A stretch of 64,000 nucleotides of DNA, taken from positions 496,001 to 560,000 of the forward strand of contig NZ_CP147020.1 in the NCBI RefSeq assembly GCF_037126435.1, given 5' to 3'. The stretch is from Bernardetia sp. ABR2-2B (GTDB lineage Bacteria > Bacteroidota > Bacteroidia > Cytophagales > Bernardetiaceae). Shown here piece after piece: positions 1-64,000 of the stretch (within the stretch, counting starts at the first letter, position 1; the number at the start of each line of letters is the position of its first letter). Under the pieces are notes generated by a model that was not told where the DNA came from, ran no database searches, and saw only the letters and a list, made by a program, of their open reading frames with translations. Made by a program: the position numbers and the translations under genes.

Positions 1-182
1 TCAATCTCAAAACTTACTAAAGATTTTGATTTGATGACGTCCTTTTCTTCTGTTTTTGAACAGATTTGATAGTTTTCTTCTTTGTTTAGAACTTCTACTT
101 GAACTTGTTTTTTCTTTGGATAAATTTGCCAAAGCTCTTTTACTTTATTTGTAGGATTAAATTTTCTTGTAAGGAATTGAAA
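1..182 (-). CDS. Possible partial coding frame running off the left edge
   Basis: An open minus-strand frame of about 60 codons enters from the left edge and is closed upstream by a TAA at 183-185. It has no ATG; its first codons read FQFLTRKFNPTNK, then a K/E/Q-rich stretch. Sixty stop-free codons with normal amino-acid composition are unusual by chance in DNA this AT-rich, so this may be the 5' part of a gene with a non-ATG start or a truncated remnant. No family recognised. Confidence 0.3.
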
Positions 183-888
183 TTAAATAAATTACCATTT
201 TATTTTTTTTGATATTCAGCGTTTTAAATTCGTAACTGCTTCTAACCTAAACGTTAGTTTTTGAAAAAATAAATAAACCAAAATTATAAATGAATATTTC
301 AAAGTTTATTCTCTCTATTTTATTTAGCTTGATTTCTTATTCTGTTTTGGCTCAAGAAGAATTTTACGAACTGATATTGCCTATAGACTCTTCCAAGGTA
401 GGCTACTTGAATATAGATTGTAAAGAAAATGATTCTGTATTTAGGTTTAAAGTTTTGCCAACAGCAATAAAAAAAACAACCTTTAGCTTTACATTAGGCA
501 GAGGAAAAAGACCCATTTTGACTAAGAATAAAACGGTTCTTTTTTCTAAAGATACAACAACTTATTTTTCGATAATCCTACCTTATTTTATGGCAGGAGA
601 TAGAATTATCATATCTACAAAAAAAAGTATTAAGTTTCATACTATTTTTCCTTATTCGTATTATGAAGGCGAGAGCTATAAAAGTATGAAAGGAAATAAA
701 TATGTAAAGGTTTTGAGTTTTGAAAGTCGTTTGTATGAAAATGAAAAACAGATAAAATGGAAGGAAAGTTTTGTAAAATCAATTAAAGAAAAACCTAATG
801 CAGCTATTTCTTATTGTCAAGCAGATAGCTTTTTTGTAAAAAAACTCTCAGTCCTCTGACAAAAGATTTTAAATTTAGATAAAAAAAA

Positions 889-942
889 GCCATAATTGAG
901 TTTCTCACAAAATTTTTCTCACAAAATTTTCTCAATTATGGC
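889..942 (+). promoter_or_regulatory. Hairpin covering the transposase start codon
   Basis: Perfect 12-bp inverted repeat GCCATAATTGAG (889-900) / CTCAATTATGGC (931-942) with a 30-nt loop; the right arm contains the transposase ATG at 938-940. The loop holds two tandem copies of TTTCTCACAAAAT. In transcripts entering from outside the element the stem would bury the start codon, a strategy known for IS10 and IS50. Function here is inferred. Confidence 0.6.
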
Positions 943-2026
943 GAAAGCAAAGTATGCTTCTAGTGGTAAAGTTACAAAATTAGTTAGTGTTTTATCTTCT
1001 CATTTAAAAGGGTTTCATTTAGCCCGAGTTCAATTTATAGGTCTTTTTGTAATAGCTGTTATAAAGGTAGGTCTAGGAGGTTTAATTCAAATTGCAACTG
1101 CGTTTGAAAGGAATGTAGAATACAGTTCTTCTTTACGTCGTATAGAACGCTTTTTAAATTATTATGAGCTTGATTTTCAAGCAATTACTAATTTGATTAT
1201 TTCCTTAGAAGGCATTGAACAATGGGAAAATATCGTACTGTGTTTGGATAGAACGAATTGGAAAGTTGGAAAAGAGCATATTAATATTTTGCTTCTCTCA
1301 GCAGCTCATAAAGGGGTATCTATTCCTCTTTGTTGGTCTGTACTTTCGAGGACAGGAAATTCAGCTACTCAACAACGAATTGATTTGATAGAAGATTTCT
1401 TAAATCAATTTCCTAATTTATCTATTACTGCTCTTGTAGCAGATAGAGAGTTTATAGGTAAAAAATGGTTTTTCTATTTAGCTACAAAAAAATTTGATTT
1501 TGTAATGCGTATAAAATCTAACTTTAAAGCTACTAGAAAAGGGAAAACAAAGTCTATTGTAGCATGGTGTAGAGGGCTTTCGATTTCAGAAACCTATCAA
1601 CTAGATGGAACATTTGTAGTCAATGAAGCAGAGGTATATTTATCTGTAAGTCGAACACAAAAAGGATATATTTATTTAGCATCACCTGTTTTATTGGATA
1701 ATATTTTTGAAATTTATAAACAACGTTGGGAAATCGAAACGTTGTTTAAAGCACTAAAATCACAAGGTTTTAACTTAGAAAATACAAAATTAACAGAACC
1801 AAATAAAATAGCTAAATTAATTGCTTTGTGTTCCATTGCCTTTGTTTGGTGTTACAAAGTAGGAGAATGGAAACATAAAAAAACAAAAATAAGAGTCTGT
1901 TCAAATGGATATAATGAATACTCTTTTTTCAGATATGGATTAATAGAAATTAAAAAAATACTCAATAATCCAATGACTAGTGAAACTAAATTTGATCAAA
2001 AAATTAAAGTTTTGTCAATGGAGTAA
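938..2026 (+). CDS. IS4-family DDE transposase
   Basis: A 362-residue transposase catalysing cut-and-paste movement of the surrounding IS. Start chosen at ATG 938 (MAKAKYAS); a longer reading from TTG 896 would begin inside the hairpin arm. DDE residues visible: first Asp in LCLDRTNWK, second Asp in LVADREFIG, and Glu within the IS4-family Y-(2)-R-(3)-E-(6)-K signature YKQRWEIETLFKALK (about residues 265-280 of the short form). Length is normal for the family. No frameshift or internal stop is present. The start codon lies in a strong inverted repeat (889-942), discussed separately. Confidence 0.93.
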   Translation: MAKAKYASSGKVTKLVSVLSSHLKGFHLARVQFIGLFVIAVIKVGLGGLIQIATAFERNVEYSSSLRRIERFLNYYELDFQAITNLIISLEGIEQWENIVLCLDRTNWKVGKEHINILLLSAAHKGVSIPLCWSVLSRTGNSATQQRIDLIEDFLNQFPNLSITALVADREFIGKKWFFYLATKKFDFVMRIKSNFKATRKGKTKSIVAWCRGLSISETYQLDGTFVVNEAEVYLSVSRTQKGYIYLASPVLLDNIFEIYKQRWEIETLFKALKSQGFNLENTKLTEPNKIAKLIALCSIAFVWCYKVGEWKHKKTKIRVCSNGYNEYSFFRYGLIEIKKILNNPMTSETKFDQKIKVLSME

Positions 2027-2616
2027 GAAAAAAACTAAATGATTCTAGTTATTTTATTAATTCAAAAGTAGAAAAGATAGAGTACATCTTAAATGAAGAT
2101 ATTCAAGATTACTGGAAAGAAAATGATAGCAACTATCTTAATGAGCTGTCATTGCATTTAGGATTAAAAAATGATTCTTTATTTTTTGATGAGTTTTATA
2201 ATCAAAAGGTTTTGATAGTAAGAGGTAAAATAAACAAGGAAACACTAAAGAAGCTACGTAAAAAACACAGAAAAAAAATAAAGTCAAGTTATGTAAACTC
2301 CGACTTGTATAAACAAAAACCTTATCTAATTTTACTAGATTCAAAAAACATGAAAAGCTTGAGTAAGGTAGATGAATGGGCTTATTATTCCATAATTAGG
2401 ACAGCAAGAGGGCTTTTAGTTATTTATAAAGCAAATAATGATTCTTTTATAGACTATTTTCATTACTATCATTTTGACTAAGCCGTTAAATGTTATCACG
2501 GTTTGTTTCACATAGTTTGGACATAGTGCCTGAACACAAAAAAATAGCTTTTATTCTTACTGGTCAGTTTGGAAGACTGACGTGCAAAAAACTTTTAAGA
2601 ATAGGAAACTTAATTT

Positions 2617-2633
2617 TTCAGTAGACTACTGAA
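2617..2633. repeat. Small palindrome between genes
   Basis: TTCAGTAG-A-CTACTGAA is a perfect 8-bp inverted repeat around one central base. A second small hairpin, GTCAGT/ACTGAC, lies at 2563-2581. Neither has a clear U-tract. They sit between the convergent interrupted gene (ending 2481) and the WG-repeat gene (ending 2653) and may contribute to termination. Confidence 0.3.
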
Positions 2634-2652
2634 GATACAGTTAGAGAGATAA

Positions 2653-4198
2653 TCAATCAAAAACTGAATACTTGTTTCCTTCTTTGTCTATGTAGTATTG
2701 TTTTTTATTTTGGAAATCTTCTTTAATTAGAGCTAACCCATTCTGAAATTTGGTAGTAGTAGCGTTTCCATATACTTCAAAAGAATGAACTATATCTCCC
2801 TTTTCATTCATTATCATCATCTCATTTTCTTGTTTTAGAAAAATAAAACCTTCTGAAAAACCTTCTGTTTCCACATTTCTCATACTTCTTTTTTTTCCAG
2901 TAGAATAATTTTTAATAACAAACTCTTGATTAGTAAGGCAATGATAAAAAAAAGTATCTTCTTTAATTGTAACAACATTATATCTTGCGCCTTGTCTTTC
3001 AAGCGTATCTGCTACAATAGTTTCTAAATAATTGGGAACAGCAAACGAAGTTCCTTTTTCATAAGAAATAAGATACATACTATCAGGAATATCATTTTTA
3101 ATGAATCCAAATACTGTTTTTTCTCTAAAAAAATAATTTATGTTGTTGATGAGCGTATCTTTTGTAATAATTAGAGTATCTTTTTCTGATGCTATATAAG
3201 TTACTCCATATCCATTATTGATGTGTTGTATATTTTTCAAGGTTTGTTTATTATTTGGTAGATACATTGAATAACCTTCTATACTATCTTTGTAGTAAAT
3301 AGGTAAGGTTGATTCTTTGTATCGGACTATATCATTTACTTCTCCTTCGTGCTTGTCAAGATAATTTCCTTGCTCATCATAAATAAATGAACTATCTTTT
3401 TCGTAATCTATAAAAAAACCTAAATCAGAATAAACAGCAGTAGATGGAACTTTTTGACTGACTGCTTTATCTACATAAGAATAAGGAGATAAAATAAGCA
3501 TTCTGTTTGTCAAAGATTTATTTTTATCGTAAGGATATTGAGTAACTTCTACTATGTCACTAGATGTAACTTTGTAAAACAAATTATTATGTTTAATTAT
3601 TCCCACTTCATCATAATCTTCACGAAATAGACTTCGGTATTTCATAACTTTCACTTCAATAGCATATAAATCATTAATACGTAGTTGCTTCTTTATTGGC
3701 ACAACTTTATCTATAGGTAATGCAGAAGCTAAATAATCTATATTTTTGACAGAATCATGAAGAATAATTTTACTACCAATATATCTTTTAGGTCTTTTTC
3801 CATTTAATGAAATGTTTTCATTTTTGTACCTGTAAAACCATTCTTTATTTTCTTTTTGAAAAAACACATCTTCCCTTTTTATAATATCTTTCTCAATTAC
3901 ATTGTCTTTATTATCAATGAGTTCGTATCTACTATCTTCGACATACCCAAATGTAAAATCAAATAAACTATCTCTTCTATAAAAACGCTGTACATATTAT
4001 ATAAGTGGGATTCACTATAACATTTTTATCTCTATCCATAAAGCCCCACTTTCCATCTTTAGCGAAGATATTTAGCTCATTTTTATAAAAATAAGGGACT
4101 AATTCTAGCTTATTTGTATTTTCATAATTAGTAGAAGTACAAGCGTTTAGAAATAGAACTGCTATAAAATAGAGTATGTATAAATATAAGTTTTTCAA
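2653..4198 (-). pseudogene. WG-repeat lipoprotein, broken by a frameshift
   Basis: The 5' part starts best at TTG 4198, giving a classic lipoprotein signal MKNLYLYILYFIAVLFLNAC (lipobox LNAC), then a WG-repeat unit KDGKWGFMDRDKN...NPTY. That frame stops at 3977-3979 (TAG). Deleting one A near 3994-4003 (forward TATTATATAAG) lets NPTYI continue as YVQRFYRRDSLF and run open to 2653, about 514 residues in total. The downstream part keeps WG-like units such as NEKGDIVHSF and DKEGNKYSVF. An alternative GTG start at 3867 would give a 404-residue product without a signal. WG-repeat proteins are usually surface or periplasmic binding proteins of unknown ligand. Either a real frameshift or a sequencing error; reading frames fit too well for two genes. 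Confidence 0.72.
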
Positions 4199-4216
4199 TG
4201 AAATTATTTTTAGATA

Positions 4217-4260
4217 ATAAAAAATCCTAAGAATCTTCAAATATAAAGAAACTTAGGATT
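4217..4260 (-). terminator. Terminator of pyc
   Basis: On the minus strand the 9-bp stem AATCCTAAG / CTTAGGATT (arms 4252-4260 and 4223-4231, 20-nt loop) is followed by TTTTTTATT. It lies 32 bp beyond the pyc stop and just upstream of the WG-repeat lipoprotein start, separating the two units. Confidence 0.7.
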
Positions 4261-4291
4261 TAGATTTTCATTATTCAATAATTTTTCAATT

Positions 4292-7200
4292 TTACTCCAC
4301 CAAAACTACCAAATCATCTTGTTCTACCATCGAACCACTTGCTAAAACAACTTTTTTAACTGTTCCTGCTTTTGGTGTGCTGACAGTAGTTTCCATTTTC
4401 ATGGCTTCAATTACAAAAAGAGAATCTCCAGCTTTTATTTTATCGCCTTCTTTTACCAAAACTTCAGCTATTTTCCCTTGAAGTGGCGAACCTACTTCTC
4501 CGTCTTCGGTAGCACTTGCTTTTTGATTAGAAATTTTTGTGATTTTCAAACTCTTATCCAACACTCTGACACGACGAATTTGTCCATTCATATCAAAAGT
4601 AACTGTTTTCATTCCGTCTTCATCAGCTTGACTGATAGAACGAAGCTTTACAATAAGCGTTTTTCCTTCTGCAATATCTATCATAATTTCTTCATTGGGC
4701 TGAATGCCGTAAAAGAAAATCTTGGTAGGTAGAATAGAAACATCTCCATACTGCTGAACCGTATTATAAAAATCTGTAAATACTTTTGGATATAATAAAT
4801 AAGAAAGCAAATCTAATTCGTTTGCATTTTTAAATTCCTTCTTAAATACTTTCCATTCCTTTTCCCAGTCAATTGGTTCTAAATGTGCATTTGGACGCTC
4901 TGTAAAAGGCTTTTCTTTTTTAAGAATCATTTTTTGAATCTTCTTTGGAAATCCTCCTTGTGGTTGTCCCAAATCTCCACGCATCATATCTTTTATTGAT
5001 TCTGGAAAAGACATTGTAGCACCTCTTTCCAAAATATCAGCCTTTGTATAACCGTTTGCCGTCATAAAAAGTGCAAAATCTCCTATTACTTTTGAACTTG
5101 GCGTAACTTTTACCAAATCTCCAAAAAGCTCATTGGCAACAGCATAATTTTTCTTTACATCTTGAAATTTATCTCCCAAACCTAATGATTCAGCTTGAGG
5201 ACGAAGATTTGAATATTGCCCTCCTGGTATTTCGTGTTCGTAAACTTCTGCCGTTCCTGCCTTCAAATCTGATTCAAAAGGATAATAATATTCTCTTACA
5301 TCTTCCCAATAATTAGAAAAAGAATTGAGTTTTGGTAAATAAATTTTCTGCTCACGCTCATGTCCTTGCAATACGGCTGCCATTGAGTTGAAAGAAGGTT
5401 GAGAAGTCAGACCAGACATAGAAGCCAACGCAACATCTACCACATCGACACCTGCTTCAATCGCCTTCAAATAGGTAGCTGATTGAATAGAAGAAGTGTC
5501 ATGCGTATGCAAATGAATTGGAATTTGTACAGTTTCTTTTAGCTTTGAAATTAATAATTCGGCTGCATAAGGGCGAAGAAGTCCTGCCATATCTTTTATT
5601 GCCAAAATATGCGCTCCTTCATCTTCTAGTTTTTTAGCTAAATCTAAATAATACTCTAAATTGTATTTTCCTTTTGGGTTTGTAATAATATCACCAGTAT
5701 AACAAATACAAGCCTCTGCCAACGAATTTGTATGTTTTCGAATCGTTTTGATACTTACTTTCATTGCTTCGACCCAATTCAAAGAATCGAAAACACGGAA
5801 AATATCAATTCCGTTTTGAGATGCTTCTTCAATAAATTTAATTACCAAATTATCAGGATAAGCCTTATAGCCTACTGCATTTGAGCCACGAAGCAACATT
5901 TGTAATAGAATATTTGGTGCAGCTTTTCGGATATTTTTTAGTCTCTCCCAAGGGTCTTCGTGTAAGAAACGCATCGAAACATCAAAGGTAGCACCTCCCC
6001 ACATTTCTAAAGAAAATACTTCTGGATGATTTTTGGCAAAACTCTCCGTTACTTCAAGCATATCATACGGACGAACACGAGTAGCCAAAAGCGACTGATG
6101 AGCATCTCTCAAAGTTGTATCTGTGTAATGAATAGCTTTGTCTTTTTTGAGCCATTTACAAAAATCTTCTCTTCCTAATTTGTTGAGCTTATCTTTTGTT
6201 CCTTTTGGAAACTTATCTTGATATTTTTTATCAAACTTTGGGATTTTTGGAATCCTAAAAGTTGCATTTGGATTCAATTTCTTTACACTTTCATTTCCAT
6301 TAACAGTAGTTTCTGCAATATAACGAAGGATTTTTGTTCCTCTATCAAAACGACGAGGCATTTCAAAAAGCTCTGGATAATTATCAATAAACTTAACTGT
6401 CGCTTCTCCTTTTTGGAATGTTGGATGCGAAATTACGTTCAATAGAAAGTCAATATTTGTTTTTACTCCTCTAATTCTGAACTCTCTCAAGGCACGGTGC
6501 AAACGAACAGCAGCTCCCCAAAGTGTACGTCCTTTTGCTGAGACTTTGATAAGCATTGGGTCAAAAAATGGCGAAATTCGTGCGCCTGTATAACAATTTC
6601 CTGCATCAAGACGAATTCCATATCCATCAGCAGAACGGTAAGCGACAATCAGACCAAAATCAGGTTTAAAATTATTAGCTGGGTCTTCTGTTGTGATACG
6701 ACACTGAATAGCAAAACCATTGCAAGGAACATCAGCTTGACTATGAATATAAATACGTTTGTCGGTAAGTGGATAACCTTGTGCAATCAGAATTTGGGTA
6801 CGGACAATATCAATTCCTGTAACTTCTTCGGTAATAGTATGCTCAACTTGTACTCTTGGGTTTACTTCAATAAAATAAATATTTTCCTCTGCATCTACCA
6901 AAAACTCAACCGTTCCGACATTATTATATTTTACTTCTTTTGCAATCGATAAAGCATAATCATAAAGCGCATATTTTGTAGGCTGTGAAAGTGTAAGACT
7001 TGGCGCAACCTCTACTACCTTTTGAAAACGACGCTGAACAGAACAATCACGCTCAAACAAATGAACCATTCTTCCATAATTATCAGCCATTATCTGCACT
7101 TCGATGTGCTTCGGATTGTCGATATATTTTTCTAAGAAAATTCTATCATCATTAAATGCTTTTTTGGCTTCACTTTTTGCTTCTTTGAATGATTTTATGA

Positions 7201-7753
7201 GAGTTGGTTCGTCATGACAGACACGCATTCCACGTCCACCACCACCACCAGCAGCTTTTATAATGACTGGATAACCGATTCGCTTGGCTTCTTTTGCAGC
7301 AATATCGGCATCACTCAAAGGGTCTTTGCTATCTTCAATAACTGGAACTAAGGCACGACGAGCAATAATTTTGGCAGCTACCTTATCGCCCAATTGATTC
7401 ATTACTTCTGGCAGCGGCCCTACAAAAATAATCCCTTCTTGACGACAACGCTCTGCAAAATGAACATTTTCAGATAAAAAACCATACCCTGGATGAATAG
7501 CATCAATTTTTTTAGCTTTTGCAAGAGCAATAATTTCTTCAATATCTAAATAGGGCTTTAGAGGGTCATCTTCTGCTCCAATTTGATAAGCTTCATCGGC
7601 TTTGTAACGGTGCAGAGAATACCTGTCTTCATAGGTATAAATGGCAACTGTTCGGATATTAAGTTCGGAGGCTGCACGAAGAATACGAATCGCAATTTCA
7701 CCACGATTTGCAACTAAAATACGGTCTAGTTTTTTTATATTTTCGTTTTGCAT
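4292..7753 (-). CDS. pyc: Pyruvate carboxylase
   Basis: Single-chain, biotin-dependent enzyme (1153 aa, the usual length) that carboxylates pyruvate to oxaloacetate to refill the TCA cycle; cytoplasmic. Domains in order: biotin carboxylase with LVANRGEIAIRI near residue 13, glycine-rich ATP-grasp loop AAGGGGGRG near 168, and EVNPRVQVEHT; carboxyltransferase beginning with DTTLRDAHQSLLATR near 547 and the KDMAGLL metal/substrate region; a linking allosteric-type region; and a C-terminal biotinyl domain with EAMKMET near 1118, whose central Lys is biotinylated. ATG start. No lysR-type or biotin regulator adjacent; it stands alone with its own terminator. Identification is firm. Confidence 0.97.
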   Translation of the reverse strand: MQNENIKKLDRILVANRGEIAIRILRAASELNIRTVAIYTYEDRYSLHRYKADEAYQIGAEDDPLKPYLDIEEIIALAKAKKIDAIHPGYGFLSENVHFAERCRQEGIIFVGPLPEVMNQLGDKVAAKIIARRALVPVIEDSKDPLSDADIAAKEAKRIGYPVIIKAAGGGGGRGMRVCHDEPTLIKSFKEAKSEAKKAFNDDRIFLEKYIDNPKHIEVQIMADNYGRMVHLFERDCSVQRRFQKVVEVAPSLTLSQPTKYALYDYALSIAKEVKYNNVGTVEFLVDAEENIYFIEVNPRVQVEHTITEEVTGIDIVRTQILIAQGYPLTDKRIYIHSQADVPCNGFAIQCRITTEDPANNFKPDFGLIVAYRSADGYGIRLDAGNCYTGARISPFFDPMLIKVSAKGRTLWGAAVRLHRALREFRIRGVKTNIDFLLNVISHPTFQKGEATVKFIDNYPELFEMPRRFDRGTKILRYIAETTVNGNESVKKLNPNATFRIPKIPKFDKKYQDKFPKGTKDKLNKLGREDFCKWLKKDKAIHYTDTTLRDAHQSLLATRVRPYDMLEVTESFAKNHPEVFSLEMWGGATFDVSMRFLHEDPWERLKNIRKAAPNILLQMLLRGSNAVGYKAYPDNLVIKFIEEASQNGIDIFRVFDSLNWVEAMKVSIKTIRKHTNSLAEACICYTGDIITNPKGKYNLEYYLDLAKKLEDEGAHILAIKDMAGLLRPYAAELLISKLKETVQIPIHLHTHDTSSIQSATYLKAIEAGVDVVDVALASMSGLTSQPSFNSMAAVLQGHEREQKIYLPKLNSFSNYWEDVREYYYPFESDLKAGTAEVYEHEIPGGQYSNLRPQAESLGLGDKFQDVKKNYAVANELFGDLVKVTPSSKVIGDFALFMTANGYTKADILERGATMSFPESIKDMMRGDLGQPQGGFPKKIQKMILKKEKPFTERPNAHLEPIDWEKEWKVFKKEFKNANELDLLSYLLYPKVFTDFYNTVQQYGDVSILPTKIFFYGIQPNEEIMIDIAEGKTLIVKLRSISQADEDGMKTVTFDMNGQIRRVRVLDKSLKITKISNQKASATEDGEVGSPLQGKIAEVLVKEGDKIKAGDSLFVIEAMKMETTVSTPKAGTVKKVVLASGSMVEQDDLVVLVE

Positions 7754-8012
7754 GTATCAGTTATCAGTAAACAGTTATCATTAAACAGTAAAAAAACAGT
7801 AAAATGATAAATGCTAGTTGTGTAATAGGAAAAGTAATTGACGCTTTAGTACGTTTTATTAAACTTATTTCTAAAAGTAGATAAAAAAAGAATTTTATCA
7901 AAAAAAATATTTATCTATTACAATCTACCAAAACACGCCATCTATTATTAGAACTCGAATATACTACTAACTAAAGTTGAACTAAGAAATTATTGATTGA
8001 ATCATTGAGAGT

Positions 8013-8555
8013 TTAATTAGTTATTTTTCCTACTACTAATTCTTCATCATTGGGGATTTTATACTCTCTACATTTTTGTTTAGCTATATCATATTCTTGA
8101 AAAGTAATTTCTGCCCAACTTTGTGTTCCAAATAAATTATTCAAATAACGTTCATCTATGTTTTTCAAGAAAAATTCCTTTACCTCAAAATAAGAACCAT
8201 AAAGTGTATCTTGAGTAAGCGTATCAATAGTTTGCGTTGGAACATATAATTTTTCTAAATAACGCATATATATATTCTCCTTGCAGAATATAATATGTTT
8301 GGGTTCTTGGTCTTTTTTGCCTTTCCAGTCTATCTCGTCTTCTTTCAGACTGACTTTGTATTTGAAGCTGTGAGTTGTTCCATAGTTATGTTTCGTAAGT
8401 AAACCTATATGAGTAGTTTCTTTATTTGTTTTTTCTATCTGTAAATATTTTCCGTTATCTAAAGTAGTGTTTTCTACTTGAATACTTTCTTCTGAACGCT
8501 GTTCACAACTCATTAAAAATACAGTAATTACTATCAAAACTATACTACTTTTCAT
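8013..8555 (-). CDS. Small lipoprotein, unknown function
   Basis: A 180-residue protein with an N-terminal lipoprotein signal (IVLIVITVFLMSC, lipobox LMSC, Cys 17). The mature part is hydrophilic and contains KHIIFCKENIYMRYLEKLY and several W/Y residues; no repeats or known motif. ATG start at 8555. It stands between pyc and a second small membrane protein, each separated by more than 150 bp, so no operon is evident. Likely outer-membrane or periplasm-anchored. Function not recognised. Confidence 0.65.
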   Translation of the reverse strand: MKSSIVLIVITVFLMSCEQRSEESIQVENTTLDNGKYLQIEKTNKETTHIGLLTKHNYGTTHSFKYKVSLKEDEIDWKGKKDQEPKHIIFCKENIYMRYLEKLYVPTQTIDTLTQDTLYGSYFEVKEFFLKNIDERYLNNLFGTQSWAEITFQEYDIAKQKCREYKIPNDEELVVGKITN

Positions 8556-8641
8556 TTTATTTAGAGATTTATAAATTTTGAAAAAATCATGATGAATTAA
8601 GAAAAAATTGAAGTTGTTTAAGAATAGGTTTGTGCGTGTAT

Positions 8642-8681
8642 TTGTTGGTGTCGCTTCGCTAAAACACCAACAATGGCAGGG
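8642..8681 (+). repeat. REP-like hairpin, family 1, copy A
   Basis: TTGTTGGTGT / ACACCAACAA forms a perfect 10-bp stem (8642-8651, 8664-8673), followed by TGGCAGGGG. The right half ACACC-ACAA-GGCAGG matches copy D at 48138-48170, and the GTG...CAC plus AACGG/CAATGG core matches the copies at 9841-9920 and 59819-59904. Intergenic. Confidence 0.6.
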
Positions 8682-8711
8682 GAATCAAAAAAATAATCTA
8701 TATCCCAAGAA

Positions 8712-9101
8712 CTAATCACACAATACGCTTTCTATAATTATTTCTCTATGTCCTTTGTATAAAAATATTTGTGTATTATCTTTCTTCTTATAAATGGAAT
8801 CCCCAACTGTAAAATCACTAGAGGGGTGACCCTTAAAATTAGAATTATTTACATGATATGATTTATCGTTGATAAACACATATTTATTTGTAGCGTTACC
8901 CTTTTTAATTTGTGTTATTCTGCCTATAAATTCTAAATCTTTCCACTCATTACATCTTTGAATCTTTCTGTCTTTAATTTCTTCGTCTGTAAACGAAAAT
9001 ATGCTATTAAACAACAATATAACAGGGCATAAAATAATAATTAAGGAAAGTAGAATCTTTACACTTATTTTAGGTCTAAATCTAAAAATATTAATCTTCA
9101 T
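8712..9101 (-). CDS. Small single-pass membrane protein, unknown
   Basis: 129 residues; a basic N-terminus (MKINIFRFRPK) precedes one membrane segment (LLSLIIILCPVILLF, about 17-32), then a hydrophilic domain of about 95 residues with WKDLEFIGRITQIKKG and a short beta-rich tail (IFLYKGHREIIIESVL). The tail resembles a small OB-like or SH3-like beta barrel only by eye; no family is assigned. ATG start. Orientation (N-in) places the domain outside the inner membrane. Confidence 0.55.
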   Translation of the reverse strand: MKINIFRFRPKISVKILLSLIIILCPVILLFNSIFSFTDEEIKDRKIQRCNEWKDLEFIGRITQIKKGNATNKYVFINDKSYHVNNSNFKGHPSSDFTVGDSIYKKKDNTQIFLYKGHREIIIESVLCD

Positions 9102-9212
9102 CGCTTCGTCAAATAAAAGTTGTTTCTGAATTTTTATATATCGCCTCTTTTTGGTCTTAGACGGTAAACTAAGACCTATCAGTTAGTAAATTTTCTGATT
9201 TATGTTATGTAA

Positions 9213-9830
9213 CTATAGTATGCTCAAAAAATTCTTCAAAAGCTCTTCACCAGCTTCTGCGCTTTTTTCTGGGTGAAATTGTGCTGCATAAAAATTATCC
9301 TTTTGTAAAGCAGCCGAAAAAGGCAGAATATAATCACAAGTAGCGACAGTATCTTTACATAGTTCTGCATAATAAGTATGTACAAAGTAGAATTGAGAAG
9401 GCGAATCATTCCCTTTCACTTTGTCAAACAAATTACTATCAAACAATTCTCCTTTTAAATCTTGCGTTGTATTCCAACCCATGTGAGGAACTTTATCAGT
9501 CGAATCAGTTGGTTTAAATTCTTTTACGTTTACATCAAAAATTCCTAGTCCTTTTGTGTTTCCTTCTTCTGTATGTGAGCAAAGAAGCTGCATTCCAAGA
9601 CAAATTCCCAAAACTGGCTGTTTTAATGTAGGAATAAAGGTATCTAAATCTGCATTTTTGAGTTGTTGCATAGCAGATTCTGCATGACCAACCCCTGGAA
9701 AAATAACTTTGTCAGCCGAACGCAAAATTTCTTTATCTGCGCTTACCACTGCATTAATTCCCAAACGCTGCAAAGCAAAATCGACAGAGCGAATATTACC
9801 AGCTTTATAATCTATGATTACTATTTTCAT
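9213..9830 (-). CDS. hisH: Imidazole glycerol phosphate synthase, glutaminase subunit
   Basis: Class I glutamine amidotransferase (205 aa) that supplies ammonia to HisF for closing the imidazole ring in histidine synthesis and releasing AICAR. Visible: N-terminal IVIIDYKAGNIRSVDFAL, oxyanion strand GVGHAE, nucleophile elbow GICLGMQLL (Cys about residue 76), and the C-terminal catalytic pair in QFHPEKS (about 188-194). Length and motif order are normal. It is not in a his operon here: lon lies upstream and unknown genes downstream, so hisF and the rest must be elsewhere. Its AICAR by-product is the substrate of PurH, also in this window but far away. Confidence 0.95.
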   Translation of the reverse strand: MKIVIIDYKAGNIRSVDFALQRLGINAVVSADKEILRSADKVIFPGVGHAESAMQQLKNADLDTFIPTLKQPVLGICLGMQLLCSHTEEGNTKGLGIFDVNVKEFKPTDSTDKVPHMGWNTTQDLKGELFDSNLFDKVKGNDSPSQFYFVHTYYAELCKDTVATCDYILPFSAALQKDNFYAAQFHPEKSAEAGEELLKNFLSIL

Positions 9831-9840
9831 AAATAAAAAT

Positions 9841-9920
9841 AGTCGCTCGTGAGGACACGAGCAACGGTTAAATTTTAATAAAATATATCTCTACCATTGC
9901 TCGTGTCCTCACGAGCAATA
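9841..9920. repeat. REP-like inverted pair, family 1, copies B and C
   Basis: Two palindromes in inverse orientation: GTCGCTCGTGAGGACACGAG followed by CAACGG (9842-9867) and CCATTGCTCGTGTCCTCACG followed by AGCAA (9894-9918). Each has a 7-bp stem GCTCGTG/CACGAGC with a 4-base loop; about 27 AT-rich bases separate them. The arrangement (two facing REPs) is repeated at 59819-59904. It sits between the lon stop (9938) and the hisH start (9830), both minus strand, and may also attenuate or terminate lon mRNA. Confidence 0.75.
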
Positions 9921-9937
9921 TAATTTAAAAAATAAAA

Positions 9938-12484
9938 TTAAACTCCTACACTTCCACTTTTTCCTTTCGATGGATTTGTTGGAATAACTCTAATTTTTTT
10001 AGTTTCTTTATCCGACTTATTTTTTTGTTTTTCCTCTTGTATTTCTAAAGGTCTAGCTGTTTTGTCTTTTTCTTTTACTAAAGCCAATTTCAAAACTTCT
10101 CCTGCTCTTTCTACAAAATGAAATTTCAAACCTTTGATATAATGTTCTTCAATTTCCTCAATATCTTTCTGATTGCGTTTGCTCATCAAGATTTCATTGA
10201 TTCCTGCACGTTTGGCAGCTAATATTTTTTCTTTGATTCCACCAACAGGCAGCACTTTGCCGTGCAGAGTTATTTCTCCAGTCATTGCTAACTGATTCTT
10301 AACTCTTCTACGAGAATAAGCAGAAACCATAGCTGTAAGCATCGTAATACCAGCCGAAGGGCCATCTTTTGGAACTGCACCAGCAGGAACGTGAACATGC
10401 AAATCGTATTGGTCAAAAAGCTTGTGGTCAATATTCCATTCTTCTGCATTAGCTCTCAAGTAAGAAAGTGCTGCACTGACAGATTCTTTCATTACATCTC
10501 CCAAGCGTCCAGAAAGCGTAGTTCTGCCTTTTCCTTTACTCAAACTCACTTCAATAGACAAAATTTCGCCTCCATATTGAGTCCAAGCTAATCCTGTCGC
10601 TACGCCTACTGTTTCGTTTTCTTCAAAAAGTTCTTTATCAAAAGAAGGCTTACCCAATATTCTTTCTACTTCTTTTGGTGTAATTTTCTTTTGATATTCT
10701 TCTTCCATCGCTACCGATTTGGCGACACTTCTGCAAAGTGATGCAATCTGTCTTTCCAAACTTCTGACACCTGATTCTCTTGTATAACCTTCTACTACAA
10801 AACGTAATGTTTCGACAGTAAAACTAATATCCTTTGCTTGTAATCCGTGATTTTTTCTTTGCTTGGCAATCAAATGACGTTTGGCAATTTCTATTTTTTC
10901 TTCAATCGTATAGCCAGAAACTTGAATAATTTCCATTCTATCACGCAGCGCAGGTTGGATAGTATCCAATGAATTTGCTGTTGCAATGAATAAAACTTTA
11001 GACAAATCATATTCTGTTTCTAAATAATTATCTACAAACGTATCATTTTGTTCTGGGTCTAAAACCTCTAACAAAGCTGATGAAGGGTCGCCTCTAAAAT
11101 CACTACTTACTTTATCAATTTCATCAAGCACAAAAACAGGGTTTGAAGAACCTGCTTTTTTTACGTTTTGCATAATTTTCCCTGGCATTGCACCAATATA
11201 AGTACGACGGTGTCCTCTAATTTCAGACTCATCATGCATTCCACCTAGCGAAATACGCATATATTTTCTACCTAATGCTTTTGCAATAGATTTTCCTAAA
11301 GAAGTTTTGCCAACCCCCGGAGGACCATAAAGACACAAAATAGGACTATCTAATGAGTTTTTAAGTTTCAGAACAGCTAAGTATTCCAAAATACGCTGCT
11401 TGATTTTTTCTAAACCATAATGCTCTTTATCTAATATTTTTTTTGCATTCTTTAGGTCTAAGTGGTCTTTTGTCGTAAACTGCCAAGGCAAATCCAACAT
11501 AAATTCCAAATAAGAAAGCGTGATAGAATAATCAGGCGCAGCAGGATTCATACGAGCAAAACGATCGACTTCTTTTAAGAAAAACTCTTTTGTCTCTTCA
11601 CTCCACTCTTTTTTCTCTGCTTTTTTGTGCAGTTTATTTATGTCTTTATCATTTTCATCACCTATTTCATCTTGCAATGTTTTGATTTGTTGGCGAAGAA
11701 AATATTCTTTTTGTTGTTGGTCTAAATCCGAATTTGTTTTGTCTTTTATATCACTTTTAAGTTCTAAAAGCTGAATTTCTTTGTGCATAATCTTCAAAAG
11801 CTGTACAGCTCTATCGATTACTTTTGGAAGTTCTAAAAGTCTTTGTTTTTCTTTTACTTCTACATTTGTGTTTGCAGACAGAAAATTGACTAAAAAATTA
11901 GGGCTTTCAATATTCTCTAAAGCAATTTGAGCTTCTGGTGGAATATCTGTACTCAAATGTAAAATCTTAAAAGCAGCTTCTTTTATAGATTCGATTAAAG
12001 CTTCTTTTTTGCGTTCATTATTTTTCTTACTCGGAGAGCTATCTAATGATATATCTGTCAAATAAGTTGCTTTTCCAATCAAAAACGGCTCTTCCTGTAC
12101 AATATCGTGAAGCTCAAAACGCTGCTTACCTTGTACAATAATTGTGGTATTGCCATCAGGCATCGTAATTTTCTTGACAATTTTTGCAACTGTTCCTATC
12201 GAATGTAAATCCGATTTTTGAGGCTCATCTTCTCCTAAATTCTTTTGAGAAACTACCCCAATATAACTTTCGTTTCTGTGTGCTTTTTTGATTAAGCGCA
12301 AAGATTTTTCACGCCCAACAGTAATAGGCATAATAATCCCTGGAAACAGAACAGTATTTCGGACAGGTAAAATAAATAATTCTTCAGGCAGATCATCTTC
12401 TAATTCACGAGCTGCATTTTCTAATTCTTCCAAATCTATTTGAGGAATATCGTCTTCGGTAAAAGGAACTTTTATATTTTTCAA
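9938..12484 (-). CDS. lon: ATP-dependent protease Lon
   Basis: Cytoplasmic AAA+ serine protease (848 aa) degrading misfolded and regulatory proteins. N-terminal substrate-binding domain ([19 protein letters not shown] at about 35-55), coiled-coil linker ([19 protein letters not shown]), AAA+ module with Walker [10 protein letters not shown] near 390, Walker [10 protein letters not shown], and C-terminal protease with DGPSAGITM (catalytic Ser about 710) and [14 protein letters not shown] (catalytic Lys about 752). The C-terminus carries a Lys-rich tail typical of Bacteroidota homologues. ATG start. Monocistronic by appearance; the facing REP pair lies just past its stop. Confidence 0.97.
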
Positions 12485-14701
<2,217 letters not shown>

Positions 14702-14746
14702 ACTTCATCTTTGTTAGTATTTTTATCAAAAATAAATTAGATAAAG

Positions 14747-14778
14747 AAACAGATAATTTTACGATTATCTGTTTTTTT
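14747..14778 (+). terminator. Terminator of the ABC-F gene
   Basis: Perfect 11-bp stem AAACAGATAAT / ATTATCTGTTT (14747-14757, 14764-14774) with a 6-nt loop and a run of T on the plus side. It ends at the stop codon of the convergent receptor gene (14777), so it may be shared. Confidence 0.75.
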
Positions 14779-16048
14779 ATTTATCCTTTATTTCTTCTAT
14801 CTCTTCTTCCTGTTCGTCTTTTTTAATGACTTTTTGTTCTGTATAACGGTCATTTAGTGAGACAGCGCATAATAAAAGATAAAAAACTGTACCGAGTTCC
14901 ATACCATGTTTGGTAATAAAAGTAGTATCTACAATTCCGAAAGATTTCAAGACAGCTAATAAAATTCCGATAGAAAAAAGATATGAACCAGAAACTACGA
15001 AACGAGAAAAAGCATATCCTCTAGCACGAGTAATAACAGCAGTGTAAAAAATTAAAATTGCAGCAATAAGAGCATTTACAACTACAATTTGGGTAAGAAG
15101 ATTGTAATAACCTATAAAAACAATACTTGCAACAATACCAGCAATGAGAGAGCAAAGCTGCATCAATTTTTGTAAAGTAGGAGCATGTTTTTTTGTCAGA
15201 AGAAAAAGCTGTGTAAAATTAAGAGCTGAAACTGTCAAGACGCCAATACTAAAAGGTAATGCTTGATTTCCCCAATCAGGAGCTGTAGCCCACAAATACT
15301 GAAAAGCATAACCGTTCAGAACAGATAAAAAAAGTGCTGCTGAAAGAACTAGCATTGCATAATACAAATAAGAACGGGTTTTGAGAAGACTTCCAATTAG
15401 AAAACTATACGCTGCCAAAACCATAAACACACCAAAAAGCCCTCCAAAAACAAGCTGTTCACCTAGTATCTCTTCAAATAAACTACTCTCATTCCAAAGC
15501 TTTACAGAAACCTGCAAACTTCCATTTGTTTTGATACGAAAGTAATAAGAAACACTATCCTTAGAAACTGGAATTTTGAAAATTAGATTGTGATAATTAA
15601 TATCTCTCTGATAAAACGGAAGCAAATCACCACTATGCTTGACTTGCCAAGAATCAGAAATTGTATCTTTATAAAAAAGTGAAACACTATCTAATAATGG
15701 ATATTCTAATTCTAAATAAAAAATCTTATTTTCTACGTGAGGAGGAATTTTGACACGTATCCATTTAGCATTTTCTTCAAAGCCAAGGTTCAAATACGAA
15801 GATTTTACAGGAACAAAATCTTTATTTCGCTTTTCTACCTCATGAATAGTTAATTCTTTGTTTTTATTCTTTATATCTTTTAATATTTCTAAATCAACTC
15901 GCTTACCTTCTTGCTGTGCATGTTCATGAGCAGTTTCATTTTGAGCAAAAACAATCATAGAATTTCCTACAATAAAAAATAAGAAAAACCACAAACGAAT
16001 ATAATAGAAAGTTTTATTTTTGAGTTTTTGCAAAGTAAGAAGAAACAA
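14777..16048 (-). CDS. 7TMR-DISM membrane receptor without output domain
   Basis: About 423 residues. After a signal peptide ending at VFAQ there is an extracytoplasmic jelly-roll of the 7TMR-DISMED2 type (NLGFEENAKWIRVKI, FYLELEYPLLDSVSLFY, YYFRIKTNGS), then seven hydrophobic segments (from about residue 200 to 395) of the 7TMR-DISM_7TM type. Such proteins usually end in a histidine kinase, GGDEF or HTH domain; here the chain stops after a short charged tail (KDEQEEEIEEIKDK), so signalling would need a partner. No ATG: TTG 16048 directly abuts the stop of a 31-codon small frame; an alternative TTG (LQKLKNKTF) lies about 15 bp inside. Confidence 0.8.
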   Translation of the reverse strand: MFLLTLQKLKNKTFYYIRLWFFLFFIVGNSMIVFAQNETAHEHAQQEGKRVDLEILKDIKNKNKELTIHEVEKRNKDFVPVKSSYLNLGFEENAKWIRVKIPPHVENKIFYLELEYPLLDSVSLFYKDTISDSWQVKHSGDLLPFYQRDINYHNLIFKIPVSKDSVSYYFRIKTNGSLQVSVKLWNESSLFEEILGEQLVFGGLFGVFMVLAAYSFLIGSLLKTRSYLYYAMLVLSAALFLSVLNGYAFQYLWATAPDWGNQALPFSIGVLTVSALNFTQLFLLTKKHAPTLQKLMQLCSLIAGIVASIVFIGYYNLLTQIVVVNALIAAILIFYTAVITRARGYAFSRFVVSGSYLFSIGILLAVLKSFGIVDTTFITKHGMELGTVFYLLLCAVSLNDRYTEQKVIKKDEQEEEIEEIKDK

Positions 16049-16144
16049 TTATTTGTGTGTAGGATTTTGTAAAAAGTCTTTTACCCAACCTTTAAGATTT
16101 CGAAAACTATCTTTGATTGAGTATAACTTTATTAAAAAACGCAT
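16049..16144 (-). CDS. Possible 31-residue small protein
   Basis: ATG at 16144 opens MRFLIKLYSIKDSFRNLKGW and about ten further residues, ending in TAA at 16049-16051. The next base begins the TTG start of the 7TMR-DISM gene (TAATTG), an arrangement suggesting translational coupling. Mixed basic/hydrophobic composition; no family recognised. Could equally be chance, since the region is short. Confidence 0.3.
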   Translation of the reverse strand: MRFLIKLYSIKDSFRNLKGWVKDFLQNPTHK

Positions 16145-16232
16145 TTTTTTCTCACAAAACAAAACGTAACTTACAAATAGTTACTAAAAAACGACTAATC
16201 AAATCGAAAAAATCATTTTATAATCTTGTTCA

Positions 16233-16922
16233 ATGTTAGCAAAAACACAAGGAGTAGTTTTAGGATTTACTAGATACAGCGAGACTTCTATCATTTGCCG
16301 AATTTTCACTAAAGAATTTGGTCTCAATTCTTATATCATAAATGGAGTACGGCAAAAAAGTAAAACAAGCGCACGAAAAATGGCACTTTATCAGCCACTT
16401 ACTATTTTAGATTTAGTTATTTATTACAAAGAAAATAAAGGACTTTTACGTATTTCAGATTCTTCTATCGAACATCCTTTTAGAAGTCTTCCCTTTGAGC
16501 CAAAAAAATCAAGTATTGCTCTTTTTATTACTGAAATTCTTAGAAAAGCCTTACAAGAAGAAGGGCAAAGTGAAGAGTTATTTACTTTTCTGACCGAAAG
16601 TATTATTTTTTTAGATAATGTAGAGGAGGAATACGAAAATTTTCATATTCAATTTTTATTAAAACTAATTCCCTTTTTAGGTTTTGGAATAGAATCAGCA
16701 GAAGAGTTTTTTCAATTGGAAGTTCCTCAATTCGAAGTCAATAAAATGACAACTGATTATGTAAATGCACTTATGAAGTTAGAATATTCTGATTACTTGC
16801 CGATGAATGGAAAAATGAGAAGAATGTTTTTATATTGGATTTTGGCTTTTTATAGAAATCATTTAGAAGATTTTGGATATATTCGTTCGCTAACTGTTTT
16901 GAAAGAAATTTTTGAAGAGTAA
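16233..16922 (+). CDS. recO: DNA repair protein RecO
   Basis: RecFOR-pathway protein (229 aa) that helps RecR load RecA onto SSB-coated DNA. N-terminal OB-fold pattern: MLAKTQGVVLGFTRYSETSI, then RIFTKEFG and YIINGVRQKSKT (about 25-48), LTILDLVIYYKENKG; the remaining helical domain includes ALFITEILRKALQEEG. No zinc-finger cysteines are visible. Start ATG 16233. A TATCTTTG (-7 like) at 16108-16115 lies 118 bp upstream. The length fits the short RecO of Bacteroidota. Confidence 0.88.
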   Translation: MLAKTQGVVLGFTRYSETSIICRIFTKEFGLNSYIINGVRQKSKTSARKMALYQPLTILDLVIYYKENKGLLRISDSSIEHPFRSLPFEPKKSSIALFITEILRKALQEEGQSEELFTFLTESIIFLDNVEEEYENFHIQFLLKLIPFLGFGIESAEEFFQLEVPQFEVNKMTTDYVNALMKLEYSDYLPMNGKMRRMFLYWILAFYRNHLEDFGYIRSLTVLKEIFEE

Positions 16923-17000
16923 TTATTGGGGAACTAGGAAATGGGAGTTGGGAATGAGATAGTTTCAAAATTTCATTTTGTGTTAGTATTTAATTCTAAT

Positions 17001-17104
17001 TTCTAAAATCTGACTTCTAAATTTATTTCAGTCATCAGTAAATTTCAATGACTCTAAATTTGTATTCATTCTACCTTCTAAAATCTGACTTCTAAATTTA
17101 TTTC
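17001..17104 (+). repeat. 29-bp direct repeat upstream of the kinase-fold gene
   Basis: TTCTAAAATCTGACTTCTAA plus ATTTATTTC occurs exactly twice, at 17001-17029 and 17076-17104, the second ending one base before ATG 17106. Low-complexity intergenic repeat; a role is not apparent. Confidence 0.6.
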
Positions 17105-17105
17105 T

Positions 17106-18122
17106 ATGACTTTAATAAAAAAGAAAAAAATAATCTATCCTATCAATGAACCATTGCGTAAATTTTTGATAGAATATAAAAAAGAAATTGATATTCCTGT
17201 TTCATACTCCGACCTTTCTCGTTATAACAGTTCTATAAATTTGTATGACAAAAAAGGAGAAGATACCCTTTGGCTAACTGTTTTTTATGCCTCAGAAGAT
17301 ATGAGAGAAATTTATCATGGCTTAAAGAAAATTTATGCTATGCTAAAAGCAGATGGCGACCTTTCGGTAATGGAACATTTGTATATCGATAGAGTAGATT
17401 TGTGTTCGTATGGAAATACAAAGCCATTTCGTATCAGAATCGTAAATCAAATCAATGATAATTTTGATTATTATTATATCAAACAAGCTGATGCTTCTCG
17501 TGTCTATGGATTAGAATTGGAAGATATGATTTCGCCCAATAGAATAAATTATCTTGTTCATAATCAAACACTTATAGAAGAACATATTGCAGGAATACCA
17601 GGGTATCAGTTTATAAAAGAAAGATTAGAAGATTTAGAATTTAATAAAATTCGTTTGGCAAAAGAGTTTGTAAAGTTTAATGAGCGTTGTTTTGTTCGTC
17701 TTTTGGGAGATATGCATTCCAATAATTTTGTGATTGATATTACACCTGATTTTGAGGAAGTACATTATCGAATCCGTGCCATAGATTTTGACCAGCAGTC
17801 TTTTGAAGGGCGTAGAATTGTTTATATGCCTCAATATTTCAAAGAAAATAATCCGATTATTCAGTTGGGAATTGATATGATGACACCAGAAACTGTTCAG
17901 CAGTATCAAAAAGAAGAGCGTTCACTTATGGCACAACGAATAAAAGCATCGTTACATTCAGTAAAAGATTTATTAAAAGCGATGCGAAAAGAACCTATTT
18001 CGCCAAAAGAAAATGTAATTCAGCTTAGAGAGGAACTAGCTGACTTTTATAAAAACGATAAATTTTTGAAAGCAAGAAATATGGGAAGTGTTTTGCAAAC
18101 TAGCTTGGAAATGCTTTTTTAA
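17106..18122 (+). CDS. Kinase-fold protein (APH/HipA-like catalytic motifs), unknown substrate
   Basis: 338 residues, soluble. The C-terminal half carries LLGDMHSNNFVID (about 199-212) and, some 20 residues later, RAIDFDQQSF: the spacing and residues match the catalytic loop (D-x-H-x-x-N) and metal-binding D-F-D of aminoglycoside-phosphotransferase/HipA-type kinases. The N-terminal part contains YYYIKQADASRVYGLELEDM, possibly the lobe with the ATP-binding Lys. No close family recognised, so substrate (small molecule or protein) is open. ATG 17106. Its last 27 codons are duplicated in partial copies at 18665-18711 and 20541-20619, and it lacks its own terminator, which appears displaced to 20625; see findings. 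Confidence 0.7.
   Translation: MTLIKKKKIIYPINEPLRKFLIEYKKEIDIPVSYSDLSRYNSSINLYDKKGEDTLWLTVFYASEDMREIYHGLKKIYAMLKADGDLSVMEHLYIDRVDLCSYGNTKPFRIRIVNQINDNFDYYYIKQADASRVYGLELEDMISPNRINYLVHNQTLIEEHIAGIPGYQFIKERLEDLEFNKIRLAKEFVKFNERCFVRLLGDMHSNNFVIDITPDFEEVHYRIRAIDFDQQSFEGRRIVYMPQYFKENNPIIQLGIDMMTPETVQQYQKEERSLMAQRIKASLHSVKDLLKAMRKEPISPKENVIQLREELADFYKNDKFLKARNMGSVLQTSLEMLF
18051..18121 (+). repeat. 3'-end repeat, copy 1 (in the intact gene)
   Basis: End of the kinase-fold gene, encoding FYKNDKFLKARNMGSVLQTS LEMLF and TAA. Copy 2 (18665-18711) and copy 3 (20541-20619) repeat part or all of this segment in direct orientation. Confidence 0.8.
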
Positions 18123-18158
18123 AAGGTTTTGTTTGTTTGTATTAAAACTTATAGAAAG

Positions 18159-18668
18159 ATGATTAAAAATTTTGGAATGAAAGAAAGTATCTTTTTTCAT
18201 TTAACTTACGAGAAAGAAGAACATGAATTTGGTTTTCTTTCATTGATAATAAATAACGAAGAAATATTGAATTTAGAAGGAAATTTTAGTTTTTTATGTG
18301 TCGATTTGGAATGCTTCTATTATGATAATTCATCTGCATATAAAGACAATTTTTTCTGGCAGAAAACAGAGAAAGAAATTATTGAGTCTTGGAATTTATT
18401 CTTCAATTCTAGAACCTTGGAAGAAATAGATAGACCTGAAGTTTGGGCTTTTAATGATAACTTTTGTCGTGTTAAGTTGCCGTTAGATAGTACCTTCTTT
18501 GATGAGTTTGTTTTTATAGGTTACAGAGATGATGAAGGCTTCTTTCATATCAAAATGTGGGAAAAATTTAATGCTCAATATGTCAAGGATTATAGTGTCT
18601 CATTTGAGGAGTTTAAGAAATTAGCTAACGAAATAAGTGAGTTTTTAAGAATTGAAATTTTAGATTAG
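18159..18668 (+). CDS. Unknown soluble acidic protein (cargo of the 3'-end hot spot)
   Basis: Begins at ATG 18159 or 18177 (a TTG frame opens at 18129); 169 or 163 residues, acidic, aromatic-rich, no signal or membrane segment. Visible stretches: FGFLSLIINNEEILNLEG, SFLCVDLECFYYDN, PEVWAFNDNFCRVKLPL, FEEFKKLANEISEFLRI. The size, acidity and central W/F-rich beta pattern recall bacterial immunity proteins against polymorphic toxins, but I cannot assign a family. It lies between copy 1 and copy 2 of the kinase gene 3'-end repeat, so it is probably acquired cargo. Confidence 0.6.
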   Translation: MIKNFGMKESIFFHLTYEKEEHEFGFLSLIINNEEILNLEGNFSFLCVDLECFYYDNSSAYKDNFFWQKTEKEIIESWNLFFNSRTLEEIDRPEVWAFNDNFCRVKLPLDSTFFDEFVFIGYRDDEGFFHIKMWEKFNAQYVKDYSVSFEEFKKLANEISEFLRIEILD

Positions 18669-18711
18669 AAATATCAAAGGGTTTACAAACTAGCTTGGAA
18701 ATGCTTTTTTG
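18665..18711 (+). repeat. 3'-end repeat, copy 2
   Basis: CAAACTAGCTTGGAAATGCT followed by TTTTT (from 18686) is identical to copy 1; AGAAATAT further left also matches, with a shortened middle. In the original frame it would read LQTSLEMLF and then TGA. No gene of its own. Confidence 0.75.
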
Positions 18712-18728
18712 AATTAAAAAATCAAAAT

Positions 18729-19067
18729 ATGAGAAATAGAGTAATAGTAGTTCCATTTAATAAAGAAGAGGAAGAAAAGTTAGAATACGGTGGTTTTGAT
18801 GATTTGAAACTCATAACCTTAGATATTGTGCAGTTTGACATAGATTATTTATGTCATTCTCAAATATTAGATTCCATAAGTGAAATTAGTGGTGTCATGA
18901 TTGACGATTATGAGATAGAAGCCATATATGATAAAAATTCTTTAGAAAAATCATTAGCCTTTCTTGAAGATTTTAATTCACTGAGAAAATGGTCATTAGT
19001 AGAAAAATTAATTGCTTTATTTAGGGAAGCTATAAACAGAAATACAGGAATTCATTTTATTTTTTGA
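18729..19067 (+). CDS. Unknown small acidic protein
   Basis: 112 residues from ATG 18729, no signal peptide. Starts RNRVIVVPFNKEEEEKLEYG, followed by DLKLITLDIVQFDIDYLCHS and a helical C-terminus (RKWSLVEKLIALFREAINR). Not recognised. It lies 18 bp after copy 2 of the kinase 3'-end repeat and 41 bp before a secreted-protein gene on the same strand, so it may be co-transcribed with it. Possibly an immunity-like or accessory protein; this is only a guess from size and context. Confidence 0.55.
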   Translation: MRNRVIVVPFNKEEEEKLEYGGFDDLKLITLDIVQFDIDYLCHSQILDSISEISGVMIDDYEIEAIYDKNSLEKSLAFLEDFNSLRKWSLVEKLIALFREAINRNTGIHFIF

Positions 19068-19108
19068 GAAAAAACATTCAACTTATCACAAGATAATATT
19101 TCAAAACC

Positions 19109-20539
19109 ATGTTCCTCATCCGTATTATTTTATCCATTTTATTTTTGACTATTTCTAACTTTGTATTAGCCAATGGAGGTTCTATTGATGGTAGTAGATT
19201 CAAAAAAACAGGTAATATCAGGCTATTACAAAATGCTGATATTGAGCTTGTAAAGGAAGATTTATTTATAAAAGTAATAAATGACACAACATTTTTTGAA
19301 GTTCATTATTTTTTGAAGAACAACGGAAAAACACAACAAGTACATTATGGATTTCCTATAGATTTGTACGCTGGTGGATTAGGAACAGATGATTATGGAG
19401 TTCCATTTTATATTGTACCTTATTACGATTTCAGAAAATACGTACCTTACTTTGAACCTTATTTTAATGGAAAACATGAAGAAATAGTTTTTTGGAAACA
19501 AGAAAAAGCATATAAAGCAAATGTCTATGAAGGAGCTAGTCCTTATAGAAATGAGATAGTAAAAGATGTTCCAGTAGATAGATTATGGTATGCTTTAAAA
19601 TTAGACTTTGAAAAAGATAGTACACAAGAACTGACAATAAAGTATGCTGTTTTGAATAGAAAAGTAGGTCGTCATGGAGGAGATATGGGTTTTCTTCCTC
19701 GTACCACAAAACGTTACTTTGTATATGATTTATTTCCTTCAAGTAGTTGGTCAGATGGAATTGTTGGAAACTTTTCTTTAAAAATAGATTTATCAGACCT
19801 AAAAAGCCACGATTGCGAATATAAAATAGAAGGTTTAGAAAATCTTGATAAGAATGAAAATGAGATTTATAGTTTTAAGCAAGAAGATTTTGATTTAAAA
19901 AAACGCTCTTATATTGGAGTTACTTATGACAATACTAGACGATTTAATGCTTGGTTTTGGCAAAGGTATGGTGTAGGAGTAGCAGCAATAGACTCTGTTG
20001 CTTCTTCAGCTGAGAATGCAAATTATTTGATAGATAATAATCCAAATACAGTTTGGAAAGGCAAAGAAGGAGACTGGATAAAGATTTTTACTAAAAAAAG
20101 AGTTGAAACATCTATGATAAGACATAGAGAATATAAATATTATATTTTACCTAAAGGTATTGTTTTCTTGAATGGCGATTACTCTTCCAAAGAAGCATTT
20201 GACGAAAATGGACAAATAAAATCAATGTATATGAAGGCGAATAACATACAGATAAAAGAACCAAATAGATTTTTAAAAAATGACACCTTACGTATTCATC
20301 GTAAATTACTTCATTTACCTCCTTCACACTATTTCTTAGAAGGAAATGATATTTATGAAGTTTTAGAAAGTCCGACTAGATATAGTTTTTTCTATATTCC
20401 TATGTATAGTTCAGCAAGTATCAGCTACGACACATTTTTTGAAGTCATAGAAATTCAAGTAGCAAAATCTACAGACTCAACAAAAGAAATATCTATTTCT
20501 GATTTGTATGTTTTTGGAGAATGGAGGTATGTAAAGTGA
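19109..20539 (+). CDS. Secreted protein with NADase-type glycan-binding (discoidin-like) domain
   Basis: 476 residues; signal peptide (IILSILFLTISNFVLA, cut before NGGS). The N-terminal half, including NADIELVKEDLFIKVINDTT FFEVHYFLKN (broken for length), looks like a DUF4424-type beta domain. The C-terminal part has SSAENANYLIDNNPNTVWKG ...DWIKIF and ends ISDLYVFGEW, the pattern of the discoidin-like NADase-type glycan-binding fold. No catalytic motif or T9SS tail. Its stop TGA (20537) abuts copy 3 of the kinase 3'-end repeat. Probably periplasmic or surface-exposed glycan binder; assignment of both domains is by eye. Confidence 0.6.
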   Translation: MFLIRIILSILFLTISNFVLANGGSIDGSRFKKTGNIRLLQNADIELVKEDLFIKVINDTTFFEVHYFLKNNGKTQQVHYGFPIDLYAGGLGTDDYGVPFYIVPYYDFRKYVPYFEPYFNGKHEEIVFWKQEKAYKANVYEGASPYRNEIVKDVPVDRLWYALKLDFEKDSTQELTIKYAVLNRKVGRHGGDMGFLPRTTKRYFVYDLFPSSSWSDGIVGNFSLKIDLSDLKSHDCEYKIEGLENLDKNENEIYSFKQEDFDLKKRSYIGVTYDNTRRFNAWFWQRYGVGVAAIDSVASSAENANYLIDNNPNTVWKGKEGDWIKIFTKKRVETSMIRHREYKYYILPKGIVFLNGDYSSKEAFDENGQIKSMYMKANNIQIKEPNRFLKNDTLRIHRKLLHLPPSHYFLEGNDIYEVLESPTRYSFFYIPMYSSASISYDTFFEVIEIQVAKSTDSTKEISISDLYVFGEWRYVK

Positions 20540-20540
20540 T

Positions 20541-20619
20541 TTTTTATAAAAATGATAAGTTTTTGAAAGCTAGAAATATGGGAGGAGTTTTACAGGCTAG
20601 TTTGGAAATGCTTTTTTAG
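20541..20619 (+). repeat. 3'-end repeat, copy 3, possibly the displaced original gene end
   Basis: About 87% identical to copy 1 over 79 bp, and in frame it reads FYKNDKFLKARNMGGVLQAS LEMLF, then TAG. Most differences are synonymous (AAC/AAT, AAA/AAG, GCA/GCT, TTG/TTA, CAA/CAG, AGC/AGT), so both copies diverged as coding DNA. No start codon or gene body precedes it. Followed directly by a terminator. Confidence 0.78.
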
Positions 20620-20624
20620 ATAAA

Positions 20625-20662
20625 AAGTAGGCTCAAAAAAAACCTCTGAACCTACTTATATT
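20625..20662. terminator. Bidirectional terminator
   Basis: AAGTAGGCTCA / TGAACCTACTT (20625-20635, 20647-20657) with one mismatch, then ATATTTTT. It lies 6 bp after copy 3 and 1 bp from the asd stop, serving both converging units. It would be the natural terminator of the kinase-fold gene before insertion. Confidence 0.65.
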
Positions 20663-20663
20663 T

Positions 20664-21677
20664 TTATACTGTTTCTACTTTCAATAAATTTTCTTTTACT
20701 AAATACTCAGCAATCTGAACAGCATTTGTGGCAGCCCCCTTACGCAGGTTATCAGCTACAACCCACATGTTGAGGGTATTTTTCTGACTTTCATCTCTTC
20801 TAAGTCTTCCTACAAAAACCTCATCTTTTCCTTCTGAATTTATCGGCATTGGATATTCAAACTTACTTACATCATCTTGTAAAATAATTCCTTCTGAATT
20901 TTTCAGAATTTCACGTACTTCATTCAAATCAAAGTCATTTTCGAACTCTACGTTGATAGCTTCTGAATGTCCTCCCATAGTTGGAATACGGACAGCCGTT
21001 GCCGTAACTTGTATAGAATCATCACTCATAATTTTCTTAGTCTCCAAAATCATTTTCATTTCCTCTTTCGTATAGCCATTTTCTAAGAAAACATCGATAT
21101 GAGGAAGAACGTTTAAATCGATAGGATGAGGATATACTTTATTTCCTGCTTCTCCTTTTCGTTCGCTCATCAACTGATCAACGGCAGCTTTTCCAGTTCC
21201 TGTAACAGATTGATAGGTCGAAACAACAACACGTTTGATTTTATATTTTGTGTGTAATGGATTGAGAGCCACTACCATTTGAATGGTTGAGCAGTTTGGA
21301 TTTGCAATTATTTTATCATTTTCATTTAAGTCATGAAGTTCGTGTGCGTTTACCTCTGGGACAACTAATTTATAATTGGGGTTCATTCTCCAAGCTGAAG
21401 AATTATCAATAACTATTGTTCCTTTTTCTGCAAATTTGGGTGCAAACTCTAAAGAAACTGAACCTCCAGCCGAAAAAATAGCAACATCAGGAACAGCATC
21501 GATAGCTTCTTGCATACTGTGTACACGATATGACTTTCCATCAAATTCAATTTTATTTCCTACCGAACGCTCTGAAGCAACAGCAATAAGTTCAGAGATA
21601 GGAAATTTACGATTTTTCAAAACTTGTAACATTTGAGTTCCTACAAGTCCAGTAGCTCCTACAACAGCAATTTTCAT
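20664..21677 (-). CDS. asd: Aspartate-semialdehyde dehydrogenase
   Basis: NADPH-dependent enzyme (337 aa) making aspartate semialdehyde from aspartyl phosphate, the branch point to lysine/diaminopimelate, threonine and methionine. Visible: nucleotide-binding VAVVGATGLVGTQMLQVL-like N-terminus (KIAVVGATGLVGTQML), active-site IIANPNCSTIQ (Cys about 127), and C-terminal MGGHSEAINVEF with the catalytic His. Length is normal. Monocistronic: the neighbouring T9SS gene on the same strand ends in its own terminator 130 bp upstream. Confidence 0.96.
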   Translation of the reverse strand: MKIAVVGATGLVGTQMLQVLKNRKFPISELIAVASERSVGNKIEFDGKSYRVHSMQEAIDAVPDVAIFSAGGSVSLEFAPKFAEKGTIVIDNSSAWRMNPNYKLVVPEVNAHELHDLNENDKIIANPNCSTIQMVVALNPLHTKYKIKRVVVSTYQSVTGTGKAAVDQLMSERKGEAGNKVYPHPIDLNVLPHIDVFLENGYTKEEMKMILETKKIMSDDSIQVTATAVRIPTMGGHSEAINVEFENDFDLNEVREILKNSEGIILQDDVSKFEYPMPINSEGKDEVFVGRLRRDESQKNTLNMWVVADNLRKGAATNAVQIAEYLVKENLLKVETV

Positions 21678-21807
21678 TTTTTAGATTAATTTTGGATGTT
21701 TTTACTATTTATGATATAATAGAACAAAAATAAGACTTTATGAATTAATTTGTTTTCAAAATCTGAATTATAGAATTTATTTTTTGATAAATTAGTAGAA
21801 TAAACAC

Positions 21808-21844
21808 AAAAAACGCTTCTCTATTGCTAGAAAAGCGTTTTTTT
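21808..21844 (-). terminator. Terminator of the T9SS BNR protein gene
   Basis: Stem AAAAAACGCTT (21808-21818) / AAGCGTTTTTT (21833-21843), 14-nt loop, with T-run on the minus strand; 37 bp beyond the stop at 21881. Confidence 0.75.
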
Positions 21845-21880
21845 GAATCTATTTTGTAGCTAAATAGCAGAAATGATATA

Positions 21881-24800
21881 CTATTTCTGTACTACTACTT
21901 TTTGAATGTACATTTTATTTCCGTCTGTGGCTTTCAGAAGATACGTACCGTCTATAAACTTCTGAATATTTAATTCTACATTTCCACCACCCTTACTAGA
22001 AGCTTTCATTACTTCTTGTCCTGTGATTGTATAAATGCGAATATCATAATTACCTGTTATTTTAGGCAACTCAAAACGTACTTTTTCTTGAGTAGGATTT
22101 GGATATACTTTCAAACTAATTGAATTAGTAGGGTTAAATATTCCTGTAATTCTATCATATTCAATTCCTATATCAGAAGACCAAATGCCACGTCCGTGTG
22201 TACCAATTACGAGCTGACCGTCATTTTCTTTTACAACAAGACTGAAAACGGCTACTGCAGGAAAGTTAGGAATAAGTTGCCAAGAAGCTGCATCATCAAA
22301 AGAAGCTACAATACCAATTTCTGTTCCTACTAATAATGTATCTCCTTTAACGACCATTGAAAATGGAACTACATCAGGAAATCCTTTACTGCTTGTGTTG
22401 TTTTGCCCAAACCCAGAAATATCTTCCCAAGATTGCCCTAAGTCCTTTGTACGCCATATTTTACCTACACCTGCTTGACCAAAAAGCATATATGCCTCAT
22501 TTCTGTTTTCAGGATTGGTAGCAAAACCAGAAGAAACACCAATATCTATTGAGTTAGGCACTGCAGTAAAAGTTTCTCCTCCGTCTTTTGAAAGAAACAT
22601 AGTACGATTTTCAGACATTCCACTACCTGCCCAAACAATACTTCGGTCGGATAAAGAAGGGAATACATTTGTAGTAGAACCATTATAATTCCAACGCTCA
22701 TCTGTGATAGGTTTTGCTTTCCAGCTTTGACCAAAATTATCAGACTTAAATACTCCACTTGAACCTACTGCAAAAACAACATCAGGATTAACTGGAGAAT
22801 ATCCCAAACGAGTAACGAAAGGAGCAGTATCATCTGCTCTATCACTAATTCCTGTTGATGAGAAGGAGACAGTATTTCCTCCATCAGTAGAACGAGCAAT
22901 ATCATTATTTACATAAGAAACTAGCATCAAGTTTGGGTCGGTTGCGTGCCAAACACACTCCATTCCGTCTCCACCATATATTTCTGTATAGTTAGTTGAA
23001 GCCGATCCATCTATATTATTTGAAAGCAAAGTACCGTTGTCTTGCGTTCCTCCTAAATATTTATTTTGTGTAGGATGTCTGTCTGCTCTATAAAACTGTG
23101 CAGTAGTTACACTGTTAGTTCCCTTGTTGTCTATTTCTCTCCAAGAAGCTCCTAAGTCATCAGAGTACCCTAATCCACCATCATTTACAGAAATCAGACG
23201 AGAACCAGCAAAAGCTAACATATGATGATCGACGTGAAGCTCATCTCCATCAACAGGACCCGATGTTTCCCCTGCACTTACACGTCCGTGTGTCATACGT
23301 GTAATTTCACTATCTTGATAAGTAACATCTCCAAAATTGAAGCGTAAAATAGATGAAGCAGTAGGAGAAAAAGTAGAGCTTTCTGTTAAGAATGGCCATA
23401 CGAAATAAATTTGGTCTATTTCGTGTCCTCCATTTACAGTGATTCGGCTACTAGGTGTCTCTTCGTATGGAATAGCATGAACAAACATATATTCACGGGT
23501 ATTTATGTAAGTTGAGTCATTTTCCTCATCTCTTTGAGTAAAACTAAACTCACCATCTCCTACATTATCACGGAATGAGAACATAAGCTGTGTATTATTT
23601 TCTGTATCCCAAACTTCGAAAGGAACATCTACATAATCTTGATATACATACTCATCAGCAGGAACACCAGAAGTAGCACCTCCTCCTGCAGCTAAAAAGC
23701 GATGTGCTTTCTGAGATTTTCCAGGTCCAAAACGGATTTCTACAGGTAGAGCTAGATTAGGGTTTTGTATTTCTACTCTTCCACCCCACGAAGTAAAACC
23801 AGAAACACTTGTAAAACCAAGAAAGTCTAATTCTTCTGTTTCTCCTCCTAAAAAGTTACGAGCTTTTCTAGTATCTCCAATATTCAAATTTGCTTCATGC
23901 AAATCTACCCCACCCCAATAAACTGTATTTTCATCTGTTGGATTTACAACAATAGCATTATCATAGAACCCTTGTTGTAGATAATCTTCTCTTTCTTGAC
24001 TTCGATTTTTTTCTATCATATTCCAAGAGAGACCTCTATCAAATGAAACTAAAAGACGAGAAATACCACCTGGTAAATCTACTGAAGCATATACTTTAGC
24101 TGGATTTGAAGGTGATATAGCTAATTCTGTACGACCAATACCACCTGAAGCCTCTACTTCCGTTTCAGCCACCGAAGTCAAAGTAGTGTTTTGCCATGTA
24201 AGTCCTGCATCAGTAGAACGGATTAGTTGCCCACCTTCGCCACCAGTACCGACAGCATACATGTTATTAAAATTACCTGGTTCTGCGATTATTTGTTGTA
24301 ATCGTTGTGTATTATTATATACGCTTGTCCAAGAGTTTCCTCCATCAGTAGAACGGAAAATATTAGAAGTAAAAGTATCCACAGGATCAGTTCCTTTACT
24401 CAAAAAAGGATTATACGAAGAAGTTACCAAAACTAAATTGGCATCGTCAGGAGAGACTATCACACGAGTTCCTTGCAAAAAGTCTGTTACACGAGGGATA
24501 GTAGCTGTTATACGATTCCAAGTATCTCCTCCATCAGTAGATTTGAAAACACCACCACCATTAATACCAGCATTTCCAAAAGGAGTTTCTCCTGTGGTAG
24601 CATACATAATATTGGGGCTAGATTGTGCTTGTGCAATAGAAGTAATACCTAAATGAGACATAGCTCCTGATTTGTCTTGCCACGTATTACCTCCATCGGA
24701 TGTTTTCCAAATACCACCACCAGCAGTACCGATAAACCAAGTTTGATTTGAGCTATCTCGTACATCAACAAGAATAGCACGAGTACGACCAGCAACATTT

Positions 24801-25165
24801 CCCGGACCTCGCTCATCGAATATAAATTCTTCCTCAGTACGAGCATTACGACTATTTTCTAAACCTCTCTCTAAGGCCAACTGGCGATATCCTACTTTGT
24901 AGTTAGGGTGTTTTTCCCCTTCCTTTGTACGAATATCATTCATGTATTTTAAGTACCCAGAGATTTCCATTGTTTTTACATATCCCTCTCTGTTACGTAT
25001 AGCTGCTTTTTTTGCAGCTTGTCTTTTTTTCCAGTTTTCTATATTTATAGAGGCATCTTGCTTCTGTGATAAATCAGTAGAAGTAGTTTCTAACTGAAAA
25101 TATCCGAAAATGCCTGTACTGATTCCAAAAGCTGTTACTCCAGCCAGTAGGTATTTTTTATTCAT
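21881..25165 (-). CDS. T9SS-secreted BNR/sortilin-type beta-propeller protein
   Basis: 1094 residues. N-terminal hydrophobic signal (LLAGVTAFGISTGIFGY). Many BNR (Asp-box) motifs of the S-x-D-x-G-x-T-W type: TSDGGNTWQDKS, STDGGDTWNRI, STDGGNSWTSVY, STDAGLTWQNT, SKDGGETFTAV and others, as in VPS10/sortilin or photosynthesis-stability-like propellers. The C-terminus is a T9SS type A sorting domain, starting LKVYPNPTQEKVRFELP and ending IQKVVVQK, so the protein is exported across the outer membrane and attached or released. ATG start. No catalytic residues recognised; likely a surface or exoprotein scaffold or hydrolase-like protein. Confidence 0.9.
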   Translation of the reverse strand: MNKKYLLAGVTAFGISTGIFGYFQLETTSTDLSQKQDASINIENWKKRQAAKKAAIRNREGYVKTMEISGYLKYMNDIRTKEGEKHPNYKVGYRQLALERGLENSRNARTEEEFIFDERGPGNVAGRTRAILVDVRDSSNQTWFIGTAGGGIWKTSDGGNTWQDKSGAMSHLGITSIAQAQSSPNIMYATTGETPFGNAGINGGGVFKSTDGGDTWNRITATIPRVTDFLQGTRVIVSPDDANLVLVTSSYNPFLSKGTDPVDTFTSNIFRSTDGGNSWTSVYNNTQRLQQIIAEPGNFNNMYAVGTGGEGGQLIRSTDAGLTWQNTTLTSVAETEVEASGGIGRTELAISPSNPAKVYASVDLPGGISRLLVSFDRGLSWNMIEKNRSQEREDYLQQGFYDNAIVVNPTDENTVYWGGVDLHEANLNIGDTRKARNFLGGETEELDFLGFTSVSGFTSWGGRVEIQNPNLALPVEIRFGPGKSQKAHRFLAAGGGATSGVPADEYVYQDYVDVPFEVWDTENNTQLMFSFRDNVGDGEFSFTQRDEENDSTYINTREYMFVHAIPYEETPSSRITVNGGHEIDQIYFVWPFLTESSTFSPTASSILRFNFGDVTYQDSEITRMTHGRVSAGETSGPVDGDELHVDHHMLAFAGSRLISVNDGGLGYSDDLGASWREIDNKGTNSVTTAQFYRADRHPTQNKYLGGTQDNGTLLSNNIDGSASTNYTEIYGGDGMECVWHATDPNLMLVSYVNNDIARSTDGGNTVSFSSTGISDRADDTAPFVTRLGYSPVNPDVVFAVGSSGVFKSDNFGQSWKAKPITDERWNYNGSTTNVFPSLSDRSIVWAGSGMSENRTMFLSKDGGETFTAVPNSIDIGVSSGFATNPENRNEAYMLFGQAGVGKIWRTKDLGQSWEDISGFGQNNTSSKGFPDVVPFSMVVKGDTLLVGTEIGIVASFDDAASWQLIPNFPAVAVFSLVVKENDGQLVIGTHGRGIWSSDIGIEYDRITGIFNPTNSISLKVYPNPTQEKVRFELPKITGNYDIRIYTITGQEVMKASSKGGGNVELNIQKFIDGTYLLKATDGNKMYIQKVVVQK

Positions 25166-25310
25166 TTTTTTAAATTATAAATGTAAAGTCGATTGTATTT
25201 GTTTTATCTAATCTATTAGTTAAGTAAAGTGTTTTCTTTCTTACAAAGAATTTTAACATATGTAAATATACAAACCAAACCTGTCTCTTGCCAAGAATTA
25301 ACAATAATAA

Positions 25311-25350
25311 TTTGATAAAAAAAATCTTCTTAATTGAAATTAAGAAGATT
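25311..25350 (-). terminator. Terminator after the small acidic gene
   Basis: Perfect 12-bp stem AATCTTCTTAAT / ATTAAGAAGATT (25323-25334, 25339-25350), 4-nt loop; on the minus strand it is followed by eight T. It lies 58 bp past the stop at 25408. Confidence 0.8.
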
Positions 25351-25407
25351 AATAATTTGGTAAAAAGAACATATAATGATAATAAAAGCATTAATTCTCA
25401 TAAGGAA

Positions 25408-25644
25408 CTAAAACTCATCATCTTCTGAAATATAATCGTCATATTCATCAAAATCAGTATCGAATTCGTCAAAATCTGGGTCTAAATCAATATCTGAAAA
25501 GTCATCATCCAAATTAGATTCATTATCTTCATCGTTATCTTGACTTTTCATTTCCCAAGTAGTTGAAGTATTTGAATTAAAAAATAAAAAGGGTTTTTCA
25601 ATAGATATTGAGTTTTCTTGAGATAAGTAATTATTAAGTAACAT
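25408..25644 (-). CDS. Small, strongly acidic protein
   Basis: 78 residues from ATG 25644; the last 45 consist mostly of D, E, F, Y and S (LDDDFSDIDLDPDFDEFDTD and onward). No signal or membrane segment. A strong terminator follows, which supports a real transcript. Repetitive DFD/DEF pattern resembles disordered acidic tails found in nucleic-acid-mimicking or chaperone-like proteins, but no family is recognised. An internal ATG (MKSQDNDEDN) could give a 47-residue form. Confidence 0.55.
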   Translation of the reverse strand: MLLNNYLSQENSISIEKPFLFFNSNTSTTWEMKSQDNDEDNESNLDDDFSDIDLDPDFDEFDTDFDEYDDYISEDDEF

Positions 25645-25953
25645 AAAAAGTAGGGTTTTTGAGTGAAATAAATGAAATTGTCTATAATAGTAATCTTTAA
25701 GTATTTATGTCAAAAAATCAACAAGGGTTTTGAAATGATATGTATTTTGGGAAATCATCAAACTATTTTAATACAAGATTATTAAACAAATACTAAATTA
25801 AGTTTTTTTGGATAACTAAATTATAACAGTTATAAATTTAGCTTTTTATTCGTACTTTACATTTTCTTATAGAGATTATCCGTAAAAGTAGTATTTATTT
25901 TATCTTTATTCTACTTTTTATTTTCTTATTTGTTCACAACGAATTTTATTATC
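25645..25953. other. Intergenic region between divergent genes
   Basis: 309 AT-rich bases between the acidic-protein gene and RNase Z. It must hold both promoters, but I find no clear TAnnTTTG box on either strand and no repeat or hairpin of note. Confidence 0.4.
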
Positions 25954-26871
25954 GTGATTTTTGAGCTTACCATACTGGGTGCAAATGCTGCTATTCCTGC
26001 ACACGGACGTTTTCCTACCTCTCAAATTTTGTGTATTAATCATAGATACTACATGATTGACTGTGGAGAAGGGGCGCAGATACAGTTATTTAGACAAAAA
26101 ATAAAACTAAATAAAATACATGCTATTTTTATTAGTCATCTTCATGGCGACCACTACTTGGGTCTTATGGGGCTTTTGAATACAATGAACTTGCGTAGAA
26201 GAACCGAACCTCTTTATCTACATGCACCTAAAGGACTTCAAGAAATCATTACATTACAACTCAAATATTCTTATGCGATTCTTAATTATCCAATTATTTT
26301 TATAGAAACAAATCAAGAAGAGTCCGTATTTTTATTTGAAGATGAGAAGGTAACAGTTCATACCATTCCTTTATTGCATAGAATCCCTTGTTGTGGTTTC
26401 TTATTTAGAGAAAAAGCTAAAGATAAAAATTTAATTAAAGATAAAATACCTGTTGATTTGTCTGTCGCTGGACGAATTGCTCTCAAAAAAGGAGAAGATT
26501 TTGAACATAACAATCAAATTTTGAAAAATGAAGAATACACCCACGCTCCCAATAAAAGAAGAAGTTATGCCTTTTGTTCAGATACAATTTATCTACCTTC
26601 CTCTCCTTTAATCGAAATTATCAAAGAAGTAGATTTGTTATACCACGAGGCTACTTTCACACAAGTACATGAGCAACGTGCTGCCCAAACTTTTCATTCT
26701 ACAGGACAACAGGCTGCTCTGATTGCTAAAGAAGCAAATGTAGAAAAACTCATATTAGGTCATTTTTCTACTCGTTATTATGATTTGTCGCCTGTTTTGG
26801 AAGAAGCACAAGTTATTTTTCCTAATTCTGAATTAGCTATTGAAGGCAAAACATTTTCTGTAAACGAATAG
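25954..26871 (+). CDS. rnz: Ribonuclease Z
   Basis: Metallo-beta-lactamase-fold endonuclease (305 aa) that cuts the 3' trailer of tRNA precursors lacking encoded CCA; the two tRNA-Arg genes in this window lack CCA, consistent with need for it. GTG 25954 chosen because MIFELTILGANAAIPAHGR matches the family N-terminus; a TTG at 25930 would add eight odd residues. Zinc motif SHLHGDHYLGL (about 63-70), later histidines in FSTRYYDLSPV-preceding GHFS and LLHRIPCCGF, and Asp in FCSDT. Length normal. Confidence 0.93.
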   Translation: MIFELTILGANAAIPAHGRFPTSQILCINHRYYMIDCGEGAQIQLFRQKIKLNKIHAIFISHLHGDHYLGLMGLLNTMNLRRRTEPLYLHAPKGLQEIITLQLKYSYAILNYPIIFIETNQEESVFLFEDEKVTVHTIPLLHRIPCCGFLFREKAKDKNLIKDKIPVDLSVAGRIALKKGEDFEHNNQILKNEEYTHAPNKRRSYAFCSDTIYLPSSPLIEIIKEVDLLYHEATFTQVHEQRAAQTFHSTGQQAALIAKEANVEKLILGHFSTRYYDLSPVLEEAQVIFPNSELAIEGKTFSVNE

Positions 26872-26931
26872 GTTTTCATTGAAAACGAAGTAAAATAAAT
26901 AAGTGTAGAATAAAAACTTGAATTACACCAG

Positions 26932-27723
26932 ATGAAAAAAAAAGAAAATAACTTAGTACATCAGAAAAAACAAAATTTATATATTTTCTTGAGTGGATTA
27001 TTTTTAACAAATGCTTTGATTGCTGAAGTAGTTGGTACAAAGATATTTTCTTTAGAAAAAACACTTGGAATTAACCCTGCTCAAATAAGCCTTCCTATTT
27101 GGGATTCTCCTCTTGACTTTAATCTGACAGCTGGTGTGGTGCTTTGGCCTGTCGTTTTTATAATGACAGATATTATAAACGAATATTATGGTAAAAAAGG
27201 AGTTCGTAAAATTTCGTTCCTCACAGCTGGTTTTATTGCTTATGCCTTTTTTATGATTTGGGTAGTTACTGGGCTTTCTCCTGCTGAGTTTTGGGTAAAA
27301 ATAAATAATCCATTAGATATAAACACAGCCTTTAATCGTATTTTTCTGCAAAGCATGGGGATTATTATTGGCTCATTGACAGCTTTTCTATTAGGACAAA
27401 TTATTGATGTGGTAGCTTTTCAATGGCTTAGAAAATTCACGGGAAGTAAAAACCTTTGGTTACGTGCAACTGGCTCTACACTCATCTCTCAGTTTATAGA
27501 TAGTTTTGTAGTTCTCTTTATTGCCTTTTATTTCTTTGGAAATCCAAAATGGAGTTTTAATCAAGTTATTTCGGTAGGTATAATTAATTATATTTATAAG
27601 TTTTCTGTTGCTCTTTTACTTACTCCTCTGCTTTATGTTGTTCATTATTTAATAGATTCTTATCTAGGGAAAAATGTGGCTCATGAAATGATAGAAGAAG
27701 CAAGTAACTCGGAGTTATTTTGA
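26932..27723 (+). CDS. Queuosine precursor transporter (VUT/YhhQ family)
   Basis: 263-residue inner-membrane protein of the DUF165/VUT family, which imports 7-deazaguanine queuosine precursors for tRNA modification. Six or so membrane helices: IFLSGLFLTNALIAEVVGTK, LTAGVVLWPVVFIMTDIINE YYGKKGVRK (family signature TDIINEYYGK), FIAYAFFMIW, IIIGSLTAFLLGQIIDVVAF, STLISQFIDSFVVLFIAFYF, ISVGIINYIYKFSVALLLTP. ATG start. It follows RNase Z by 60 bp on the same strand; both serve tRNA maturation, and co-transcription is plausible. Confidence 0.88.
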   Translation: MKKKENNLVHQKKQNLYIFLSGLFLTNALIAEVVGTKIFSLEKTLGINPAQISLPIWDSPLDFNLTAGVVLWPVVFIMTDIINEYYGKKGVRKISFLTAGFIAYAFFMIWVVTGLSPAEFWVKINNPLDINTAFNRIFLQSMGIIIGSLTAFLLGQIIDVVAFQWLRKFTGSKNLWLRATGSTLISQFIDSFVVLFIAFYFFGNPKWSFNQVISVGIINYIYKFSVALLLTPLLYVVHYLIDSYLGKNVAHEMIEEASNSELF

Positions 27724-28127
27724 GTAGAAAGTGAGTAGAAAGCAAAAAAACTAGTTTGATTTATTTTAAGTGAATACAGAAAAACTTTGTATGTACATTC
27801 ATAAACTATTTGTTTTAAAGTGAAAATAAGTTGATTTTTTGTTGATTTTTTGTCAAATTATAAGAAGCTATTTTGAGTTTATAGCTTTGAAGTAGAAAAT
27901 GAAGTAATTTCGGTGTAAGTATATTCAAGCTAATAGCTACTTGATTGAAAAAATGATGATAAATAAGTTAGAAATTAGCCATTTGTTGAACAACAATAAT
28001 TAACTCAAATAGCTTCTAAAACTTTAATTTGTTTATTTTTTTGCCTAAATTATAAAATGAATCATCTATTCAAAGTAGTTGCTGATTCAATTATCTTTTT
28101 ATTCTTACATTAATCCTATTTTATAAA
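27724..28127. other. Intergenic region with long-range inverted repeat
   Basis: 404 bp before the giant T9SS gene. AGAAGCTATTTTGAGTT (27863-27879) and AACTCAAATAGCTTCT (28002-28017) are inverted copies differing by one base, 155 bp overall. It may be a decayed MITE; no flanking duplication is clear. Otherwise AT-rich with no gene. Confidence 0.5.
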
Positions 28128-31100
28128 ATGAAACTCATACGATTACTACAAACATTTGGAATATTGGTTCTGCTATTATTCTATTCTAATACAAAAGCAC
28201 AAGTAACTACTTGGGATACAGGAGAACTAAGCACACTCGCTGATAATACAAATTCATTTGTAGAGGCAGCTGTTGATCCAACTAATGGAGATATTTATAG
28301 TATTTGGAGACATGACGGAGGTACTACAGCACGCTTTGATATCCAAAAATGGAATGGAACAAATTGGAGTTTAGTAACACAAGTAACCCCAGCTACTGTA
28401 AATTTACCTGATGTAGATATTTTTTCAGATCGTCTTGGAATAGAGATTGATAACTCTGGTAATATCCATATTGTTTTTAGAGGACAAGAAGATACTGGTG
28501 GAACATGTTGTGCTCAACAAAGAGGTGCTATTTATGGTCTATATACGAAAACTACAAGTAGTTGGAGTTTCATAAAATTATCTTTTTTTACAGATCCTAA
28601 TGGTTGGAAAAATGTTAGCGAAATAGCTATTGCCTTGAATAGTACAGGTAATCCAAGTATTGCTTATACATTCTCTGACGTGAATGAGCCAAGACAATAT
28701 AAGCTAGTTTATGCAGTTAAAAGTGGTTCATCTTTTATAGAAACTGATATTGTTTCAATATCAGGTTCAGGCAAAGATATTGGAGATCCGAGCATGGCTT
28801 TTGATTCAAATGATAATGCTCATATTTCTTATATGCGAGATGATGGTCCAGAAGACGATTTTTATTATGCAACAAACGCTTCTGGTGGTTGGGTACATCA
28901 GCGTCTCATAGCAGGAAGTCCAACAGTTAGTCCAGGTGAGCCTAGTTCTTTGAAAATAGATGCCAATGATAAAGTTCACATTGCTTATTACGAATCTGAT
29001 AATGACGATTTAAAGTATATTACCAATAAAAGTGGTTCTTTTGTTGATGCTATTGTTGATAATGGAAATATTGGAAATGGCTGTAAACTAGCTATCAATA
29101 GTAATGGACATATTGCTATTGCTTATTATGACCCTAGCGACAATGGGTATATTCAACTCGCTACTCTTCCATTAGGAGGAAGCACTTGGAATATAGAAAC
29201 TACTTATGATAATCCAAATGGCTCTGAAAGTCTTCGTAGATATATAGGATTAGGTTTTAATGACTCAAATGAAATTGCTGTACTAATAGATAGAAAAATT
29301 GCAAGTGGCAACAAACGAATTATGTATGCAACAGGTACATATACATCTCCGATAAGTAACTCCCCTGCTACTGTTACCACAGCTACACAAGCAAACGTAA
29401 CATCAACAACAGCCGATTTAGGAGGAAATGTAACTTCTGATGGAGGTGCAACCGTAACAGAAAGAGGAATTGTTTGGGGAATAAGTGCAGCACCTACTAC
29501 TTCAAACAATAAAGTACAAATAGGAACTGGAACAGGTGTTTTCAATCAAACTGTAACAGGACTACCTTCTGCTACTACTGTTTTTGTTCGTTCGTATGCT
29601 ATTAATAGCGAAGGAACTTCTTATGGAAATCAGATTAGTTTTACTACACTTTCATCTGGACAATGTACAATATCTAACCCTAATCTTAATATAAGCCAAG
29701 CAGATGGAAGTATTGGTCAGAGTTTTACTGCCTGTCAATCAGGAACATTAGATAAGATAAGATTTGTAATGGCGAATAGCACTGTTGGTGCAGGAAAAAC
29801 AATGACTATACGTTCTGGAAATGGTGTTAGTGGAACTATATTAGGAACTATATCGAACATAGAATTAACTGCTTCTGCTAATGGTGCTGACTACAGAGAA
29901 GTAGATGTTAGTAGCCTAAACATTGCTGTAACTAATGGAAACTCTTATACCTTTATATTTGACTTAACATCAATTCATTATGCAAATACTGGTGGCAGTA
30001 CTTATCCCAATGGAGTTCTTTATTTTAATGGTGGAGCAGAACCAACATTTGATTTAGTATTTGAAGTAGATATTATCACACCTTCGAATACGACTCCCAC
30101 AGTAACCACCACAGCCCAAGCCAATGTAACAGCAACAACAGCAGACTTAGGAGGAAATGTAACAGATGATGGAGGAGCAACCGTAACAGATAGAGGTATC
30201 GTTTGGAATACGAGTGCTGCTCCAACTACATCAAATAATAAAGTACAAATAGGAACAGGGACAGGAGTTTTTAATCAAACTGTAACAGGTTTGCCTTCTG
30301 CTACAACTGTGTTTGTTCGTTCGTATGCTATTAATGGTGAAGGAACTTCTTATGGAAATGAGATTAGTTTTACTACGCTTACAGCTTGTACTGGAGCTAT
30401 TGCCCAAACCATAGACTTTGAAAGTGAATCATTTACTGATTTTGTAGATTATGGCTCTCAAACTTATGAGAGTGGAAAAATGCGTATTATAGTAAGTGGT
30501 AGCAATAATTGGTTTGAAGATACTGATGGTGGATCATCTGGAGGAAAGGGGATAACAGCATTTATTTTAAGTGAAGTAGGAACTGTTACAGTAGAAACTT
30601 GTGATGGAAGTGAATTTGATTTTGAGTCTTTTTACTATAATAATTTCACAAACAGTTCTGAAATAGCTTCAATAGAAGGTTTTCGAGACACAAACAGTAC
30701 AGGAACACAAATAGGAGTTCCTATATCATCAATAGGTATTGTTACACTCAATAATAAATTTAATAATGTAGATAGAGTAGTGATTACTTCTGGAGCAGAT
30801 GGTTTTGCTGATACATTTGATGAGTTCATTTTCAATGCTCCTGTTACTTGTACAGCTCCAACAGGACAAGTAACAAACCTAATGGCAGGAAACAACCCTA
30901 CTTCTACTACTTTGGATGTAGCAAGTTATTCAGCTCCAGCAGGAGGTGGTGCAGACGGCTATGTAATAAAAATAAATAGCACAAATAGCTTTACTGCTCC
31001 TACTAATTCAGCAACACTACCAACAGCAGATTTGAGTTGGAATGATGCAGGAGAACAGGTTGTTTATGCAGGTACTTCTACAAATCCAAATATCGTAGTT

Positions 31101-34100
31101 ACAGGTTTAAGCTCAAGTACAACCTATTTCTTTAGAGTCTATGCTTATAATGATTGTGCTGGTACAAATACATTTGAAACAACTGGTACAGGAGAGAGTG
31201 GAACAACTACAGAACCTCCCACTATCACAGCTACTATCACAAGCGTAAGCTGTGCAGGAGGAAATACAGGAGCAATTGATTTAGATGTTTCTGAATTTAG
31301 TGGTTCTCAAAGCTATGCTTGGTCAGATGGAGGAATCACAACTCAAAACCGTACTGGACTTGCAGTAGGAGAGTATGAAATTACGATTACAGATGGAGGA
31401 AATGATTATACAGCTACTTATGAAGTAGGCTATGATTTGACGTGGACAGACCTCACTGAGTTTACAGTTGTTGATAAGAAACTTACTAAATCTACGGCTA
31501 CTACTGGCTGGACAACAAAAGCCTTCTCAGAAGGAAAGGTAGTTTCTGATGGAGGAATTGTATTTACAGCCGAAGAAAGTGATAATGCTTATATGGTGGG
31601 GCTTTCTTACACTAAAGGAGCTACTGGGTTTGCTTCTATTGATTATGCTATCTACCTGACAAGTGCAGCAACAGTAGTTGTCTATGAAAAAGGTGTTCTT
31701 CGTGGTGGCTTTGGAAGCTATCAAAACGGAGATATTTTTGAAATAAAAAGAGTAGGAGCGACCCTTCAATATACTAAAAATGGAACTGCTTTCCGTACAG
31801 TAGGTGGAGTGTTAGCAGGTGATTTAATCGCTGACGCTACTATGCTGACAGCAAACGGACGTATTCCTCAAGTACAGTTTACAAGCTGTCCTGTTGCTTT
31901 AGAAATTACCTCATTTACTTCTAATACCTGTCCTACTGATGGAGCTGGAGCTGCAACAGCTACTTTACTTGGCGAAGCTCTTCCTACCACTTATGCGTGG
32001 TCTAGTGGAGAAAATACAGCAAGTATATCAAGTAAAAACACAGGCATTTACTCAGTAACAGCAACAGGTGTATATGGAACTCGTACAAGACACGTAGCTA
32101 TTGGATATGAAGTAGATTTTCAAAACCAAACAAATGTGAGTGTAGCAGGTAACGTTCTTACAAAAACCAATGCAACAGGCTGGACAAGTGGAGCAACATC
32201 TGCCTCTACTCAACAACTTTCTAGTGCTGCAAACGGTTGGGTAAGCAATACAATTACCAACAACACAAGCTTCTATATGGTAGGTTTAGCAAAACCAAAT
32301 GCCATTGCTTCTTATACTTCTATTGATTATGCGTGGTATTTTGTAGGAAATGGTAAGGCAATTCCAAGCTACAACAAAAATCGTGGCACAGCAGTAGGTT
32401 ACCAAACAGGAGATGTATTTACAGTCGCTAGAGAAGGAAACCAAATGAAGTTCTACAAAAATGGAAACGTAGTACAGCAATATGTAATAGATGCTTCTGA
32501 AACATTAGTCGCTGATGTAGCTATTAATTCAGGAAGTACAGGACAAGTACAAGTTTCTTTTTGTGGAGCAGCAGGTGGAGCACAAACCTATACAGCAACC
32601 GTTACAGGAATTGATTGTAGTACAGGAGCAACGACTGGAAGTATTGATATTGAAGCTACAGGAGCAACTTATTTATGGTCAACAGGAGAAACTTCGCAAG
32701 ATATTTCTGCACTAGATGCAGGAACGTATCAATTAGAACTTACTAAAGATGGAATCACTTATAACTCATCGTACTTAATTGGTGCACCTCTTACGTGGAC
32801 AAACTTGACAAATCTAGCTCTAAATGGAGATGGGCAATTAGACCACACAAGCATAACAGGATGGAATACAAATGCAAACTCCACTCAAAATGTAAAAGCA
32901 GATGGAGGAGTTGTATTCAAAGTAGATAATACAACTACGGCTTCTATGATTGGTCTATCCAAAACAGAAGAGGGAACAGGATTTAGTGCTATTGATTATG
33001 CTATTTATACAGCTGCCAATGGCAAGTTCTACGTATTTGAAAATGGAGCTAATAAAGGAGATTTTGGAACGTATCAAACAGGTGATGGATTCAAAATACA
33101 AAGAGGAGGAACACAAATCCAATACTTTAAAAACGGTACGGTATTTTATACAAGTACAAGCACAGCAACAACAGATGATTTAGTTGTAGATGCTTCTCTA
33201 TACACAGCAAATGCGACCTTGCCAGAAGTTCTATTTACAGGGTGTGCTTTAGACTTAACTGTTTCAGCTCCTTTATTAGATTGTAGTTCTTCTACTGGTT
33301 CGGCGACGGCTACATTGACAGGAGGAACATTTACAACTTCTTATGACTGGAAAAATGCTGCTGGTACAACGGTAAGTACAACAAGCACTCTTAGCAATCA
33401 ACCTGCTGGTTACTATACTGTTACAGCAAGTGGTAGTTTTGGAAGTTTTACAAAATCAGTAGTATTGAGCTATCCGATTGATTTTGTAGTAGAAGCAAAT
33501 GCAACTTCAACAGGTGCAGTCGTAAGCAAAACAACAAGCACAACAACGTGGGATGCTGGAATACATACAGCCAATACATTGAATGCAAACCAAGATGGTT
33601 TTGTGGAAAATACAGCGTCTGAAAACGTTAATTATATGTTTGGATTAACTCTGCCGAATACTAATCCTTCTTATACTTCTATAAACTACAAATGGTATGT
33701 ATTAGCAAGTGGAAAAGCAATTGCAAACTATGGTACAGCTAGTGGAGTAACGATTGACTACAAAAAAGAAGATAAACTACGTGTAGAGCGTGTTGGAAGT
33801 CTTGTGAAATATTTCCACAATAACGTAGAAATAACACAACAAAGCATAGACCCAAGTGAAGAACTGGTTGCTGATATAGCTATTTATACATCAAATGGAA
33901 ATGCTGGTAGTTATAAAATTTCTTTCTGTCCTAATCCTGCTACTAGAATAGCAACGAAAGTACAAGCAAACCAAAATGATTTTGAAGAAGATACATTTAG
34001 TATTTATCCAAATCCAAGTAGAGGAACATTCAACGTTCGTTTTGCAACTGTATTATCAACAAACACACAAGTAACTATTCTTGATGCCATTGGTAGAACC

Positions 34101-34232
34101 ATCAAAACAAAAACAGTTGAAAAAGGAAGTCAGAAATTTACCATTGACCTCAAAAATCAACCTAAAGGAATGTATTTGATACACTTCAACCAAAATGGGG
34201 CGACCTATTCTAAAACAGTGATTATAGAGTAG
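28128..34232 (+). CDS. Giant T9SS-secreted multidomain protein (2034 aa)
   Basis: Signal peptide (LLQTFGILVLLLFYSNTKA, cut before QVTT). Residues about 25-405: propeller-like repeats (SIAYTFSDVNEPRQ, HISYMRDDG, HIAYYESDND, IAIAYYDPSDNG). About 410-510 and 655-752: two nearly identical Fn3-like modules (QANVT-TTADLGGNVT, FVRSYAIN-EGTSYGN). Then an Fn3 domain near 930-1040, a SprB-like repeat (SVSCAGGNTGAIDLDV), and four copies of a SPRY-like lectin module starting near 1105, 1327, 1552 and 1782, each with a GLS/GLA...IDYAIY...NG...YQ-GD core. The C-terminus is a T9SS type A domain (FSIYPNPSRGTFNVRF to KTVIIE). Likely a surface adhesin or gliding-related exoprotein; no enzyme motif seen. Confidence 0.88.
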   Translation: MKLIRLLQTFGILVLLLFYSNTKAQVTTWDTGELSTLADNTNSFVEAAVDPTNGDIYSIWRHDGGTTARFDIQKWNGTNWSLVTQVTPATVNLPDVDIFSDRLGIEIDNSGNIHIVFRGQEDTGGTCCAQQRGAIYGLYTKTTSSWSFIKLSFFTDPNGWKNVSEIAIALNSTGNPSIAYTFSDVNEPRQYKLVYAVKSGSSFIETDIVSISGSGKDIGDPSMAFDSNDNAHISYMRDDGPEDDFYYATNASGGWVHQRLIAGSPTVSPGEPSSLKIDANDKVHIAYYESDNDDLKYITNKSGSFVDAIVDNGNIGNGCKLAINSNGHIAIAYYDPSDNGYIQLATLPLGGSTWNIETTYDNPNGSESLRRYIGLGFNDSNEIAVLIDRKIASGNKRIMYATGTYTSPISNSPATVTTATQANVTSTTADLGGNVTSDGGATVTERGIVWGISAAPTTSNNKVQIGTGTGVFNQTVTGLPSATTVFVRSYAINSEGTSYGNQISFTTLSSGQCTISNPNLNISQADGSIGQSFTACQSGTLDKIRFVMANSTVGAGKTMTIRSGNGVSGTILGTISNIELTASANGADYREVDVSSLNIAVTNGNSYTFIFDLTSIHYANTGGSTYPNGVLYFNGGAEPTFDLVFEVDIITPSNTTPTVTTTAQANVTATTADLGGNVTDDGGATVTDRGIVWNTSAAPTTSNNKVQIGTGTGVFNQTVTGLPSATTVFVRSYAINGEGTSYGNEISFTTLTACTGAIAQTIDFESESFTDFVDYGSQTYESGKMRIIVSGSNNWFEDTDGGSSGGKGITAFILSEVGTVTVETCDGSEFDFESFYYNNFTNSSEIASIEGFRDTNSTGTQIGVPISSIGIVTLNNKFNNVDRVVITSGADGFADTFDEFIFNAPVTCTAPTGQVTNLMAGNNPTSTTLDVASYSAPAGGGADGYVIKINSTNSFTAPTNSATLPTADLSWNDAGEQVVYAGTSTNPNIVVTGLSSSTTYFFRVYAYNDCAGTNTFETTGTGESGTTTEPPTITATITSVSCAGGNTGAIDLDVSEFSGSQSYAWSDGGITTQNRTGLAVGEYEITITDGGNDYTATYEVGYDLTWTDLTEFTVVDKKLTKSTATTGWTTKAFSEGKVVSDGGIVFTAEESDNAYMVGLSYTKGATGFASIDYAIYLTSAATVVVYEKGVLRGGFGSYQNGDIFEIKRVGATLQYTKNGTAFRTVGGVLAGDLIADATMLTANGRIPQVQFTSCPVALEITSFTSNTCPTDGAGAATATLLGEALPTTYAWSSGENTASISSKNTGIYSVTATGVYGTRTRHVAIGYEVDFQNQTNVSVAGNVLTKTNATGWTSGATSASTQQLSSAANGWVSNTITNNTSFYMVGLAKPNAIASYTSIDYAWYFVGNGKAIPSYNKNRGTAVGYQTGDVFTVAREGNQMKFYKNGNVVQQYVIDASETLVADVAINSGSTGQVQVSFCGAAGGAQTYTATVTGIDCSTGATTGSIDIEATGATYLWSTGETSQDISALDAGTYQLELTKDGITYNSSYLIGAPLTWTNLTNLALNGDGQLDHTSITGWNTNANSTQNVKADGGVVFKVDNTTTASMIGLSKTEEGTGFSAIDYAIYTAANGKFYVFENGANKGDFGTYQTGDGFKIQRGGTQIQYFKNGTVFYTSTSTATTDDLVVDASLYTANATLPEVLFTGCALDLTVSAPLLDCSSSTGSATATLTGGTFTTSYDWKNAAGTTVSTTSTLSNQPAGYYTVTASGSFGSFTKSVVLSYPIDFVVEANATSTGAVVSKTTSTTTWDAGIHTANTLNANQDGFVENTASENVNYMFGLTLPNTNPSYTSINYKWYVLASGKAIANYGTASGVTIDYKKEDKLRVERVGSLVKYFHNNVEITQQSIDPSEELVADIAIYTSNGNAGSYKISFCPNPATRIATKVQANQNDFEEDTFSIYPNPSRGTFNVRFATVLSTNTQVTILDAIGRTIKTKTVEKGSQKFTIDLKNQPKGMYLIHFNQNGATYSKTVIIE

Positions 34233-34256
34233 AAAGCAAAAAAGTAAAGCAGATAA

Positions 34257-34293
34257 AAAAAACCCTTCATTCTTTGAGTGAAGGGTTTTTTTT
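34257..34293 (+). terminator. Terminator of the 2034-aa gene
   Basis: AAAAAACCCTTCA / TGAAGGGTTTTTT (34257-34269, 34279-34291) with 9-nt loop and T-run; 25 bp past the stop. Confidence 0.85.
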
Positions 34294-34358
34294 GGTTTTA
34301 TGAATGGGTGATTTTAAAAATAAATGAGATACTTGTTCGCTCTTCTCTAATCCTATGT

Positions 34359-34475
34359 CAAACTAGATATTTTTTGGACAGATATAACCAAAATCGGACA
34401 TTTGGAAAACAAAAAACCCTGCTTAGATTAATTATCTAAACAGGGTTTTGAGATTGGATTGTAAACCCGACAGGA
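34359..34475 (-). repeat. Left copy of a 117-bp direct repeat with a truncated tRNA-Arg tail
   Basis: Matches 39000-39114 (about 85% identical with small gaps), ending with the terminator stem CCCTG-TTAGAT / ATCTAA-CAGGG and then the last 14 nt of tRNA-Arg (TAAACCCGACAGGA; the intact gene has TGAACCCGACAGGA, one difference). The match stops abruptly at 34475, inside the T-arm, so no functional tRNA remains. Read on the minus strand it is a tRNA 3' end plus its terminator. Confidence 0.8.
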
Positions 34476-34811
34476 TAACGCAATCACGTTTTAAATAGCT
34501 ATAAAGGCGTATTTTTTAGTAAAGTGTATAAACTGTGACCACAAAAACAGAGTTTCAGATGTGATTTTAGAGTATGAAAAATAGTGTGTTTTCTGTTTTC
34601 AGCACATTGATTCATAAAAATGATGAGTTTTTATCAATTCTAAGATTTTTTTAAATGCTTTCAATAGCTTTAAAATGACTTGGAAAAAAAAAAGTTAGGT
34701 GTAACCATAAAGCTATATTTGTGAACCCTAAAACATACTTTTAACTCTCAGTTTTGGTAAATGTAGGTTTATTAAAAATATATATATAGTAGTTAAGGAC
34801 TTTTAAAAAGC

Positions 34812-34819
34812 TATCTTTG
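34812..34819 (+). promoter_or_regulatory. Candidate -7 box for the 1358-aa gene
   Basis: TATCTTTG matches TAnnTTTG, 43 bp before ATG 34863. A second match TATATTTG lies at 34714-34721. No good -33 TTG is visible for either. Confidence 0.4.
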
Positions 34820-34862
34820 TAAATAATTAATTTAAAGCACTAATAATCAAACACTTAACTAT

Positions 34863-37800
34863 ATGAGATTATTACTATTATTCTTAAAAAGTAGCATGTT
34901 ATTTTTTATATTATTTGGCTCTATTTTCCAAACTGAAGCTCAAATCTTTGTAAATGCAAATGCAATAGGAGCAAATAATGGAACTTCTTGGACAAATGCT
35001 TATACTGACTTACAATCTGCACTTACAACAGCTACAACAGGAACAAAAATCTACATCGCAAAAGGAACGTACAAACCAACACAACAATATAACTTTACTA
35101 CAGGAAATACAACTACAAGCAATATAAGAAATGTTAGTTTCAAAATTCCAGAAGGTGTAGAAGTCTATGGAGGCTTTTTAGGTACAGAAACAGGGACAAT
35201 TACACAAGCTATTTTGGATGCTCGTAATTTTACCACCAATACTACTATTCTTAGTGGAGATATAGGGACAATTTCTAGCCCAGTCAATGCCTACCACGTA
35301 GTCTATACTAAAAATGTTTCTGCTGCCACTTTAGTAGATGGAGTTTTTATCACAAAAGGAGATGCAAGTACAAGCTCTAGTCTAAATAATGGAGGAGGCT
35401 GGTATAATGATGGAAGTGGTACAGGAAATAGTTCTAATCCCACATTAAAAAACATTATTTTCTTTCAAAATAGTGCTTTTAGGGGGGGAGCACTAAATAA
35501 TAGTGGATCTAGTGGAATTAGCAGTCCTATGCTAATAAATTGTTCTTTCTCTCAAAATAGTGCTATTTTTTTTGGTGGTGCACTATATAATAATGGAGTT
35601 AGTGGAATTAGCAGTCCTACACTAATAAATTGTTCTTTCTCTCAAAATACGGTTTATGGTGGTAGTGGAGGTGCAATATATAATAGATCAGATTATGGTG
35701 TTAGTAGTCCTGTTCTAACAAATTGCACTTTTTCTCAAAATACAGCTGGTTATGGTGGTGGAATGTATAACTCTGGAAATAAGGGTGTTAGTAGTCCTGT
35801 CTTAACAAATTGTTCTTTTTCTCAAAATATAGCTAGTTATGGTGGTGGTGGAATGTATAATTTGGGGTTTTTAAATGGCATAAGCGAAGCTATCCTAACA
35901 AATTGCATTTTTTCTCAAAATACGGCTGGTGATGGTGGTGGAATATCTAATGGTGGTGGGACTGATGGTATTAGTAGAGTCGATTTAATAAACTGTTCTT
36001 TTTCTCAAAATACTGCTGATAATGAGGGTGGTGGAATCTTTAATGGTAGGGCTAATGGTGTTAGTAATGTCGATTTAATAAACTGTTCTTTTTCTCAAAA
36101 TATTGCTAATAATGAGGGTGGTGGAATCTTTAATGACGGAAGAAATGGAGCAACTAGCAGTTCTCAAATCACAAACAGTATCTTTTGGGGAAATAAGGCT
36201 AATGGTGCTATAAACTCTTGGTTTAATGAGTCTGCTACTCAAAATATATCTTTTTCTTTAATAGAAGAAGCAGATCAAGCTACTATTACTTCTGGAGATT
36301 ATTTGGGTACTACCAGTATTGGAGGAAATAATATTTTTGCTCAAGATCCTCTCTTTATAGATGCAGCTAATGGAAATTTGCGTCTTGCTATTTGTTCTCC
36401 TGCCATTAATGCAGGAAATAATGCTGCTATTACTGGAACTCTTACCGATATAGAAGGAGATGTACGCATTCAAGGAACTGCTGTAGATATGGGAGTGTAT
36501 GAAAATTTATTTAATCTTCCTGTTTTGACAGTAAAAAATGACGAAGTCAGAAGTACAGATAATGGAGTTTGCATATTTACTAATACAATAGGAGCAACTA
36601 ATATTCTAAATGGAACAGCAACAAATAATTGTGGTATTACTTCTTATCAATATATTTTGACAGGGGCATCCACAGGAACAGTTACCACTTTGGTAAATCA
36701 AACATTTAATGTTGGAATTACGACAGTCACTTGGACAGCAACTGATATAAATGGAAATACTTCTTTAAGTGATGAATTTATTGTTACTGTAAAAAATAGT
36801 ACAAGAGAAATCAATATTTTAGGAAATGCAGTTTCTATTCTTGATGGTGATATTACACCAAATACAAGTGATGATACTGACTTTGGAAATACAGCTATCT
36901 CAAGAACTATTACTTACACGATTGAGAATACAGGAACAGAAGTGTTGGATATTACTTCAGTCACTTCAAGTAATACGACTGATTTCACAGTCAGTTCTAT
37001 TCCTACTTCTGTTGCAGCAGGTGGAAATGCTACCTTTACAGTTACTTTTACAGCTATTTCAACAGGAACAAGAAACTCTACCATTACTATCAATAATAAT
37101 GATTGTAATGAATCAGTTTATGATTTTGTAGTAGAGGGGGCAAATACTTCTTCTGGCGATGTTCTTTTGGTTCGTACAGGTATTTATTATCAAACTATTC
37201 AATGGGCAGTTGATGCAGCGATAGCGAATGATGTAATCAAACCAACAGTAGCTAAAAACTACAATGAAAACATAGTAGTTGATAAAAATATAACTTTTAC
37301 TTCTGATTTTACAGATTATAAAAATGTAAATATCGACCAAGTAAAAGTAAATAATGGAAACAAATTGAACATTACAGGCGATATGAGTATTGTCCAAATA
37401 CTTCATTTAGAAGCAACTGGACAGGTAGAAGTTATAGGTTCAACGACTGATTTTGCTTTACTCTCATCAACAAATGGAACAGCTTTAGTCATCAATGATG
37501 CTGCTGGTTCTACAATAAATACTGTTGTAGGTAACGTCATTATGGAAAGATTTATGTCTGCCGTTTCGGATTTATCAGGTGGATACGATGCACAAGCCTA
37601 TCATTTGTTTTCCTCTCCTTTTATATCTGCACCTATTTTGCAGTTTAGTGATAATATGAATTTTGTTTTGAATACAGCTTATAATACAGCACCAGAACCA
37701 GCTTTTGTGCGTCCTTTTCCGACATTTTTTCACTATCAAGAAACAAACGGAAGAGCAAATACAAGTGCTTATTTTAATCCATTTATATCAAATTATAAAG

Positions 37801-38939
37801 TTCCTACTACGACAAATTTAGAAGTAGCAAAAGGTTATCAAGCTAATATTCAAACTGGAACAACAATAGACTTGAATGGTACATTAAATAATGGAAATAT
37901 TTCTATTGCAGTAACTAATTCTAGTGGAAATACAGCAGATGGATATAATCTTGTTGGTAATCCATATCCTTCTCCTATTGATTGGGATAAAGTTTTGGCA
38001 GCCTCTACAGGTTTGGAAAATGCAGTGTATTTAGAAGTTCCGACAAGTCAGTACGATGGACGTTTTGCTGAATATGTAGCAGGAACAGGTGTAATAAACA
38101 ATGGAGGCAAAAAAGAAATTGCTTCTATGCAAGGATTTTTTGTCAGAACTACTACTGGTGGAACTGTAACTATGAATAATACTGTTCGTATGACTACTGA
38201 TACTCGTTTTTACAAAACTACCGAAATGCAAGATGCAAAAGAGGGATTAGTTAGAGTAGCCTTGAAAGGAAATAATTCATTAGACGAAACAACTATTTAT
38301 TTCCAAAATGGAGCAACTCCTAATTTTGATGGAAAGTATGATGCTGCCAAAATCCATAAATTTAACAGCAAATTATCTATGCTGTATTCTTATAATGAAA
38401 ATGCAGAGGAAACTACCTATTTTGCTATCAATGGTTTAGGAAGTTTTGATTCAGACCAAAAACTACCTTTATCAATGAATATTTTGACAGACGGAGAATA
38501 TGAAATTACACTTCGTACAATGAAATATTTTCATTCTAAACACAAACTTTATCTGTATGATTCTCTAACAGATTCACTTCATAATTTGCGTGTAGAAGGC
38601 GATTATAAATTTTTAGCCAAAAAAGGTAATGATGTAAAACGTTTTGTTCTATTATTCAAAACCGATGCAGCTAAAGACTTCTTTACAGATGACAAAGTAA
38701 TGGTTTATCCAAATCCAACACCAAATGAGTTTTCATATAGTTTGAAAACCAGTAGAGAAGGAGATTATACCATTCGTTTGTTTGATGTGACGGGCAGAAT
38801 TATTATTGAAGAAACAAAAACGAAAGAAGGAGCATTTTTGGAGGGAGTAATAAACCTAGAAAAACAAGCTGCTGGTTTGTATTTATTTAAAATTTCAGAT
38901 TCCAAAAAAACAATGACAGTACGTATTGTTAAAGAATAA
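34863..38939 (+). CDS. T9SS-secreted beta-helix protein (1358 aa)
   Basis: Signal peptide (SSMLFFILFGSIFQTEA, cut before QIFV). VNANAIGANNGTSWTNAYTD LQSAL is the opening of right-handed parallel beta-helix (pectin-lyase-like) proteins. Residues about 190-435 contain eight tandem coils of 28-31 aa with the core L-I/T-NCSFSQN-x(5-7)-GGG-x-YN. Then a choice-of-anchor Q-like end (GNLRLAICSPAINAGNNAAI, DIEGDVRI), an HYR-like immunoglobulin domain, an ASPM-SPD-2-Hydin-like domain (TISRTITYTIENTGTEV-type), a long C-terminal beta region and a T9SS type A sorting domain (VMVYPNPTPNEFSYSL to RIVKE). Surface polysaccharide-binding or lyase role is possible; no catalytic residues identified. Bracketed by the tRNA-tail direct repeat. 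Confidence 0.88.
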   Translation: MRLLLLFLKSSMLFFILFGSIFQTEAQIFVNANAIGANNGTSWTNAYTDLQSALTTATTGTKIYIAKGTYKPTQQYNFTTGNTTTSNIRNVSFKIPEGVEVYGGFLGTETGTITQAILDARNFTTNTTILSGDIGTISSPVNAYHVVYTKNVSAATLVDGVFITKGDASTSSSLNNGGGWYNDGSGTGNSSNPTLKNIIFFQNSAFRGGALNNSGSSGISSPMLINCSFSQNSAIFFGGALYNNGVSGISSPTLINCSFSQNTVYGGSGGAIYNRSDYGVSSPVLTNCTFSQNTAGYGGGMYNSGNKGVSSPVLTNCSFSQNIASYGGGGMYNLGFLNGISEAILTNCIFSQNTAGDGGGISNGGGTDGISRVDLINCSFSQNTADNEGGGIFNGRANGVSNVDLINCSFSQNIANNEGGGIFNDGRNGATSSSQITNSIFWGNKANGAINSWFNESATQNISFSLIEEADQATITSGDYLGTTSIGGNNIFAQDPLFIDAANGNLRLAICSPAINAGNNAAITGTLTDIEGDVRIQGTAVDMGVYENLFNLPVLTVKNDEVRSTDNGVCIFTNTIGATNILNGTATNNCGITSYQYILTGASTGTVTTLVNQTFNVGITTVTWTATDINGNTSLSDEFIVTVKNSTREINILGNAVSILDGDITPNTSDDTDFGNTAISRTITYTIENTGTEVLDITSVTSSNTTDFTVSSIPTSVAAGGNATFTVTFTAISTGTRNSTITINNNDCNESVYDFVVEGANTSSGDVLLVRTGIYYQTIQWAVDAAIANDVIKPTVAKNYNENIVVDKNITFTSDFTDYKNVNIDQVKVNNGNKLNITGDMSIVQILHLEATGQVEVIGSTTDFALLSSTNGTALVINDAAGSTINTVVGNVIMERFMSAVSDLSGGYDAQAYHLFSSPFISAPILQFSDNMNFVLNTAYNTAPEPAFVRPFPTFFHYQETNGRANTSAYFNPFISNYKVPTTTNLEVAKGYQANIQTGTTIDLNGTLNNGNISIAVTNSSGNTADGYNLVGNPYPSPIDWDKVLAASTGLENAVYLEVPTSQYDGRFAEYVAGTGVINNGGKKEIASMQGFFVRTTTGGTVTMNNTVRMTTDTRFYKTTEMQDAKEGLVRVALKGNNSLDETTIYFQNGATPNFDGKYDAAKIHKFNSKLSMLYSYNENAEETTYFAINGLGSFDSDQKLPLSMNILTDGEYEITLRTMKYFHSKHKLYLYDSLTDSLHNLRVEGDYKFLAKKGNDVKRFVLLFKTDAAKDFFTDDKVMVYPNPTPNEFSYSLKTSREGDYTIRLFDVTGRIIIEETKTKEGAFLEGVINLEKQAAGLYLFKISDSKKTMTVRIVKE
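35440..36180 (+). repeat. Tandem 84-93 bp coding repeats (beta-helix coils)
   Basis: Eight in-frame units encode NCSFSQN-type coils; several share long stretches of near-identical DNA (for example TTCTTTCTCTCAAAATA and TTTCTCAAAATACGGCTGGT variants). Unit number could change by recombination or slippage. Confidence 0.8.
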
Positions 38940-38999
38940 GCAATATTTATTGTAAATGGTGTCGCTCTTTGTTTTCAAAAAAAGAGGGCAAAGAGTAAC

Positions 39000-39114
39000 C
39001 AAACTAGACAGTTTTTGGGTCAAGTGTAACCAAAAATGGACATTTGGAAAAACAAAAAAACCTGTTTAGATAGTCTAAACAGGGTTTTGAGATTGGATTG
39101 TGAACCCGACAGGA
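39000..39114 (-). repeat. Right copy of the 117-bp direct repeat
   Basis: Contains the tRNA-Arg terminator hairpin CTGTTTAGA / TCTAAACAG (39062-39070, 39074-39082) and the 3' 14 nt of the intact tRNA at 39101. Left copy at 34359-34475. Together they bracket the 1358-aa gene in direct orientation. Confidence 0.8.
39055..39090. terminator. Bidirectional terminator of tRNA-Arg and the 1358-aa gene
   Basis: Stem CTGTTTAGA / TCTAAACAG extended by an A-run on the left and GGGTTTT on the right, so it has a U-tract in both directions. It closes the minus-strand tRNA and probably the plus-strand T9SS gene ending at 38939. Confidence 0.65.
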
Positions 39115-39174
39115 GTCAAACCTGTAACCTCTACAGCCGTAATGTAGTGCTCTATTCAATTGAGCTACGAGTCC
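39101..39174 (-). tRNA. tRNA-Arg (anticodon ACG), proximal copy
   Basis: 74-nt cloverleaf on the minus strand: acceptor GGACTCG / CGGGTTC with discriminator A; D-arm GCTC...GAGC; anticodon arm CTACA-TTACGGC-TGTAG with ACG at 34-36; variable loop AGGTT; T-arm ACAGG-TTTGACT-CCTGT. CCA is not encoded. Identical to the copy at 39333-39406; the pair is probably co-transcribed. Confidence 0.95.
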
Positions 39175-39332
39175 ATTTATTTAACTAATTCGTTTACTTT
39201 AAAAAACGAATGCAATTACAATTTGTTTATTAATCTGTAATTATTTACAAAACTACTCAAAATATAAAATAGTTCCAAAATTAATTTTATGTAGTTGCCA
39301 ATATTTCTATTGGCAACTTATCATAAAACTTG

Positions 39333-39406
39333 TGAACCCGACAGGAGTCAAACCTGTAACCTCTACAGCCGTAATGTAGTGCTCTATTCAATTGAGCTAC
39401 GAGTCC
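39333..39406 (-). tRNA. tRNA-Arg (anticodon ACG), distal copy
   Basis: Identical in all 74 positions to the tRNA at 39101-39174, same strand, 158 bp upstream in transcription order. The spacer has no gene. Tandem duplication of a tRNA-Arg(ACG) gene; position 34 A would be deaminated to inosine by TadA. Confidence 0.95.
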
Positions 39407-39588
39407 AGTACAATTAATAACATTCTTTTGTTGTTATTGCGACTGCAAAGGTAGGGAAAGTTTTATAAAATACAAAGGGATTTTAAAAATTATTTTTCAC
39501 AGATGATAATATAAAATACAACTTCACTTTCGTTTAGAGGTAAAAAATATGCAACTATTTCATAATCAAATATTTAAACTCATTAAAA

Positions 39589-40029
39589 ATGTCATCAATT
39601 ATTTTTTCAAAAACAGCACTTCTTATTCTTATTTCTTTACTAATGCTAGTTATACAAAACAGTAAGGCACAAAATACAGAAAAGATGAATAACCCAAAAG
39701 TTATACAGATTACTCCCCAAGAGGCACTTCAATTACTAGAAAAAGATAGCGCAATTATGATAGATGTAAGAGAAATAGAAGAGCTAGAAATTTTATCTTA
39801 TGATGTAGATAAAGTTATCAATATTCCTTTGGGAGCAATAAATAACTTTGAAAAGCAAGTTGAAGATGTTTCGGAAAACCGTAAAATAATAATGGTTTGT
39901 AGAAGTGGAAGAAGAAGCCAAAAAGCTGCACAAATTTTACTGCAAAAAGGCTACTCTGCTGTTTATAATCTCAAAGGAGGAATCATAGAATGGGAAAAAC
40001 AGCAAATGAAAGTAAAAAAAGGAAATTAG
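39589..40029 (+). CDS. Exported rhodanese-domain protein
   Basis: 146 residues: N-terminal signal (TALLILISLLMLVIQNSKA, cut before QNT), then a single rhodanese domain: QITPQEALQLLEKDSAIMID VRE..., INIPLGAI, and active-site loop VCRSGRRSQKAA with Cys about 104, ending YNLKGGIIEWEK. It would transfer sulfur between thiols in the periplasm or act in disulfide/sulfide handling; the substrate is unknown. ATG start. Stands alone between the tRNAs and the DUF3160 gene. Confidence 0.9.
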   Translation: MSSIIFSKTALLILISLLMLVIQNSKAQNTEKMNNPKVIQITPQEALQLLEKDSAIMIDVREIEELEILSYDVDKVINIPLGAINNFEKQVEDVSENRKIIMVCRSGRRSQKAAQILLQKGYSAVYNLKGGIIEWEKQQMKVKKGN

Positions 40030-40143
40030 TTATTCAATTCATTTAAAAAAGTAAAAACGACTCAAAAATTTATTTTCTAAATTATTTTACCTAAATTTTG
40101 GAATAAAATCGCATTAAATACTTTTTACCAAATTACCTTTCCA

Positions 40144-42624
40144 ATGAAAAAAATAATCTACTATCTTTTTGTTTTTAGTATAGGGTTTTCATCTTGTGAT
40201 ACTAAAAAGTCATCTATCAAAGAAAATAATCCCTCTGATACTACTTCTATAATAACAAATTCTACGATAGAAACAGAAGAGAACTTACCCAAAGAAGAGG
40301 TTTCTGTCTCTTATAAAACAGGCTTATTAGAGAATGATTATTATACTATTGACCTCAATCAAGATTTATCTAATAAATCATTGGAGGAATTGCGTTTGCT
40401 TCGTAATGCGCTTGTTGCAAAGCAAGGATATTTATTTATGAGTGCAGATTTACGTGGTTTTTTTTCGGCTCAAGGTTGGTATGATGATGTAATGATGCAA
40501 CGTTGGGAAGCTGAAGATGAGGGCAGAGAAATAAAACCAATAGCATTAAACACAGAAGAAAGTGCTTTTGCAAACAAAATAAAGGCTTTAGAGGAAGATA
40601 AAAAGAAAGAAAATTATATTGAAGTAGATGGCAAAAGAGTTCCTAATATTAATAATGTTGTTAATCTTTGGCAATATGAAAATGTAGATGAGGGGTTTTT
40701 GAAAAAAGTAGCTCAAAATGGTTTTGCGATTGTACCTAATGATAATATTCAGTTTTTTCATGTCTATGAAGAAAATGACTATCGCCAAACGCCAAATTTT
40801 GTAACAAGTGATATGTATTTACAGCTTTTTCATATGTATTTTATGTATGTCTTGAGGACATTGGAAGAAGAGAATTTTTCTCCTATGTTGGCAGATCTTT
40901 GTGAGGGCTTATATAATGCAAATTACAAATTAGCTCAAACCGAAGCTAACCTAGAATTAAAAGAAGCTGCCGAATGGAACTCTACCTATTTCGCAATTGC
41001 ACTACATTTATTAAATCAACAAAATAAACCTGTCATTGCAGCACATCAAAAGTTTTACAAACAAGAAATTAAGAATGTACTGGCTCAAAGTGATGATACT
41101 TCTGAATTTTTAGATTATAAAATTACAGACTTTCCGTATAGCCTTTTCAAACCTCGTGGACATTATACTCGGAAAAAAACACTTCAAAATTATTTTCGTG
41201 CTATGATTTGGATTCAGACTGTTCCCCAATGTTTAGATAAAGACAATCATTTGCGTAGAATGGCTCTCAATGCACACTTTTTGAATACCGAAAAATCAAC
41301 ACAAGGAAAATCTCTTATTCAGCTGTATAAAGGAATTTTAGAACCTACTACTTTTTTGATTGGAGAACCTGATAACCTTTCTGCACTCAACATTGTCAAT
41401 CTTTTGGGAGAAATAGGCATTCAATCTCCTCAAACGCTTACCCAAAAAGCTCCTTTACAAGCTCTCAGAACCAAATTACAGACTTTAGCCAAAACATTAA
41501 ATAAAATAAAACCTGAAGTAGAAAGAAGTTGTCCTGATAAAATCAATTTGATGCCTCAACGCTATTTAGTCGATAATGAAATTTTGCAGCGTTTGGTAGA
41601 TATCAAAGAAGGAGAACCTTCAAAACGTCCTTTTCCGAAAGGTTTAGATGTTTTTGCAGCCTTCGGAAATAAAGCAGCTCAGAAAAACTTAGTAGAAGTC
41701 TATGATGAAAAAGATAATTGGGAAGAATATATGCCACGTTTAGAAGGCTTACAAAACAAACTCAAAGACTACAACGAGTGGGACGAAGCTGTCTATAATA
41801 AATGGATTTATACACTTTTGGGTAGTTTTGATTATGATAAACGAACTCCTCCACACCTCAAAAGTGATGCTTGGGATTTGAAAACACTCAATACGAGTCT
41901 TGCTTCATGGGCAGAACTCAAACACGATGCTATTCTGTATGCCGAGCAACCGATGGCAGCCGAGTGTGGTGGTGGTGGTCCTCCAGATCCGTACACGATG
42001 GGTTATGTAGAACCAAATGCTGTTTTTTGGAAACGTCTTTTAGAGCTAGTTGATTTGAATAAAGAGTTACTACAAAAACATAATTTATTCAAAACCTTTG
42101 AAGAAAAAACAACTCAAATGCGTGAACAGATAGAGTTTTTGAATAGAATTTCTGAAAAGCAATTAGCAAATCAAAAAGTAACAGAATTAGAATTTAGACA
42201 ATTAGAGTATATTGGAGGAAGTGTTGAAATGTTTACGCTTTCTATCATTGATAATCAACTTTCATATCTGGATAGTTGGGAAAATGTAACTGGAACAGAC
42301 AAATCAGTTGCTGTGGTGGCTGATATTTATACAAATAATCTTGATACAGAAAAAACTGGGGTTTTGCACGTTGGTGTGGGAAAAGTAAATGATATTTTTG
42401 TGATTGTGGAAATTGGTGGATATCTATATCTTACTCGTGGAGGAACTTTTGGCTATCACGAGTTTGTAAAAGACCCAAATACAAGATTAAATGACGAAGA
42501 ATGGCAAAAGATTTTGGAAACAGATGATAAGCCAAGTCTTCCGAAATTTCTAAATCCAATTTTGTATGAAGGACAACAGAAACCAAAATCAAATGAGAAA
42601 GTAATGTATAGTTCGGGTTGTTAA
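40144..42624 (+). CDS. DUF3160/YARHG-domain lipoprotein
   Basis: 826 residues; lipoprotein signal (IIYYLFVFSIGFSSC, Cys 19). Residues about 75-125: YARHG domain (LRLLRNALVAKQGYLFMSAD LRGFF, broken for length, GWYDDV). The rest is the large DUF3160 domain: TPNFVTSDMYLQLFHMYF, WIQTVPQCLDKDNHLRRM, and a C-terminal beta portion. Unusual cluster AECGGGGPPDPYTMGYVEP near residue 600. The biochemical role of DUF3160 is unknown; the protein should be anchored to the outer membrane or periplasmic face. ATG start. Confidence 0.85.
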   Translation: MKKIIYYLFVFSIGFSSCDTKKSSIKENNPSDTTSIITNSTIETEENLPKEEVSVSYKTGLLENDYYTIDLNQDLSNKSLEELRLLRNALVAKQGYLFMSADLRGFFSAQGWYDDVMMQRWEAEDEGREIKPIALNTEESAFANKIKALEEDKKKENYIEVDGKRVPNINNVVNLWQYENVDEGFLKKVAQNGFAIVPNDNIQFFHVYEENDYRQTPNFVTSDMYLQLFHMYFMYVLRTLEEENFSPMLADLCEGLYNANYKLAQTEANLELKEAAEWNSTYFAIALHLLNQQNKPVIAAHQKFYKQEIKNVLAQSDDTSEFLDYKITDFPYSLFKPRGHYTRKKTLQNYFRAMIWIQTVPQCLDKDNHLRRMALNAHFLNTEKSTQGKSLIQLYKGILEPTTFLIGEPDNLSALNIVNLLGEIGIQSPQTLTQKAPLQALRTKLQTLAKTLNKIKPEVERSCPDKINLMPQRYLVDNEILQRLVDIKEGEPSKRPFPKGLDVFAAFGNKAAQKNLVEVYDEKDNWEEYMPRLEGLQNKLKDYNEWDEAVYNKWIYTLLGSFDYDKRTPPHLKSDAWDLKTLNTSLASWAELKHDAILYAEQPMAAECGGGGPPDPYTMGYVEPNAVFWKRLLELVDLNKELLQKHNLFKTFEEKTTQMREQIEFLNRISEKQLANQKVTELEFRQLEYIGGSVEMFTLSIIDNQLSYLDSWENVTGTDKSVAVVADIYTNNLDTEKTGVLHVGVGKVNDIFVIVEIGGYLYLTRGGTFGYHEFVKDPNTRLNDEEWQKILETDDKPSLPKFLNPILYEGQQKPKSNEKVMYSSGC

Positions 42625-42688
42625 GAAAAAAGTAAATTTATTCATGTTTTTGAAACGTATTTGTCTTTTATTCAGTTATTCTATTTTA

Positions 42689-42845
42689 GAGCTTGTTTAA
42701 TTTTTTATTTTGATAGCGAAAATGAAAGAATTTTAGCATAATCAAGGCATTTTTGAAGAGAATAGCGAGTTATTTGATGATAAAATAATGAAGATTATGT
42801 TCAAATTACTCGTTTGAAGCAAAAATAAAAATTTCAAACATGCTC
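42689..42845. mobile_element. MITE-like element, 157 bp
   Basis: Terminal inverted repeats: left GAGCTTGTTTAATTTTTTAT, right (read inward) GAGCATGTTTGAAATTTTTA, about 22 of 26 matching with small gaps. Flanked by TTA on both sides (42686-42688, 42846-42848), a possible 3-bp target duplication. No coding capacity; probably mobilised by a transposase encoded elsewhere. It fills most of the 334-bp gap 42625-42958. Confidence 0.65.
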
Positions 42846-42958
42846 TTAATGGTCTTTTGATTTATTATGAAATAAAATTGCAACATCAACTCTATTTTTT
42901 TTCGTAAAGCAAGAAAAGTAGCCATTTTACATAAAAATCTATCAAACACAATAAAATT

Positions 42959-43174
42959 ATGAGCAAGAAGAAAGATAAAAAAATGAAAGTAAACCCTGAA
43001 TTAGAAGGATTGAATGTTCATGTCAATGAGTTTGGCGAAATCGTAACTTCTTATGATGCAGAGGATATAAATAAGTTTTTAGACAAAACACTCTACGATA
43101 AAAAAATAAGAAATCAAGATGCAAAAACAGGCTCTTTAAAAGAAAAACACAAAAAACAAGACGAAGAAGAATAG
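42959..43174 (+). CDS. Conserved-looking small charged protein
   Basis: 71 residues from ATG 42959. Lys-rich ends enclose a core NPELEGLNVHVNEFGEIVTS YD...INKFLDKTLYDKK, which I recall from small Bacteroidota proteins of unknown function near housekeeping genes. No signal or membrane segment; cytoplasmic. Function unknown. Confidence 0.65.
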   Translation: MSKKKDKKMKVNPELEGLNVHVNEFGEIVTSYDAEDINKFLDKTLYDKKIRNQDAKTGSLKEKHKKQDEEE

Positions 43175-43259
43175 AAACACTTCTTTATTTTTGATTTGAT
43201 AAACCAAAACCTTTACCGTTATTTTGACTGATGATAAGTAATTGAGTAAAATTAAATAT

Positions 43260-43353
43260 AACGAAACCCACGATTAAAATCGTGGGAAAACCTTTAAAAT
43301 AGGAATAAAAACAGACTTCCTGCTATCCCATAACTAAAGTTATGGGTTTCGTT
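43260..43353. repeat. REP-like doublet, family 2, with outer inverted repeats
   Basis: Two hairpins, CCCACGATT-AA-AATCGTGGG (43267-43286) and CCCATAACT-AA-AGTTATGGG (43327-43346), inside an 11-bp outer inverted repeat AACGAAACCCA (43260-43270) / TGGGTTTCGTT (43343-43353). A third small stem AGGAA/TTCCT lies between. A related single hairpin is at 60857-60886. Non-coding, between small genes. Confidence 0.75.
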
Positions 43354-43460
43354 TTAAAACCAAATTTTACCATTAATTTATAATTAAATCTGCTCAATTA
43401 TTCATGTGGTGTATTTTGGCTTATCATTTTTTTTGTCAATTATTTTATTAAAAAATTACC

Positions 43461-43997
43461 ATGAAACTCAACTTACTGTTTTCTGCATTTTTCATTTGTT
43501 TTATTTTTATAGGAAGTGAAGTTTTTTCACAAGTTAATCCAAACTCAAAAGATTATTACCTGACACTCAACAAACCTGGGCGCAAGAAACGTATTCGTTT
43601 TTATATAGGCGACGAGTTGAAGTTCAAGCTTAAAGAAGAGAATTTTAAACGAACAGCTACTATTACAGCTATGGATTCGAACTCTATAACAATAAATGGA
43701 GTAGCCAAAATTCCTTTAGAAGAATTTAGAGTAATTCAAATAAGCAAAAAACGTATAAAAGCTGCTCGTGTACTAGGAACAAATGGAGGTTTTTTATTTA
43801 TAGGTTTAGGTATTGGAAATACTTTATTGAAAAATAATGGTTCAGAAGCAATGATATACGGTGGTATTATTTCAGTAATAGCAGCACAATTTCTTAGACT
43901 CTTTGAAAACCGTAATTATAAACTTAACTCCTATCGTTACTTGAGAACTGTTCCTCATTGGGAAGGTTTGGATTTAGAAAAAACAAAGAGCTATTAA
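43461..43997 (+). CDS. Exported protein with membrane segments, unknown
   Basis: 178 residues; signal peptide (LLFSAFFICFIFIGSEVFS, cut before QVN). A beta-rich part (RKKRIRFYIGDELKFKLKEE, ATITAMDSNSITINGVAKIP) resembles a PilZ- or SH3-like strand array but is not assigned. Residues about 110-150 contain two weakly hydrophobic glycine-rich segments (GTNGGFLFIGLGIGNTLL, MIYGGIISVIAAQFL). ATG start. Function unknown. Confidence 0.6.
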   Translation: MKLNLLFSAFFICFIFIGSEVFSQVNPNSKDYYLTLNKPGRKKRIRFYIGDELKFKLKEENFKRTATITAMDSNSITINGVAKIPLEEFRVIQISKKRIKAARVLGTNGGFLFIGLGIGNTLLKNNGSEAMIYGGIISVIAAQFLRLFENRNYKLNSYRYLRTVPHWEGLDLEKTKSY

Positions 43998-44247
43998 GAA
44001 CAGATTATGACGAAAAGTACAATTTAGTAATGATAAGTTTCAATAAAAATCACTTTTTTCTCTTCTGATACTATTTTGCATATATTTTTTAGGTAAAAAA
44101 ATTATGAAATTTGGGATTAATTTGCGTTATTCGGAAAGATTTTTTGAGAAAAACATTCAAGAAATAAGAACAAAACCAATAACACACAAATTAGACATTT
44201 TTTATTTTTAGTTATATACAACTCATTTTTACTTCAACCTGCTCTTT

Positions 44248-45099
44248 GTGAAAGAATTTCAAACACTTCTACAAAAATATACAAATCAACATTCACGCTT
44301 TTTAAGTGTCGATGGCGTACTTATTCATTATCGAATTGAGGGAAAAGGCGAGCCTCTCGTCTTATTACATGGTGCTTTCTCGTCTTTACATACTTTTGAA
44401 GAATGGACAAAAAGGCTTTCTAAAAAGTATCAAATTATACGATTAGATTTACCAGGCTTTGCCCTTACGGGAACTGTTCCTGATGATGATTATTCAATGA
44501 AAAGACATCTTTATTATCTAAACAGTTTTCTAGAAACATTAGGAATAAAAGAATTTCATTTAGGAGGAAGTTCTTTAGGTGGTTGGGTAGCGTGGGAATA
44601 TGCCCTTCATTATCCCAAAAAAGTAAAAAAATTAATTTTGATAGATGCTGCAGGTTTTTTAGATGCTCAAAGTATTCCCTTGCCTTTCAAAATGGCTCGT
44701 ACTCCGTTTTTTGGTCGTGTAATCAAATATGTCATTCAGCACAATGTTTTGGAGCAATTTGTACGAGAGGTGTATTATAATCAATCCAAAATTACTCCTC
44801 AAATGATAGAGCGTTATTACGAACTTTTCACTAGAGATGGAAATCCAGAAGCATTTCTATTACTTGTAAATAACAAACACAAGGAAAATACAAAGAACCT
44901 CAAAAATCTTTCAATGCCTGTTTTAATAATGTGGGGACGTGAAGACCGTTGGATTCCTGTCCGTAATGCACATCGTTTTCATGAGCTTATTCCACAAAAT
45001 AGAATGTTGATTTATGAACGTGTCGGACATTTGCCGATGGAAGAAGCTCCTGTTCAAACAAGCAAAGCTGTTGTAAAATTTTTGAGTGAAGAATTTTAA
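44248..45099 (+). CDS. Alpha/beta hydrolase
   Basis: 283 residues from GTG 44248. Complete alpha/beta-hydrolase triad pattern: oxyanion strand LVLLHGAFSS, nucleophile elbow GGSSLGGW (Ser about 108), acid in WGREDRWIPV (Asp about 230), and His in ERVGHLPMEEAP (about 260). Resembles esterase/lyase-type members with a small helical cap (PFFGRVIKYVIQ, MIERYYELFTRDG). No signal peptide, so cytoplasmic. Substrate cannot be told. Monocistronic. Confidence 0.88.
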   Translation: MKEFQTLLQKYTNQHSRFLSVDGVLIHYRIEGKGEPLVLLHGAFSSLHTFEEWTKRLSKKYQIIRLDLPGFALTGTVPDDDYSMKRHLYYLNSFLETLGIKEFHLGGSSLGGWVAWEYALHYPKKVKKLILIDAAGFLDAQSIPLPFKMARTPFFGRVIKYVIQHNVLEQFVREVYYNQSKITPQMIERYYELFTRDGNPEAFLLLVNNKHKENTKNLKNLSMPVLIMWGREDRWIPVRNAHRFHELIPQNRMLIYERVGHLPMEEAPVQTSKAVVKFLSEEF

Positions 45100-45289
45100 G
45101 ATTATTTCATAAAACAAGTTTATAAGAGTATAAAGTTTGAAAACTCCCATTACTACAAAAAACAGAAATATTGTAATAGATATTCTAAGAGCTTTTTATA
45201 ATTTCTTATTCAATATTGCTTATTTTACTATCCTATTTTTTAGGAAAAATAACCTCTAATTACTTCTCTGAACCTTTAAATAATTATCT

Positions 45290-45490
45290 TAGGAAGAGCA
45301 AAGGAATAGGCTAAATCTACAACTGCCACTAATCTTTTACTGATTTTATTACAGGAAAAATGGTTCGTTTGAAAAGGTGGCTATTTATATAACCTACCCC
45401 AGACACTCCGAAGTAGGGGAGAAAAGCCTATTCAAAGTCCCATTGCTTACAGCGAGGGCTTCGCCGTTTAGGGAGGTCGCATTTTTTTGT
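45290..45490 (+). ncRNA. Candidate structured RNA or dispersed structured repeat
   Basis: A 200-nt, relatively GC-rich island in the 549-bp gap before pheT. Nested complementary segments: AGCAA/TTGCT (45297-45301, 45443-45447), GAATAGGCT/AGCCTATTC (45304-45312, 45425-45433), GCCAC/GTGGC (45325-45329, 45377-45381), CCTAC/GTAGG (45393-45397, 45413-45417), forming a multibranch shape. A small GGC-TTC-GCC hairpin inside GCGA...TCGC (45452-45480) is followed by T7, like a terminator. It does not match tmRNA, RNase P or SRP RNA hallmarks that I know. It could also be an intergenic repeat. Confidence 0.4.
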
Positions 45491-45545
45491 CTAGTAGTGT
45501 GGTAGTTTACATTAATTTGTTATAGATAATTTACGAAAAACTTCT

Positions 45546-45553
45546 TACCTTCG
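45546..45553 (+). promoter_or_regulatory. Candidate -7 box of pheT
   Basis: TACCTTCG, one mismatch from TAnnTTTG, about 96 bp before ATG 45649. If used, the mRNA would start near 45560 and contain the leader hairpin. Confidence 0.35.
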
Positions 45554-45580
45554 CATCTATAAAAAAATTATAAGCAAACC

Positions 45581-45625
45581 CTAAGGGTTTTAGCTGCGCT
45601 GACTTGTCAGTTCAGAAACCCTTAG
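45581..45625 (+). promoter_or_regulatory. Leader hairpin of pheT
   Basis: CTAAGGGTTT (45581-45590) pairs perfectly with AAACCCTTAG (45616-45625); inside, CTGAC-TT-GTCAG (45599-45610) forms a second stem. No U-tract, so not a terminator. It ends 23 bp before the pheT ATG and may modulate translation or be an RNA-binding site. Confidence 0.45.
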
Positions 45626-45648
45626 AGTCTAGAATTGATATTATAACT

Positions 45649-48132
45649 ATGAACATTTCACTTAGCTGGCTCAAAAAATATATTCAACTTGAAGAATCTG
45701 CTGAAAAAATAGCAGAATATCTGACCGAAACAGGATTAGAAGTAGAAGGAATCGAAACTTTCGAACAAATAAAAGGTGGTTTGAAAGGTTTTGTAGTGGG
45801 CGAAGTAATGACGTGTGAGCAGCACCCAAATGCTGACCGTTTGCGTGTTACGACTGTCGATATTGGAAAAGAAGAAAATTTACATATCGTTTGTGGTGCG
45901 CCAAATATTGCTAAAGGACAAAAAGTAATCGTGGCTACAATCGGAACAATGCTTTACCCTAAAGAGGGAGAGCCATTCAAAATCAAAAAAGGAAAAATCA
46001 GAGGAGAGGTTTCAGAAGGAATGGTTTGTGCCGAAGACGAACTAGGCTTGGGAACAGAACACGACGGTATTTTGGTCTTAGAAGGCGAGAAAGCACAGCA
46101 TAAAAACGGAACAAAAGCAAGTAAAGTTTTTGACTTGCAAAATGATACAGTTTTAGAAATTGGACTTACTCCAAACCGAGTAGATGCAGCTTCACATTAC
46201 GGAACGGCTAGAGACTTAAAAGCTCGTTTGGAATTACCTTTGTGTAAACCCAATACAGAAAAATTTGATGAGCTAGAGAAGGAGATTAGCAAAGAGAAAG
46301 CCGTTCAAGTAGAAATAAAAAATGCAGAGGCTTGTCCAAGATACGCAGGAGTAACCCTCAAAAATGTAAAAGTAGCTCCTTCTCCAGCGTGGCTCAAAAT
46401 GGCTTTGGAATCTATTGGTCAGAAATCAATCAATAATGTAGTCGATATTACAAATCATGTTTTACATTCTTTTGGGCAGCCTTTACACGCCTTTGATGCT
46501 GATAAAATTAAAGGAAATAAGATTGTAGTTTCTACCCTTAAAAGCAAGACAGAATTTGTAGCTTTAGACAATGAAAAATATAAATTAGCAGAAAGTGATT
46601 TGATGATTTGTGATGCTGAATTGAATCCTCTCTGTATTGCTGGTGTTTTTGGTGGTGCAGATTCGGGTGTTTCTGATGCTACGACGAATATATTTTTAGA
46701 ATCAGCTTATTTTTCGCCTGATTTTGTTCGTAAGACATCAAAAATCCACGACCTTTTTACAGATGCTTCTTTCCGTTTTGCTCGTGGGACTGACCCAAAT
46801 AATGTTCTTTATCCACTCAAATACGCAGCACTTTTAATTCAAGAAATTGCAGGAACGGAAGAAACAATTTTTAGTGAAGTTACAGATTTATATTCTCAAA
46901 AAATTGATAATCCAACTTTTGAAGTTTCGTACAACTATCTGAACACACTTATCGGAAACGATATTCCTAAGGAAACTGTAAAACGTATCTTGATGGATTT
47001 AGATATTGAAATTATAAAAGAAAATACGAATGAAACGGAGGAGTCTATAACGGTTTCAGTTCCTACGTATCGTGTCGATGTTTTGAAACCTGCTGATATT
47101 GCAGAAGAAGTTTTGCGTATCTATGGACTAAATAATATTGATTTTCCACAGACGGCAGCGACAGATTATATTGCGCCTTCTATCTCAAAAGACCAAGAAA
47201 TTCGTAAGAAAACAGCTGATATTTTGGTAGGAATGGGCTTTTCTGAAATGATGAATAATTCACTTACTTCTTCTAATTATGCAAAGGCAGTAGGGATAGA
47301 AAATACAAGTGTAAAAATGCTAAATCCATTGAGTGAGGATTTGGATGTAATGCGTCAGAGTTTGCTTTTTGGTGGCTTGGAAAGTATCACAAGAAACTTA
47401 AACAGACAAGAAGAACTCATCAAAGGTTTTGAGTTTGGAAAAGTATATTCTAAAATAGAAGAACCGAAAGATGAACAACACAAATATTTTGAAGAGTGGC
47501 AACTAGGAATTTTCTTGACAGGACAAACGCCTACTTCATGGAATGCAAAGGCTACTCCAGTAGATTATTTTGAACTTTCTAGTGTCGTTCAAAGAATTTT
47601 GAAAGCAGTAGGTTTTGATATTTCTGATTTTGACCAAAATAAATTAAGTGAAGACAATGAACTTCAATACGGAATTGAACTGACAAAAAGAACAGGTAAA
47701 GATTCTTTTGAGCAAATTTTGAAAATGGGATTGGTAAAGAAAAAACTGTGTAAATTGACTGATACAAATACAGAAGTTTTTTATGCTCAAATTCGTTGGG
47801 AAATTCTTTTAGGGCAAAAAATCAAACCAAGAGAGTTTTCTGAGCTTTCAAAATTCCCTATTGTGCGTCGTGATTTGTCTATCGTTTTGGATAAAAAAGT
47901 TTCATTTGCTGATGTCCAGAAAATAGCTCAAAAGACAGAAAGAAAGATTTTACAAAACGTTTCTGTTTTTGATATTTACGAAGGAGATAAAATGGAAGAA
48001 GGCAAAAAATCGTATTCTGTTGCTTTTTCACTGCAAGACAAAAATAAAACGCTAGACGAAAAAACGATTGACAAAACAATGCAACGACTTATTTCTGCCT
48101 ATGAAAAAGAAGGCGCATTGATTAGAAAATAG
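45649..48132 (+). CDS. pheT: Phenylalanine-tRNA ligase beta subunit
   Basis: 827 residues from ATG 45649 (MNISLSWLKKYIQL, the family start); an upstream reading from 45604 would run through the leader hairpin. Partner of PheS in charging tRNA-Phe. Domains in order: N-terminal helix, EMAP-like tRNA-binding OB fold (VVGEVMTCEQHPNADRLRV, GMVCAEDELGLG), B3/B4 editing domain (NVVDITNHVLHSFGQPLHAF), B5 (RILMDLDIEI, AEEVLRIYGLNNI), and C-terminal anticodon-binding FDX-ACB (ELSKFPIVRRDLSIVL to the end). pheS is not adjacent, as often in Bacteroidota. Strong terminator follows. Confidence 0.96.
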   Translation: MNISLSWLKKYIQLEESAEKIAEYLTETGLEVEGIETFEQIKGGLKGFVVGEVMTCEQHPNADRLRVTTVDIGKEENLHIVCGAPNIAKGQKVIVATIGTMLYPKEGEPFKIKKGKIRGEVSEGMVCAEDELGLGTEHDGILVLEGEKAQHKNGTKASKVFDLQNDTVLEIGLTPNRVDAASHYGTARDLKARLELPLCKPNTEKFDELEKEISKEKAVQVEIKNAEACPRYAGVTLKNVKVAPSPAWLKMALESIGQKSINNVVDITNHVLHSFGQPLHAFDADKIKGNKIVVSTLKSKTEFVALDNEKYKLAESDLMICDAELNPLCIAGVFGGADSGVSDATTNIFLESAYFSPDFVRKTSKIHDLFTDASFRFARGTDPNNVLYPLKYAALLIQEIAGTEETIFSEVTDLYSQKIDNPTFEVSYNYLNTLIGNDIPKETVKRILMDLDIEIIKENTNETEESITVSVPTYRVDVLKPADIAEEVLRIYGLNNIDFPQTAATDYIAPSISKDQEIRKKTADILVGMGFSEMMNNSLTSSNYAKAVGIENTSVKMLNPLSEDLDVMRQSLLFGGLESITRNLNRQEELIKGFEFGKVYSKIEEPKDEQHKYFEEWQLGIFLTGQTPTSWNAKATPVDYFELSSVVQRILKAVGFDISDFDQNKLSEDNELQYGIELTKRTGKDSFEQILKMGLVKKKLCKLTDTNTEVFYAQIRWEILLGQKIKPREFSELSKFPIVRRDLSIVLDKKVSFADVQKIAQKTERKILQNVSVFDIYEGDKMEEGKKSYSVAFSLQDKNKTLDEKTIDKTMQRLISAYEKEGALIRK

Positions 48133-48137
48133 TTTTC

Positions 48138-48170
48138 TAGTCGTCGGTGGGGACACCGACAACGGCAGGA
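48138..48170 (+). repeat. REP-like hairpin, family 1, copy D
   Basis: TAGTCGTCGGTGGGGACACC followed by GACAACGGCAGGA: stem GTCGGTG/CACCGAC (48143-48149, 48154-48160), loop GGGA, tail AACGGCAGG shared with copy A. Between the pheT stop and its terminator. Confidence 0.65.
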
Positions 48171-48203
48171 AAATGTAGCCGATACTTTAGTGTAGGAAAT
48201 GTT

Positions 48204-48233
48204 AGGGATAAAGCACACTTTATCCCTTTTTTT
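48204..48233 (+). terminator. Terminator of pheT
   Basis: Perfect 10-bp stem AGGGATAAAG / CTTTATCCCT (48204-48213, 48218-48227), loop CACA, then seven T. Confidence 0.85.
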
Positions 48234-48238
48234 ATGTC

Positions 48239-48664
48239 TTACTTTTTCAATTGAATGTTTGCATCTGCTTTCAAACAAAACTCTCCTTTTAACTTACTGG
48301 CTACTAAATCTCCAAAAGTTAAATGTGTTTTTTGTTCTCCTAAGATAAACTTGAATACTCTTCGTATTTTTGGAAAAAAATAAATTATAGTATGTATCAA
48401 AATGATAAAAGGAAAAATTAAAAGAAGGAAAAGTTCTTTTAAAGACCAAACTTCTGAATAAAAATGCTTATCGTAATCAAAATTCTCATAACTTACTTTG
48501 TACTTTTCAAAATATTCTTCTAGTAAAAAAACATTATCAGCTCCCCAAAAACCTAATTCATTATCAATTGTAGCAGAAAGAATTATGCTTTTATTTGTTC
48601 CTCTTTCAAGAAATACCTTGATTTCTAAATAAGATTCTTTAATTTCTTTGTAGGTAAATTCCAT
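48239..48664 (-). CDS. DUF1493-like protein with inserted membrane segment
   Basis: ATG 48664 gives 141 residues (a longer frame from 48709 adds 15 odd residues). IDNELGFWGADNVFLLEEYF EKYKVSYENFDYDKHF and the ending LTFGDLVASKLKGEF match the two halves of DUF1493, a small acyl-carrier-like fold (L-G--GDDA-ELLE-F...F, and LTV-DL...G-W). Between them is a hydrophobic segment LLLIFPFIILIHTIIYFF and a basic stretch, as in membrane-tethered members. Function unknown. Confidence 0.6.
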   Translation of the reverse strand: MEFTYKEIKESYLEIKVFLERGTNKSIILSATIDNELGFWGADNVFLLEEYFEKYKVSYENFDYDKHFYSEVWSLKELFLLLIFPFIILIHTIIYFFPKIRRVFKFILGEQKTHLTFGDLVASKLKGEFCLKADANIQLKK

Positions 48665-48795
48665 AAATTTATTCTTTTGAGTTATGTTCTTAAAATTTAA
48701 AGCATACAAAGAAATTTCCTTTCTACTGCAACGCTTTATACTTTATTTGACGTACTGTAAACATATTACAGATTTTTAAGAAAAAAAATAAAATC

Positions 48796-49515
48796 ATGCA
48801 AAGAAAAACTACTATTTCCATAAATAAGCCTTGTTCAGAAAATTTTGATAACTTCAAAGCTACAAAAGCAGGTGGTTTTTGTGGTTCTTGTCAGAAAGAA
48901 GTCATCGATTTTACTCAAATGAGTGATAAAGAGATTATAGCCTATTTTCAGAATAATCAAAAAAAGTCTTGTGGTCGCTTTAATGAATCTCAACTCAAAA
49001 CTTATTCTACTGTTACTCCTTCAAAAAGAACGTACAGTTTGAGGAAAATAGGAATTGGTTTAATGAGTTTTTCTCTTCTTTCTCTACTATCAATTAATAA
49101 AAGTCAAGCCCAACAGGCTAATCCAACTATTATTACAGAAACATCTGAAAAGCAAGAAAAAAGTAGTGAAGATAAAAACTTGACGGGTAGAATTAACCAG
49201 TTTACAATAACAGGAAATATTACTAGTCCAGATGGAGCTTTACCAGGGGCTGTTATTTATATAAAGGGAACTAAAAGAGGAACTCAAACAGATATTGATG
49301 GAAATTTTAGCTTTGTTATACCTGACGGAGAAGTTGTACTCGTATTTTCATATGTTGGTTTTAAAAGCAAAGAAATAGAAATCACAGAAAATACTCCACG
49401 ACATTTAACAGTCTTATTAGAGTCTTCTTGTGAACTTTTGGGAGAAGTAAGTGTCAATGAGGTTTATCAATCAAAGCAAACAGTTTGGCAAAAATTTAAA
49501 GGTTTATTTAGATGA
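48796..49515 (+). CDS. Zinc-ribbon-like plus carboxypeptidase-regulatory domain membrane protein
   Basis: 239 residues. The N-terminus (INKPCSENFDNFKATKAGGF CGSC-KEVIDFTQMSDKEI, CGRF) is the conserved cysteine-containing cytosolic module seen in many Bacteroidota proteins; next, one membrane anchor (IGIGLMSFSLLSLLSI, about 88-103), then a CarboxypepD_reg-like domain (GNITSPDGALPGAVIYIKGT, GTQTDIDGNFSFVIPDG, FSYVGFKSKEIEI) on the outside. Ends KQTVWQKFKGLFR. Overlaps the next gene by ATGA, so translationally coupled. Role possibly in envelope scaffolding; not proven. Confidence 0.75.
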   Translation: MQRKTTISINKPCSENFDNFKATKAGGFCGSCQKEVIDFTQMSDKEIIAYFQNNQKKSCGRFNESQLKTYSTVTPSKRTYSLRKIGIGLMSFSLLSLLSINKSQAQQANPTIITETSEKQEKSSEDKNLTGRINQFTITGNITSPDGALPGAVIYIKGTKRGTQTDIDGNFSFVIPDGEVVLVFSYVGFKSKEIEITENTPRHLTVLLESSCELLGEVSVNEVYQSKQTVWQKFKGLFR

Positions 49516-50534
49516 TTCGATTTTTCTGTATTTTATTCTTGCTAAGTATTGAAGTAGCAAAAGCACAAGTAAGTGATTTTGAAAGTGTAGATTTTCGTAA
49601 AGCAGATAGTGTTGCAAATCACTACGAAGGCGAGAGCGTAGAAAACTTACCTTTACTTTCTTATAAGCTAACAAATTCATTGCCTTCTGATGTAGAAAAA
49701 TTTAGAGCAATATATACGTGGGTAAGCAAAAACATTGAAAACGATTACTTAGGATATGTAAAAAATAGAAGAAAACGTCAGAAATTCCAAGACGATAGTT
49801 TGGCTTTGAAAAATTGGAACAAATCATTTTTACCAAAAGTATTTGAGAAATTAGTTAAAGAAAAAAAGACGCTTTGTACAGGCTACGCATATTTAGTAAG
49901 AGAGTTAGCAACTATGTCTGATATAGAATGTAAAATTATTGATGGCTATGGAAGAACGGCAACTACAAATACAAACGAAGAAAATAGCATTCCTAATCAC
50001 TCGTGGAATGCAGTAAAATTGAATAACAAATGGTATCTCTGTGATGCAACTTGGTCAAGTGGATTTTTTGATACAGAAAAAAATGAGTTTATTTCAGAAT
50101 ATAATGAGGGTTATTTTTTGGCTGAACCCAAACTATTTCTTAAAAATCATTACCCTTTAGAGGAAAAATGGATGTTATTGGAAAATAAACCTAGTCTTTC
50201 TCAATTCTTAAAAGCTCCATTGGTTTATAAATATACTTTCAATTACCAGCTTATCCCAGTAGAACCTCAAAAAATGAAAATAGAGATAGGGAAAAATGAA
50301 ATAATTAGCTTTTTATTTGAAGCTCCCGATTCACTCAAAACAGAAACTATTGAATTAGAACTAAGCTTAGGTTCTTCTAAATACTCTAAAAAACCTCTCA
50401 TTAATAGAACCAAAGAAGGATTTTTAGAATTAAAATATACATTCGAAAAACTAGGTCATTATGATGTTCATATAAAAATTGATAACCAATATCTTGTTAC
50501 CTATACGGTTAGGGTTAGAAGAAATAAAAAATAG
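49512..50534 (+). CDS. Exported transglutaminase-like (cysteine protease fold) protein
   Basis: 340 residues; signal peptide (FFCILFLLSIEVAKA, cut before QVS). Transglutaminase-like core: KFRAIYTWVSKNIENDY, KTLCTGYAYLVRELATMS (catalytic Cys), NHSWNAVKLNNKWYLCDATW (catalytic His and Asp). A C-terminal Ig-like or beta domain follows. Periplasmic peptidase or amidase-like activity is plausible. Start codon overlaps the stop of the preceding gene (ATGA at 49512-49515), so the two form an operon. Confidence 0.85.
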   Translation: MIRFFCILFLLSIEVAKAQVSDFESVDFRKADSVANHYEGESVENLPLLSYKLTNSLPSDVEKFRAIYTWVSKNIENDYLGYVKNRRKRQKFQDDSLALKNWNKSFLPKVFEKLVKEKKTLCTGYAYLVRELATMSDIECKIIDGYGRTATTNTNEENSIPNHSWNAVKLNNKWYLCDATWSSGFFDTEKNEFISEYNEGYFLAEPKLFLKNHYPLEEKWMLLENKPSLSQFLKAPLVYKYTFNYQLIPVEPQKMKIEIGKNEIISFLFEAPDSLKTETIELELSLGSSKYSKKPLINRTKEGFLELKYTFEKLGHYDVHIKIDNQYLVTYTVRVRRNKK

Positions 50535-50544
50535 GGATAAAAAA

Positions 50545-50568
50545 AGCACAAGATTTTGGTCTTGTGCT
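50545..50568 (-). terminator. Terminator of the alcohol dehydrogenase gene
   Basis: AGCACAAGA / TCTTGTGCT (50545-50553, 50560-50568), 6-nt loop; the minus strand continues into T7. Shared with the convergent operon ending at 50534 only in the stem, since the U-tract is on the minus side. Confidence 0.75.
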
Positions 50569-50595
50569 AATCTGAAAAAATGAGATAATAATTTT

Positions 50596-51699
50596 TTAGG
50601 CTTTCATATCAATTACGTATCTAAAACGTACTTTTTCCTTCTTTATCTTTTCAAAGGCATCATTAATATCTTCTATTTTCATCATCTGTACTTCTGGATG
50701 AATATTATGTTCTGCACAGAAATCAAGAACTTCTTGTGTATCTTTTACGCCACCTATTACCGAACCTCCTACTTGACGAGCTAGTTTTGCTACTTCCATA
50801 TTATTAAGAGGTTCTTTGTATTCTCCCAAAAGACCAACCGTTACCAAACTACCACGAATAGCAAGTAGCTTAACATAAGGATTTACATCAAAAGCATAAG
50901 GAATTGTAATTAGTATATAATTAAAATTCATAGCATTTTTTTTCATTTCCTCATCATTTTCTGAAATCAGAACGTGGTCAGCACCTAATTCTAAGGCTTC
51001 TTTTCGTTTGGCTTCTTGTGTAGTGATTGCTGTTACTTCTGCGCCCATTGCTTTTGCTAGTTGCACAGCCATGTGTCCAAGTCCTCCTATTCCAACAATA
51101 GCTACTTTATCTCCTTGCTTGATGTTCCATTGTTTGAGTGGCAAATAAGTTGTTATTCCTGCGCACAAAATAGGAGCTGCTTTCTTTATATCTAGCTTTT
51201 CAGGAATACTTAACAAAAACTCTTCATTTGAAACTACATGACTAGAATAACCTCCAAAAGTATTAAAATCAGATGCTGGGTCATTAAAATAACCGTTATA
51301 GGTCATTGTTGCACCATGAGGTCCTGCACAAAACTGTTCTTCATTATCTTGGCAAGGCTTACAGGTCTGACAGCTATCTATCATACAACCAACTCCTACT
51401 AAATCTCCTTCACTAAATTTTGTTACTTTATTACCGACTTTTGCTATTTTGCCAATAATCTCATGCCCCGGTACACATGGATAACGAGTATTTTTCCAAT
51501 CATCGTTTACTTGATGAATATCACTATGACAAACGCCACTATATAGTACCTCTACAATAACTTGGTTATCATTAATCATGGGACGTTCTACATCCATTTC
51601 TGATAGCCTATGGTCTGTTAGTTTGTTAAGCAAATTATCTTTTGCTCCATAGCCCTTTACTACAAATGTGTTTTCTTTGAATTTAATATCGGTTTTCAT
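50596..51699 (-). CDS. NAD(P)-dependent zinc alcohol dehydrogenase
   Basis: 367 residues, MDR superfamily, cinnamyl-alcohol-dehydrogenase/YahK-like. Catalytic zinc motif SGVCHSDIHQ and PGHEIIG (about 53-80), structural zinc cysteines CQTCKPCQDNEEQFC (about 108-122), Rossmann GIGGLGHMAVQLAKAMGA near 193. Interconverts alcohols and aldehydes, possibly detoxifying aldehydes; substrate unknown. ATG at 51699. No co-transcribed partner; terminator downstream. Confidence 0.92.
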   Translation of the reverse strand: MKTDIKFKENTFVVKGYGAKDNLLNKLTDHRLSEMDVERPMINDNQVIVEVLYSGVCHSDIHQVNDDWKNTRYPCVPGHEIIGKIAKVGNKVTKFSEGDLVGVGCMIDSCQTCKPCQDNEEQFCAGPHGATMTYNGYFNDPASDFNTFGGYSSHVVSNEEFLLSIPEKLDIKKAAPILCAGITTYLPLKQWNIKQGDKVAIVGIGGLGHMAVQLAKAMGAEVTAITTQEAKRKEALELGADHVLISENDEEMKKNAMNFNYILITIPYAFDVNPYVKLLAIRGSLVTVGLLGEYKEPLNNMEVAKLARQVGGSVIGGVKDTQEVLDFCAEHNIHPEVQMMKIEDINDAFEKIKKEKVRFRYVIDMKA

Positions 51700-51725
51700 T
51701 CTAACTAGATTAAAAAGTGTTATGT

Positions 51726-51766
51726 AAAAAAAGTAATTCTATCTTTTCTATAAAGATAGAATTACT
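51726..51766 (-). terminator. Terminator of the THI5-like gene
   Basis: Perfect 15-bp stem AGTAATTCTATCTTT / AAAGATAGAATTACT (51732-51746, 51752-51766), 5-nt loop, followed on the minus strand by seven T. Lies between the THI5-like stop (51781) and the dehydrogenase start. Confidence 0.85.
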
Positions 51767-51780
51767 CCCATAACGTTATG

Positions 51781-52710
51781 CTACGAAAATTGTTTTTCTA
51801 GTTTTAGAAGTTCATTTGTAAACAAATCTTGATGAAGAATCCTCTCATTTTCTAGTTTATTATCAACAAGCCAATTCAAGAATGAACTAACTCTTTCAGT
51901 TTTCATAGAACCACATTCTGAATCAGTTTTAAAATATGGAGCAGTAAAATTAATTGACTTTTCTAAATCAACATTTTGCTTATCATATTCTGTTAGATGT
52001 TTTTCTAGGATTTTTATAGCTTCTAATTTATTTTCTAGGGCGCATAAATATCCTTTTTGAGTAGCTTTTATAAAATTTGAATACTCCTCTTTTTGGCTCT
52101 TTAAATTGCTGTTTTTTGTAATAATGACAGGAGAATAACAATAAGGAATATCAAAATCACCTAAAGAAAATTTATTGAGTGCTACATTTTTTGATTCAGC
52201 TTCTATTCCTTCCCAGTTATTGAATATCCAAGTCGCATCAGCTTTATTTTCTAATAAAATGTTCCAGATTCCTAGTTTTTCAGGATATACTAATTCAATA
52301 GCTCCAGTTCCTCCATCATTTTTGACCATTTGTTTCACAATATAGTCTTCATAACGTGCTTTATAAGAAGCATATATTTTTCCATCTAAAATTTTAGGTC
52401 TATCTATTTTTGAAGATTTTAGTGTTGCAATACTGCTAATATCTTCTTGCAAAATGGCGAAAACAGCAATAGCATCAACTACATTTTTTTTGTTGTTTAG
52501 ACTAATTACAGTTTCGAAAGGTGCAATAGCAAAATCGGTTTCATCTAGCTCTAATTTTTTACCTGGAGTAAGAGCATAATTATCTTCTAAAGGATTTAGA
52601 ATTGTTGTTTCTATCTCTAATTCTTTGTAAAATCCTAGTTCTTTTGCTATAAAAATTCCGATATGATTGATATTTGGCGTCCAATCTAAAGCGATTCTTA
52701 ATTTTTTCAT
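51781..52710 (-). CDS. NMT1/THI5-like substrate-binding protein, apparently cytoplasmic
   Basis: 309 residues. MKKLRIALDWTPNINHIGIF (thiamine-pyrimidine-binding family start), ELGFYKELEIETTILNP, DFAIAPFETVISLNN, KADATWIFNNWEGIEAE, PYCYSPVIITKN. These are hallmarks of NMT1/THI5-type periplasmic binding proteins. Unusually, there is no signal peptide or lipobox, and no ABC permease or ATPase gene nearby. In fungi THI5 homologues are cytoplasmic enzymes of HMP synthesis, so a cytoplasmic binding or catalytic role is possible here. ATG start. Confidence 0.85.
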   Translation of the reverse strand: MKKLRIALDWTPNINHIGIFIAKELGFYKELEIETTILNPLEDNYALTPGKKLELDETDFAIAPFETVISLNNKKNVVDAIAVFAILQEDISSIATLKSSKIDRPKILDGKIYASYKARYEDYIVKQMVKNDGGTGAIELVYPEKLGIWNILLENKADATWIFNNWEGIEAESKNVALNKFSLGDFDIPYCYSPVIITKNSNLKSQKEEYSNFIKATQKGYLCALENKLEAIKILEKHLTEYDKQNVDLEKSINFTAPYFKTDSECGSMKTERVSSFLNWLVDNKLENERILHQDLFTNELLKLEKQFS

Positions 52711-52813
52711 GATGTGTTTTAGTATTAAAAATTGGTTTGAACGACAAATATAATAATTCTTATTATCCTATAAAGTTAAATACAGATAAAGACTAATTTA
52801 AGTGAAAAAGCTA

Positions 52814-52821
52814 TATATTTG
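52814..52821 (+). promoter_or_regulatory. Candidate -7 box of the bifunctional-nuclease gene
   Basis: TATATTTG, exact TAnnTTTG, 41 bp before ATG 52862. No obvious -33 TTG. Consistent with a short leader. Confidence 0.4.
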
Positions 52822-52861
52822 TGCTTTAGAAATCAGTAATAATATCTAAGTCGTAGAACCA

Positions 52862-53314
52862 ATGAATGCAAATAGTGAGTTGATAGAATTGGGAATAATA
52901 GGACTAGCTGACAGTAATAAAAAAAAGAAATGGTGGAATAAGATTTTAAAAAAAGAAGTAGCAAAATATATTCTAGTTCTTTCAAAATCTGATGATGAGA
53001 ACCAAAGAATACCTCTAGTGATTGGAAAGTTTGAAGCTCAAGCCATTGCAACAGTAATAGAAAACGTAACCCTTCCCAACCCTTGTACTCACGATTTATT
53101 CAGAAATGCAACTATAAAATTTGGGTTTTCTCTCAAATCTATTGTTATAAATAAATTCAAAGAGGGAATTTTTTCTTGTACTATGAATTATTCAGATGGT
53201 AAAACAGATATAGAACTCACTGCAAGAACTTCTGATGCTATTGCTTTAGCCATACGCCATAAATGTCAGATTTTTATAACCAAAAAGGTATATGAAGAAG
53301 TCGTAATTTTATGA
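52862..53314 (+). CDS. Bifunctional nuclease (BFN/DUF151) domain protein
   Basis: 150 residues. Core: YILVLSKSDDENQRIPLVIGKFEAQAIA (broken: IPLVIGKFEAQAIATVIE), PNPCTHDLFRNATIKFG, and ELTARTSDAIALAIRHKCQIFITK, the characteristic SDAIALA-R motif. BFN proteins were described with DNase/RNase activity in plants; in bacteria the function is unclear. No signal peptide. The alpha/beta hydrolase gene follows 23 bp downstream, likely the same transcript. Confidence 0.85.
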   Translation: MNANSELIELGIIGLADSNKKKKWWNKILKKEVAKYILVLSKSDDENQRIPLVIGKFEAQAIATVIENVTLPNPCTHDLFRNATIKFGFSLKSIVINKFKEGIFSCTMNYSDGKTDIELTARTSDAIALAIRHKCQIFITKKVYEEVVIL

Positions 53315-53337
53315 AGGAATTAAAATAAAACTAAAAA

Positions 53338-54264
53338 ATGAACTTAGAAAAAGACTTTACTACCCAAACTCTAAATTTAAAAGATGATTACGAAGGAAAT
53401 GTAATTGCTACACTTATCTCTTGTAATGCAAATACAGGAAATCGGAAAAGCATAATTTATATTCACGGCTATATTGACTATTTTTTTCATCCTCATGTAG
53501 CTAAAAAGTTTATTGAAAATGGATTTGATTTCTATGCGCTAGATCTTCGTAAATATGGACGTTCGTGGCTTTCTCATCAAAGAGGAAATTATTGTAAGTC
53601 TATTACAGAGTATTTTGAGGAAATAACGATGACGATTAATCAGATTTCTGAAAAAAATAATTCTCCAATTTACCTTTTAGGGCATTCTACTGGGGGACTT
53701 ATAGCATCTAATTATGCTAATTTTGGAGAAGAAAAAAATAAAGTAAGTGGTCTTATTCTAAACTCTCCCTTTTTGGATTTTTATGAATCAGAGCTTAAAA
53801 AGAATACTATTTTAGCTGCTTGTAATTTTCTCGCTTTATTTTCAGATTATGCTTATATCAATAACATGCTTTCGCCTGTCTATGTGCAAAGTATTCATAA
53901 AGATTTCAAAGGAGAATGGGATTTTAATTTGAAATGGAAATATACAAAAGGCTTTCCTACTTACTTCAAATGGGTTTTGGCAATTGATGAGGCGCATGAA
54001 AACCTGATAAAACACTCAAATATTCAAGTTCCTATTTTGGTCATGCACTCTTCTGCTTCTAACAAACTCTCCAACTTCTCCGAAGAAGCTATGAGAAAAG
54101 ATATTGTTTTGAATGTAGAAAACATAAAAGAACGAGGCGCAAAACTAGGAAATAAAGTTACTTTGTTAGAAGTAGAAAATGCGATGCATGATATTTTTCT
54201 GTCTCCTAAAAATGTTAGAGAAAAGGCTTTTGAAGGAATGTTTGAATGGCTTTTGGAGAATTAA
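53338..54264 (+). CDS. Serine aminopeptidase/lysophospholipase-type hydrolase
   Basis: 308 residues. IIYIHGYIDYFFHPHVAKKF, YALDLRKYGRSW, nucleophile elbow LLGHSTGGLIAS (Ser about 120), acid region ILVMHSSASNKLSN, C-terminal ENAMHDIFLSPK with catalytic His. Matches the Hydrolase_4/S33 monoacylglycerol-lipase-like group; the elbow is GHSTGG. No signal peptide. Probably co-transcribed with the BFN gene upstream; convergent with the next gene. Confidence 0.87.
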   Translation: MNLEKDFTTQTLNLKDDYEGNVIATLISCNANTGNRKSIIYIHGYIDYFFHPHVAKKFIENGFDFYALDLRKYGRSWLSHQRGNYCKSITEYFEEITMTINQISEKNNSPIYLLGHSTGGLIASNYANFGEEKNKVSGLILNSPFLDFYESELKKNTILAACNFLALFSDYAYINNMLSPVYVQSIHKDFKGEWDFNLKWKYTKGFPTYFKWVLAIDEAHENLIKHSNIQVPILVMHSSASNKLSNFSEEAMRKDIVLNVENIKERGAKLGNKVTLLEVENAMHDIFLSPKNVREKAFEGMFEWLLEN

Positions 54265-54280
54265 TTATTTGTTCCCAAAC

Positions 54281-54784
54281 CTACTTTTTTAATTTGTTCT
54301 CAACATGGCTTTGTAAATCTACTATTTTGTTTAGTATTGCTATTTGGTCATTATTCAAACTTTCCTTTGGAATTAATCTCGCTGCTTTAGGGTTTTCCCA
54401 AATTAAAATCAAATTCTTTGTTTCACTTACAGAGATTACATTCGCCCAACTTTGAGTCGATTTAAAAGTTCCACCTTTTACTGTAATGAATTCATCTGTT
54501 ATTTCGTAATTCATTTGTTCGTGCAAAATGGGCTGATTTTTATACGCTTTTTTGGAGGAAAAATAAATTGAAATAGGTACATAAATTACCATTGAAGACA
54601 AAAAAATCAAAAACCATTTATAATTACTCTCTACTTTATTGAGAAAGCTAAGAACTGTAATGTAAATAAAAAAAGGAGTAGCCAAAACCATTAATTTTGC
54701 AGACCAGCGTCTGTAATAAGAATAATAATTGAAGCGAATAAAGTCTTTTTTAGAAATTTGTGAGGTAAAATTTATTTCATTCAT
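54281..54784 (-). CDS. YcxB-like domain membrane protein
   Basis: 167 residues; two membrane helices (LMVLATPFFIYITVLSFL, WFLIFLSSMVIYVPISIYF) and a C-terminal YcxB-like domain (ITDEFITVKGGTFKSTQSWA NVISVSETKN, split for length; FIPKE-like RLIPKESL). Function unknown. Ends 16 bp from the convergent hydrolase and starts 14 bp after the stop of the next minus gene, so an operon of two. Confidence 0.7.
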   Translation of the reverse strand: MNEINFTSQISKKDFIRFNYYSYYRRWSAKLMVLATPFFIYITVLSFLNKVESNYKWFLIFLSSMVIYVPISIYFSSKKAYKNQPILHEQMNYEITDEFITVKGGTFKSTQSWANVISVSETKNLILIWENPKAARLIPKESLNNDQIAILNKIVDLQSHVENKLKK

Positions 54785-54798
54785 TTTTATAAGATTAG

Positions 54799-55188
54799 TT
54801 ATACGTTTGATTTTCTATCTAAAAATTTTAATCTTTTTGAAATGGGTAGCAAAAAAGCCAAATAGAGATAATATATTCCTATAAATAGCATCAAAACTGA
54901 ACTTTGTTCGGCAGCTCCCAAAAAACATGCGATTGATAAAAGAATTAGACTGGGAGTAATTATCCACTTTACCCAAGAAAAACCAAAATAAAATACAAAT
55001 AAAGAAGACAATATTAATATACTTTTGATTACTCCTCCTAGAATATCTTTATTTCCAACTCTCCATATTTCAACTACAAAGAGAGTTTCACAGACAAAAC
55101 AGAAAAAAATAAGAAGTATAAAAAAATTTTTAGCCTTCTCTTTTAAATTATTTTCTGGTACAGGGTAATCTAAAATATCATTTTTCAT
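54799..55188 (-). CDS. Four-helix membrane protein, unknown
   Basis: 129 residues with about four hydrophobic helices (FFILLIFFCFVCETLFVVE, SILILSSLFVFYFGFSW, LILLSIACFLGAA, LMLFIGIYYLYLAFLLP), cytosolic basic end (SKRLKFLDRKSNV). Not recognised. Begins just before the valS terminator region and is transcribed with the YcxB-like gene 14 bp downstream. Confidence 0.6.
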   Translation of the reverse strand: MKNDILDYPVPENNLKEKAKNFFILLIFFCFVCETLFVVEIWRVGNKDILGGVIKSILILSSLFVFYFGFSWVKWIITPSLILLSIACFLGAAEQSSVLMLFIGIYYLYLAFLLPISKRLKFLDRKSNV

Positions 55189-55205
55189 TTCAGTAACAAG
55201 TTATT

Positions 55206-55247
55206 ACAAAAATCTCTGTAATTTAATAAATCAAAATTACAGAGATT
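55206..55247 (-). terminator. Terminator of valS
   Basis: 14-bp stem AATCTCTGTAATTT / AAATTACAGAGATT (55211-55224, 55234-55247), 9-nt loop; minus strand continues TTTTTGT. Separates valS from the small membrane operon. Confidence 0.8.
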
Positions 55248-55261
55248 AAAACTTATTTTTA

Positions 55262-57946
55262 TTAAACCAAACTCATCAAAGCTTCTTCCAAAGCCTTAAT
55301 TTTTGCTTCTGCATCAGCTTTCTTTTGGCGTTCTTTTTCTACGACTTCTGGTTTTGCATTGTTTACAAAACGCTCATTCGAAAGTTTTTTATCTACACCT
55401 ATCAAAAATCCTTTTGCTCTTTCTATCTCCTTTTGAAGATTCTGACGCTCCTCTTCTATATCAATTTGAATTGGAACAGAAAACTCATCTCCTTTTACTA
55501 CAAAACTCATTGCTGGGTTTGGCTTTTCATCTGTAAAGTTGATGTTCTCTACACCTGCCAGTTTCTGAATCAGAGAAAGATATTCATCATAAAAACTAGC
55601 ATCAGATGTTTTTACGAATAAATCTAGCTTTTCTTTTGGAGGAATACTTTTAGCATTTCTTACTTTTCCAATTTGAGAAACTATTTCAAAAATCTGTTCT
55701 GTTTTTTCTAAAATAGCAGTATCAAATGCTTTCACTTTTGGATATTCTGCAACAATAATTGCTTCTTTCTCTGCTCTCTCATTTGTAATATGCCAAATTT
55801 CTTCTGTGATAAACGGCATAAAAGGATGCAAAATTTTCATTAGCGTTTCGAAAAACTCAATCGTTTTGTCATATGTTCCTTTATCAATTGGAGAACCATA
55901 AGCAGGTTTTATCATTTCTAAATAATTGGAACAGAACTCATTCCAAATCAATTTATAAACTCCCAAAAGAGAATCCGAAATACGATATTCTTCATAGTTA
56001 CTTTCAATTTCTGAAAGTGTTTGATTGAGTTTTGCTTCAAACCAATTTATGGCTACTTGATTTCCTTGTGGAATCGAATCATTTGTTTTTTCAAGGGATA
56101 ATAAAAGACGTAGCGCATTCCATATTTTATTAGAAAACTTACTTCCCTGCTCACATAATTTTTCATCAAAAGGCAAATCATTTCCTGCTGGAGAAGAAAA
56201 AAGCATTCCTACACGAACACCATCAGCACCATACTGTTTGATTAAATCTAATGGGTCAGGAGAATTTCCTAACGATTTAGACATTTTTCTACCTTGCTTA
56301 TCTCTTACAATTCCTGTCAAATAAACGTCTTTAAACGGTTTTTTGCCTGTATATTCGTACCCTGCAATTATCATTCTGGCTACCCAAAAGAAAAGAATTT
56401 CTGGCGCAGTAACCAAAACTTGTGTTGGATAGAAAAAGTCTAGTTCTTTATTTTTAGATAAATCAATTTTTCCTGTTTCTTTATCAAAACACTCATCATT
56501 AAACCCGTCAAAAACAGCAATAGGCCAAAGCCACGAAGAAGCCCACGTATCCAAAACATCATCATCTTGACGAATGTCATTTTCAGTTACTTCTTTTCCT
56601 GTTTTTTCTTTGATTAATTGCAGAGCTTCTTGCTTCGTTTCTGCTACAACAAAATCATCATCTTCATCTCCATAAAAATAAGCAGGAATTTGATGTCCCC
56701 ACCAAAGCTGACGAGAAATACACCAATCTCTTACATTTTCCATCCAATGACGGTATGTATTCTTAAATTTTGCAGGGTGTAAAACGATTTCATCTTTCTC
56801 AACAACTTCTAAAGCCGTTGAAGAAATATCTTTCATTTTGATAAACCATTGTAAGGAAAGTTTTGGCTCAACAACGCTTCCTGTACGTTCTGAACGACCA
56901 ATTCTTGAAACAGTTTCTTCTTTTTCTACTAACAAACCAGCTTCTTCTAACTTCTTTGTAATGAGTTTACGAACTAAGAAACGGTCTTTTCCTACCATTT
57001 CAGGCATTTCACACTTTTCATTTAGCGTTCCATCATCATTTATTGTATCAATGATTGGTAAATTGTGTCTTTGTCCGATTTCGTAGTCATTAGGGTCGTG
57101 TGCAGGTGTAACTTTCAAAAGTCCTGTACCAAACTCTATCTCTACATATTCATCTGCAATAATTGGAATTTTGCGACCAATAAACGGAACGATTGCATTT
57201 TTTCCAATCAAATGTTTGAAACGCTTATCTGTTGGGTTTACAGCAATGGCAACATCACCCATGATTGTTTCGGGTCTTTGTGTGGCAATTGTAATTGTTC
57301 CTCCATCTTCTAATTCATATTTTGTGTGATACAAAAATGCTTTTTCGCCTTCTTCTTTATAAATTATTTCTTCATTTGAGATAGTTGTTTGAGCTTCACA
57401 ATCCCAGTTTACCATTCTGTTGCTACGATAAATAAATCCTTTTTTATACAAATCTACAAAAACACGAATAACAGCTTTATAATAGCCTTCATCCATTGTA
57501 AAACCTGTACGATTCCAATCACAACTCGCACCTAATTTTTTGAGTTGTTCTAAGATTATTCCACCATATTTATCTTTCCACTGATAAGCATGAGATAAAA
57601 ACTCTTCTCTAGTAAGGTCAGATTTTTTGATTCCTTGTTCACGAAGCAAACGAACTACTTTAGCCTCCGTAGCAATAGATGCGTGGTCAGTCCCTGGTAC
57701 CCAAAGAGCTTCAAAGCCTTGCATTCTAGCACGACGCACCAAAATATCTTGGATAGTGTTGTTGAGCATGTGTCCCATGTGCAAGACACCAGTAACATTT
57801 GGTGGAGGGATGACAACGGTATAAGATTCTTTCTTAGGCTCATTTTCAGTTGGGACATGGGCTTCAAAAAATTTATTTTCAAGCCAGTATTCATACCACT
57901 TATCTTCTATCTCGGTGGGTTGGTAGGTGTTGCTAAGTTCAGTCAT
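55262..57946 (-). CDS. valS: Valine-tRNA ligase
   Basis: 894 residues from ATG 57946 (MTELSNTYQPTEIEDKWYEY); a further 16 residues upstream are not family-like. Class I synthetase charging tRNA-Val. HIGH-type motif PPPNVTGVLHMGHM (about 47-60), editing domain with TIATQRPETIMGDVAIAVNP, KMSKS in GRKMSKSLGN (near 558), anticodon-binding region, and a C-terminal Leu-zipper-like coiled coil (EEERQNLQKEIERAKG to EALMSLV) typical of ValRS. No frameshift. Confidence 0.97.
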   Translation of the reverse strand: MTELSNTYQPTEIEDKWYEYWLENKFFEAHVPTENEPKKESYTVVIPPPNVTGVLHMGHMLNNTIQDILVRRARMQGFEALWVPGTDHASIATEAKVVRLLREQGIKKSDLTREEFLSHAYQWKDKYGGIILEQLKKLGASCDWNRTGFTMDEGYYKAVIRVFVDLYKKGFIYRSNRMVNWDCEAQTTISNEEIIYKEEGEKAFLYHTKYELEDGGTITIATQRPETIMGDVAIAVNPTDKRFKHLIGKNAIVPFIGRKIPIIADEYVEIEFGTGLLKVTPAHDPNDYEIGQRHNLPIIDTINDDGTLNEKCEMPEMVGKDRFLVRKLITKKLEEAGLLVEKEETVSRIGRSERTGSVVEPKLSLQWFIKMKDISSTALEVVEKDEIVLHPAKFKNTYRHWMENVRDWCISRQLWWGHQIPAYFYGDEDDDFVVAETKQEALQLIKEKTGKEVTENDIRQDDDVLDTWASSWLWPIAVFDGFNDECFDKETGKIDLSKNKELDFFYPTQVLVTAPEILFFWVARMIIAGYEYTGKKPFKDVYLTGIVRDKQGRKMSKSLGNSPDPLDLIKQYGADGVRVGMLFSSPAGNDLPFDEKLCEQGSKFSNKIWNALRLLLSLEKTNDSIPQGNQVAINWFEAKLNQTLSEIESNYEEYRISDSLLGVYKLIWNEFCSNYLEMIKPAYGSPIDKGTYDKTIEFFETLMKILHPFMPFITEEIWHITNERAEKEAIIVAEYPKVKAFDTAILEKTEQIFEIVSQIGKVRNAKSIPPKEKLDLFVKTSDASFYDEYLSLIQKLAGVENINFTDEKPNPAMSFVVKGDEFSVPIQIDIEEERQNLQKEIERAKGFLIGVDKKLSNERFVNNAKPEVVEKERQKKADAEAKIKALEEALMSLV

Positions 57947-58253
57947 TTTATATGTGGTTAGACACACAACTGTATGTCTGTACGTTAATATCAATTTTTA
58001 GTAATCACTTTAATCTGTAAAGTTCAGAAATTTTTGAGAAAGAATTAAATTTTATTTGAATTTTAATACAACAATCTGAAAAATATGTTTTTTATTGCTT
58101 CTTCTATTTTTATCTGATTGTTATAGATTTGAATTTCTCTCTTTCAAATTTCAGATTTATATGTAGTTTTGTAGAAATAGTGTACGAAAATATATTCTGA
58201 ATAATATAAACAAACAGAATATTCAACCATACAGTAAAAACTCAAAACTTCTT
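57947..58253. other. Intergenic region between divergent valS and purH
   Basis: 307 AT-rich bases with both promoters. A plus-strand TAGTTTTG (TAnnTTTG) at 58164-58171 precedes purH by 82 bp. No riboswitch-like structure for purH was found. Confidence 0.4.
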
Positions 58254-59804
58254 ATGCAAAAGAAAATCAAATCTGCGCTCATTTCAGTATTTTATAAAGA
58301 CGGCTTAGAGCCTCTTTTACAGACACTTGCTAGTCAAGGAGTTACAATTTATTCGACAGGAGGAACTCAAAAGTTCATTGAAGAACAAGGCATTTCAGTT
58401 TCTCGTGTTGAAGACCTTACTTCTTATCCTTCTATTTTCGGAGGGCGAGTAAAGACACTTCACCCAAAAGTTTTTGGAGGAATTTTACATCGTCGTAATC
58501 TTGAAAGTGATAGAGAAGAAGCAGAAAATTACGAAATTCCAGAAATTGACTTAGTCATTGTAGATTTATACCCTTTTGAGGAAACTGTCAAGTCTGGTGC
58601 TAGTGAAGATGAGATTATAGAAAAAATTGATATTGGAGGTATTGCTCTCATTCGTGCAGCAGCCAAAAACTATAATGATGTAGTTATTATTTCTGATAGA
58701 AAAGAATATCCACTCCTCAATCAGATTTTGAGAGAACAAAATGGAAGCACTAACTTAGAAACTAGACGTAAGTTTGCTACAAAAGCATTCAATACAAGTT
58801 CGCATTATGATACAGCTATTTTCAATCATTTGAATCAAATTGCTACACAGGGAGATGATTTGAATTTAGTTTTTAAAGAAAGTATTAAAGAAGGAAGAGC
58901 CTTGAGATATGGAGAAAACCCACATCAGAGAGGTTATTTTTATGGAGATTTGGAAGCTCTTTTTGAGCAACTTAATGGAAAGGCACTGTCTTATAATAAT
59001 CTTGTGGATATTGATGCTGCCGTTGCTTTGATTGATGATTTTGAAGAAAGTAAAAAAGAAACTCCTGCCTTTGCCATCTTAAAGCATACAAATGCCTGTG
59101 GAATGGCAACTGCAAAAACAGTAAAAGAAGCCTATAAAAAAGCCTTTGCAGCCGATACTCTTTCTGCTTTTGGTGGTGTTTTGATTACAAATGGAGAAGT
59201 AGATGAAACAGCAGCTCAAGAAATGCATGATTTATTTTTTGAAGTTTTAATTGCACCTAGCTTTTCAGAGAAGGCATTAGAAATCTTGATGAAAAAGAAA
59301 AATCGTATTCTTTTGAAACGTAAAGATGTAGATTTTCCACATGTTCATTACAAAACATTACTAAACGGTGTAATTTCTCAAGATGCAGACAAAAAACAAG
59401 AGACTAAAAAAGACCTCAAAACAGTAACAAAGCAAGAGCCAACAGAAGCACAAATTGAAGCTTTACTTTTTGCTAATAAGCTCGTAAAACATACAAAATC
59501 AAATACAATTATTTTAGCTAATGAAGGGCAGCTTTTAGCAAGTGGTGTCGGACAGACTTCTCGTGTAGATGCGCTCAAACAGGCTATTACAAAGGCAAAA
59601 GTATTTGGTTTTGATTTGAAAGGGGCAGTTATGGCTTCTGATGCTTTCTTTCCTTTTCCTGATTGTGTAGAAATTGCAGCACAAGAAGGAATTAGCGCAG
59701 TTATTCAACCAGGAGGTTCGATAAAAGACCAAGATTCTATTGATATGTGTGATAAAAACAATATGGCGATGGTTTTGACAGGAACTAGACATTTTAAACA
59801 TTAA
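58254..59804 (+). CDS. purH: Bifunctional AICAR transformylase/IMP cyclohydrolase
   Basis: 516 residues, last two steps of IMP synthesis. IMP cyclohydrolase N-terminal half: ALISVFYKDGLEPLLQTLAS, YSTGGTQKFIEEQGI, GGRVKTLHPKVFGGIL. Transformylase half: RALRYGENPHQRGYFYGDLE, AILKHTNACGMA (catalytic Lys-His), LSAFGGVLITNGEVDE, and C-terminal AFFPFPDCVEIAAQEGISAV IQPGGSIKDQDSIDMCDK (split for length). ATG start. Slightly shorter than E. coli PurH, as usual in this phylum. Its substrate AICAR is also the by-product of HisH/HisF. Monocistronic, with a facing REP pair downstream. Confidence 0.97.
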   Translation: MQKKIKSALISVFYKDGLEPLLQTLASQGVTIYSTGGTQKFIEEQGISVSRVEDLTSYPSIFGGRVKTLHPKVFGGILHRRNLESDREEAENYEIPEIDLVIVDLYPFEETVKSGASEDEIIEKIDIGGIALIRAAAKNYNDVVIISDRKEYPLLNQILREQNGSTNLETRRKFATKAFNTSSHYDTAIFNHLNQIATQGDDLNLVFKESIKEGRALRYGENPHQRGYFYGDLEALFEQLNGKALSYNNLVDIDAAVALIDDFEESKKETPAFAILKHTNACGMATAKTVKEAYKKAFAADTLSAFGGVLITNGEVDETAAQEMHDLFFEVLIAPSFSEKALEILMKKKNRILLKRKDVDFPHVHYKTLLNGVISQDADKKQETKKDLKTVTKQEPTEAQIEALLFANKLVKHTKSNTIILANEGQLLASGVGQTSRVDALKQAITKAKVFGFDLKGAVMASDAFFPFPDCVEIAAQEGISAVIQPGGSIKDQDSIDMCDKNNMAMVLTGTRHFKH

Positions 59805-59818
59805 TTTTTAAAAATCAG

Positions 59819-59904
59819 GTCACTCGTGCAGACACAAGTAACGGAAAAATATAAGGTACATCTTATGTGTACAATAAACACCATTGCTTGTGTCCCCACG
59901 AGCG
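59819..59904. repeat. REP-like inverted pair, family 1, copies E and F
   Basis: GTCACTCGTGCAGACACAAG followed by TAACGG (59819-59844) and CCATTGCTTGTGTCCCCACG followed by AGCGA (59881-59905) in inverse orientation, 36 bp apart. Same composite arrangement as at 9841-9920, with more mismatches in the stems. Between purH and the rfbD-like gene. Confidence 0.7.
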
Positions 59905-59923
59905 ATTATTATATAATAAACCT

Positions 59924-60796
59924 ATGATTTTAGTAACAGGAGCAGACGGACAATTAGGACAAGAACTTCAAGCCTTAAAAAAAGCCTACCCTTTTGAGTT
60001 TCATTTTACTGATTTTGAGAAATTAGATATTACGCATTCGAAGCGAGTAAATGAATTATTCGAACTCAAACATTTTGATTATTGTATCAATGCAGCAGCT
60101 TATACAGCCGTTGATGCCTCTGAAAATGATAAACTAGCAGCTTATGAAGTGAATGTAATAGGAACAACCAACCTAGCTAAAGCCTGTGCAAAACATGGCG
60201 TTCGTTTGATTCATATTTCGACAGATTTTGTTTTTGATGGCAATAAATGTACGCCTTATACAGAAAATGACACGCCTAATCCGAAAGGAGTTTATGGGAC
60301 TTCGAAATGGCAAGGAGAAAAAAATGTTTTACAACACAATCCACATACAGTTATTTTAAGAACAGCATGGCTATATTCTACTTTTGGTAAAAATTTCGTC
60401 AAAACAATGCTTTCACTTGCTAATAAAAATCCTTTGAAAGTTGTTTATGACCAAATAGGAACACCTACGTATGCACGAGATTTGGCTGATACAATCCTTC
60501 AAATTATTCTTAGCATGGAAGATAAAAATTTTATAGAACCTCATTTATGGGGAACATATCATTACTCAAATGAAGGTGTAGCGAGTTGGTATGATTTTGC
60601 ACAAGCAATCTTTGAAATCTCTAAAGACACAAAAGATAAGAAAGTGAATTTAGAGCCTGTTCGTTCGATAGAATTTCCAACTGCAGCAGAACGTCCTTCG
60701 TATAGTGTATTGGATAAATCTAAAATAAAACAAAACTTTGATATCGAAATTTCTCATTGGAGAGATGCTTTGAAACGTTGTTTGAGTAAGATGTAA
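59924..60796 (+). CDS. rfbD: dTDP-4-dehydrorhamnose reductase family protein
   Basis: 290 residues from ATG 59924 (MILVTGADGQLGQEL); an open frame upstream to 59867 crosses the REP and is not real. RmlD-type SDR: Rossmann TGADGQLGQ, CINAAAYTAVDASENDKLAA YEVN (split), ISTDFVFDG, catalytic YGTSKWQGEK (Tyr-x-x-x-Lys), and ending PSYSVLDKSKI...HWRDALKRCL. Makes dTDP-L-rhamnose for surface polysaccharide in the canonical pathway; other rfb genes are not adjacent, so the substrate is inferred. Confidence 0.88.
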   Translation: MILVTGADGQLGQELQALKKAYPFEFHFTDFEKLDITHSKRVNELFELKHFDYCINAAAYTAVDASENDKLAAYEVNVIGTTNLAKACAKHGVRLIHISTDFVFDGNKCTPYTENDTPNPKGVYGTSKWQGEKNVLQHNPHTVILRTAWLYSTFGKNFVKTMLSLANKNPLKVVYDQIGTPTYARDLADTILQIILSMEDKNFIEPHLWGTYHYSNEGVASWYDFAQAIFEISKDTKDKKVNLEPVRSIEFPTAAERPSYSVLDKSKIKQNFDIEISHWRDALKRCLSKM

Positions 60797-60856
60797 GGGG
60801 ATTTACTTTATAGCCTCAATATTGTTTTGTAATAATGAGAGTTTTCAAAAAAGGAA

Positions 60857-60886
60857 CTTTTCCCATGATTTTAATCGTGGGAAAAG
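60857..60886. repeat. REP-like hairpin, family 2, single copy; shared terminator
   Basis: CTTTTCCCATGATT / AATCGTGGGAAAAG, 14-bp stem with one G-U, 2-nt loop. The CCCA-GATT/AATCGTGGG core matches the hairpin at 43267-43286. It lies between convergent rfbD and pdxJ and may terminate either. Confidence 0.65.
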
Positions 60887-60908
60887 TTTTACTATGCCAG
60901 TATAAGAG

Positions 60909-61634
60909 CTAAACTTTCAAAGCTCTCTTATAAAGTCCGATTGTATTTTCTAATCCCAAATAAAGTGCATCACAGACAAGTGCATGACCGATTGAAACTT
61001 CCTGCAAATAAGGTAAATGTTTGGCTAAATAATTTAGATTATCTAAATCCAAATCGTGTCCTGCATTGATTCCTAAACCTAATTTGTGAGCAAATTCTGC
61101 ACATTGAACATACTTTCGAATTGCTTTTTCAGGGTTTTCCTTAAAATTATTAGCATAACTTTCTGTATAAAACTCTATTCTATCTGCTCCTGTTTTGGCA
61201 GCAGCCTCAATAAACTGGTCTATTGGGTCAATAAAAATAGAAACCCGAATACCTAAAGCCTTCAAATCTGTAATTATTTCTTTCAAATAATCTTGGTGTT
61301 TGATAGTATCCCAACCAGCATTCGAAGTAAGAACACCATCCGAATCAGGAACTAAAGTGGCTTGTGTTGGCTTTATTTCTTTGACTATTTCTAAATAGCG
61401 TCCTTTTTGTGGATTTCCCTCAATATTAAATTCTGTCTTTACAATTTTTGATAATTCATAAGCATCTTGATAACGAATATGACGCTCATCAGGGCGTGGA
61501 TGAATCGTAATTCCTTGCGCTCCAAAACGCTCACAATCTTGAGCTACTTGTATTAAATTTGGATTGTTTCCTCCTCGTGCATTTCTTAGGGTTGCAAACT
61601 TATTTATATTTACGCTTAGTTTGGTAGAGTCCAT
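60909..61634 (-). CDS. pdxJ: Pyridoxine 5'-phosphate synthase
   Basis: 241 residues from ATG 61634 ([20 protein letters not shown]); the open frame extends 36 codons further upstream but with non-family residues. PdxJ condenses deoxyxylulose 5-phosphate with 3-amino-2-oxopropyl phosphate to give PNP (vitamin B6). Visible: [69 protein letters not shown] (split), [20 protein letters not shown]-like VSIGHALV. No substitution of key residues noticed. Confidence 0.96.
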
Positions 61635-61866
61635 TTGGCTATATTTTACTTTTATTGAGTGATAATCTTTTTTTTTGATAAAAAAACCATTATGAATTAT
61701 AACTAGATATTCAAAATTACTGCTTTTATTTTGCTCAAACAATAAATATCATACAAAATACTCATCACTAAGCATCTAAATCTTTATAGAATTTATGATA
61801 AAAGGTTTAAGAGTTTTTTGTATTTTAGAGATTCAAATACTCCTCACTTCATAATGCTTAATTCTT

Positions 61867-62805
61867 TTGTTAAAATATCATCTCCGTCTTCATTTTGTTA
61901 TTTGGCTTTCTAGTCTTGTTCCGTTGGTTGTTAATCAAATTGATTTATCAGCTACCGAAATTGTTTTTTATCGGACTTCAATGGCTGTTGTATTTTTAGC
62001 TATTTGGCTTTTACTTATTAAAAAATTCAAATGGACAGGCAAAAAAACTTATTTTTTGATGGGAACTGGAATCCTTACTTTTGCTTATTGGACACTTATT
62101 GTTCTTTCTGCAAAACTAGCAAATGAAGCTGTTTGCCTTATCGGACTTGCTACAATACCTCTTTTTATCAGTATTTTACGACCCATTTTGGGAAAAGGAA
62201 CTTTGTCAGTAGGAGAAATAATCACAGGACTAAATGCTATTTTTGGAATATATATTATCTACAGTTCTGATTTTGATTATGGGTTAGGCTTTTTCTTAGC
62301 TCTTCTTGCTGCCTTTTTTGGTGCGTTAGTTACTATTTTTAATGCAGAGCTAGTAAAAAAAGAAGATTCACTGGTTATTACCTTCTATCAAATGTTAGGA
62401 GCTAGTATTACAGCTTTTCTTCTTTTACTTTTTTCTACTTTTTGGGGAGGAGTAATAAGTGATTTTATTCCTGTAAAATGGAGTTTGACGTTACGTGATT
62501 TTGTCTTGATATTTAGTTTAGCACTAGGAGTTTCTGTCTATGCGTATAGCGAATCAGTACGATTAATGAAGTTTCTAAACCCTTTTACAGTAGCGATGGT
62601 TGGAAATTTAGTTCCACTTTATGGAATTGTGAGTGTAATTATTTTATCTTACCTTTTTAATTCAGTGGAAACTTCAAAAATGGATATTTATTTTTATGCA
62701 GGTGGAATCATTTTGGTTTCTGCTGTGGTAGCTCGTCCGTTAGTGATTTGGTATTTTGAAGTTTATGATGTTAGTGAAAATATCAAAAATAAAACGAATC
62801 AGTAA
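61867..62805 (+). CDS. EamA/DMT-family transporter
   Basis: 312 residues from TTG 61867, about ten membrane helices in two EamA repeats (EIVFYRTSMAVVFLAIWLLL, ANEAVCLIGLATIPLFISIL RP; AALLAAFFGALVTIF, MLGASITAFLLLLFSTF, FTVAMVGNLVPLYGIVSVII). Drug/metabolite exporter; substrate unknown. There is no in-frame ATG. An ATG at 61854 opens MLNSFVKI in another frame; deleting one A in the A-run 61872-61875 would give MLNSFVKYHLRLHFVIW, so a 1-base frameshift at the start is possible. Convergent with the sensor kinase. Confidence 0.8.
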   Translation: MLKYHLRLHFVIWLSSLVPLVVNQIDLSATEIVFYRTSMAVVFLAIWLLLIKKFKWTGKKTYFLMGTGILTFAYWTLIVLSAKLANEAVCLIGLATIPLFISILRPILGKGTLSVGEIITGLNAIFGIYIIYSSDFDYGLGFFLALLAAFFGALVTIFNAELVKKEDSLVITFYQMLGASITAFLLLLFSTFWGGVISDFIPVKWSLTLRDFVLIFSLALGVSVYAYSESVRLMKFLNPFTVAMVGNLVPLYGIVSVIILSYLFNSVETSKMDIYFYAGGIILVSAVVARPLVIWYFEVYDVSENIKNKTNQ

Positions 62806-62835
62806 TCATTGTTTTATCAAAAGATGAAAGTATAG

Positions 62836-64000
62836 CTATCTCATAAATCGAATACTAAATATAGTTCCTTCATTCTCATTGCTTTCTAACCAAATTTTGC
62901 CTTTTTTATCATTTACAGAATGAGCCTCTACAATTCGTTTGGCAATACTCAATCCCAAACCTGTTCCTTTTGGCTTTCGATTGTTCTTATCTCTAATTTG
63001 ATGAAACTTCTCAAAAATAGAAATTTGATTTTCTTTTGAAATTCCTTTTCCATTGTCAATAATGTTTATTTGCCAAAAATCTTTTTCAATTCTTGTTTCA
63101 ATTATGATTTTGTATAATAGATTCTTTCTACTTTCTGGAATTTCACTTTTATTAAATTTCATATGATTAATGGCATTCGAAACTAAATTAATAAGCACTT
63201 GTTCAATACGCTTTTCATCTGCCTGTACAATTAATTCTTTTTCATTATTTGTAAATGAAATTGCTAACTTTATATTTTTTTCTTCTGCTAATGGCTGCAT
63301 AATCGTATAGCCCTTTTCTATTAGCTTCTTTAAATCAAATGCTTCAATTTCTAATGGAAATGAATTATTTTTGGAATGATTATCAAAACTTTCAATATCC
63401 AAAATTTCATTTATTAGAAGGCTAAGACGCTCACATTCATTTACTACATTTTCTAAAAAATTCTGCCTTTCATCTTCCTCTAAATCAGGGTTTTGATAGA
63501 CAATTTCAGAAAGCGCACGGATTGCCGTAATAGGCGTTCGGAGTTCGTGGGTAACCGTAGAAATAAAATCATCTTTGATTCTGTCTTGTTCCTTTAATTT
63601 TTGATTAGATTCTTCTAATTCTTTTGTCAGTCGTCGTAATTCTGATGATTTTTGGCGTAGCTCTCTGTTAGTAGAAAGCACATCTTGAGACTCTTTTAAA
63701 ATTGTAATTACTTCTTCCATTGCGACAGTTTCCTGTTCGTGCAATAACGAAGAAACCAAAATACGAGCAGAAACAGCACCCACTACATTAGAAAGCATAC
63801 GTTCGGCAAGCGTCAGAAGACGAGAATCTGCTAAAACTATTTTTTCTTTATTTTGAGGTAAATCATTTTTCAAAACTTCCTCTTCTGTATTTGATTTTTG
63901 ATAATTTTCTAATAAAAAAGTGGTTCGTTTTTCTCCCAAAAAGCTATTTAAAAGTTCTTTTACCTCTGAAAAATAGGCTTTTCCTTTCCATAAAACAGCA
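62836..64000 (-). CDS. Sensor histidine kinase, C-terminal part (runs off right edge)
   Basis: The frame remains open to the right edge, so an apparent TTG start at 63939 is internal. Visible upstream residues AVLWKGKAYFSEVKELLNSF LGEKRTTF resemble the STAC linker found behind the Na+/solute-symporter domain of CbrA-like fused sensors. Then a coiled coil (STNRELRQKSSELRRLTKEL), HisKA with H box STVTHELRTPITAIRALSEI, N box NLVSNAINHMKF, G1 DNGKGISKE, F box IFEKFHQIRD, G2 GTGLGLSIAKRI. Complete kinase core; a response regulator is not in the window. Confidence 0.9.
   Translation of the reverse strand, partial: AVLWKGKAYFSEVKELLNSFLGEKRTTFLLENYQKSNTEEEVLKNDLPQNKEKIVLADSRLLTLAERMLSNVVGAVSARILVSSLLHEQETVAMEEVITILKESQDVLSTNRELRQKSSELRRLTKELEESNQKLKEQDRIKDDFISTVTHELRTPITAIRALSEIVYQNPDLEEDERQNFLENVVNECERLSLLINEILDIESFDNHSKNNSFPLEIEAFDLKKLIEKGYTIMQPLAEEKNIKLAISFTNNEKELIVQADEKRIEQVLINLVSNAINHMKFNKSEIPESRKNLLYKIIIETRIEKDFWQINIIDNGKGISKENQISIFEKFHQIRDKNNRKPKGTGLGLSIAKRIVEAHSVNDKKGKIWLESNENEGTIFSIRFMR

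What the first reader, a model, noticed from the sequence alone, without database searches (positions are those of the whole stretch)
17106..20657. 3' end of a kinase-fold gene used repeatedly as an insertion point
The last codons of the kinase-fold gene occur three times in direct orientation: in the gene (ending TAA), at 18665-18711 (ending TGA) and at 20541-20619 (ending TAG). Copy 3 differs from copy 1 mostly at synonymous sites and is followed by the only terminator. This fits a model in which incoming DNA brought its own gene end, restoring the gene and pushing the original end to copy 3, and did so at least twice. The cargo is an unknown acidic gene (segment 1) and an acidic gene plus a secreted glycan-binding protein (segment 2). 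No integrase is visible in the cargo. This could be a compact, integrase-free cassette hot spot not described before; polyimmunity-like accumulation is an alternative.
Basis: partly seen in the sequence, partly recalled or inferred. Interest (0 to 1): 0.75.

Follow-up and report, generated by a model that had tools for sequence, protein, structure and literature searches.

The report
Stacked gene cargo behind kinase-fold gene
Behind one conserved kinase-like gene, a bacterium has piled up at least two small foreign gene inserts, one of them probably an immunity gene against rival toxins, each leaving a scrap of the old gene end behind; the pattern looks like known sloppy DNA import, but at an unusual, non-toxin gene.

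Summary
The 3' end of a conserved kinase-fold gene (kin, 17106-18122) recurs in direct orientation after c1 (18682-18712, 25 nt exact) and after c3 (20541-20619, 87%). Of 647 genes in 960 kb of this genome, kin is the only non-paralogous one whose end recurs downstream, and 95 other kin loci lack any clear repeat.

The copies look like displaced ends of functional kin alleles. All 10 bases in which copy 3 differs from copy 1 occur in working kin genes of sister species. G002 carries c2 directly behind kin, collinear with copy 2 + c2, so c1 entered between them. G003 carries a c3 relative directly behind kin. Two sister-species pairs differ by cargo at exactly this point. A c2 homologue elsewhere overlaps an RHS toxin gene, so c2 is probably an orphan immunity gene.

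Best reading: nested one-sided import anchored in kin, with microhomology joining (homology-facilitated illegitimate recombination), newest cargo next to kin, as proposed for Vibrio immunity arrays.

Not supported: a general hot spot with a shared boundary. No empty site was found, the terminator is asd's, kin-asd adjacency is itself a rearrangement of this species, and neighbour turnover is high everywhere (33/83). New variant of a known kind.

The parts
17106..18122 (+). kin: conserved 338-aa kinase-fold gene, anchor of the inserts
   Evidence: 88-97% identical in six sister species, 53-68% in more distant relatives; AlphaFold/Foldseek kinase hits; no Pfam family over cut-off
18045..18122 (+). 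copy 1: 3' end of the intact kin gene (stop TAA)
18159..18668 (+). c1: 169-aa acidic ORFan cargo gene (longer start possible at 18129); its stop TAG may come from the displaced kin end
   Evidence: no convincing homologue in 395 class genomes, 19 relatives or plasmids; GC 27.4%
18682..18712 (+). copy 2: displaced kin end (25 nt exact, stop TGA); possible degenerate extension from about 18665
   Evidence: copy 2 + c2 align collinearly at 92% with the kin end + c2 of sister species G002
18729..19067 (+). c2: 112-aa cargo gene, probable orphan immunity gene
   Evidence: 93% identical protein directly behind kin in G002; 29% identical homologue overlaps the 3' end of an RHS gene in G112
19109..20539 (+). 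c3: 476-aa secreted-type protein with a weak NADase-type glycan-binding domain match
   Evidence: 74-75% identical protein directly behind kin in G003, paralogues elsewhere in the genus
20541..20619 (+). copy 3: displaced kin end, 87-88% identical to copy 1, stop TAG
   Evidence: all 10 differences are found in functional kin genes of sister species, none private
20625..20657 (-). terminator hairpin of asd (also usable from the + side)
   Evidence: a hairpin at the same place behind asd in all six sister species
20664..21677 (-). asd, aspartate-semialdehyde dehydrogenase, right flank
   Evidence: not next to kin in any sister species

Best explanation
Nested, one-sided import of DNA from related bacteria. 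Incoming DNA carrying kin plus a cargo gene behind it pairs by homology inside kin. Its other end, which has no homology, is joined by a few matching bases to the recipient's kin close to the stop codon. Each event gives an intact kin, the new cargo directly behind it, and the recipient's old kin end as a scar behind the cargo. Order inferred here: kin/copy 3/asd; then c3 and c2 (together or in two steps) in front of copy 3; then c1 in front of copy 2. The newest cargo is next to kin. Cargo is kept where it protects: c2 is probably an immunity gene for a toxin of rivals. Shown: the copies, the allele-like copy 3, collinearity of copy 2 + c2 with G002, single cargos behind kin in sister species. 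Inferred: import by transformation, the microhomology joints, the order of events, the use of c1 and c3.
For: Copy 3 has no private base: 10 of 10 differences from copy 1 occur in working kin genes of sister species, and 6 of 8 changed codons are silent where about 16% would be expected by chance. Kin end + c2 in G002 aligns through the intergenic gap with copy 2 + c2, so c1 is a later insert. A c3 relative stands directly behind kin in G003: donors with the required kin-cargo layout exist. Sister pairs G002/G006 and G004/G001 differ by cargo starting at the kin stop. Scar lengths differ (about 31-48 and 79-83 nt), as expected from end joining and not from a fixed att site. No recombinase among the cargo proteins. 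ComEC in this genome and DprA in all seven genomes of the genus. The same model was published for Vibrio immunity arrays, including a displaced 3' end (PMC5361080).
Against: No donor sequence is known for c1, so its joint cannot be read base by base. ComEC and DprA are near-universal and do not show competence. It is not explained why both scars fall in the last 83 nt of kin. No scar is certain between c2 and c3 (only TTTTTTGA at the c2 stop). Homology-facilitated illegitimate recombination is described as rare (PMC5361080).
Confidence: 0.55

Rival explanations
1. Two-step version: a circle or fragment with kin and cargo integrates by a single homologous crossover, giving two complete kin genes around the cargo; later deletions remove most of the redundant kin, leaving only its 3' end.
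For: Gives the same final anatomy; also explains allele-like copy 3.
Against: No genome searched holds two full kin genes; it needs an independent large deletion after each event, both stopping within 83 nt of the kin stop.
Confidence: 0.2
2. Site-specific insertion: the kin 3' end is the attachment site of small cassettes moved by an integrase encoded elsewhere.
For: Direct repeats of a gene 3' end that restore the gene are the classical mark of such elements; 25-nt identical core in copies 1 and 2.
Against: No integrase in the cargo; no clear kin-end repeat in 95 other kin loci; core found only at kin in sister species; scars start at different positions.
Confidence: 0.1
3. Old tandem duplication inside this genome of the kin end and what follows, then decay.
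For: Tandem paralogue arrays are common in this genome.
Against: Copy 3 shows no private bases and a silent-site bias, so it diverged as part of a working gene in another lineage; the cargos are unrelated to each other; c2 and c3 stand singly behind kin in other species.
Confidence: 0.07
4. In addition to the import mechanism, the locus is a true insertion hot spot of the genus that takes up cargo more often than other gene ends.
For: Five different right-hand neighbourhoods among seven species and two cargo differences between sister species.
Against: 3' neighbours of genes in general changed in 33 of 83 cases between this genome and its near relative G002, so the turnover is not clearly above background.
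Confidence: 0.2

Closest known systems
Vibrio cholerae T6SS orphan-immunity arrays formed by sequential displacement (PMC5361080)
   Same: Homologous anchor upstream, new module inserted next to it, older immunity genes and a displaced 3' end shifted back; no integrase; homology-facilitated illegitimate recombination proposed; intermediates found in other strains.
   Different: Anchor there is a T6SS effector region; here it is a conserved kinase-fold gene with no known toxin link. Only one of the cargos has an immunity-type context, and no effector is present.
[quoted passage not shown]
   Same: Co-oriented short genes, at least one probable orphan immunity gene, repeated sequence between genes, same phylum.
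   Different: No tyrosine recombinase; the repeats are pieces of the neighbouring gene's end, not conserved intergenic motifs; three cargo genes only.
Integrative elements and islands at gene 3' ends (general knowledge)
   Same: Incoming DNA restores the gene end and leaves the old end downstream.
   Different: No integrase, no constant core border, no such repeat at this gene in 95 other loci.
Orphan CdiA-CT/CdiI and RHS tip arrays (general knowledge; cited in PMC5361080)
   Same: Displaced gene ends and immunity genes accumulate behind a conserved 5' part.
   Different: The conserved part is not a toxin and stays intact; nothing of a toxin is present here.

Membership tests
Immunity array by sequential displacement (Vibrio T6SS type) | Displaced 3' ends of the anchor gene behind newer inserts | tested here: met
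   copies 2 and 3
Immunity array by sequential displacement (Vibrio T6SS type) | Simpler intermediate arrangements in other strains | tested here: met
   kin-c2 in G002, kin-c3 in G003
Immunity array by sequential displacement (Vibrio T6SS type) | Cargo consists of immunity genes with cognate effectors elsewhere | tested here: inconclusive
   c2 homologue overlaps an RHS gene; c1 is an ORFan, c3 has no immunity evidence
Immunity array by sequential displacement (Vibrio T6SS type) | Anchor is a T6SS effector or delivery gene | tested here: not met
   kin is a widely conserved kinase-fold gene, no toxin-family match
rAID | Tyrosine recombinase at the head of the array | tested here: not met
   recO and kin precede the array; no recombinase among the array proteins
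rAID | Array of co-oriented short orphan immunity genes | tested here: inconclusive
   three co-oriented genes, one with immunity-type context
Integron | Integrase gene beside the array and attC hairpin behind each cassette | tested here: not met
   no integrase in the array; intervening sequences are kin-end pieces
Integrase-driven element at a gene 3' end | Integrase in the element | tested here: not met
Integrase-driven element at a gene 3' end | Constant att core with fixed border | tested here: not met
   scars of about 31-48 and 79-83 nt
Integrase-driven element at a gene 3' end | Excision as a circle | not testable with these tools
   needs PCR or sequencing reads

The most novel reading that the evidence does not exclude
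A compact, integrase-free cassette site at a housekeeping-type gene: kin's 3' end acts as a repeatable docking sequence in this lineage (perhaps through recurrent breaks there), stacking defence genes last-in-first, with older cassettes still exchangeable through the kin-end repeats.
Probability: 0.12. Interest if true: 0.75.

Novelty: new variant of a known kind. Interest (0 to 1): 0.42.

Why it matters
If right, it shows a readable, layered record of sloppy homologous import behind an ordinary conserved gene, not a toxin locus. Any conserved gene could then serve as an anchor for collecting orphan immunity genes, and displaced gene ends could be used as a genome-wide scar to count and date such events. 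It also gives clean junctions for testing how often such import happens in a phylum where transformation is little studied.

Tried and rejected
Chance repeat: rejected. Tandem complete kin genes: none found. Other gene-end scars in 960 kb of this genome and 220 kb of G002: none like kin's; only tandem paralogues, repeated intergenic hairpins and REP-like repeats. Kin-end repeats in 95 other loci: none clear. A degenerate kin end 75 nt behind c2 in G002 (CAAACTTTATATGCTTTTTT): this spacing pattern occurs nowhere else in 2.36 Mb of strand except at kin and its copies, but it was found by eye, is not significant in a general alignment test, and its 11-mers are not rare; kept as a lead. c1 hits to peptide deformylases at E 0.001-0.006: judged spurious. 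c1 structure: pLDDT 39, not usable, so not searched. PADLOC: no match. tRNA as attachment site: none near. c2 in plasmids: no match. Searches failed for formal reasons.

Full report
What is there. The window lies at 496001-560000 of the main contig of a 5.4 Mb genome. The gene kin (17106-18122) encodes 338 aa. It matches no Pfam or NCBIfam family over cut-off, has relatives in hundreds of genomes of the phylum, and its AlphaFold model (pLDDT 82) has only kinases among its top PDB matches, at low TM-scores. Behind it stand c1, c2 and c3 in the same direction, then asd in the opposite direction.

The repeats are real. Copy 1 (18045-18122) is the end of kin. Copy 2 has a 25-nt exact match at 18686-18710 and is secure from 18682; its extension to 18665 is only suggestive. 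Copy 3 (20541-20619) is 87-88% identical. The core occurs without mismatch only at these three places in the genome, and at most once, at kin, in each sister species (G004 has two mismatches). Among 647 genes of 960 kb of this genome, only kin and two tandem-paralogue genes have a 20-mer of their last 80 nt again within 4 kb downstream.

The copies are displaced alleles, not decayed duplicates. Copy 3 differs from copy 1 at 10 of 78 sites, and each of its bases is found at the same site in the working kin gene of at least one sister species; there is no private base. Six of eight changed codons are silent, against 16% of random changes. The copy therefore diverged while it was the end of a working gene in another lineage and was displaced recently.

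The cargos stand alone elsewhere. In G002, c2 (93% identical protein) follows kin directly, and the DNA from the kin end through the gap into c2 aligns at 92% with copy 2 + c2 of the window. Hence copy 2 is the kin end that once stood in front of c2, and c1 was put between later. In G003 a c3 relative (74-75%) follows kin directly. The close pair G002/G006 differs by c2 versus an unrelated 140-aa gene between kin and the same downstream gene, and the pair G004/G001 by no cargo versus three genes; in both pairs the difference starts at the kin stop. c1 has no convincing homologue.

What the cargo may be. A c2 homologue in another family (G112, 29% identity over the whole length) starts within the stop codon of a gene with an RHS core domain (TIGR03696, E 2e-19) and a variable C-terminal end. 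This is the usual layout of a toxin and its immunity gene, so c2 is probably an orphan immunity gene. In another genome (L251) a c2 homologue lies among small uncharacterised genes. c3 has a signal-peptide-like start, read directly from its sequence, and a weak match to an NADase-type glycan-binding domain; its paralogues form tandem groups elsewhere. The function of c1 and c3 stays open.

What is not supported. The expected empty site was not found: in all six sister species asd has a SnoaL-like gene at its 3' side, is not near kin (142 kb away in G002), and has its own terminator at the same spot. In this genome the SnoaL-like gene is 90 kb away from asd, and the alignment with G002 breaks exactly after copy 3. 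The kin-asd joint is thus a rearrangement of this species, and the terminator is asd's. Most sister species have a different chromosome part behind kin, but neighbours change often in this genus: 33 of 83 genes had a different 3' neighbour in G002. A special hot spot is therefore only weakly supported. No kin-end repeat is clear in 95 other loci.

Mechanism. One-sided import explains the anatomy best: homologous pairing in kin on the left, illegitimate joining on the right within the recipient's kin tail. It predicts an intact kin, the newest cargo next to kin, and scars of different length; the first and third are seen, and the second fits the G002 comparison. c3 ends with a TGA, and c1 perhaps with a TAG, that lie at the left border of the kin-derived scars, which would fit joints at short matches around the stop codons (inference). 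ComEC is encoded in this genome and DprA in all seven genomes of the genus, which permits but does not show transformation. Kirchberger and colleagues proposed the same process for Vibrio T6SS immunity arrays, with a displaced 3' end and intermediates in other strains (PMC5361080). rAID arrays of Bacteroidales look similar but are defined by a tyrosine recombinase (PMC12247911), which is absent here.

Verdict. The reading as repeated insertion behind kin is supported in outline, the reading as an undescribed general hot spot is not. This is a new variant of a known kind: displacement-type stacking of cargo, anchored in a conserved non-toxin gene.

Noticed in passing
G000 contig C1 681628-685545, 740466-742080, 1018203-1021882, 1156127-1157184, 1293638-1295494; G002 C1 4453086-4457367: Several tandem arrays of 240-310-aa paralogues that share a strongly conserved first ~200 bp and diverge behind it.
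   Followed up: partly
G000 contig C1 490585-493298 (L100, before the window): The same ~50-nt hairpin (CCTTAGAATTACTTTTTGTAAATCTAAGG) occurs three times between small genes; a similar doubled hairpin flanks one gene in G002 at 4609113/4609986. Could be repeated terminators flanking inserted genes.
   Followed up: partly
L027 (oriented with kin) just behind kin, and L030 behind its 346-aa cargo gene: G005 carries, right behind kin, a terminator plus the last codons of a gene that is complete in G001 behind its kin cargo: another displaced gene end at the same locus.
   Followed up: partly
L026 (reverse-complemented) 5032-5051: CAAACTTTATATGCTTTTTT, a possible degenerate kin end 75 nt behind c2 in G002; its spacing pattern is unique in 2.36 Mb of strand but it was found by eye.
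   Followed up: partly
window 39100-39406: Two tRNA-Arg(acg) genes 232 bp apart, with a 119-nt repeat pair at 34359-34475 and 39000-39114.
   Followed up: no
G000 C1 426243 versus 516620; 467861/467978: Rearrangement joints against G002 fall at the 3' ends of convergent genes (asd, SnoaL-like gene, mscS-like gene).
   Followed up: partly
L248 107-1839: RHS-core gene with a variable C-terminal end overlapping a c2 homologue: candidate toxin-immunity pair without Pfam match.
   Followed up: partly
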